Shown here: positions 1-32,320 of the stretch, piece after piece
Layout of the letters: the number at the start of each line of letters is the position of its first letter
How positions within the stretch are numbered: the stretch's first letter is position 1
From: Pseudomonadota bacterium
GTDB lineage: Bacteria; Desulfobacterota; Desulfuromonadia; Geobacterales; Pseudopelobacteraceae
Assembly (NCBI GenBank): GCA_019352135.1
Contig: JABBNX010000022.1
Span: 1 to 32,320, forward strand
Length of the DNA stretch: 32,320 bases
Direction of reading: 5' to 3'
Program-made: the position numbers and the translations under genes
Notes under the pieces: generated by a model
Databases searched by the model: none
Told to the model about the DNA's origin: nothing
The model's input: the letters and a program-made list of their open reading frames with translations, nothing else

Positions 1-453
1 GAGGCAATGGGTGTCCTTCCGCCTGCCTCGTTACAATAAACCGGGAATGCAGGTTCCATGATTCCCACACTCCGGCAAGGAACATGGGTGATTGGTCCGC
101 CAACTGGATGTAGTAGGGTTGCTTCTTGTCGCCGATGTGCTCCCATTCGTAAAAACCGGAGGCTGGAATAATGCAGCGGCGGTACTTGATGGCATGGCGG
201 AACGCGGGCTTCTCGGCGACGCTCTCGGCACGGGCGTTGATCAGATGGCTGCCGAAGCTCAGATCCTTGGACCAACTGGGCACAAAACCCCACCTCAGCA
301 GATCGATGCGGTTGCGATCGACGTCGTTGCGGACTACGGCAACCTGCTGGGTCGGGGCGACGTTGAAGCGCGGCTCCAGCTGAGGGGTCTCGATCAGAGC
401 GAATATTTTTTCAGTTCATCCGCTGGTATGTCTGCTACAAATCGTCCGCACAT
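1..453 (-). pseudogene. SOS response-associated peptidase (YedK/HMCES family), frameshifted and cut by the window edge
   Basis: The minus strand starts with MCGRF at 453, placing the catalytic Cys at position 2 as the family requires. It reaches a TGA at 394-396. Shifting frame at the A6 run (T406-411 on the plus strand) restores KIFALIETPQLEPRFNVAPT and then a typical domain: RWGFVPSW, INARAES, a CIIPASGFYEW motif with the active-site Glu, and FLAGVWESW. Family members cross-link to abasic sites in single-stranded DNA. One missing A in the homopolymer explains the break, so this is either a true frameshift or a sequencing error. The C-terminus, including the expected catalytic His region, lies outside the window. 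The residues near the left edge fit the family less well. No clear ribosome binding site is visible. Confidence 0.8.
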
Positions 454-567
454 ATATTTATCCGATTACGGCTTGATATTGGCATAAAGCCCGATAGTGG
501 CAAGTGTACACGAGAAAGGTTCATTCATGAATCCACTTCTGCCAAGATCCCCCGATATTACTTGCCC

Positions 568-921
568 TCATTGGCCGTTTATCCTTTGGTATACTAACAC
601 CGGCCGCAAGACGGTCGCAATCCGCACCTCTCCTGTCAGGGTGCGGTGCACCGGGCACCGCCCGGCGATCTCCAGCAAGTGCTGCCGTTGTGCCTCTTCC
701 AACTCACCATGCAACTCCAACTCCCGCTCGATACTTTCAATCTAGCGGTCCTTCTTATCGCAGTCGTGGCAGTCTTTGGCGTGGACCTTTTGATGAGAGA
801 GACGCACTACCACGTCCTTCAGCTGCCACTCCTTGCTGCATGTATACATCTGAAACGTCATGCCGGTGCAGGCGCCTAGGGCAGCCAGCAGATAATCGTA
901 TGGAGAAGCCACTCTAGTCAT
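568..921 (-). pseudogene. OsmC-like protein, N-terminally truncated with an internal TAG
   Basis: Read from ATG 921 to TGA 568, the frame gives SPYDYLLAALGACTGMT, the usual OsmC pattern around the first redox-active Cys. It continues through a CSKEW/HQKVHAKDCHDC stretch and ends with [14 protein letters not shown], which contains the second conserved Cys. A TAG at 742-744 interrupts the frame directly before [14 protein letters not shown], where homologues read straight through. The N-terminal strand region that normally precedes SPYDYLL is missing; only MTRVA comes before it. OsmC proteins reduce organic hydroperoxides with these two cysteines. The first-Cys half and the second-Cys half are separated by the stop, so an active product is unlikely without readthrough. 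Confidence 0.8.
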
Positions 922-980
922 CAGTCAAATACCCATCAAGGTATGGCACGATGACATTGCTCGTATAAAACTCCATACAA

Positions 981-994
981 CACCTTATTAGGTG
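981..994 (-). terminator. Weak hairpin after the His-rich transporter
   Basis: CACCT-AATA-AGGTG forms a 5-bp stem with a 4-nt loop a few bases past the stop of the transporter at 999. No clean U tract follows on the minus strand, so this is only a candidate 3' end. Confidence 0.3.
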
Positions 995-998
995 CAAT

Positions 999-2039
999 TT
1001 AATGTTGATGCCGGTGATGGATATCAGGCCAATGAGCGTGCGAATGGATGATAGGCTCGTGAATATGTTGGTGCTCGTGTGGCACTGTTATGCTGTTGTC
1101 CACATGCTTATGCCGATGGTGTTCGTCGTGAATATGAGAATGACAATGAGTGCGCATCGTGTGCTCATGAAGATGGCTATGCATTTCGCGGTAAAGAAAG
1201 ATTATTCCCGCTAACATGCATACAGCCGCCACCCAGAATATCATTGGTGGTCGTTCGCCAAGCAGGATGAAGGCGAGCAAAGTCCCGATGAATGGACCGA
1301 TGGCAAAATAGGTACTCGTTCTTGAAGAACCTATCCTGCGGAGTGCTTCGATAAAACAAACCAGACTCAAGCCATAACTAACTGCACCAACCAGGAGAGA
1401 ACTCATGACCTGGAAAGTTGTTGCGGTCCCGCTGAAGAAAATGGACGCCAACACAATGTTGAAAGTTCCCGCGAATAGTCCCTTGATGCTTGCAAGTACT
1501 GTTGCCGACATTTCTTCAATATCACGAGTAAGATTATTGTCGATTCCCCAGAAAACGCAGGCCATAATTACCATCAACCCGGCAATGGAAAAGGTGAGAG
1601 CACCCTCTGACTTGATAATAACTAAGAGGGAACCAAAGAGGATAAAAGCCTTTCCACTCCAGACGCCAACTCCTACCTGTTCTTTGAACAACAACCATGC
1701 AATGAGAGTGGTTGCAACCGTTTCAAAATTCAGTAGGAGTGATACCTCAGAAGCCGTGCCGAATTTAATGCCATAGACAAGCAACAGCGGCGCTACGATG
1801 CCGCCTGATATCACCGAGCCAATCAACGCAAGACGGAGCTTGGAAGGTAATCTCCTTAACTCAGCAACGGAATTTTTCCCCTGAAACAACAACAGAATTT
1901 GCAAACCGATTCCCGAGCCGAGATAAAGAAGACCTGCCAAGAGGGCAGGTGACATCTCCCCAATCACCAGTTTGCAGAGTACAGGAGAAATACCGAAAAG
2001 CGCTGCAGAAAGGGTTGCTAAGAATTGGCCTGAATACAT
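999..2039 (-). CDS. DMT-superfamily (EamA) transporter with a histidine-rich C-terminal tail
   Basis: About ten hydrophobic segments form two EamA-like halves, as expected of drug/metabolite transporters in the inner membrane. The last roughly 60 residues are cytoplasmic or periplasmic tail with about 23 His in HxH and HH patterns (HSHLHEH, DEHHRHKH, HEHQHIHE, DIHHRHQH). Such tails usually bind Zn, Ni, Co or Cu ions, so metal export or metal-sensitive gating is possible; the substrate is unknown. I chose the ATG at 2039 (MYSGQFLATLSAALFGISP) rather than a TTG at 2108. The TTG would overlap a TATAAT-like -10 element and would add a polar, Asn/Gln-rich leader. A GGGCAGG stretch upstream of ATG 2039 could serve as ribosome binding site. 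The gene is divergent from the DUF6502 gene. Confidence 0.85.
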   Translation of the reverse strand: MYSGQFLATLSAALFGISPVLCKLVIGEMSPALLAGLLYLGSGIGLQILLLFQGKNSVAELRRLPSKLRLALIGSVISGGIVAPLLLVYGIKFGTASEVSLLLNFETVATTLIAWLLFKEQVGVGVWSGKAFILFGSLLVIIKSEGALTFSIAGLMVIMACVFWGIDNNLTRDIEEMSATVLASIKGLFAGTFNIVLASIFFSGTATTFQVMSSLLVGAVSYGLSLVCFIEALRRIGSSRTSTYFAIGPFIGTLLAFILLGERPPMIFWVAAVCMLAGIIFLYREMHSHLHEHTMRTHCHSHIHDEHHRHKHVDNSITVPHEHQHIHEPIIHSHAHWPDIHHRHQH

Positions 2040-2107
2040 TATAAACCTGCCCACTTGGTTGTTTCGCTGGCTTTTGTTCTGCCTTGAGCCCGAATCAGGA
2101 CTGTCCA

Positions 2108-2113
2108 ATTATA
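2108..2113 (-). promoter_or_regulatory. Perfect TATAAT -10 upstream of the His-rich transporter
   Basis: TATAAT reads on the minus strand about 70 bases before the ATG at 2039. No good -35 box lies 16-18 bases further upstream, so an activator or another promoter class may be involved. Confidence 0.35.
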
Positions 2114-2250
2114 GCCGATGATAAATCAATCTACTACCCCTGCCATTAATAACACAAACAACAGCATATAACCCCTACTGAAGAGACCACCTTGTGCAGG
2201 TTCACGTAGCGAGCCATTGCTGAGGCTTTTGGACGTCTATCGAAAATGCA

Positions 2251-2279
2251 TTGACAAATAATATTAAATGTGCAAAATT
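2251..2279 (+). promoter_or_regulatory. Sigma-70 type promoter of the DUF6502-lipoprotein unit
   Basis: TTGACA (2251-2256) is a perfect -35 box. After 17 bases comes AAAATT (2274-2279), preceded by TG, an extended -10 feature. Transcription would start near 2286, leaving about 23 bases before the ATG at 2309. Confidence 0.6.
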
Positions 2280-2295
2280 CCCATTTAATATTATT
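2257..2295 (+). promoter_or_regulatory. Perfect 14-bp inverted repeat over the promoter (probable operator)
   Basis: AATAATATTAAATG (2257-2270) and CATTTAATATTATT (2282-2295) are exact reverse complements separated by 11 bases. The left arm begins right after the -35 box and the right arm spans the predicted start site, so a dimeric protein bound here would block RNA polymerase. The long spacer and AT-rich arms do not look like a terminator. Confidence 0.65.
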
Positions 2296-2308
2296 CCATT
2301 TCCAGGGT

Positions 2309-3238
2309 ATGCTAATCATGCCGGACAGCATAACTACAAAATCAGATGCATCAGCCAATTGCATAAACTCTGACACGGCCTTATTCAGGACACTTAACCG
2401 GCTGCTGGCCCCGTTGGCTCATCTTTGTCTTGCAAACGGCATTACGTTCTCTACTGCCGAAGAGGTCCTAAAGCGGGCTTTTGTGCAAGAAGCGAATGCA
2501 TTACAGCCGGGTGGGCCAGAGCACGGCATGGTCAGCCGTATTAGCACTGTTACAGGTATCAACCGTCGTGAGGTTACGCGGTTGGCCAAATTAGAAACAC
2601 CTGAGAGAGCGACCAAACAACCGCTTGCTGCCGAAGTACTCGCACGCTGGATGACAGACCATTCTTATCTTGACCAAGATGGTGAGTCAAACATGCTAAA
2701 TCGTTTAGGACCTGCGCCGAGCTTCGAAGCTCTTGCTCAGTCGGTTACTCGGGATGTCCACCACCGCAGCCTGCTCGATGAGCTGCTCCGTTTAGACATT
2801 GTCAGCTATGACAAAGACCTCGACCGCGTTGCTATCACCCGCAATGATTTTGTTCCAAGAGGTGATTCCCAGCAAATGCTCAATTTCTTGTGCGACAATG
2901 TCGGAGATCACCTCAATGCAGCCATCGCCAACGTTTTACACGATGGCAACAGGCACCTCGAACAGGCTGTCTTTGCAGACGAATTATCTACAGAGTCAAT
3001 AGAAACGTTACGGCCGCTTTTCATAGCCCACTGGAATGAACTTCGTGAAAACATGGTGCCTACCATCACGGCACTTATTGAGGCTGATAAACTTGCCGGT
3101 CGCGCACAGGACCAGCGTGTTCGCATCGGACTTTACACTTTCGCCGATACTACAACAGATGCTAAGGCACCACAAAAAGTTAGAGTTGCCCGCCGTTTTC
3201 GCAAAACGGCACCAAAGGAAAATATAAATGAAAACTAG
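2309..3238 (+). CDS. DUF6502 family protein, possible DNA-binding regulator
   Basis: The protein matches the DUF6502 pattern from memory: LFRTLNRLLAPLAHLCLANG near the N-terminus, then a GITFSTAEEVLKRAFVQEA helix and SRISTVTGINRREVTRL around residues 70-90. The last resembles a helix-turn-helix recognition unit, followed by a long helical region and a basic C-terminus (RVARRFRKTAPKE). There are no membrane segments or signal peptide, so it is cytoplasmic. I use ATG 2309; an ATG at 2318 is also possible. A GTG at 2270 lies inside the promoter repeat and is unlikely. The stop overlaps the next start by 11 bases, implying translational coupling with the lipoprotein. The function is not established; the regulatory role is inferred from the HTH-like stretch and the operator-like repeat at its own promoter. 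Confidence 0.8.
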   Translation: MLIMPDSITTKSDASANCINSDTALFRTLNRLLAPLAHLCLANGITFSTAEEVLKRAFVQEANALQPGGPEHGMVSRISTVTGINRREVTRLAKLETPERATKQPLAAEVLARWMTDHSYLDQDGESNMLNRLGPAPSFEALAQSVTRDVHHRSLLDELLRLDIVSYDKDLDRVAITRNDFVPRGDSQQMLNFLCDNVGDHLNAAIANVLHDGNRHLEQAVFADELSTESIETLRPLFIAHWNELRENMVPTITALIEADKLAGRAQDQRVRIGLYTFADTTTDAKAPQKVRVARRFRKTAPKENINEN

Positions 3239-4031
3239 CTATTTACAAAACAATTGGTCTTCGTGGCGGTTAATTGCCATATGTCTTTTCAGCGCTGCCA
3301 TCATCACAGGATGTGGCTCGGGTGGTGGATTTGATTCAACCGCCGGGGTCGGTACGGGTGGTACGGGTACATTAGCGAAGACAGTATCCGGTACAGTTGC
3401 TGATGGATATCTCGTAAACGCGACCGTATTCCTTGATCGGAACGGCAACTACCAATTAGATGCGGGCGAACCATCCACTACAACGGACTTAAATGGCACA
3501 TATAAGCTGAATGTTGACCCTGCAGATATTGGCAAGCACCCCATTGTTGCTCTGATTATCAAAGACGTCACCATCGACAAAGACACCAATCAAAAAGTTC
3601 TAAACAGCTATGTCCTCAGTATGCCGAAAGAAAATGTCAGCGGTTCGGTCAGCGACAACTTCATCAGCCCCATATCATCACAACTCCGTGAATTGATGGA
3701 AACGGGAAGATACACCACTGTGTTACAAGCCGCGGACGCTTTGAGGACTCAGATGGGACTGCCTGCCGGAACGGATATAACTGCGAATTACATTGTTTCC
3801 AATCATACAGTTATGCACTACGACGCACAGAACATGGCTACTCTTATGGGAAACCAGATGGGGCATGTAATGGGTATGGACGGCTCGTCAATAATCGTTG
3901 ACGTCAATCTCTATCGCACCATGATGGGAACTATCTACACCAACATGTCGACAGTCTGTGCACCAGACAATCACACTGAAATGACGGATCTCAGTGACAC
4001 TATGACAACGACGTTGTCCCACATGCATTGA
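3228..4031 (+). CDS. Putative lipoprotein with a calcium-loop-like repeat domain (paralogue 1)
   Basis: A hydrophobic signal segment ends in AAIITGC, a lipobox, so the mature protein would be lipid-anchored at a Cys near residue 29. A Gly/Thr linker follows, then a beta-rich domain, SGTVADGYLVNATVFLDRNG, with a D-x-N-G-N-x-x-x-D-x-G-E calcium-loop pattern and TDLNGTYKLNVDP. The middle has FISPISSQLRELMETG and a helical region. The C-terminal third is rich in Met (MATLMGNQMGHVMGMDG) and ends LSHMH. The gene overlaps the DUF6502 gene by 11 bases and is followed by a paralogue at 4233. Similar proteins occur in Geobacter from memory, but I know of no assigned function. Metal or calcium binding is inferred from composition only. 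Confidence 0.85.
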   Translation: MKTSYLQNNWSSWRLIAICLFSAAIITGCGSGGGFDSTAGVGTGGTGTLAKTVSGTVADGYLVNATVFLDRNGNYQLDAGEPSTTTDLNGTYKLNVDPADIGKHPIVALIIKDVTIDKDTNQKVLNSYVLSMPKENVSGSVSDNFISPISSQLRELMETGRYTTVLQAADALRTQMGLPAGTDITANYIVSNHTVMHYDAQNMATLMGNQMGHVMGMDGSSIIVDVNLYRTMMGTIYTNMSTVCAPDNHTEMTDLSDTMTTTLSHMH

Positions 4032-4232
4032 AGTTTTTGGGCAACCTTGCCGGATTATGTCAACCGCCTATTGGGCAAGAGGGGAGGGATTCAAACAAAT
4101 AAGAGCTGGATGGTCGGCGGATGATGTACTTTTTACTCAAAGTCGCGCTGTCATTTTCAAAATCAATATCAGAATTATGGCAACTCAACCACCACTGCAA
4201 AAATAGAGTAAATCCAACAAGGAGATATCACC

Positions 4233-5120
4233 ATGAAAAAACAGGTATCAGTAATACTATGTATTATTTCAGTCGGCATAATAGCAGGCTGCGGCGGCGG
4301 AAGCGATGGCGGGAGCGGTGTCATCCCAACAAGTAATACAATTAGCGGAAAAGTTGCTGATGGTTATCTCAGTGGAGCAGAGGTTTTCCTCGACAAGAAC
4401 GGCAACTATCAATGGGATAGCGGTGAACCAAAGACGACAACGGATGGCAACGGTGCATACAATATGACGGCATCAGCCGCAGATGCTGCGATGTACCCGA
4501 TGGTTGTTCATGCTATTGCTGGGGTAACCATAGACAAGGATACCAATACTGCCGTCACGAACAGTTATGTGTTGTGTGCACCAGCGGGTTCTACAGGATT
4601 TATCAGCCCAATGTCTACTCTTGTCTGGGAAAAAATGCATGCAAATCCGGGTATGCACTTAAACGATGCAACTACCCAACTCCGGAACCAGATGAACTTG
4701 CCTGCCGGTTTTGACATGATGTCGGACTATGTAGCTGGATCTCAGTCTGGAGTGAATGCAACCCATCACCAAGAGATGCACACCATCGCCCAGCAGATGG
4801 TTGACTTGATTGCTGGACAGTCAGCGCTGGTCATGCCAGGTGGCAACGTGAATGCTAACCGCTACCATGATATGATGGGGATAATCAACGCCAACATGTC
4901 GGGAATTGCAGCAAATACCGAACATCACCTGGACGAGCATAGTACGTTTATGACAACCATGATGACCTCAATGCATGACCATTTGGGGTCAATTTCAACG
5001 TCAGGCAGCTTCATTAACTACTCGTCGACGTTCCGTAACATGACGAGTAGCCGATATTTCTGGAATAATACCTCTGGAACCACCACGCCGATAACTCCTA
5101 TGGGTGGTGGTATGATGTAG
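4233..5120 (+). CDS. Putative Met/His-rich lipoprotein (paralogue 2)
   Basis: AAGGAG lies 8-9 bases before the ATG. The signal peptide ends in IIAGC, a lipobox, followed by a Gly-rich linker. It shares the layout of the upstream paralogue: ISGKVADGYLSGAEVFLDKN, the same N-G-N-x-x-x-D-x-G-E loop, VTIDKDTN, NSYVL, GFISPMS and the QLRNQMNLPAG block. The C-terminal half differs by being strongly enriched in Met and His (HHQEMH, EHHLDEH, MMTSMHDHLG, PMGGGMM). Such composition is typical of periplasmic copper or silver handling proteins, but no known fold motif confirms this. It is probably a tandem duplication of the gene at 3228, with its own ribosome binding site and a 200-base gap that may hold a separate promoter. 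Confidence 0.85.
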   Translation: MKKQVSVILCIISVGIIAGCGGGSDGGSGVIPTSNTISGKVADGYLSGAEVFLDKNGNYQWDSGEPKTTTDGNGAYNMTASAADAAMYPMVVHAIAGVTIDKDTNTAVTNSYVLCAPAGSTGFISPMSTLVWEKMHANPGMHLNDATTQLRNQMNLPAGFDMMSDYVAGSQSGVNATHHQEMHTIAQQMVDLIAGQSALVMPGGNVNANRYHDMMGIINANMSGIAANTEHHLDEHSTFMTTMMTSMHDHLGSISTSGSFINYSSTFRNMTSSRYFWNNTSGTTTPITPMGGGMM

Positions 5121-5170
5121 ATACGCAGAGGTAATCATCATAGTTGGCACTGTCAATGTTTCAGGTATAG

Positions 5171-5204
5171 TAAACGGACATTTACCGAGGTAAGTGTCCG
5201 TTTA
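5171..5204 (+). repeat. 34-bp hairpin at a gene breakpoint, possible terminator or element scar
   Basis: TAAACGGACA-T-TTACC and GGTAA-G-TGTCCGTTTA form a 16-bp stem with one T-G pair and a two-base tip. It lies 50 bases after the lipoprotein stop, so it may terminate that transcript in either direction. It also sits just where the truncated HlyD gene begins, and its outer ends (TGTCCGTTTA) resemble insertion-element termini. The two readings cannot be separated from this sequence alone. Confidence 0.6.
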
Positions 5205-5205
5205 T

Positions 5206-5823
5206 GTTTTAGGTGGTAGTTTGTCGGGTACTCAACAAGAAGCTCAGCAGTCTGATGCCCAGTTGCAAGTGCAGTTGGCTGCGCTTGATCGCGATAAGGC
5301 TGGAGTAGATAGTGCTCGGTTGCAAGTATCAATTCTTGATGCTGATCTAAAAAAAGCTGAAAGTGCGCGGGACCGTTCACAGGCAGCTCTGGCTGCTGCT
5401 AAATTAAATCTTTCCTACACCCGCATTACAGCGCCGATTGACGGTACGATATCACACCGTTCTCTTCGGCAAGTAGCATTCGTCAACGTTGGTTCGCCGC
5501 TTCTTGCGTTGGTTCCATTGGATAAAGTGTATATCGAGGCGAACATTCGTGAAACCCAACTTGCCCACATCCATCCTGGTCAGTCCGTAACGATCAGCAT
5601 TGATACGCTACCCGGCGTCATACTTTTGGGGAGAGTTGCCAGCTTGGCATCAGCCAGTGGAGCTTCTTTTGCTCCCGTAGCGCCACAAAACGCCACGGGC
5701 AATTTCACCAAGGTGGTTCAGCGCGTCCCAGTTCGCATCAGTATCAACCCTGGCCAAGCAGCCAGCCAGCAATTGCGTGTTGGAATGTCAGTGCAGCCAA
5801 CAATTGAGACTAGCTGCGACTAG
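5206..5823 (+). pseudogene. HlyD/EmrA-type membrane fusion protein, C-terminal remnant
   Basis: About 205 residues cover the second arm of the coiled-coil hairpin (Gln/Ala-rich, QLAALDRDKAGVDSARLQVS), then LSYTRITAPIDGTISHRSLR, the second half of the lipoyl domain. The beta-barrel part (VYIEANIRETQLAHIHPGQ, VTISIDTLPG) follows, with an end typical of EmrA (RVPVRISI, LRVGMSVQPTIET). The N-terminal membrane anchor, first lipoyl half and first coil are missing, and no credible start or ribosome binding site precedes it. The frame opens through the hairpin at 5171-5204, which marks the breakpoint. No EmrB-type transporter follows. A working periplasmic adaptor is therefore unlikely. Confidence 0.8.
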
Positions 5824-6112
5824 TGAGTGATCAAAGGCAGCCGAGCTGGCCATTCAGGCGATTATACCTCTAATGCCCGTGGCGATATCCTTACCATTTT
5901 GGCAAGACAGACACTACTCGGCTAGTTACCTTGCTAAAGGGAAACCGTGATATTGAAGTGCGGATACGCCGGATGAAGTAGTTCTATGTTAGAAACGCAG
6001 TACAGCTATAAGATGGAGGCGAAACTAAAACGACACGTACTTTCAAAAAAAGCCGTGACCCATTACAGATTACGGCAATCATTTGTTATTTTGTTCCTTA
6101 ATTGCATAAAAC
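5824..6112. other. Spacer with no recognised gene
   Basis: Only short stop-rich frames occur here. A plus-strand frame reading NARGDILTILARQTLLG then a TAG and VTLLKGNRDIEVRIRRMK could be a remnant, but I cannot assign it. No hairpin or repeat stands out. Confidence 0.4.
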
Positions 6113-6247
6113 CTATTTTAAACGAGATGCCTGTTCTGCCTTGATCATCTCGATGGCTTGAGCCAGTTGTTCATCAGAAAGTCCTTTTAGAATTCCTCCA
6201 ACCATCCCTAACATAACACTTAAATCCATACCTGCAATTCCTTCCAT
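6113..6247 (-). CDS. Small protein of 44 residues, unknown function
   Basis: An optimal AGGAGG ribosome binding site ends six bases before ATG 6247, and the frame closes with TAG at 6113. The product starts MEGIAGMDLSVMLGMVGGIL, a short Met/Gly-rich hydrophobic stretch of about 13 residues, then SDEQLAQAIEMIKAEQASRL, an amphipathic helix. The hydrophobic part is too short for a confident transmembrane span but could dip into or bind a membrane. The strong binding site, codon regularity and helix pattern argue for a real gene. It stands alone between AT-rich spacers. I recognise no family. Confidence 0.6.
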   Translation of the reverse strand: MEGIAGMDLSVMLGMVGGILKGLSDEQLAQAIEMIKAEQASRLK

Positions 6248-6521
6248 TACTTACCTCCTGTTGGCATATCTTTTATATTTTTGTAGCAAATATTCTTTTA
6301 TAAAACAACTCATTTTGCCAATTTATCTTTAGTAATCAATGGGTCAGTTACAGTAGATAGAGCGGCAAGTGTGGCAAATCCCAAAACCAAAAAGATTACT
6401 TCGCAACTATTGTGTGGAGGCCGACAGGTTGATTAAGGGACTGGGAAGGGTGTAGCTAAATGCGTATTATAAAATATATAGGGAGCAGGGCTTCAAGGAT
6501 CGAAATGAAATGCACAGGGGG
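6248..6521. other. AT-rich spacer upstream of the small ORF
   Basis: No ORF with a start and binding site is visible. The part closest to 6300 is A/T-rich and probably holds the promoter of the 44-residue gene. The part near 6480-6520 follows the tRNA 3' end and contains a T-arm-like string without a full cloverleaf. Confidence 0.4.
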
Positions 6522-6593
6522 CTGGGGCGCCAGGGATCGAACCTGGGAATGCTGGAATCAAAATCCAGTGCCTTACCGCTTGGCGACGCCCCA
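6522..6593 (-). tRNA. tRNA-Gln (anticodon UUG)
   Basis: On the minus strand the acceptor stem TGGGGCG pairs with CGCCCCA. The D arm reads CGCCAAGCGGTAAGGC. The anticodon stem CTGGA/TCCAG encloses TTTTGAT with anticodon TTG, and the T arm CCAGG-TTCGATC-CCTGG is perfect. The U1-A72 pair and overall sequence closely match bacterial tRNA-Gln. The discriminator is G and the next bases are CCC, so the final CCA is not encoded and must be added by the CCA-adding enzyme. Confidence 0.95.
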
Positions 6594-6995
6594 ATATGTG
6601 ACTTTGCCCCTATTTTTTGCTTACAGCATGATTAGTTAAAGAGTGAATTCCTCGTGACCAAGCTTGATTCCCAGGCTCTCTGTAACCAGCTGTTTAGCAA
6701 AAAAAGTTTATAACATAACTATTCATCAATTTTCAATAAAATATTAATAGCATTTTTGCCGAAAGATGTTTTTTATGCTGCGGGCATGTGGGTAATATGG
6801 TTGAGTTCGCCAATAACAACCTGCAAATTCCGAAGGAATCCGACCATTGATTCTTGCGTGTAACGGCCGCTATTTCGAAAAACTAAAACAATCTGGCCCG
6901 CTATAAAAGAATTTGAAGATGGCGAATATTTCAGATTCTAAGCAAAGCAAGGAAGATGACAAATTATTTGACTGAAGAGAAGAACGGCACGTTGA
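6594..6995. other. Spacer of about 400 bases with possible gene scraps
   Basis: No supported gene. A minus-strand frame (about 6780-6940) reads SFIAGQIVLVFRNSGRY then TQESMVGFLRNLQVVIGELN and looks protein-like, but it lacks a start codon and begins after a TAG. A plus-strand frame over the same bases ends KEFEDGEYFRF. Either could be a remnant. The stretch 6700-6780 is AT-rich. Confidence 0.35.
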
Positions 6996-7688
6996 TTATC
7001 TGCTGTTTATGAACTCTGTGCAAAGTGCCTGAAAGTTTTTACTGACCGAAGCTCGAGAGTTGAATATCTCCGACCCAACGACAAGAGTGTGAGCACCAGC
7101 TTTAACGATTGAAGCGGCAATTGGAAGGTGGATTCCGCCGTCAACCGCAATTTTGACATGTTCAAGGTGGTGGTGGAAGAGCAGTTTATGCAGGCGCGCT
7201 ATCTTGTCCAGGCTTGTCTGGATAAACTCCTGGCCGCCGAATCCCGGTTCGACTGACATTATCAGGGTGAAATCTACTTCTGCCAGAATCTCTTCCAACA
7301 TTATCAGGGGAGTTGCCGGATTAAGGGCAACGCCGGTCCGGGCGCCAAGCGAACGGATGTTACGGATCGTCTGTAACAGGTGTGGACAAGCTTCAATGTG
7401 GACTATTATGCCATCTGCGCCGGCTTGCACGAAGTTGGTGATATACCGGTCAGGATCGATGATCATAAGATGTGCGTGAATCTGTGCGCCGTATTTATTC
7501 TTTAGAGGTTGTAGTGCTTTTACAATATTCGGACCCATACTCAGATTTGGTACGAACAGGCCATCCATAACGTCGACGTGGATAAGCCTGATGCCGGCCT
7601 TCAGTGCCTCTTCGACCTGTTCTCCCAATCGGCAGAAATCCGCGGAAAGGATTGATGCGGCAAATTGTACCGGTTCTATCGCTGCCAT
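6996..7688 (-). CDS. rpe: Ribulose-phosphate 3-epimerase
   Basis: The enzyme interconverts D-ribulose 5-phosphate and D-xylulose 5-phosphate in the pentose phosphate pathway. The 230-residue length is typical. Signature stretches are SILSADFCRLGEQV, LIHVDVMDGLFVPN (metal His and catalytic Asp), HAHLMI (metal His), SVEPGFGGQEFI and KIAVDGGI with the second catalytic Asp. GGIH and VVGSEIF form the phosphate-binding end. The beta/alpha barrel is complete. GAGG lies upstream of the ATG. It follows pgm on the same strand, with a glucoamylase remnant between them, and supplies the epimerase needed by the tkt/tal operon further right. Confidence 0.95.
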   Translation of the reverse strand: MAAIEPVQFAASILSADFCRLGEQVEEALKAGIRLIHVDVMDGLFVPNLSMGPNIVKALQPLKNKYGAQIHAHLMIIDPDRYITNFVQAGADGIIVHIEACPHLLQTIRNIRSLGARTGVALNPATPLIMLEEILAEVDFTLIMSVEPGFGGQEFIQTSLDKIARLHKLLFHHHLEHVKIAVDGGIHLPIAASIVKAGAHTLVVGSEIFNSRASVSKNFQALCTEFINSR

Positions 7689-7703
7689 AGTATATGTGCC
7701 TCT

Positions 7704-7844
7704 TCAAGAGGAATCGCCAACCCCGTATGCGGTCTTGTCGATCACCAGCCCATTGACTGGGTTCGTCTCATTCAGAAAGTAGCTGAATGATTGGTGCTGA
7801 AGCTTTTCCAACTCAGCCTCAGCGGTTAGTTCCCTGCTGCTCAA
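7704..7844 (-). pseudogene. N-terminal stub of a glucoamylase-like (Glycoamylase domain) protein
   Basis: A TTG at 7844 overlaps the pgm stop codon and has GGAGGAG five bases upstream, so the frame is translationally coupled to pgm. The 46-residue product contains LEKLQHQSFSYFLNETNPVN and GLVIDKT, the usual opening of the glucoamylase-like domain (PF10091 type, from memory). Homologues continue with several hundred more residues; here the frame ends at VGDSS and a TGA just before rpe. It is a truncated gene whose initiation signals survive. Confidence 0.65.
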
Positions 7845-9535
7845 AGTTTCTCCTCCAAATATGTATTGCTTGCAAGCCCTCTCCGTCGTGGCTCCTCAGT
7901 CAGAGCATTGTTGACGATCGTCTGCGCTTCCTTCAGGATGGACCGAAGATGATCCACTCCCCGGAAGCTTTCCCCATAAATCTTGTAAATATTCTCGGTT
8001 CCTGACGGTCGCGCAGCAAACCATCCGTTTTCGGTTATTACTTTCACCCCCCCGATGGGCGCGCCGTTGCCCGGCGCGTGGGTGAGGATAGTCTGGATTT
8101 TTTCGCCCGCCAGTTCGGTGAACTTAATCTGCCGGGGAGAAAGTTTCGCCAACAGTTCCTTTTGCTCCGGTGTTGCCGGCGTATCAACCCGGTCATAGGA
8201 CGGCTCACCAAACTTGCGCGTGAGCTCGCGGTAGATTTCGCCGGGGTCGCGACCCATCCGGGCTGTGATTTCCGCCGCCAGCAAAGCCGGAACAATGCCA
8301 TCTTTGTCCGTCGTCCAGACGCTGCCATCCAGACGAACAAAGGAAGCTCCTGCGCTTTCTTCGCCTCCGAAGCCAAGTGAGCCGTCGCGCAAGCCATCGG
8401 CGAACCACTTGAAGCCAACCGGCACCTCATAGAGTTTCCTACCAAGCTTCGCGGCAACCATATCAATCATCCGGCTGCTCACCACCGTCTTGCCTATCGC
8501 AGCTTCCTTGCGCCACTCTGGTCGGTGTTGAAAGAGGTAGAAGATGGCGACGGAAAGGTAATGATTGGGCGGAAGCAAGCCTTCACTTCGAGTGACGATT
8601 CCGTGCCGGTCGTGGTCGGTGTCACAGGCGAAGGCGATCTCGAAGCGATCCTTCAGTCCGATTAAGCTCTGCATCGCATAGGGAGAGGATGGGTCCATAC
8701 GTATCTGACCGTCCCAATCGACCGTCATGAAGCGAAAGGTTGGATCGACAGTTTCATTTACGACCGTAAGGTTCAACCCGTAACGATCAGCAATAGGTCC
8801 CCAAAAGTGGACCCCTGCGCCGCCAAGCGGATCGACTCCCATCCTGATCTGCACGTTTCGAATAACATCCATGTCTATCACGTTGGCAAGGTCGGCAATG
8901 TAGGCATTGAGATAGTCATGCCGGTGCGTCGTGGGGGCGCGAAGAGCATTCTCGAAAGAAATCCTTTTCAAACCCGAAAGGCAATTTTCGAGAAACTCGT
9001 TTGCCTTCGCCTCGATCCAGACAGTGACTGCGGATTCCGCCGGCCCGCCGTGAGGAGGATTGTATTTGAAACCGCCATCCTTGGGCGGATTGTGTGAAGG
9101 CGTGATAACGATGCCGTCGGCGAGTCCGGACGTGCGACCTCGGTTATAGGTGAGAATTGCGTGGGAAACGACCGGGGTCGGGGTAAATTCATCACCCTTC
9201 GAGATCATGACTTCCACCCCGTTTGCCGCCAGCACCTCAAGCGCGCTGGCAAAAGCCGGCACCGAGAGCGCATGGGTGTCCATGCCCAGATACAGTGGGC
9301 CATCGATCTGCTTCTGCTGCCGGTACAGGCAAATGGCCTGACTGATGGCGAGGACATGCCATTCATTGAATGACGTATCAAAAGCGGAACCTCGATGTCC
9401 AGATGTGCCGAACGCCACCCGCTGCGCCGGGACCGAAGGATCAGGCACTTCTGTATAGTAGGCTGAGACAAGCCTGGGTACGTTCACCAGCATTGATGAG
9501 TCTGCAGGTTTACCTGCAAAGGGGCTAACTGTCAT
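7841..9535 (-). CDS. pgm: Phosphoglucomutase (alpha-D-glucose-phosphate specific)
   Basis: The 564-residue protein is of the E. coli Pgm type. It interconverts glucose 1-phosphate and glucose 6-phosphate, linking glycogen or sugar-nucleotide metabolism to the pgi/zwf genes. [10 protein letters not shown] is near residue 43, the phosphoserine loop [15 protein letters not shown] is near 146, and the Mg-binding loop [10 protein letters not shown] is near 305. [10 protein letters not shown] carries the sugar-binding Glu/Ser pair, and [14 protein letters not shown] is the C-terminal phosphate-binding motif. All four domains are present. The start is ATG 9535, six bases after the stop of an upstream remnant frame, with a weak ribosome binding site. 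Its end overlaps the start of the glucoamylase stub. Confidence 0.95.
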
Positions 9536-9541
9536 GTTTTT

Positions 9542-9658
9542 TCACTCTAGCTGACTACGTATTGCTTTTAATTCCTGCCGACGTTTTTCCGTGATCTTGG
9601 GATATTCCATCTTTAGTTCATTGAGCGCATCAAGGAGTATTTGGGATAAATTAACCGG
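9542..9658 (-). pseudogene. C-terminal end of an unidentified protein
   Basis: The frame reads VNLSQILLDALNELKMEYPK then ITEKRRQELKAIRSQLE and stops six bases before pgm. It is helical, charged and protein-like, but starts after a TGA with no start codon. It looks like the 3' end of a gene that preceded pgm, possibly a kinase or sugar-metabolism gene; I cannot name it. Confidence 0.4.
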
Positions 9659-9752
9659 TCAGCCCAGGGGTCAAATCGGTCGGTGTCTTGGGTTCAGGTT
9701 TTGGATCGGCTTTTTTGACTTGATCAAAATCCGATACGCATTGCTCGCACAT
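9651..9752 (-). CDS. Small 33-residue CxxC protein or fragment related to the 11079-11318 protein
   Basis: From ATG 9752 the product begins MCEQCVSDFDQVKKADPKPE and ends PKTPTDLTPGLTG. The KADPKPEPKTPTDLTP part resembles KADAKPEDKAKPE and KAPSDLTPQLV in the 79-residue protein at 11079-11318, which suggests a shared origin. An AGGAGG is present but about 20 bases upstream, too far for efficient use. It may be a truncated paralogue rather than a functional gene. Confidence 0.35.
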   Translation of the reverse strand: MCEQCVSDFDQVKKADPKPEPKTPTDLTPGLTG

Positions 9753-9783
9753 TGATGGCTGAACCGCTCCAAACCTCCTGGTT

Positions 9784-10596
9784 CTAATCACCTGCCCGCG
9801 TCGGATCATCGGCGCCGAGGGTGCCTTCCGCCGCAATCGTGCCGGCAGTAGTGGGCTTGCCCCTCAGGATCCACTCGAAACCTACGGCTACCAGCGCGCC
9901 CAAGACTGGTCCCGCCATATAGATCCACGCAGTGCCAAGGTCGCCACGTATTAAGTCCGGCGCCAATGACCGCGCCGGGTTCATCGAGGCGCCGCTGATG
10001 GGTGCCGCCCAAAGACCCGCCAAAGCAATATAGCCACCCACTGCAATGGCGCCGTTGGCGCCGATGTTGCGCGCCCCCGAGGCCGTACCCAGGATCGTAT
10101 TCATCAGCCCGGCGGTCAACACCACCTCCATTGCCAGTGCTGCTGCGCTGCTGACGCCAAGGCCCGGCACAGTGGCACCCAGCGCGCCGACAGTGGCAAA
10201 CATGGCCCGCAGGAACAGCGTCGCCGCGATGGCGCCGATCATCTGCGCCATAACGTAGCCCGGCACCCGGCCCCAGGGGAAATTGCCCCGCACGGCAAAT
10301 GCCAAGGTGACGGCTGGGTTCAAGTGCGCCCCGCTCACCGTGCCCATGAAGTAGATGATCGCCATCACCATGAGCCCGGGCGCGACCACAATCATTCCCA
10401 AGGTGACAGCACCACCGCTTTTGGCGGCAACTACCCCGCCGCCGGCAGCAACAAGTACCAGCAGGAACGTACCCCAAGCCTCGGCAAAAAGGCGACGCCA
10501 CTCGTACGCCGGATCCAGGAAGTCAGGAGACAGCTGCTGTCGAACCATGCGTTCCTGCTGTGCCTTTTTATGCCCGGTATTGCGAAACACGCTCAT
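9784..10596 (-). CDS. Aquaporin / MIP-family channel
   Basis: Six membrane segments and two re-entrant NPA loops are visible: SGAHLNPAVTLAFAV in the first half and SGASMNPARSLAPDLI with the selectivity-filter Arg in the second. The fold is therefore a complete aquaporin conducting water or small neutral solutes across the inner membrane. The N-terminal extension is polar (KKAQQERMVRQQLSPDFLDP) and the C-terminus is a short hydrophilic tail. I choose ATG 10596, with GGGGG about six bases upstream and an ATGA overlap with a short preceding frame; ATG 10620 has no binding site. The MIP subfamily is uncertain. Confidence 0.85.
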   Translation of the reverse strand: MSVFRNTGHKKAQQERMVRQQLSPDFLDPAYEWRRLFAEAWGTFLLVLVAAGGGVVAAKSGGAVTLGMIVVAPGLMVMAIIYFMGTVSGAHLNPAVTLAFAVRGNFPWGRVPGYVMAQMIGAIAATLFLRAMFATVGALGATVPGLGVSSAAALAMEVVLTAGLMNTILGTASGARNIGANGAIAVGGYIALAGLWAAPISGASMNPARSLAPDLIRGDLGTAWIYMAGPVLGALVAVGFEWILRGKPTTAGTIAAEGTLGADDPTRAGD

Positions 10597-10691
10597 ACAG
10601 CCCCCAGTTCTTTGCTGCATCGTTTCGACCAGATCAGCGGCAGTATTCGAGTCTGTTTATCTATCGGGTTAATCTCTCCCATTTTTCTCAT
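10593..10691 (-). CDS. Doubtful 32-residue frame coupled to the aquaporin start
   Basis: ATG 10691 has TGAGG upstream, and its TGA overlaps the aquaporin ATG (ATGA). The product, starting MRKMGEINPIDKQTRILPLI, matches nothing I know. It may act as a leader that couples translation from the DUF4396 end, or be chance. Confidence 0.25.
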   Translation of the reverse strand: MRKMGEINPIDKQTRILPLIWSKRCSKELGAV

Positions 10692-10696
10692 GAACC

Positions 10697-11076
10697 TCAC
10701 ATCATCTCTTTGATGCCAGAGCGGAGCAGCCACCAGTTGACCGGGTAGCTGGTTAGAAAGCCGCACAGCATTGCAAGCTGCCGCAATGGAGCGTGGCCTT
10801 GCCGACCATCACGGGAAATGGCGTCGCGCTCTTGTCCGCCGGCTCGCGCGCTTCGGTTTTCGCGTTCATGACCGCCTCCATGGTTGCGCGCCGTCCATAG
10901 CGAAAATAGGCCCAGACCGTAAGCATCGTTCCGAACAATGCCACGACCGGCCAGACGACGCTCATAATCCACATGTGTTGCGGATGACGCATCTCGTCAA
11001 TCATGATCACCCCGGCAGAAATGAAGCCGAGAACCAGCGCAAAAATGGAGACGAGGTGGAGCCAGTGCGGAATCAT
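10697..11076 (-). pseudogene. DUF4396 protein with an internal deletion and frameshift
   Basis: The frame from ATG 11076 begins MIPHWLHLVSIFALVLGFIS, contains DEMRHPQHMWIMSVVWPVVA and a WAYFRYGRR turn, and reaches GKATLHCG, all DUF4396 features. It then ends within a few codons (stop 10753). The next frame carries the expected C-terminus, GFLTSYPVNWWLLRSGIKEM. The conserved Cys/Gly-rich middle between HCG and GFL is missing, so part of the coding region was deleted and the join is out of frame. DUF4396 genes commonly accompany bc complexes and copper or cytochrome genes, from memory. The start directly follows the 79-residue gene (two bases after its TAA). Confidence 0.75.
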
Positions 11077-11078
11077 GG

Positions 11079-11318
11079 TTACGCCTCTTCCTCAGGTTTC
11101 GCTTTGTCTTCAGGCTTGGCATCGGCTTTTTTTTCATCTGCCAGATTGTCGCGCTCCGCCCTCTCCAATTCCTCAATGGCTTGAACCTCTTGGCGCCCCA
11201 GGTCCTCGTAGAGTTGATGGACTCGCTTTACGAGTTGCGGCGTCAAATCGGACGGGGCTTTGGCTTTAGCCTCGGGCTTGCCCTCGGTTTTGTTGATCGT
11301 GTAGCCATAGACACTCAT
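11079..11318 (-). CDS. Small charged protein of the cytochrome bc operon
   Basis: The 79-residue product begins MSVYGYTINKTEGKPEAKAK, continues PSDLTPQLVKRVHQLYEDLG and ends in a Lys/Glu/Asp-rich tail. It has no membrane span and is likely an extended, helical cytoplasmic protein. It lies between the cytochrome b/c gene and DUF4396 on the same strand with gaps of 2 and 10 bases, so it is co-transcribed and may be an accessory of the complex. Short proteins opening MSxYGYT occur at this place in related bacteria, from memory. The biochemical role is unknown. Confidence 0.75.
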   Translation of the reverse strand: MSVYGYTINKTEGKPEAKAKAPSDLTPQLVKRVHQLYEDLGRQEVQAIEELERAERDNLADEKKADAKPEDKAKPEEEA

Positions 11319-11328
11319 TGCACCAAAC

Positions 11329-13245
11329 TCAGGAGTTTTTCTTCCCTGTGCCGCTGCTCTTCCTCAGGAAATACATGCCGAGTGCCGCTACCATAACGAG
11401 CGCAAAAATCCCTGCCACGGCACCAAGAAATATTCTAGGCTGTAATCCGGGATGGGTGATCTCTCCTCTGTTCACGCCGTTCAGGTTGAGTATGTAGGCT
11501 TCAAGATCGGATATTTCCTCCTGGGTAAGTGACTGGGTATCGCCGAAAGCTGGCATGTGCAGCACGGGATGGGGACCGGCCGGGTGCGAGCCATGCTGGA
11601 TGATCAGGTCGATAGTGGTCGCGAAGAGCTTCGGAGAGATATTGTAAAGACTCCGGTCGATTGGGTTTAATGCCGGCACCATCAAATCCGTCGAACCGGG
11701 GTTGGAAACATGATCAGTTCCACGGGGACCATGACACTTAACGCAGTTCTTTTCGAACAGAAGAGCGCCGTGTTCGGCACTCCCGATAATGAAAGCCGCT
11801 TTCCCCGGTACCCGAGCAGCCACATTGGCGGCAGCGGCGGAAGAACCAGCAGTGGCACCGGAAGATGCCCCGCCGACGGCTGGTGCGCTTTCGCTTTTCA
11901 GGCTCAGAAGATAGTCGGCAAGTTGGTCGATCTGTTGTGCGGCCAGTGCGGAAAATGCAGGCATGACCGATTGCGGATCATGGGCTTTAGGCGAGCGGAG
12001 CTGCGTCCGAAGCCACTTCATGGACCGGCCTTTCATTCCCTCACCGGAGAGGTTAGGCCCGACATTGCCGCCGCTGCCGTTTACTCTGTGGCAGCCTGCG
12101 CACCCCTGTGATTGGAATAGCGTCCTGCCCATGGAGATATTCTTCGTCTGAGCGATTGATGCTGCCGGGGAAGTCTCACCCTTTTTCTGCCCGGCGCCCG
12201 GCTTGCTGTAGTAACCAACAATGGTCAGCACGATCAGCCCCAATATGGCAAGCGCACCGAGCGACATGGCACGGAGACGACGTCCGGGGGAATGCTCCGC
12301 TTTTCGATCGAAAAACGGCAGCAGCACCAGTACGAGAATCCCCAGTGCGGGAATCCCTACCGTGCCAACGGGCTCAAGTTTGCCGGGGAAAAATTTTAGA
12401 GACTCATACAGGAAGAGGAAATTCCATTCCGGTTTTGGAGTATACAACGTGTCGAGCGGATCGGCCGGTCCGGCAAAAGGAGGGGGGGCCAGTACAACCA
12501 GTGCTATTAGAATAATGAAGAGTATTGTGCAGGAGAGCGTGTCCTTGAAAAGCTGATCCGGCCAAAATTGACCTTTCCGGGCACGTTTTGCCTCGTCCCA
12601 GGGACCGACGCTGCCGTTCCGGCGGAACGCTACAAGATGGATTCCGACCATGGCGAAAAGGGCTCCCGGAATTATAGCAATGTGGAGCACGAACATTCGG
12701 GAAAGTGCGAGCTGCCCCATCGTCTCTCCACCACGCATCAACTGCTTGGTCAGATTGCCGATAAATGGGACCGTGCCGGCGATGCTCGTTCCCACCTCGG
12801 TTGCCCAGTAACCTCGTTCATCCCACGGTAGAGGAGCGCCGGTGAAGCTCATTGCAAGGGTTATGAGAAAAAGTCCCACTCCTGCCAGCCAGGTCAACTC
12901 CCGGGGGTTCTTGTACGCCGCCCAGGTAAAAACCCTGATGGCGTGGCACAACAACAGAATAACCATGGCGTTGGCACCCCAGTAGTGGAGACCGTGGATC
13001 AGCCACCCGAAGGGTACTTCGGTGCGCAGGTAATTGACGCTGTCGTAGGCATGCTGTACCGTGGGCACGTAATAGAAAAGTTGCCAAACCCCGGTTGCCG
13101 CCTGTATGGCGAATGTGAACAGGAGGAGGCTGCCGAAGACATAGGCGTAGCTACTTCCCCCGAGAATTTCCTCTTCCAGGCCCAGTCTAATCAGGTCGGA
13201 AAGTGGCCAACGCTTGTTGATCCATTTTCCCAGGCGGGTCAGCAT
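11329..13245 (-). CDS. Fused cytochrome b/subunit IV with two c-type haem domains (quinol:cytochrome c oxidoreductase)
   Basis: A single 638-residue chain combines three parts. Residues 1-215 are cytochrome b, with haem ligands His87/His101 and His188/His203 spaced 14 and 15. Residues about 230-345 are subunit IV-like, with KPEWNFLF at 271-278 in the quinol-site position (PEWN instead of PEWY). Then come two periplasmic class I cytochrome c domains with CAGCH (382-386, Met ligand in VMPAF) and CVKCH (501-505, Met in HMPAF), joined by an Ala/Ser/Gly linker. A last membrane helix (604-626) anchors the C-terminus. With the Rieske protein upstream it forms a b6f/bc-like complex moving electrons from menaquinol to periplasmic c cytochromes. 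The gap to the Rieske gene is 12 bases. Confidence 0.93.
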   Translation of the reverse strand: MLTRLGKWINKRWPLSDLIRLGLEEEILGGSSYAYVFGSLLLFTFAIQAATGVWQLFYYVPTVQHAYDSVNYLRTEVPFGWLIHGLHYWGANAMVILLLCHAIRVFTWAAYKNPRELTWLAGVGLFLITLAMSFTGAPLPWDERGYWATEVGTSIAGTVPFIGNLTKQLMRGGETMGQLALSRMFVLHIAIIPGALFAMVGIHLVAFRRNGSVGPWDEAKRARKGQFWPDQLFKDTLSCTILFIILIALVVLAPPPFAGPADPLDTLYTPKPEWNFLFLYESLKFFPGKLEPVGTVGIPALGILVLVLLPFFDRKAEHSPGRRLRAMSLGALAILGLIVLTIVGYYSKPGAGQKKGETSPAASIAQTKNISMGRTLFQSQGCAGCHRVNGSGGNVGPNLSGEGMKGRSMKWLRTQLRSPKAHDPQSVMPAFSALAAQQIDQLADYLLSLKSESAPAVGGASSGATAGSSAAAANVAARVPGKAAFIIGSAEHGALLFEKNCVKCHGPRGTDHVSNPGSTDLMVPALNPIDRSLYNISPKLFATTIDLIIQHGSHPAGPHPVLHMPAFGDTQSLTQEEISDLEAYILNLNGVNRGEITHPGLQPRIFLGAVAGIFALVMVAALGMYFLRKSSGTGKKNS

Positions 13246-13257
13246 ACGATTCCCCTC

Positions 13258-13791
13258 CTAAACACGTATTTTCCGGGAGATACCGGGTTCGAAACGCTCC
13301 CACCCTATGTAGAGTTCACCGTTCTCGATTTTGACGGGAAGTGTGTCGAGCGGTCGGGGAGTCGGTCCTCCGAGCACGGCGCCGTCGAGAGCAAAGACAC
13401 TGCCGTGGCATGGGCAGACAAAATGCCCACTGGCAGCATCCCAGTTATAGTGGCAGCCTAGGTGGGGACATATGGGGGAGAATGCCGTCAATCCGCCGGA
13501 AGGTAGCTTCACAATCCAGACATCGCGGGTGACGTTCTCACGGAGATAGGCATCCTCTACCATGTCGGTAAAAGAAATTTTGGTCGGATGTCCCGAACCG
13601 AGAACCGGGAGTTTTCCGACTCTGGTCCAATGAACGTTCTTCCTTCTCAACGCCGGGCCGAACAGCGAAGAAACAAAAGGCACGGCAAGCACGGCGGCCA
13701 TTACCGTACCTAGAATGAAGGTTAAAACCTTCATAAACTGCCTGCGAGTGGATTCCCATCGTTCACCCGGCGTTGGCGATGCGCTGTCCAT
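13258..13791 (-). CDS. Rieske iron-sulfur protein of the bc-type complex
   Basis: The product has an N-terminal membrane anchor (FMKVLTFILGTVMAAVLAVP) preceded by a twin-Arg motif, STRRQFMK, typical of Tat-exported Rieske proteins. The 2Fe-2S domain has box I CPHLGC and box II CPCHGS; two Cys and two His bind the cluster and the other Cys pair forms the stabilising disulfide. I chose ATG 13791 because GAGGAGAT lies about seven bases upstream; a longer frame from 13833 would add 14 residues without a site. It is the first gene of the operon with the b/c fusion, the small charged protein and DUF4396. Confidence 0.95.
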   Translation of the reverse strand: MDSASPTPGERWESTRRQFMKVLTFILGTVMAAVLAVPFVSSLFGPALRRKNVHWTRVGKLPVLGSGHPTKISFTDMVEDAYLRENVTRDVWIVKLPSGGLTAFSPICPHLGCHYNWDAASGHFVCPCHGSVFALDGAVLGGPTPRPLDTLPVKIENGELYIGWERFEPGISRKIRV

Positions 13792-13947
13792 AACTATCTC
13801 CTCGCAGGTCCGCAAACCGTCAGTTGATCTCAAAACTCATCGAACTTCAGTAACCCGATAACAAGTCATTTACACAATCTGATTGACAGCACCTCGAATG
13901 CCCGGAAAAGTCAGGAAACGGGGTTGCTGGATTAAGTTGAATGTATA

Positions 13948-13973
13948 AGAGCCTCCGAATTCTCAGAGGCTCT
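13948..13973 (-). terminator. Hairpin between the cold-shock gene and the bc operon
   Basis: AGAGCCTC and GAGGCTCT form an 8-bp GC-rich stem around a 10-base loop containing GAATTC. It lies about 20 bases beyond the cold-shock stop. The following minus-strand bases are TATACATTC, so the U tract is poor, but the position fits a transcript end. Confidence 0.55.
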
Positions 13974-13990
13974 GTGATTGATGTGTGAAG

Positions 13991-14191
13991 TTATATTTTC
14001 CTTACGTCTGCGGCCTGAAGTCCTTTCGGACCTTTCACCACTTCGAATTCAACACTATCCCCTTCTTGCAGAGACTTAAAACCGTCACCGCTTATTGCAG
14101 AAAAATGACAGAAGACATCTTCGCTGCCGTCCTGCTCCAGAAAACCGAAACCCTTGCTGTCATTGAACCACTTTACCTTTCCTTTTGCCAT
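13991..14191 (-). CDS. Cold-shock protein (CspA family)
   Basis: The 66-residue protein is a single OB-fold cold-shock domain. [19 protein letters not shown] carries RNP1, with VFCHFSAI as RNP2. [13 protein letters not shown] stretch and QAADVRKI end the domain. It binds single-stranded RNA and DNA and acts as an RNA chaperone. FCHFS, in place of the common FVHFS or FAHYS, is a small variation. The start is the ATG at 14191 (MAKGKVKWF); the frame opens much further upstream but MAKGK is the family start. TAGGAG precedes the ATG by about 11 bases. A strong promoter lies 54 bases upstream. Confidence 0.95.
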
Positions 14192-14244
14192 TTGCTTGAC
14201 CACTCCTACCTTTTGATTTATCCAGGAAAACTGAACATTGGTAA

Positions 14245-14272
14245 AGCATAACCGCTTTGTGTTCAATGTCAA
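14245..14272 (-). promoter_or_regulatory. Sigma-70 promoter of the cold-shock gene
   Basis: On the minus strand TTGACA (14267-14272) is followed after 16 bases by TATGCT (14245-14250). The -35 is perfect and the -10 matches four of six. Transcription would begin near 14238, giving a 5' leader of about 47 bases before the ATG. Confidence 0.7.
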
Positions 14273-14579
14273 TCTGTACTCATTTTTTACAGCTTCCACC
14301 ACTTGAAGGGGTAGAACCTTCAACCAAGTTGCATCTGGGATTTCTGAAGCGCCAAGCGTGAATTTATGTCGAGTTCGAAGCTCGTTTATATGGATGCCCG
14401 GAGTTTTCCCCCAGCGGTTGGACAGTTCCGGCAGTTGAATAAGCTATCGTTTGGCAACCTCGACATGATGTCCGCACGATTGGATCCTCGAACTTCATAT
14501 GGTGCCGCCAATTCTTAAAATATGGCTGCAGCGAGACGACATGCTTCACACCCTGTTCTCATCAGCTCTGCGAACTGGT
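14273..14579. other. Spacer between the exporter operon and the cold-shock promoter
   Basis: No supported gene. One minus-strand open frame (14364-14549) has no ribosome binding site or recognisable motif. No terminator with a U tract is visible after the exporter permease gene. Confidence 0.4.
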
Positions 14580-15713
14580 TCATTCAAGCGATTTATGGAA
14601 GCGCAAAACGCTAACCGTGAGCATAAATAACCCGATTACCGCCATCGCAGCCATCTGCGGCCACAGGACATCAAGCCCCACTCCCTTGAGATAGACACTC
14701 CTCAGAACTATCTGAAAATACCTCAACGGATTAATATATGTTAAATATTGGAAAAATTCGGGCATACTGCTGATTGGAGAGCCGAATCCAGAGAATGTTA
14801 TTGAAGGCATGATAAAGAAAAATGATGTCACCATGGCCTGCTGTTGCGTATTTGAAACAGTCGAAATAAAAAGGCCAATGCCGAGCACGCAGAGCAGGAA
14901 TAGCACCGTACCTAACGCCAATACCGCTATGCTGCCTCGCAATGGCACACGGAACCAGAGTGTGCCGACAGCAGATATGAGCGCAGCATCAAACAAACCG
15001 ATGATGAAAAACGGGATAGTCTTCCCCAAGATGAATTCCGTTCGTCGTATGGGTGTAACCATAATCTGTTCCAGTGTGCCGATTTCCCGTTCTCTGACCA
15101 CGGCAAAAGCTGTTAACGTCACCACAATGACCAGTACGAGATTGCCGATTACGCCCGGCACGAAGAACCACTGACTGCTCATGTCCGTATTGTACCAGGG
15201 CCGATTGTCTAAAACAATTTTGGGCATATGCGCAATGGCGAGGGGTGAAGTGCGCTGCATTGATTCAAGTTGGTATTTACGGGAAAAGTTACTGGTGACC
15301 TCGTTAACATACCCAAGTCCTATCAGCGCGGTGTTTGAATTGGAGCTGTCCACAATTACCTGGATATGAGCCGTTTGGCCTTTGCGCACATTCTCAGCGA
15401 AACCAGAGTTGATTTGGATTGCCATCATAACATCGCCCCGTTCAATCATATCCGGAATCTGCCGTCGGTTCGCTAAACGCGCACGGATATCAAAATAGCG
15501 GCTGCCTTCAAACCGGGAAATCAGATCCCGGCTTACCTGGCTGTTGTCATAGTCAACGATTGCGGTGGGGACATGCCTGATTTCAAGTGTTGCCGCGTAA
15601 CCGAAAACCAGCATCTGGATAATGGGAGGGCCGAACAGGAAAAACCTGGCTCGCTTGTCACGAAAAACCTGGATAAACTCCTTGATCAACATATGACGTA
15701 AACGACCAATCAT
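14580..15713 (-). CDS. ABC-2 type transporter permease (distal)
   Basis: The 377-residue protein has the ABC-2 layout: one N-terminal membrane helix (FFLFGPPIIQMLVFGYAAT), a periplasmic domain of about 150 residues (ATLEIRHVPTAIVDYDNSQV), then five helices. The cytoplasmic coupling segment VVREREIGTLEQIMVTPIRR is characteristic of the YhhJ/YbhR group. It pairs with the preceding permease as a heterodimer in a MacAB-unlike, HlyD-TolC dependent exporter. The start follows the upstream permease stop by 12 bases. It is the last gene of the exporter operon. Confidence 0.93.
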   Translation of the reverse strand: MIGRLRHMLIKEFIQVFRDKRARFFLFGPPIIQMLVFGYAATLEIRHVPTAIVDYDNSQVSRDLISRFEGSRYFDIRARLANRRQIPDMIERGDVMMAIQINSGFAENVRKGQTAHIQVIVDSSNSNTALIGLGYVNEVTSNFSRKYQLESMQRTSPLAIAHMPKIVLDNRPWYNTDMSSQWFFVPGVIGNLVLVIVVTLTAFAVVREREIGTLEQIMVTPIRRTEFILGKTIPFFIIGLFDAALISAVGTLWFRVPLRGSIAVLALGTVLFLLCVLGIGLFISTVSNTQQQAMVTSFFFIMPSITFSGFGSPISSMPEFFQYLTYINPLRYFQIVLRSVYLKGVGLDVLWPQMAAMAVIGLFMLTVSVLRFHKSLE

Positions 15714-15725
15714 CGCATATCCCTT

Positions 15726-16859
15726 TTAGTCGAGCCTTTTCTTGAATACCCGCGTAGCTGCGATACCGAGTAGTGTGGCAAAAATTGCCAGCGCCATGAA
15801 ATCCTGCCACATCAGAGTGATGGATGTCCCTTTAAGAAAAACATTTCTGAGAATTGCCATATAGTAGCGGGCCGGTACGATATGAGTAATAACCCGGATT
15901 ACTGCAGGCATTTGATCGATAGGGTACATGAATCCCGAGAGAAGGAATGCGGGCAAAAATGTTGCGATCAAGGATATCTGGCTCGCGGCAAGTTGGGTTT
16001 TGGCAACGACCGAAAAGAAGTACCCCATTGATAGTACAACGGTCAGAAACATGATTGAACTGAGAAAGAATACCGATAGATGACCGCGAAACGGGACACC
16101 GAACCACCATACTCCCATTGCGGCACAAACACAGGTATCGAATAAACCGATTGCCATATAGGGAACGAGTTTGCCGAACATGATTTCCATTGGCGTTACC
16201 GGCGTAGAGATAAGCTGCTCCATTGTGCCCCGTTCCCACTCCCGGGCTATGGTGAGCGATGTCAGAAATGTGCCGACTACTGCCATTACAAGCGCCACCA
16301 CACCGGGAACTATCGTTGACATGCTTTCGAGGTTTTCGTTGAACCAGGTTCTGGCATCAACGGTGACAAGCGGTTGAATATTTGTCCGTCCCTGGCGTTG
16401 GAGCCATTGCAGCTGAAGATGTTGTGAATAGGCTTGTACGACAACCTGGCTGTAGCTCATGCCAAGATTGGCGCTGTTGCTGTCTGTACCATCAACCAAA
16501 GCCTGTATGCGTACCGTTTCCCCTGAGTTCAAATTCTTTGAAAAATCGGGAGGTACTACGATACCGATCTGGCAGCGTCCGCCATCAATTGCCCGAATAA
16601 GGGCAGGATAATTATCAACTGCTTTAACCACGTTGAAATATATTGAAGCCTGAAACCGTTTCAGGAAATCCTGACTCTGTTGACTCCCTTCCCTGTCGAA
16701 GACGTAGACAGGAATATGCTTGGTATCAAAGCTGACCCCGTAGCCGAAAGCCAGCATCATTACCAGAGGCATGGCAATGACAATAGCGATGCTGCGCGCG
16801 TCACGCTTGATCTGAATAACTTCTTTGCCGGCCATAGCCAGCAGTCGGTTCCAGTTCAT
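15726..16859 (-). CDS. ABC-2 type transporter permease (proximal)
   Basis: It has the same length and layout as the distal permease: an N-terminal helix (IAIVIAMPLVMMLAFGYGVS), a large periplasmic domain, and five C-terminal helices with the coupling segment REWERGTMEQLISTPVTPME. Moderate similarity to its neighbour suggests an old duplication giving a heterodimeric membrane domain. Its ATG overlaps the stop of the upstream ATPase gene by four bases (ATGA), so translation is coupled. Substrates of this YbhFSR/YhhJ-type group are usually drugs or organic compounds; none can be deduced here. Confidence 0.93.
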   Translation of the reverse strand: MNWNRLLAMAGKEVIQIKRDARSIAIVIAMPLVMMLAFGYGVSFDTKHIPVYVFDREGSQQSQDFLKRFQASIYFNVVKAVDNYPALIRAIDGGRCQIGIVVPPDFSKNLNSGETVRIQALVDGTDSNSANLGMSYSQVVVQAYSQHLQLQWLQRQGRTNIQPLVTVDARTWFNENLESMSTIVPGVVALVMAVVGTFLTSLTIAREWERGTMEQLISTPVTPMEIMFGKLVPYMAIGLFDTCVCAAMGVWWFGVPFRGHLSVFFLSSIMFLTVVLSMGYFFSVVAKTQLAASQISLIATFLPAFLLSGFMYPIDQMPAVIRVITHIVPARYYMAILRNVFLKGTSITLMWQDFMALAIFATLLGIAATRVFKKRLD

Positions 16860-17818
16860 TGAATTGATGTCTCCGTTTCCGGCCCATTGCGAACGCTGGT
16901 TAAGGATACAAAGACATCCTCCAGACTGGGGCGAATAGGTTCGATTCTGGTTGTGTTGACACCATGTTCGGACAAATAGCTCTTCACTCCGCTTATGGCC
17001 TCGGAAGCCTTTGGCACAACCAGATGGAGCGCATTGCCGAATATTGCGGCATCATCCACCCCCGGAGCGGTCTGGAGCAACTCAAGCGCTTTGCCGACCT
17101 CGTCGCATTCGACCAATAACAGTTCGCCGGCCATGTATTTTAGTTTCAGTTCGAGAGGCGAACCGGAAGCAACTATTTTGCCTCGATAGATAAGTACCAG
17201 ACGGTTACAATATTCCGCCTCGTCCATATAATGGGTCGTCACAAAGACGGTCACGCCATCAGCTGCCATCTTGTGAATCATCTCCCAGAACTGACGACGT
17301 GATATCGGGTCTACTCCGGAGGTCGGCTCGTCCAGAAACAGTATCGGGGGCCGATGCAATACTGCACAGCCCAATGCGAGGCGCTGCTTCCACCCCGCCG
17401 CCAGAGTGCCGGCAAGAGAGTTTTCACGCCCGTTCAGTCCAGCCATATCTATTGCCCAAGTAATGCGGTCTTTAAGGTCGGACTTCTTTACGCTGTACAT
17501 ACCTGCAAAAAAAATAAGGTTTTCAATAACGGTGAGGTCGTTGTAGAGAGAGAACTTCTGGGACATGTACCCAATATTTTGCCGAACCTGTTCCGATTGT
17601 GTCGCCACATCAAACCCGTAAACGAACGCTTGACCGGACGTGGGGCGCAACAGTCCGCAGAGCATCCGGATTGTTGTCGACTTCCCTGCGCCATTAGGCC
17701 CAAGGAATCCAAATATTTCGCCTTTATGAGCCTCCAGACTGATGGTATCAACGGCAATAAAATCACCGAAACGCTTAACCAGATCTTTAACGACGACTGC
17801 AGGTGATTGGCCGTTCAT
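16856..17818 (-). CDS. ABC transporter ATP-binding protein (second)
   Basis: The 320-residue ATPase has Walker A GPNGAGKST near residue 40, the Q-loop MSQKFSLYND, and a signature region read as LAAGWKQRLALG, in place of the usual LSGGMKQRL. Walker B is ILFLDEPTSGVDP, followed by an H-loop FVTTHYMDEAEYC. A C-terminal domain of about 90 residues is typical of ABC-2 exporters. The changed signature (AAGWK for SGGMK) lies in the ATP-contacting motif and may make one of the two sites weak, as in asymmetric ABC pairs. It overlaps both neighbours by four bases. Confidence 0.93.
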   Translation of the reverse strand: MNGQSPAVVVKDLVKRFGDFIAVDTISLEAHKGEIFGFLGPNGAGKSTTIRMLCGLLRPTSGQAFVYGFDVATQSEQVRQNIGYMSQKFSLYNDLTVIENLIFFAGMYSVKKSDLKDRITWAIDMAGLNGRENSLAGTLAAGWKQRLALGCAVLHRPPILFLDEPTSGVDPISRRQFWEMIHKMAADGVTVFVTTHYMDEAEYCNRLVLIYRGKIVASGSPLELKLKYMAGELLLVECDEVGKALELLQTAPGVDDAAIFGNALHLVVPKASEAISGVKSYLSEHGVNTTRIEPIRPSLEDVFVSLTSVRNGPETETSIQ

Positions 17819-18762
17819 TTCTCGTTACCTTTAGTGTTGCCCTTGACCGCTTCGACAAACAGGTCTTCCACAGTTGGAGTAACCTGTTCAATTGAATCAA
17901 ACGGTACATTGGCCGACGTGATTATCGAACGAAGTTCAGAAATCATCCGTGATGCATCTTTCACAACAAGATGAAGTCCATCTCCGACAATCATCATGCT
18001 TGAAATCCCGTCATTACCATCGAGCAGTTCACTAATGCCCCGAGGATTGTCGGTAACAACTGAAAGGACCGCCCCGGGCATATTCTCTTTCAGGCGTGCC
18101 GGAGTATCACAAAAGAGCATGCGACCTTCATGTAAGAGAGCAATCCGGTGACAGCGCTCGGCTTCGTCGAGATAAGAGGTTGTGGTGAGAATTGTCACTC
18201 CCTGGTCGAGCAGAGAGTACAGAATACGCCAGAAATCCCGGCGGGATACCGGGTCTACGCCATTTGTGGGTTCATCGAGAAGAATCAGGTCAGGGGTATG
18301 AATCAGGGCACACACTAACCCCAGTTTCTGTTTCATGCCGCCGGAAAGTTTCCCCGCCACACGCTTTCTGAATTCGCTCATCCCGGCAGCATCGAGTAGT
18401 TGAGTGGAACGTATATCCTTCTCCGCCGCCTTTACTCCGAAAATCTGTGCATAAAAGCGGATGTTCTCATCAACGGTCAACTCTTCGTACAGGCCGAAGC
18501 GCTGGGGCATATAGCTTACCCTGTGCTTGGCGGATTCCGGTGCTTTTACGATGTCGAAGCCGGAGACGATCGCACCGCCGGAGTCGGGCGCCAGCACCCC
18601 CGCCAGCATCCGCATCGTGGTGGTCTTGCCTGCGCCGTCAGGGCCGACCAGACCGAAAATTTCGCCTTTTTTGACGGAAAAACTTAAATGGTCAACCGCG
18701 AGAATGCCGGGAAACGACTTCGTTAACTCAGATGCTTCTATGGCGTTAGATTGTTCAGTCAT
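17815..18762 (-). CDS. ABC transporter ATP-binding protein (first)
   Basis: The 315-residue ATPase has Walker A GPDGAGKTT near residue 39, Q-loop MPQRFGLYEE, a canonical signature LSGGMKQKLGL, Walker B LILLDEPTNGVDP and the switch region TTTSYLDEAERC, where the H-loop His is replaced by Ser (TTSYL rather than TTHYM). Together with the second ATPase it forms two complementary half-sites, each with one altered motif, which fits a heterodimer with an asymmetric catalytic cycle. In some relatives the two are fused in one polypeptide. The start follows the HlyD stop with a one-base gap. Confidence 0.93.
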   Translation of the reverse strand: MTEQSNAIEASELTKSFPGILAVDHLSFSVKKGEIFGLVGPDGAGKTTTMRMLAGVLAPDSGGAIVSGFDIVKAPESAKHRVSYMPQRFGLYEELTVDENIRFYAQIFGVKAAEKDIRSTQLLDAAGMSEFRKRVAGKLSGGMKQKLGLVCALIHTPDLILLDEPTNGVDPVSRRDFWRILYSLLDQGVTILTTTSYLDEAERCHRIALLHEGRMLFCDTPARLKENMPGAVLSVVTDNPRGISELLDGNDGISSMMIVGDGLHLVVKDASRMISELRSIITSANVPFDSIEQVTPTVEDLFVEAVKGNTKGNEK

Positions 18763-18763
18763 C

Positions 18764-19762
18764 TTATTTCGCGGCTATCATTTCAATGGACACATCTGCC
18801 GGCATTCCCGGCTTCAATTCATGGTTCGGGTTATCCAGGTCAATTTTTATTCTGTAGACTAATGTGACGCGCTCTTTAAACGTTTCGATGCTTTTTGGAG
18901 TGAATTCGGCCTGGGATGATATGAAAGACACTCTTCCCTTATAGCGCTTATCAGGATAGGAGTCACATTTTACTGTGGCTGACTGGCCAAGTTTGACCTT
19001 CGCAAGGTCGGTCTCGTTTATATATCCACGCAGCCAGAGATGGTCCAGGTCGGCAATGGTAACAACAGGGGTGCCGGGAGCCATGATCTCGCCAACCTCG
19101 GCTTGTCGAACGAGCACCACTCCGGACGTCGGAGCCAGCAAGCTGGTGTACCCAAGCCGTATTCTGGACAATTCAAGAACTTGGCGGGCGGTGCTGACAT
19201 TGGCGTGGTTGATGGCAATCTGTTCCTTACGGGCACCTTCCATTACCATGTTATAGTTCTGTCTGGCTCGTTCATAAGTGGCCTGGGCACGTTCAAAATT
19301 CGTAGCATACGTATCCCTGATTTGTGCTGAGACCTCATCCTTCTTGTAGAGTGTTTGATAGCGTTGAAAATCCGCTTTATTAAGCTCGAGCGCTGCTTGA
19401 GCATCAATTACCGATTGTTCTGCTGACTTTTTCTCCTGAATCCGGTTGCCTGACAACGAGAGTTTTAATTCGGCTTTCCGGCTGTTGACCGTAGCCTCAT
19501 CGATATCAACCTGCTGTCGATAGTCGGACTGGTCAAGTTTGGCAATCAGGTCACCTGCCTTCACCCATTGACCTTCCTCAATCGGCAGTTCCGTCAGGCG
19601 TCCCAGGACCTTGAAACCGACCACGCTTTCATGGGCTTCGATGTTGCCGGAAATCTTCAGGGTAGTATCAGGATGATTTCTGCTCTTGACAATGAAGTAA
19701 TACGCTGATGCCCCGGCAACTGCTGCGGCAAGGAGAATTAATGGTACTAATTTCTTTTTCAT
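18764..19762 (-). CDS. HlyD/YhiI-type periplasmic adaptor of the ABC exporter
   Basis: An N-terminal membrane anchor (VPLILLAAAVAGASAYYFIV) is followed by the first lipoyl half (SGNIEAHESVVGFKVLGRL, EGQWVKAGDLIAKLD), a coiled-coil hairpin of about 120 residues, the second lipoyl half (RLGYTSLLAPTSGVVLVRQA, GEIMAPGTPVVTIAD) and the beta-barrel and membrane-proximal part ending ELKPGMPADVSIEM. It is complete at 332 residues. It bridges the inner-membrane ABC complex to the TolC-type protein encoded immediately upstream (42-base gap), so the operon holds a full tripartite machine. Confidence 0.94.
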   Translation of the reverse strand: MKKKLVPLILLAAAVAGASAYYFIVKSRNHPDTTLKISGNIEAHESVVGFKVLGRLTELPIEEGQWVKAGDLIAKLDQSDYRQQVDIDEATVNSRKAELKLSLSGNRIQEKKSAEQSVIDAQAALELNKADFQRYQTLYKKDEVSAQIRDTYATNFERAQATYERARQNYNMVMEGARKEQIAINHANVSTARQVLELSRIRLGYTSLLAPTSGVVLVRQAEVGEIMAPGTPVVTIADLDHLWLRGYINETDLAKVKLGQSATVKCDSYPDKRYKGRVSFISSQAEFTPKSIETFKERVTLVYRIKIDLDNPNHELKPGMPADVSIEMIAAK

Positions 19763-19804
19763 GGCTGTATTACCTCTCGCAATGACTGGTCATCGATTTA
19801 AAAT

Positions 19805-21142
19805 TTATTGTATGCCCAGAAAAAGTCGATACACCTTTTCAGTATTTCCCAATGCCATCGCGAGTGCAATTTTGGCCTCGGTATGTTGGGCAAGAGCGTT
19901 TAATTTGTTATCCAGGGCACGTGATAAAGAGTCCTGCGCCTTTACAACTTCGATGTTGTTCACCACGCCGTTCTTGAAGCGGTCGCTTGCGAATTGCAAC
20001 TCCTTCTTTGCGAGTTCAAGACCGTCTTCAGCAACAACGACCTGCTCATCAGCCGAATCAAGATTGAGCAGAGTTTCACGGATGTCCTGTTCGACACCAA
20101 GCCGTTGGTCAGCTATTTGTTGCCCCAAGCGCTTAAGCCGGCTCTCCAGTTCCAGGCGTTCACCTTTCCTGTCCAAATCGAACAGTGTCATGACGAGATT
20201 TGCCTGGATCATGTATGATGGTTCTATATCGCTGATTTCCTGACCGCTCCCGCCGTAATTGCCGCTCACAATGATTTTGGGAAGATACCGCGAACGGGAT
20301 GACTTTAGCTGTTCTTCCAGTGACTCCCGCTGCGAAAACAGAGACCGGTAATCAGGGCGGCTTTCCAGGGCGTCTTGTACCGCCTGTTCAATCTGAGGTG
20401 CTGCCAACTTCTTGAAAACAAGCCGGTTAGAAAGTCTGAGCCGGGTGGCAAGGTCTACACCGATACTTCTTGCCAGAACCAGCAGCGATTTCTGATACGA
20501 ATTTTTCGCAACGAGAAGATTTTGCCGGTCATTCGCAAGCTGCACTTGTGCGCGAAGTACATCAAGGCCATCAGCGACGCCTACTTTCCGCTGGTTTTTG
20601 GCCAGCTTTTCGAGTGCTTCTGATGTTCTGACTACTGATTCTGCCGTTTCCATCTTTGCCGCAGCATATTCAGCAACAATGTAATTGTCCGTTACCTGCC
20701 GGATTACCTGGCTTCGCGCCTCTTCGTAATCATTTTTCCGGGCCGCCTGGTCTTTTTCACTGGCCTTGATGCTATGGTAACTCTGGAGATCTAAAATTGT
20801 CTGGTCGCCGTAAACTCTGAAATCATAACTTGTGAATGGCCCGACAATTGATGGCGTATTCGGAAAGCTAATGCCTTGAGCTTTCAGGTTGCGAGTCTGA
20901 TAGGCAATTGGTGTCTCAATGTGTACGTGCGGAAGATACGCCGACAAACGCCTTTCGCGGCTGCCGTTCGCCTCTTCTATCCTTGTTCCAGCCATTAAGA
21001 CGTTTACGTTTGCCTGCAACCCTTTGGTAATTGCTTCATCCATTGACAAGGTGAAGGCAAGCGGGGAATCTGCGAATGCCGCGTTCGATGTTGCGAGTAT
21101 TGTCGCCAAAATGGCCAGGGATTTTGAAACGTAACGAGTCAT
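19805..21142 (-). CDS. TolC-family outer membrane efflux protein
   Basis: A signal peptide with an AFA cleavage site near residue 25 opens the 445-residue protein. Two outer-membrane-factor repeats follow, with long coiled-coil helices (MDEAITKGLQANVNVLMAGT, QKSLLVLARSIG, then RFKNGVVNNIEVVKAQDSLS, the typical equatorial motif). A trimer would form the beta-barrel and periplasmic tunnel of the exporter. It is the first gene of the operon, so the operon promoter should lie in 21143-21237, where I see no clear sigma-70 pair. The ATG at 21142 has only a weak AGGA-like site upstream. Confidence 0.94.
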   Translation of the reverse strand: MTRYVSKSLAILATILATSNAAFADSPLAFTLSMDEAITKGLQANVNVLMAGTRIEEANGSRERRLSAYLPHVHIETPIAYQTRNLKAQGISFPNTPSIVGPFTSYDFRVYGDQTILDLQSYHSIKASEKDQAARKNDYEEARSQVIRQVTDNYIVAEYAAAKMETAESVVRTSEALEKLAKNQRKVGVADGLDVLRAQVQLANDRQNLLVAKNSYQKSLLVLARSIGVDLATRLRLSNRLVFKKLAAPQIEQAVQDALESRPDYRSLFSQRESLEEQLKSSRSRYLPKIIVSGNYGGSGQEISDIEPSYMIQANLVMTLFDLDRKGERLELESRLKRLGQQIADQRLGVEQDIRETLLNLDSADEQVVVAEDGLELAKKELQFASDRFKNGVVNNIEVVKAQDSLSRALDNKLNALAQHTEAKIALAMALGNTEKVYRLFLGIQ

Positions 21143-21237
21143 TGTGTTTTCCTGTTGCCAATTACGTTGGCTTGAAATTCATTGCCTTGACTGGACGCCA
21201 CAGATAAAAACTTCAGTCATTTTCTTAAGGTTTGCCT

Positions 21238-21390
21238 CTAGGTTGTATCTGGCGCTAGTGACCAAATGAGGGTTGTGCCAAAAATCATCCGCTGGAAAGA
21301 ATGAGCAATTTCTTCCGCTTCAATGTCATTTCGAATTTCACCAGACTGCTGGCGATGCGAGATCAATTCGGCAAGCATGTGTCTGCTTCG
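21238..21390 (-). pseudogene. C-terminal remnant of a TetR-family regulator
   Basis: About 50 residues, SRHMLAELISHRQQSGEIRN then DIEAEEIAHSFQRMIFGTTL and IWSL, match the last two helices of the TetR ligand and dimer domain. The DNA-binding HTH and most of the core are absent, replaced directly by pRiA4b-like remnant sequence. TetR genes commonly precede HlyD/ABC-2/TolC operons and repress them. Here the scrap lies upstream of tolC in that position, which suggests the exporter has lost its local repressor. Confidence 0.65.
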
Positions 21391-21391
21391 G

Positions 21392-21735
21392 CTAGCCGGC
21401 GAAGACAGTTGTTGGGGTAACACCGTGTTGCCAGCAGACACTGAGGTCACACTCGTAAAGGAAACGCTCGTTTTTGCGGAATTTGAAATCGATCAATCAG
21501 ACCTGATTGGGATTTGTTTAAAACTGATGCTGCCGTCGTAAATAACATAATCCTGACCTTGTAAGCGAAACCGATTCAAATGATCATTGCTCCAATCAAA
21601 GGCGATCTGCAGTTTGAAATGCAGGTCGGCGATCGTACTGTCGCTATGCACCAAGAGTCGGCGCCAGATCATCGGACTAATCTGGCGGATCCTTACGTGA
21701 AGCCGCTAAACCTCGGTACTGATCTCTTTTGTCAT
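21392..21735 (-). pseudogene. pRiA4b ORF-3-like protein, inactivated
   Basis: From ATG 21735 the frame reads MTKEISTEV, then TAG (21706-21708), then in the same frame RLHVRIRQISPMIWRRLLV, STIADLHFKLQIAFDWSNDH and LNRFRLQGQDY, the hallmark of the pRiA4b ORF-3-like fold often carried by mobile or plasmid DNA. A TGA follows near 21500; a one-base shift continues the domain with DFKFRKNERFLYECDLSVCW and QHGV. It therefore has both a nonsense mutation and a frameshift, and ends where the TetR remnant starts. Confidence 0.75.
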
Positions 21736-21836
21736 CGTTGCCTAATTTTAGCAAACGACCGCCAAAATTGTGAAATAATTACTTCAGCCCCCGGTTTATA
21801 TCGTTCTCCACTCTCCGAACAAGGTAAAGAATCCGT

Positions 21837-22340
21837 TTATTTCATGCGGGCGACGATGCTATGAAAGGCCTCTTGCAGCTCCTTCCAGGCATTTTCGGCC
21901 ATCAATTTCAAATCTTGCCAAGTATCTCCCGTGTGCTGACGCAGATCCTTTAATATGAGTTCAAACTCCGCTCGCTTGCCAGCAAGTGCCTCAATTTCTT
22001 CACGTATCTCCGTTTTTGCCGTGCCTGCATCATGCGCTGCCTTTTTAAGGGTTTCATGTCTGGCATCCAAGTCACGATAAGATGCTTCCAGTTTTTCCAG
22101 ATAGGCCTTTTTCTCCGGCAGTTCATGTTCCTGTTGTTGAAGCAGGCAATCCATTTCGGCTTCGGCTTGTAACCAGTCATTCACCATCTCACCGTCTGCA
22201 AAACCACGTTTTTCAGCACTGAAATAGGCGGCTTCGGCTGTCATTCGGTAGCGTTCCGCTGGGGCGACGGGTTGAGGCTTCTGCTCAACAATCAATTTCG
22301 CATCCAGTACCGGGGTCGGGGTAAGTTCGGGTTTGGGCAT
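21837..22340 (-). CDS. DUF2934 domain protein with a coiled coil
   Basis: AAAAGGAG lies about nine bases before ATG 22340. The N-terminus is Pro-rich (MPKPELTPTPVLD). The segment ERYRMTAEAAYFSAEKRGFA then DGEMVNDWLQAEAEMD (residues about 29-64) is a DUF2934 domain. The rest is a charged coiled coil (about 65-140), ending with an amphipathic tail (LKLMAENAWKELQEAFHSIV). No signal peptide or membrane span, so it is cytoplasmic. The function of DUF2934 is unknown. It follows the ackA stub and seems to be the end of the sugar-phosphate operon or a separate unit. Confidence 0.8.
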   Translation of the reverse strand: MPKPELTPTPVLDAKLIVEQKPQPVAPAERYRMTAEAAYFSAEKRGFADGEMVNDWLQAEAEMDCLLQQQEHELPEKKAYLEKLEASYRDLDARHETLKKAAHDAGTAKTEIREEIEALAGKRAEFELILKDLRQHTGDTWQDLKLMAENAWKELQEAFHSIVARMK

Positions 22341-22392
22341 AGTTGATACTCCTTTTAAATAGAATGATTAATCGTCGTGAATGCAGTAGGAT

Positions 22393-22578
22393 AACCAACC
22401 GCGAAAAGTTGTCCGCCTTGTTCAGGCCTTTCAACCGCAGAGTGGCATCCGGCAATCCAATCCATTCAACCACGCCTTCCAGAATCCGTCGGAGCGAGTC
22501 ACCGGCATCGAACAACGCAAATTTGATGCTCGACGAGCCGCCATTGATCGCCAAAACGAGTGGATTAGATGGTTTCAT
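22393..22578 (-). pseudogene. ackA: Acetate kinase, N-terminal stub
   Basis: The frame starts nine bases after pgi and reads VLAINGGSSSIKFALFDAGD, the acetate/propionate kinase nucleotide-binding opening, then EGVVEWIGLPDATLRLKGLN. After about 62 residues homology ends and the frame runs into the leader and start of the DUF2934 gene (stop at 22285). The remaining 330 or so residues of the kinase are missing. Its place after pgi suggests the operon once led sugar phosphates to acetyl-phosphate and ATP. Confidence 0.75.
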
Positions 22579-22587
22579 GCATGACTT

Positions 22588-24231
22588 CTAAGTTTGATGC
22601 AATTTAAAGCTCTTGTAGTGCCGGATGAGCGTATTAGTAGAGCTGTCATGCAGCAACTCAGGTTCTTCGACCTGATTCAACTCCGGTAAGATCTTCATCG
22701 CCAGTACTTTCCCTAACTCAACGCCCCACTGATCGAAAGAGTCGATCTGCCAGATCGCGCCTTGTGTGAACACGCTGTGCTCATAAAGCGCTACCAGCCT
22801 TCCCAGCGTCTCAGGTGTCAGTTGCTCGGCAAGAATCGTGTTTGTCGGCCTGTTCCCCTCAAAAACGCGGTGCGCCACCAGTTTTTCTAATGTTGCCTCA
22901 CTCCTGACCTCATCCGCCGTCTTGCCGAAGGCAAGCGCCTCGGTCTGCGCAAACAGGTTCGCCATCAATATGTCATGATGTGAGCCGAGCGGGTTGGCTG
23001 TCTGGCAAAAGCCGATGAAATCGCAGGGAATGAGCCTGGTTCCCTGGTGTATGAGTTGATAAAAGGAGTGCTGGCCATTTGTTCCCGGCTCACCCCAAAA
23101 GATCGGACCTGTCTGATAATCAACACGTTTTCCGTCAAGCGTCACGTGTTTGCCGTTGCTTTCCATGGCCAATTGCTGGAGATAGGCGGGGAAACGTTTC
23201 AGATATTGGTCGTAGGGGAGTATTGCCACCGTCTGAGACTCAAAGAAGTTGCTATACCATACGGACAGTAATCCCATCAGCACCGGCAGGTTCCTGGCGA
23301 ACGGGGCGGTACGGAAATGCTCGTCCATTCCCCGGAATCCGGCCAGCATGGAACGGAAATTTTCTGGGCCGATAGCGAGCATGGTAGAGAGGCCGATGGC
23401 CGAATCCATTGAGTAGCGCCCGCCAACCCAGTCCCAAAAGCCGAACATGTTCGCGATGTCGATGCCGAATTTTGCCACCTCTTCGCCATTGGTCGAAACG
23501 GCGACGAAGTGCCGGGCGACAGCCTGCTCTTCGCCCAGAGTCTGCAACGTCCATTGTCGGGCTGTACGGGCATTGGTCATGGTTTCCAGGGTAGTGAAGG
23601 TCTTCGAGGCAACGATGAATAGCGTCTCTTCAGCATTGAGATCATGAGTTGCTTCCACGAAGTCGGTGCCGTCCACGTTCGAGATGAAACGAAAGGTCAT
23701 GTCACGTTGGCTGTAGTGGCGCAGCGCTTCGTAGGTCATGACCGGGCCGAGGTCCGAGCCGCCGATGCCGATGTTGATAATATTGCGGATGCGCTTGCCG
23801 GTATGTCCAAGCCACTGGCCACTGCGAACGCGATCGGCGAATGTAGCCATTCTGTCCAGCACCTCGTGGACCCGGGGCACCACATTTGCTCCATCGACAA
23901 TGATTGACTGATCTCGTGGGGCGCGCAGTGCCACATGGAGCACCGCACGGTTCTCAGTAGTGTTGATTTTTTTACCACTGAACATGGCGTCGATACGTTC
24001 GCGCAGCCCGGATTCGTCTGCCAGTCCCAGGAGCAGCCTGATCGTTTCCTCGGTGATGCGATTTTTGGAGTAGTCGAAATAGAACCCAACATCCTCGATC
24101 GTGAATCGCGTGCCGCGTTGCGGGTCATCGGCAAAGAACTGGCGCAAATGGACGTTTTTGATTTTCTGGTAGTGGGCCTCCAGCGCCTGCCAAGCCGGAA
24201 GTTGTGTGAGCGGTAGTATTGTAGCACTCAT
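22588..24231 (-). CDS. pgi: Glucose-6-phosphate isomerase
   Basis: The 547-residue length fits the large E. coli-type enzyme. Conserved blocks are [20 protein letters not shown] (substrate phosphate loop), [43 protein letters not shown] with the catalytic region, [17 protein letters not shown] and [20 protein letters not shown] with the catalytic Glu/His. It converts glucose 6-phosphate and fructose 6-phosphate. AAGGAG lies ten bases before the ATG and zwf ends 18 bases upstream, so the two are co-transcribed and compete for glucose 6-phosphate. Confidence 0.96.
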
Positions 24232-24249
24232 GAATTATTACTCCTTTCG

Positions 24250-25668
24250 TTAAGCTCCACTATTCACCTCTTCTGCAGAGACCGAAGGTTGTAACCATCT
24301 GTGTCCATCCCGTGCAATCAGCACGTCGGCTGCTTTCGGCCCCCAACTTCCGGGCTTGTAGAGGAGTGACCGGTTATGTGCCTTAAGAACCGGTTCAACC
24401 ACCGTCCAGGCCGCCTCAACCGCATCCTCACGGCTGAAAAGTGCGCCGTCGCCGGCCATGGCGTCCTCAAGGAGCCGTTCGTACGGCGTTTCCTCTCCCG
24501 GCTGTTCTCCTTCGATCAGGTAGAGCTCACGCTGGTCGCCTATGAACTCCTTCCCCGCGCGCTTGACACGAGCGGCGAGGGCGATGGCGGGAAGGGGGGC
24601 GAGCCGGAAGCGCAGATAATTGGACCGGCCGGTCTTTGGCATTGAGTCGGCGAAAAGCCTCTGCGGCGGCGGTTTCAGTTCCACCAGGACCTCGTGTGCC
24701 GTTTCGGCCAGGCATTTGCCCGAGCGCAGGTACCAAGGCACTCCCTCCCAACGCCACGAGTCGATGAAGAGCCGCAGGGCGCAGAACGTTTCGACGTCGG
24801 AGTTCTTTGCCACGTTTGCCTCCTTGCGGTAGCCGGCGTACTGGCCGCGCACCAGGTCGTCCGGATGAAGGGGCCGTATGGCCTGGAAAACCTTTGCTTT
24901 CTCGCTATGTACTGCTCCAAAGCCCCTGTACGCCGGAGGCTCCATGGCAAGCAGCGCAACGACCTGAAACATGTGGTTCTGGATCACGTCACGCAGACAC
25001 CCCGCAGATTCGTAAAACGCGCCGCGGTTCTCAACGCCAAAATTCTCGGACAGGGTTATCTGGACACTGGCCACGTAGTTACGGTTCCAGATTGGCTCAA
25101 GAAATGAATTGGCGAAGCGGAAATAGAGGATATTCATGATCGCCTCTTTCCCGAGAAAATGGTCGATGCGGAAGATCGCGTCTTCCGGAAATATCGACCG
25201 GGCGACTTTGTTAAGCTCACGTGCGGAGGCCAGGTCGCGTCCGAACGGCTTTTCGACAATGACGCGCGCATGATCGGCCAAGTCTGCGGCGCCGAGCCCT
25301 TTGATCACCGTCGCGAAGAGAGAGGGGGGGATGGCGAGGTAATGCGCCGGATTATGATCGGTCCCCATCGTTTTTTTTATTTTCACGAACGTAGCAGGAT
25401 CGTTATAGTCCCCGCTCACGTACCTGAACAGTGAGAGAAGCTGGTCGAGGGCTTTCTGGTCATCGATTCCCCCCGATTGTTTGATGCTGTCTGTTACGCT
25501 CGTGCGCAGACGCGCCAGGCTCCACTTGGGGAAAGCGACGCCGATAACAGGAACAGTCAGGACGCCCCGTTTCGCCATCGCATAGAGCGCCGGGAAGATC
25601 TTCTTGTGGGCGAGATCGCCCGTCACACCGAAAAGGACCAGCGCGTCCGAACGGGGGAGGGTGGTCAT
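24250..25668 (-). CDS. zwf: Glucose-6-phosphate 1-dehydrogenase
   Basis: The 472-residue enzyme opens with the Rossmann motif [20 protein letters not shown]. It has [14 protein letters not shown] and the catalytic [20 protein letters not shown], where the His-Asp-His-Lys region deprotonates glucose 6-phosphate. YLRSGKCL and [19 protein letters not shown] follow. It yields 6-phosphogluconolactone with NAD(P)H and is the entry to the oxidative branch. No pgl or gnd is in the window, so the branch is completed elsewhere or feeds an Entner-Doudoroff route. AGGAGG precedes the ATG. The HAD gene ends 15 bases upstream. Confidence 0.96.
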
Positions 25669-25683
25669 CAGTTTCCTCCTGAA

Positions 25684-26292
25684 TTATGTGAGCCCGACCG
25701 CCGCCAGCTTGGCTCGGGTCTGCTCATAGGTTGTATGGACAATACCCTGAATACCCAGATTCTTCGCCACATCGACAAACATGGGCCGATCATCGATATA
25801 AAATACCTGTTCCGGTGCCACCTGGGCAATATCGAGGGCGATCCGGTAAATGTCAGCATCCGGTTTACGGTAATGGACGAAGCTGGAGGAGATGAAAAAA
25901 TCAAATATCCTGCCGAGTCCGAAAGTCCTGATCCGGTATTCGTTCAGTTCGCGCCCCTCGTTGCTTACCGCCGCTACCTTTAATCCGTGGTGTGCTTTGA
26001 GCCCTGTGACCAGCTCGATCATATCGGGGAGAGCGCGTGACTGGTCAAACAAGAATGTCCGGAACGTATCTCGGGTAAAGGAGCGCTCCTCGTAAAAAAC
26101 AATCCGGTCCAGATATTCATCGAGGGTTAGCTTTCCCACTTCGTAGGTGTCGAAGGTTAGGTGATGCCGTTCATTCATCTCTTCGTAATTGAGCCCGAAC
26201 GTCTCAGTTGCCAAGCGCCGGGCCTTGCGGTCCCAGCCGTTTGTCAAAAGAACTCCACCAATATCGAGAAAAAGTGTTGAAATTGTCATCAT
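25684..26292 (-). CDS. HAD-superfamily hydrolase (subfamily IA, YihX-like phosphatase)
   Basis: The N-terminal motif is TLFLDIGGVLL: the nucleophile Asp is present but the usual second Asp (DxD) is Gly, as in many IA proteins written DIGGV. A four-helix cap follows, then motif II VAAVSNEG, motif III Lys in HYRKPDADIY and motif IV FYIDDRPMFVDVA. The length of about 203 residues fits a small sugar-phosphate phosphatase. Its start ATG overlaps the tal stop (TGATG); an alternative GTG lies one codon upstream. Its place between tal and zwf suggests a sugar phosphate as substrate, but the exact one is unknown. Confidence 0.85.
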   Translation of the reverse strand: MMTISTLFLDIGGVLLTNGWDRKARRLATETFGLNYEEMNERHHLTFDTYEVGKLTLDEYLDRIVFYEERSFTRDTFRTFLFDQSRALPDMIELVTGLKAHHGLKVAAVSNEGRELNEYRIRTFGLGRIFDFFISSSFVHYRKPDADIYRIALDIAQVAPEQVFYIDDRPMFVDVAKNLGIQGIVHTTYEQTRAKLAAVGLT

Positions 26293-27434
26293 CACATCAG
26301 TTTAGTCGCATTTGCAGTTTCATTTTTCTTTCGCTCCAGCGCCAGTATCAGTTTGTCAAAGGGCTTGACAAACTTCTCTATTCCTTCGTTCTCCAGTTGG
26401 CTGGTAACCGCATCGAGGTCAATGCCTGTTTCTGCCAGATGCTGCAAGACCTGTTCGGTCTCTTCCAGATCATCTTCCAGGCGGAGTGCAGGATTGCCAT
26501 GGTCCCGGTAGGCGTTCAGGGTTTCAAGGGGAATGGTGTTTATCGTCTCCGGCCCGATCAGTGCTTCCACATATTTTACGTCGCTCTCAGTCGGGTTTTT
26601 AGTGCTGGTGCTGGCCCACAGGACCCGCTGGGGCCGGGCACCTCCGGCAGCAAGCTTGCGGAATCGCTCGCTTGTATGAATTTCTTTGTAGAGCTGATAG
26701 GCTGCCCTGGCACTGGCAATTGCCACTTTTCCATGGAGCAAGAAAACATTGTTCTCATGTCGTCCCCCTTCCTTGAGTTTCTCATCCAGCAACTGGTCGA
26801 CCAGCACATCGATGCGGCTCAAGAAGAAACTGGCTACCGAGCTGATACAATCCAGCGGAAGTCCGGTGGCCGCCCGCATCTCCAACCCTGAAACATAGGC
26901 TTCGGCTACTTCCTGATAGCGGGGGAGGCCGAAGAGGAGCGTCACGTTGACATTGATTCCTTCGCTGATGAGCTGGCGTATCACCGTTAGCCCTTCCTGG
27001 GTGCCTGGGACTTTGATCAGGAGGTTTGGACGATCTACCCTCATCCAGAGGTGGCGGGCCTCCCGGAGAGTACCGGCACTATCACGGGCCAGACGGGGTG
27101 AAACCTCAAGGCTCACGAAGCCGTCTCTTCCTTTCATCCGGTCGTAAAGCGGACGAAACAGATCAGCGGTACGCCGGATGTCTTCCACAACCAGTTCTTC
27201 ATAGATCTCGGCAGCATTTTTCCCTTCACGAGCCAGGGAGCGGATGGTGTCATCGTAATCGCTGCTCTCGGCTATAGCCTTTTCGAAAATAGAAGGGTTT
27301 GACGTAACCCCAGTCACTCCATCTTCGTTAATCAAGTGCAGTAGGTCACCCGAGTCGAGCATGCCGCGGCTGATGAAATCGAGCCAGATGCTTTGGCCGA
27401 AGCTCTCCAGCTTCAAAAGCGGATTATTTTTCAT
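26292..27434 (-). CDS. tal: Transaldolase
   Basis: The 380-residue length matches the longer actinobacterial/cyanobacterial Tal type. Features are SIWLDFISRGMLDSGDL, GVTSNPSIFEKAI, FVSLEVSPRLARDSAGT, NLLIKVPGTQEGL with the Schiff-base Lys, INVNVTLLFGLPRYQEVAEA, and RVLWASTSTKNP. It moves a dihydroxyacetone unit between sedoheptulose 7-phosphate and glyceraldehyde 3-phosphate. ATG 27434 overlaps the stop of the rpiB remnant (ATGA); AGAGAGG lies upstream. Sits in the tkt-rpiB-tal-HAD-zwf-pgi operon. Confidence 0.96.
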   Translation of the reverse strand: MKNNPLLKLESFGQSIWLDFISRGMLDSGDLLHLINEDGVTGVTSNPSIFEKAIAESSDYDDTIRSLAREGKNAAEIYEELVVEDIRRTADLFRPLYDRMKGRDGFVSLEVSPRLARDSAGTLREARHLWMRVDRPNLLIKVPGTQEGLTVIRQLISEGINVNVTLLFGLPRYQEVAEAYVSGLEMRAATGLPLDCISSVASFFLSRIDVLVDQLLDEKLKEGGRHENNVFLLHGKVAIASARAAYQLYKEIHTSERFRKLAAGGARPQRVLWASTSTKNPTESDVKYVEALIGPETINTIPLETLNAYRDHGNPALRLEDDLEETEQVLQHLAETGIDLDAVTSQLENEGIEKFVKPFDKLILALERKKNETANATKLM

Positions 27435-27668
27435 GATGTTTTAACCTCTCTTTCAAGTGCAGCTATCTTGGCCAAACGGCGGCAATGTCGTTCCGCACCG
27501 CTGAAGCGGGCGTTAATAAATGTCTGGACCAACTCCCGGGCCTGAGCATAGTCAAACTACCAGGCTGCTAAGGCAGATAATATTCATATCGTCGTCTTCC
27601 ACTCCCTGATGCGCGGAAAAATGGTCATAAATCAGGGCGGCGTGATCGGCAGCTATTCCGACACGCAT
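27431..27668 (-). pseudogene. rpiB: Ribose-5-phosphate isomerase B, large internal deletion
   Basis: The frame from ATG 27668 gives [10 protein letters not shown], the RpiB N-terminus, and jumps directly to ALIYDHFSAHQGVEDDDMNI, which in RpiB lies near residue 95. The catalytic Cys/GxGxG region and most of the fold are missing. A second lesion, a one-base shift after CLSSLVV, puts the C-terminus in another frame: ARELVQTFINARFSGAERHC then RRLAKIAALE. The original ends survive exactly: the start overlaps the tkt stop (TGATG) and the last codons overlap the tal start (ATGA). The product cannot be active. Confidence 0.85.
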
Positions 27669-29734
27669 CAGAGGTTCTCCTTCATGCTCCCCAGCAGAGC
27701 AAGGGCTCGCTGGCAGACATTCTCCACGGTAAAACCGTATTCTCGAAGCACGATCTCACCAGGGGCCGAAGCACCGAAATGTTCAACTGCGAGAATATCT
27801 CCTGCAGTTCCCACGTATTTGTGCCAGCCGAGCGGAGAACCGGCCTCGATGGCCAACCGCTTCGTCACCTGCGGTGGAAGTACCGAGTCGCGGTACGCCT
27901 GAGGCTGTCCGTCGAAAAGCTTCCAGCAGGGCATTGAGACAACGCTGGCGCGGACATTCCGCCGGGAAAGTTCGTCCTGCGCAGCAAGTGCCAGGTGCAG
28001 TTCCGATCCGGTGGCGACCAGAGTGAGATCGGGCTCCCCTCCAGCCACAGCGGAAACAATATATGCTCCGCGCTTGAGCCCACCGGCCGGAGCGTAGCGG
28101 CTCCGGTCCAGCGTCGGCATATTCTGGCGGGAAAGGATGAGCGCCACCGGTCCTGAATTTTCGAGCGCTACCTGCCAGGCCACGGCGGTCTCGTTGGCAT
28201 CGCCGGGACGGATGACAAGAAGGTGGGGTATCGCCCTGAGTGCGGCTAACTGTTCAACCGGCTGATGGGTTGGACCGTCTTCTCCCAGCGCAATGCTGTC
28301 ATGGGTGAAGACGTGAATGACATGGAGCCCCATGAGCGCCGCCAGCCGCAACGACGGGCGGAGATAATCGGAGAACGTGAAGAAGGTGGCACCGAAAGGA
28401 ATGAGTCCCCCGTGGGCCGCAATGCCATTAATTGCTGCCGCCATGGCGTGCTCGCGAACACCGAAATGGAAATTTCTCCCTGCATACCCCCACACTCCAC
28501 CTACAGTCCCCTGCCGGTCGGCTGGTTGCATATCGGGACTTTCAAAGTCTCCCATGCCCTTTAGTGCGGTAAGGGTCGATGGGTCGAGATCCGCGGAACC
28601 GCCAACGAGAGAGGGAAGTCGGGGAGCGATGGCATTCATTACTTTTCCCGATGCTGCCCGACTGGCCATGCCTTTTGGGTCGGCGGGGAAAACAGGAATA
28701 TCTGCGTACCAGCCTTCCGGGAGGCCCCCATCAATCGCTTGGCATAATTCCTGGGCGAGTTCGGGATACTCACGGGCATAGGCGGAGTGCATCTCATCCC
28801 ACGTCTCCTCTGCCTCTTTCCCCCGTGGCAGCGCCTGACGGAAATGGCGCAGGACTTCCTCCGGAATGAGGAAATCCGGTGCTGTCGGCCATCCCAGGTT
28901 TTCCTTGGTACAACGCACTTCATCCTCTCCAAGTGGGGATCCGTGTGCCTCGAACGTGTCCTGCTTGTGAGGGGAACCGAAACCGATATGGGTTTGGACT
29001 ATTATGAGGGAGGGTTTGTCAGTTGTAGACCTGGCTGTATCAATTGCATCATAAATCGCTTCCAGATCGTTGCCGTCCGTCACCGTCTGCACGTGCCAGC
29101 CGTAGGCCGCGAACCTTTTGCCACGGTCCTCGGTGAAGGTGAGGTCGGTTGTCGCCGCAAGGGTGATGCGGTTGTCGTCGTAGAAACAGATCAACTTGCC
29201 CAATTGCAGATGGCCGGCAAGGGAAGCCGCCTCCGCTGCAATACCTTCCATCAGATCGCCATCGCTGGCAATCACATAGGTGAAATGATTGATGATATCG
29301 AAGCCTGGTCTATTGTAACGTGCGGCAAGGTGAGCCTCGGCCATGGCCATTCCCACGCCGTTGCCGAATCCCTGGCCGAGGGGGCCGGTGGTTATCTCGA
29401 CTCCCGGCGTATGGCCCCGTTCCGGATGTCCGGGGGTTTTGCTCTGCCACTGCCGGAATCGTTTGATCTCATCGAGTGACAGGTCGTAGCCGGTAAGGTG
29501 AAGAAGGCTGTAGAGGAGCATTGAGGCATGACCGGCGGACAGAACGAAGCGGTCACGGTTGAACCAGTCGGGGTTTGCTGGGTTGTGGTTAAGAAACCGG
29601 TCCCAGAGAATATAAGCCATGGGAGCGGCTCCCATCGGCATTCCTGGATGTCCGCTGTTGGCTTTCTGCACCGCATCTATCGAGAGAAAGCGAATCGTAT
29701 TAATGCTGAGCAGATCAATGCTGGCATCCTTCAT
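27668..29734 (-). CDS. tkt: Transketolase
   Basis: The 688-residue enzyme begins with a [20 protein letters not shown] substrate-site region, then [20 protein letters not shown]. The ThDP motif reads SDGDLMEG...FYDDNRIT, and further motifs are [13 protein letters not shown], the pyrimidine-binding [20 protein letters not shown] with its catalytic Glu, and [19 protein letters not shown] with the substrate His. It transfers two-carbon units between pentose and triose/hexose phosphates with thiamine diphosphate and Mg. GGAGG lies upstream of the ATG. It is the first gene of the minus-strand operon and has a good promoter about 100 bases upstream. Confidence 0.97.
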
Positions 29735-29832
29735 TGCAACCTCCGTAACGGTTAATGTTGGGTGAGAAACCGAAAATCACCCTGTCTGGTCGTTTTCACG
29801 ATTACTTTTTCACCAAAATGGCTTGCCGCCTG

Positions 29833-29861
29833 ATTAGAAAATGCTGTTGTCGTAAATGCAA
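29833..29861 (-). promoter_or_regulatory. Sigma-70 promoter of the tkt operon
   Basis: On the minus strand TTGCAT (29856-29861) is followed after exactly 17 bases by TCTAAT (29833-29838). Transcription would begin near 29826 with a leader of about 92 bases before the tkt ATG. The rest of the divergent 29735-30173 spacer shows no gene. Confidence 0.6.
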
Positions 29862-29993
29862 CCGATAGCTTTCACGCATCTGATAAAAGCTTATACCCAG
29901 ATTCCGTTATCGCAAGAAAATTTATAATAATCTTGCATCCTTCTCACTCCACAGATTGGCGATCAGATTAGTTTATTTTATATAACCAGTCAC

Positions 29994-30021
29994 TTGCAAT
30001 CAAAAGAAACCGACATATACT
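29994..30021 (+). promoter_or_regulatory. Promoter of the YflT-like stress gene
   Basis: TTGCAA (29994-29999) and TATACT (30016-30021) are 16 bases apart. The start site would be near 30028, leaving a leader of about 145 bases before the ATG at 30174. Confidence 0.5.
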
Positions 30022-30173
30022 TCAACACTTCAGCACGCATAAATTTAAGAGCGGGTTTTATTGTAATGGGCAGGATCATGCCGTCTACAAAATGGAAGAT
30101 AATAGCAGATCGTTTTCGATTAAAGAGGCGCCTGAGATGTTCAAAACTGCAATAAATTAAAAAGGAGAAAGCC

Positions 30174-30698
30174 ATGTCAGAACAGAACGCAGTAGTAGGA
30201 ATCTTCAATACCCACACCGAGGCCGAACAGAGCATAAAAGAACTCCAACGGGCGGGTTTTGATATGAAAAAACTGTCCATCGTAGGCAAGGACTATCACA
30301 CTGAAGAGCACGTCATTGGCTACTACAATGCCGGTGATCGCATGAAGGTTTGGGGGAAATTGGGGGCTTTTTGGGGTGGCATTTGGGGTCTGCTTTTTGG
30401 ATCAGCACTATTCGTTATTCCTGGAATTGGTCCACTCTTCGTGTTTGGACCACTCGCAGGTTGGATTATTGGAGCGCTTGAAGGAGCTGTTGTAGTTGGC
30501 AGCATTAGTGCCTTGGCCGGAGCGCTTTCAAGTGTTGGCATTCCTAATGACAGTGTTGTGAAGTACGAGACAGCTATCAAATCGGACAAGTTCATCGTTA
30601 TCGCACACGGTACAGCTGACGAGGTGGCCAAGGCCAAGAGCATCCTCGATACGTCTGGTGCGGAGCAGACTGACGTCCACCAAGGGATAAGCGGTTAA
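30174..30698 (+). CDS. YflT/DUF1269-like general stress protein with a glycine-rich membrane segment
   Basis: The N-terminal 45 residues, AVVGIFNTHTEAEQSIKELQ then RAGFDMKKLSIVGKDYH, match the YflT/general-stress-protein-17M alpha/beta unit. A membrane region (about 64-125) has two or three helices with Gly/Ala zippers (GKLGAFWGGIWGLLFGSALF, PGIGPLFVFGPLAGWIIGAL, GSISALAGALSSVG). The C-terminal part (DKFIVIAHGTADEVAKAKSI) repeats an alpha/beta unit and ends hydrophilic. AAAAAGGAG precedes the ATG. Such proteins are induced by stress in several bacteria; the molecular role is unknown. The gene stands alone with its own promoter. Confidence 0.8.
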   Translation: MSEQNAVVGIFNTHTEAEQSIKELQRAGFDMKKLSIVGKDYHTEEHVIGYYNAGDRMKVWGKLGAFWGGIWGLLFGSALFVIPGIGPLFVFGPLAGWIIGALEGAVVVGSISALAGALSSVGIPNDSVVKYETAIKSDKFIVIAHGTADEVAKAKSILDTSGAEQTDVHQGISG

Positions 30699-30717
30699 AT
30701 ATCAAGTTAGATTGAAA

Positions 30718-30745
30718 TTGAACTCCACCCATGCACAAGTAAAAT
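30718..30745 (+). promoter_or_regulatory. Possible promoter of the alcohol dehydrogenase gene
   Basis: TTGAAC (30718-30723) and TAAAAT (30740-30745) are separated by 16 bases, about 80 bases before the start codon. The -10 matches five of six bases; the -35 matches four. Confidence 0.4.
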
Positions 30746-30823
30746 GAGTAAAGGAAGCATGGGGACCGTAGATGGCTGAAAGCCGCCCAGATTCGAAGCG
30801 ATAGTCAGAAAGGGGAATTTTTC

Positions 30824-31867
30824 ATGAAAGCGCTCGTATACCATGGCCCAGGCAAACTTGTATTAGAGGAGAGGCAGATGCCCATGATCTTGGCCACAAC
30901 AGATGCTATCGTCAAAGTTACGAAGACGACAATTTGTGGAACGGATCTGCATATCATGAAAGGTGATGTGCCAACGGTCACGGATGGCCGAGTTCTGGGG
31001 CATGAAGGTGTTGGCATCATCGAACAGATCGGCGGGAGTGTTTCAAGCTTCAATGTCGGTGACCATGTACTGATTTCCTGCATCTCGTCCTGCGGGAAGT
31101 GCTCCAACTGCAAAAAAGGTATGTACTCGCATTGCGAAAACGGTGGTGGCTGGATATTAGGGAATTTGATTGACGGTACCCAAGCCGAATACGTTCGAAT
31201 CCCATTCGCAGACAACAGTCTTTATCCAATTCCAGCAGGAGTTGACGAAGAAGCACTCGTCATGTTGAGTGATATTCTGCCGACTGGGTTGGAATGCGGA
31301 GTCCTCAACGGGCAGATCAAGCCCGGCGACACGGTGGCAATTGTCGGCGGAGGCCCAATCGGGTTAGCGACTCTGCTAACAGCGCAATTTTACTCACCGG
31401 CGGAAATCATCATGATCGACATAGATGACAACCGCCTGGAAGTTTCCAAAAAGTTAGGCGCTACGAAGATCATCAACAACAGTGATGGCAAAGCCGTAGA
31501 GAAAGTGATGGTGCTCACCGGCAACCGGGGAGTGGATGTTGCGATAGAGGCCATAGGCCTTACAACAAGTTTTGATATTTGCCAGTTGATCGTGACGGCT
31601 GGCGGTCGTATTGCCAACATTGGCGTGCATGGCAAGCCGGTCCAGCTGAATCTGGACAAACTCTGGTCACACAACATCACCCTCACAACGCGCCTCGTTG
31701 ACACCGTAACGACTCCAATGCTTTTGAAAACTGTCATGTCGGGCAAGGTACAGCCAATACAGCTGGTCACGCACCACTTCACATTGGACAATGTCATGCA
31801 GGCGTATGATACTTTTGACAATGCGATGAAGGAGCACGCCCTGAAAGTGATTATTACCAACGATTAG
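30824..31867 (+). CDS. Zinc-dependent alcohol dehydrogenase (MDR family)
   Basis: The 347-residue medium-chain dehydrogenase has the catalytic Zn ligands Cys38 (ICGTDLH) and His60-Glu61 (LGHEGVG), and the structural zinc lobe Cys90, 93, 96 and 104 (SSCGKCSNCKKGMYSHC). The nucleotide-binding VAIVGGGPIGLAT starts near residue 171, and IDIDDNRLEVSKKLGAT suggests NAD preference (Asp after the second strand). It oxidises or reduces a small alcohol or aldehyde, with the exact substrate unknown. GGGGA lies about ten bases before the ATG. It is followed by remnants of an FAD oxidoreductase and acetolactate synthase, suggesting a decayed alcohol/acetoin type cluster. Confidence 0.93.
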   Translation: MKALVYHGPGKLVLEERQMPMILATTDAIVKVTKTTICGTDLHIMKGDVPTVTDGRVLGHEGVGIIEQIGGSVSSFNVGDHVLISCISSCGKCSNCKKGMYSHCENGGGWILGNLIDGTQAEYVRIPFADNSLYPIPAGVDEEALVMLSDILPTGLECGVLNGQIKPGDTVAIVGGGPIGLATLLTAQFYSPAEIIMIDIDDNRLEVSKKLGATKIINNSDGKAVEKVMVLTGNRGVDVAIEAIGLTTSFDICQLIVTAGGRIANIGVHGKPVQLNLDKLWSHNITLTTRLVDTVTTPMLLKTVMSGKVQPIQLVTHHFTLDNVMQAYDTFDNAMKEHALKVIITND

Positions 31868-31899
31868 CATGATGCATAACCTTCATCAGAGGAAGGCAG

Positions 31900-32004
31900 A
31901 TGAACAGAACAAGACTTGTCATCATCGGCGGAGATACAGCGGGGATGAGCGCCGCCTCACAGGCAAAACGCCATTGTCCGGAGCTTGAGATTGTCGTTAT
32001 GGAA
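31900..32004 (+). pseudogene. FAD-dependent pyridine-nucleotide disulfide oxidoreductase, N-terminal stub
   Basis: AGAGGAAGG precedes the ATG. The first residues, MNRTRLVIIGGDTAGMSAAS then QAKRHCPELEIVVME, are a beta-alpha-beta FAD-binding unit like CoA-disulfide reductases. After about 35 codons the match stops and the sequence becomes acetolactate synthase remnant; the stub's own frame runs on to a TGA at 32053-32055. The catalytic and NAD(P)H domains are absent. Confidence 0.75.
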
Positions 32005-32243
32005 AATGGATCTGGAGATTCATCGCCACTCTCATGTGGACTTCGACAACCCTGATTTTGTGAAATACGCCGAAAGTTTCGGAGCTAAAGGTTACTCTCC
32101 ATCCAGACGGCTGACGATTTGTTGCTCTACGCTCAAAAAGGTGCTGGCTGATCATACGCTTTCTGTGATTGCCTGCCCCGGCAGACTACTCTGAGAATAC
32201 AACACGTACCGACAGTCTCGGGCACTTGATCCAACCAATCTAA
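31994..32243 (+). pseudogene. Acetolactate synthase-type ThDP enzyme, C-terminal remnant
   Basis: WKMDLEIHRHSHVDFDNPDF and VKYAESFGAKGY match the C-terminal ThDP domain of catabolic acetolactate synthase (AlsS type). The following QTADDLL piece is read only in a shifted frame, TLKKVLADHTLSVIACP only back in the first, and DYSENTTRTDSLGHLIQPI ends the protein in another frame at TAA 32241-32243. At least three indels therefore lie in 80 codons. It is joined to the FAD stub through a TGGAAAATGG stretch. Confidence 0.75.
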
Positions 32244-32302
32244 GACAAGAGTGGATACTCTATAACAACAACGCTATTCAACCGACAGTCAGGAGGAAGG
32301 AT

Positions 32303-32320
32303 GTGTTAGCAGTTATCATA
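32303..32320 (+). CDS. Possible gene start cut off by the window edge
   Basis: AGGAGG is followed after six bases by GTG at 32303, opening a frame that reads MLAVII to the window edge. The ATG two bases earlier runs into a TAG at once, so GTG is the better start. The product cannot be named. Confidence 0.35.

Follow-up and report, generated by a model that had tools for sequence, protein, structure and literature searches.

DUF6502, a predicted helix-turn-helix protein, with its putative operator and its tagged exported partner

DUF6502 is a protein family of unknown function. Analysis of a 32,320-nucleotide stretch of a Geobacterales contig (JABBNX010000022.1; the window) and of related loci indicates that its gene probably belongs to a self-regulated operon, in which DUF6502 would act as a dimeric helix-turn-helix (HTH) factor on a palindrome over its own promoter, controlling its own gene and that of an exported partner. 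In several lineages the partner carries a short glycine-threonine tag while the remainder of the protein differs, and the combination suggests a regulator-and-tag module not described before. Conservation is highest in the operator and in the tag GVGTGGTG, both of which are absent from an earlier note on this DNA.

The operon, its putative operator and the predicted DUF6502 fold

The DUF6502 gene (2318..3238, forward strand) encodes 306 amino acids from its likely start, ATG 2318; the longest reading frame begins at GTG 2270, within the operator. Its product matches Pfam PF20112 with 68.9 bits against a curated cut-off of 27, and the gene is single in the genome searched, where no second copy was found. 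The gene for lipoprotein 1 (3228..4031, forward strand, 267 amino acids, VADGYL family) starts at 3228 and so overlaps the DUF6502 frame, ending at 3238, by 11 bases; a paralogue, lipoprotein 2 (4233..5120, forward strand, 295 amino acids, 47% identity to lipoprotein 1), lies downstream. The earlier note had described this overlap and paralogue, and open reading frames, Pfam scan and identity bear its gene calls out. The divergent neighbour of the operon encodes an EamA transporter whose tail is rich in His.

Ahead of DUF6502 lies a sigma-70-like promoter (2251-2278, 10 of 12 consensus positions) consisting of a −35 element TTGACA (2251..2256, forward strand), a 16-nt spacer and a −10 element CAAAAT (2273..2278, forward strand). 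The scan that found it used consensus only, rather than a mapped start site, and returned 11 promoter-like sites versus 5.4 in shuffles. A terminator-like hairpin of 16 pairs (5170..5205, forward strand) marks the other end, and since the three genes are flanked by these two elements we regard them as one operon. Pattern search located the putative 23-bp palindromic operator TAAATGTGCAAAATTCCCATTTA at 2265..2287; it overlaps this consensus promoter, with the −10 element inside it, and is the sole site in the 3.8-Mb genome within three mismatches of TAAATGTGCANNNTGCACATTTA.

The palindrome follows DUF6502 across genomes. At two mismatches or fewer it precedes the DUF6502 gene at 71 of 80 named loci (49 exact, nine without it), compared with none of the 80 for shuffled controls and seven for the reversed pattern. 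Allowing one mismatch, 17 of 147 relatives' genomes contain it, and in 15 of these it lies at a DUF6502 gene, one of them a decayed copy; a single genome among the 125 relatives without DUF6502 has a match, and the reversed pattern matches in seven of the 147. Among 38 DUF6502-carrying genomes the palindrome occurs in 32 and the control in none. Twenty-six of 35 palindromes in these genomes lie 34-204 nt ahead of the DUF6502 match, five precede the first gene of an operon led by another gene, and four are distant from DUF6502. By consensus, the −10 element lies inside the operator in most Geobacteraceae-type loci, and in Zoogloea-type loci the operator occupies the spacer between TTGAAA and TATAAT-like boxes. 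Other DUF6502 clades have palindromes of their own, TTTGGGA-N6-TCCCAAA-like or GTGGGA-N5-TCCCAC; the alphaproteobacterial form was not found ahead of five of nine alphaproteobacterial DUF6502 genes (Rhizobium, Mesorhizobium).

PF20112 was recovered in all 75 members of the DUF6502 protein set, and the other Pfam names, among the 25 of 43 families listed, were scattered and weak. AlphaFold2 models of DUF6502 proteins of two lineages (pLDDT 84.4 and 85.6; pTM 0.69 and 0.71) agree on an N-terminal HTH, a winged helix (wHTH) and a C-terminal domain, a prediction of two DNA-binding folds in tandem. The first modelled HTH, with many invariant residues, spans residues 71-90 (MVSRISTVTGINRREVTRLA; 2528..2587, forward strand). 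The predicted winged-helix domain covers residues 97-180 (2606..2857, forward strand; many wHTH matches in the PDB, Z 5.4 to 6.5), and residues 181-278, with GDNVGDHL and AVFADELS, form a candidate ligand or dimer domain (2858..3151, forward strand). DNA-binding wHTH proteins make up many of the PDB structure matches to the models (Z 5 to 7), and proteins that do not bind DNA are among them too; a PDB sequence search with DUF6502 and a Foldseek search with its model gave no significant match. The HTH-like stretch and winged-helix fold anticipated in the earlier note are thus supported by prediction. Because this fold comes together with a near-unique palindrome over the promoter and the link of that palindrome to DUF6502 loci, DUF6502 most likely regulates its own operon, probably by repression.

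The tag on the exported partner

The gene that follows DUF6502 codes, at 74 of 75 readable loci, for a lipoprotein bearing GG[TS]G near the lipidated Cys (GGTG in 71), and in 30 of the 75 the two genes overlap by four bases. The tag has the consensus GVG[TS]GGTG, clade variants keeping a G-[TS]-G core, and lies a median of 12 residues past the Cys; in the Variovorax partner the distance is about 100 residues. Lipoprotein 1 carries it at 3345..3368 (forward strand), behind lipobox Cys29 (3312..3314, forward strand; a Cys in all 21 aligned family members). Eight alphaproteobacterial partners, some without a lipobox, have the tag twice, and it occurs with lipoprotein signals and with Tat-like non-lipoprotein signals (signals judged by eye). 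Of 21 loci that diverge more (canonical loci), 12 have GG[TS]G, six more the G[TS]G core and one neither; of the other two, one is masked and the second lacks a lipobox reading frame. An Acinetobacter plasmid encodes a tagged lipoprotein 1.2 kb from DUF6502, and an Acinetobacter phage record has DUF6502 without a partner.

Glycine-rich stretches behind a lipobox are common, and the function of the tag may have nothing to do with DUF6502. A general lipoprotein feature is nevertheless ruled out for the tag, which is found in none of 42 other lipobox reading frames in the locus flanks and is lacking in paralogues. Lipoprotein 2 is among these, its GGSG, like that of the second gene of locus L055, not being counted as GVG[TS]GGTG. 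Sixteen operons have an extra first gene, DUF5666-like by eye, that is untagged in 11 and has GGTG in four. Since second and extra exported paralogues of the same operons are mostly untagged, the tag goes with the gene that immediately follows DUF6502. It is not a DNA or RNA element either, as third codon positions vary freely; the fixity of the first and second positions is partly built in, the loci having been chosen by peptide pattern.

The domain behind the tag changes. A Pfam scan of ten partners gave two beta-propellers, two serpins, one DUF4382 and two DUF5666 proteins, and no family over cut-off for the other three, one of them window-type. Exported DUF5666, DUF4382, serpin and Beta_propel (PF09826) families thus supply main domains of DUF6502 partners, but the tag is not part of them. 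Judged by sequence, the constant partner is a tagged exported protein, not a Met/His protein. The adjacency of DUF6502 to lipoproteins claimed earlier accordingly stands, beyond chance, for the GGTG-tagged exported protein and falls for the Met/His-rich VADGYL protein, only nine of 75 partner genes showing the DGYL motif that marks this family. In the open-access journal literature searched, no paper mentions DUF6502, PF20112, GVGTGGTG or lipo-invert; DUF5666 appears there in four papers and DUF4423/TIGR02147 in one.

Comparison with HetR and other regulators

HetR, the cyanobacterial heterocyst regulator with a DNA-binding, flap and hood fold, gives the only matches of more than 200 residues among the 50 listed per DUF6502 model, with ranks 1-5 for one model and 1-4 plus 8 for the other (Z 6.8 to 8.1, rmsd 10 to 11.5). 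HetR 4j00 aligns over 230 residues (Z 8.1, rmsd 11.5) and 215 residues (Z 7.7, rmsd 10.7), although Z near 8 can reflect a common arrangement; HetR is absent among the 50 Foldseek matches listed. Excerpts of PMC4192349 describe HetR, about 300 amino acids long, as binding a palindromic sequence and also the DNA in front of the hetR gene, and as requiring a GGGN5CCC site. DUF6502 is similar in length, with a palindrome over its own promoter, but its putative sites read GTG...CCC in the window and GGGN7CCC or GGGN8CCC in other clades. A HetR-like DNA site was rejected: the extra G's of the hetP palindrome overlap in register, but HetR needs GGGN5CCC and alphaproteobacterial palindromes have GGGN7CCC. 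The PatS, HetN and PatX peptides of HetR, RG(S/T)GR in the abstract of PMC7761841, share a G-[ST]-G core with the tag, which differs in being GGTG on a whole exported protein.

Kinship by sequence was likewise rejected. DUF6502 profiles built from 75, 99 and 108 proteins scored no better than chance, or below it, against one or two HetR sequences: hhalign gave 14.0 versus a mean of 14.25 for 60 shuffles, and 12.6 versus 14.7 for 200 decoys; the best local match (VAITRNDFVPRGD with YALTRPFYAPADD) falls at a collinear place and is not significant. No HetR was found in plasmids and viral contigs, and titles and opening lines of abstracts on HetR homologues outside cyanobacteria held nothing relevant.

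A single DUF4423/TIGR02147 member is collinear with the wHTH end and C-terminal domain of DUF6502 and scores 26.4 in hhalign (none of 40 shuffles above 18.6, but a higher score for one of 200 real decoys), but its N-terminal HTH is unlike that of DUF6502 by eye. This comparison is weak because only one DUF4423 protein over cut-off was found for the profile, and the window protein has no DUF4423 match at E up to 1. In classical local autorepressors of the BlaI/MecI, MarR and TetR kind, too, a palindrome covers the promoter of the regulator's own operon, and they have the wHTH fold predicted for DUF6502; DUF6502 differs in domain order, in having no known ligand and in its constant, tag-bearing exported partner.

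Possible roles of the tag

In the mechanism we propose, a DUF6502 dimer would bind the 23-bp palindrome and repress its own operon, activation being the less likely alternative, and the operon's output would be DUF6502 with the exported protein coupled to it. It is possible, though less likely than not, that DUF6502 also reads the tag: it might, for example, bind tagged precursor awaiting export, so that expression would follow export. By analogy, a HetR/PatS-like pair outside cyanobacteria can be imagined, in which the C-terminal domain would bind a GGTG peptide on or released from the partner and the dimer would leave the operator, the exported domain being exchangeable cargo and the tag the signal; we consider this unlikely.

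A real contender, if somewhat short of an even chance, is that DUF6502 is a regulator and nothing more. The tag would then be a signal for sorting, processing or anchoring in the envelope, recognised by a different protein outside the cytoplasm, and the linkage would mean just co-expression. The tag's usual place just past the signal peptide, where sorting signals act, its occurrence with both lipoprotein and Tat-like signals, and a very weak likeness to the NCBIfam 'lipo-invert' anchoring model (at best 20.0 bits against a cut-off of 37) agree with this. The mostly untagged second paralogues and the distant Variovorax tag do not, and among the 147 relatives none of 23 inspected GVGxGGTG matches away from DUF6502 (25 in total) was a tagged exported protein, so that any general sorting machinery would handle one or two proteins in each genome. 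The pairing of DUF6502 with a tagged precursor, together with their translational coupling, would also suit a cytoplasmic chaperone or export adaptor, the palindrome being bound by another factor. We judge this very unlikely, given the predicted HTH and wHTH folds and a palindrome that accompanies the DUF6502 operon even when another gene comes first and varies in form by DUF6502 clade.

The earlier note proposed that DUF6502 controls surface proteins which bind a metal or calcium, and on this reading it would respond to the metal or calcium itself. The window's lipoproteins (lipoboxes ITGC and IAGC by eye) are indeed rich in Met and His (together 8.6% in lipoprotein 1 and 12.2% in lipoprotein 2), D-x-N-x-N-type acidic positions are kept in the VADGYL family, and the divergent EamA neighbour could be counted in favour. 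Yet in the 21-sequence VADGYL alignment His is hardly conserved: one of seven His residues in lipoprotein 1 and two of 12 in lipoprotein 2 fall in columns shared by at least half of the members (Met: 13 of 16 and 14 of 24), and conservation in at least 75% is seen for a single His column and for five Met columns. Neither lipoprotein has a metal domain over cut-off in Pfam or NCBIfam, PF13620 (carboxypeptidase regulatory-like) reaching 16.2 and 13.9 bits against 32.3, and most DUF6502 partners lie outside the family. Metal or calcium sensing is therefore very improbable; what survives of the proposed regulator of surface proteins is a very probable regulator of its own operon.

DUF6502 gains from this a testable role and a named candidate binding site that is nearly unique within the genomes searched. 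Cultured bacteria with a DUF6502 gene include Rhizobium johnstonii 3841 (RL_RS33240), R. etli CFN 42 (RHE_RS27340), Caldimonas manganoxidans and Zoogloea. That serpins, beta-propellers, DUF5666 and DUF4382 proteins should all bear one short peptide next to one regulator is hard to explain by familiar sorting signals. If DUF6502 does read the tag, the pair would be a compact means of tying expression either to the export of a protein or to a peptide signal, in a module spread across Desulfobacterota and Pseudomonadota.

The DUF6502 operon and its relatives

DUF6502 (PF20112; 2318-3238, +, 68.9 bits), lipoprotein 1 (3228-4031, +) and its paralogue lipoprotein 2 (4233-5120, +) form a single operon, with a promoter TTGACA-16-CAAAAT starting at 2251 (+) upstream of it and a terminator-like hairpin of 16 pairs at 5170-5205 (+) downstream. 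One copy of DUF6502 was found in the genome; two more paralogues of the lipoproteins (C61 and C64) are encoded elsewhere, both without the peptide tag treated below. Divergent from the operon is a gene for an EamA-family transporter whose long tail is rich in His (999-2108, −), and at 5194-5823 (+) lies one for a HlyD/CusB-like membrane-fusion protein, seemingly without an N-terminal membrane anchor and possibly truncated.

Counting the window's own genome, DUF6502 is present in 22 of 147 relatives and in 17 of 395 genomes spread across the phylum. The family divides into two sequence groups. Pfam scores run from 98 to 318 bits in the canonical group, where the 98 belongs to a truncated fragment and one partial, divergent copy reaches 55, and from 43 to 86 bits in the window's group. 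The best named match to the window is a Desulfuromonadales MAG (78% DUF6502 identity). Judged by record titles, the best 80 of 111 window-group loci, which make up our locus set, are mostly from Geobacteraceae or Desulfuromonadales and from Betaproteobacteria (Burkholderiales, Zoogloea). Tblastn also found DUF6502 in 75 plasmid records, 66 of them from Rhizobium, and in two Acinetobacter phage records.

A palindrome over the promoter

The putative DUF6502 operator is a palindrome with the consensus TAAATGTGCA-NNN-TGCACATTTA. At 80 loci, a stretch of roughly 1.8 kb preceding the first HTH was searched with AAATG[TG]G-N7-C[AC]CATTT, allowing up to two mismatches; 71 loci have a site (49 exact), against 0/80 shuffled regions and 7/80 for the reversed pattern. 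The site at 2265-2287 is the only copy in the window's genome at up to three mismatches. At up to one mismatch, sites occur in 17 of the 147 relatives' genomes: 14 are at a DUF6502 gene and one (G052) precedes a decayed DUF6502 remnant, while those in G038 and G050, like the reversed-pattern matches in seven genomes, look like chance. The G052 remnant (~1240-1490, −, in the numbering of locus L148) has a still readable HTH and a perfect operator at 1501-1523, and is followed by a lipoprotein without the tag. No site at this threshold was found at DUF6502 in seven genomes (G014, G019, G028, G032, G038, G046, G121), nor at the intact DUF6502 of G052.

A second set of 38 genomes, all bearing DUF6502, was sampled by way of 40 named loci from the 80 (chosen, not random; two share one genome). 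Sites at up to one mismatch were present in 32 of them, 35 sites in total, with none in the control: 26 fall 34-204 nt upstream of the DUF6502 match; five others, 770-1429 nt upstream, stand ahead of an extra first operon gene; and four are remote. One remote site, a perfect operator in the genome of locus L082, is near a membrane protein resembling, by eye, a CAAX-type protease. In Aquabacterium sp. CECT 9606, DUF6502 is preceded by a pair of exact operators spaced 52 bp apart.

Operator and promoter overlap in two registers. Most Geobacteraceae-type loci have TTGACA or a near form, then 16 nt, then a TAAAAT- or CAAAAT-like box within the operator; in Zoogloea-type loci TTGAAA and a TATAAT-like box flank the operator, which takes up the spacer. 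These boxes are best fits to consensus and are weaker in a number of loci. Repression by DUF6502 would be the simplest reading of such layouts, the best argument being that occlusion is preserved despite the differing register. Other clades have other palindromes: GGGA...TCCC with perfect arms in 12 of 20 canonical-type loci scanned (mostly TTTGGGA-N6-TCCCAAA-like, immediately 5′ of the ATG in nine), and GTGGGA-N5-TCCCAC in four of nine alphaproteobacterial records (Azospirillum, Methylocystis, Microvirga, Pseudoroseomonas).

A tag in the gene behind DUF6502

The linkage to lipoproteins proposed in the earlier note was borne out. Five of the 80 loci were too short; in each of the remaining 75, which extend 250 nt or more beyond DUF6502, the next gene is a lipobox ORF, most commonly overlapping DUF6502 by four bases (30/75). 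In 74 of these partners GG[TS]G lies no more than 60 residues from the Cys (T form in 71), within a consensus G-V-G-[TS]-G-G-T-G; the exception, L070 (also numbered L016), has SGGTG in its second gene instead. GG[TS]G is absent from all 42 lipobox ORFs elsewhere in the flanks. Third codon positions of the tag vary among 66 loci picked by peptide pattern, and selection therefore acts on the peptide, not the DNA. Among ten partners scanned, mature domains comprise two beta-propellers (PF09826), two serpins, one DUF4382 and two DUF5666, while the other three match no Pfam family above cut-off. DGYL, the motif typical of the lipoprotein family in the window, is in 9/75 partners and mature domains vary, so the earlier suggestion of metal-binding surface proteins is not supported.

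Among 21 canonical loci, our script chose a lipobox ORF in 19, with GG[TS]G in 11 and the G[TS]G core kept in six more. L041 has neither, the sequence of L036 is masked at this point, L047 offers no candidate ORF, and L044 had no ORF chosen, yet contains GGIGGTG. Where the records annotate an alphaproteobacterial partner, it is a DUF5666 protein, and eight partners read (Mesorhizobium excluded) have the tag twice, as DRGIGGTG...DRGIGGTG in Azospirillum and Microvirga, ERGIGGTG...DRGIGGTG in Pseudoroseomonas and DHGIGGSG...DHGIGGTG in Rhizobium acidisoli. Three of the Rhizobium partners (R. acidisoli, R. johnstonii, R. etli) show, by eye, a signal of the Tat-like kind but lack a lipobox Cys; the tag is therefore independent of lipidation. 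In the Variovorax partner the Cys and the GVGSGGTG that follows it are ~100 residues apart, and on an Acinetobacter haemolyticus plasmid an SLGGTG lipoprotein lies 1.2 kb downstream of DUF6502. In the one Acinetobacter phage record read, DUF6502 lacks a partner and is followed by a transposase gene on the opposite strand.

By eye, the partners at L097, L102, L233, L236 and L238 have Tat-like twin-arginine signals and some others look Sec-dependent; the export route seems not to be conserved. At L051 the DUF6502 reading frame runs on, by way of a linker rich in Lys and Arg, into a lipoprotein bearing GRGTGIVG, possibly a natural regulator-partner fusion or two genes without an intervening stop. 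NCBIfam NF058595 ('lipo-invert') gives sub-threshold matches (14 to 20 bits, cut-off 37) over the signal and tag region in L067, L075, L083 and the window (3228-4031).

The tag follows position within the operon. At 16 loci the operator and DUF6502 are separated by an extra first gene. Eleven of these genes encode, by eye, a DUF5666-like lipoprotein without the tag, and all ten of the corresponding operons with a readable gene behind DUF6502 have there a DUF5666-like lipoprotein with the tag; four other first genes also have GGTG (L072, L085, L133, L134) and one (L086) encodes another kind of protein. In Geobacter-type operons, eight VADGYL-family second genes, including lipoprotein 2, lack GVG[TS]GGTG, two having GGSG. 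GVGxGGTG, searched as a DNA pattern that does not capture other tag forms, hit 45 places in the 147 relatives, 20 within a DUF6502 partner; no tagged exported protein was found at 23 of the other 25, the places inspected. A stricter pattern hit 21 places in 23 of the 38 DUF6502-bearing genomes: three unrelated ORFs and 18 places behind DUF6502, one of which led to a further, divergent copy of DUF6502 in Caldimonas manganoxidans, lying immediately ahead of another DUF5666-like lipoprotein with GVGSGGTG.

Fold and possible mechanism

The earlier note's view of DUF6502 as a regulator is probably right, given the predicted fold and the palindrome over the operon promoter. The DUF6502 proteins of the window (75 sequences; pLDDT 84.4, pTM 0.69) and of Caldimonas (68 sequences; 85.6, 0.71) were modelled with AlphaFold2; in both models a helical HTH part at the N terminus is followed by a winged helix and then by a C-terminal part containing two long helices. 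For the window model, Foldseek gave no match below E 0.001. VIA-align returned many wHTH proteins over 60 to 80 residues and some unrelated ones, e.g. a calcium-uniporter domain; among the 50 best rows per model, only entries for the cyanobacterial regulator HetR aligned over more than 200 residues (window, ranks 1-5, Z 8.1 to 7.1; Caldimonas, ranks 1-4, Z 7.7 to 7.1, and rank 8, Z 6.8; rmsd 10.3 to 11.5), Z values of a size that may reflect a common arrangement. PMC4649674 describes the HetR hood as bound by a PatS-derived hexapeptide, its authors proposing DNA release as the result, and PMC7761841 describes RG(S/T)GR as carried by PatS, HetN and PatX. DUF6502 together with a G-[TS]-G tag recalls this pairing. 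We do not file DUF6502 as a HetR, because profile comparison of the two gave no support for kinship and its DNA site is unlike that of HetR.

DUF6502 probably binds the palindrome and controls one operon, and it may read the tag, most simply on the precursor still in the cytoplasm. Such reading is favoured by the link of the tag to the gene immediately following DUF6502 and by its persistence when the main domain is exchanged; we consider it less likely than not. In the chief alternative, the tag would serve as a signal in the envelope, with the role of DUF6502 confined to setting expression. It is the operator and the tag, rather than metal binding, that deserve attention.
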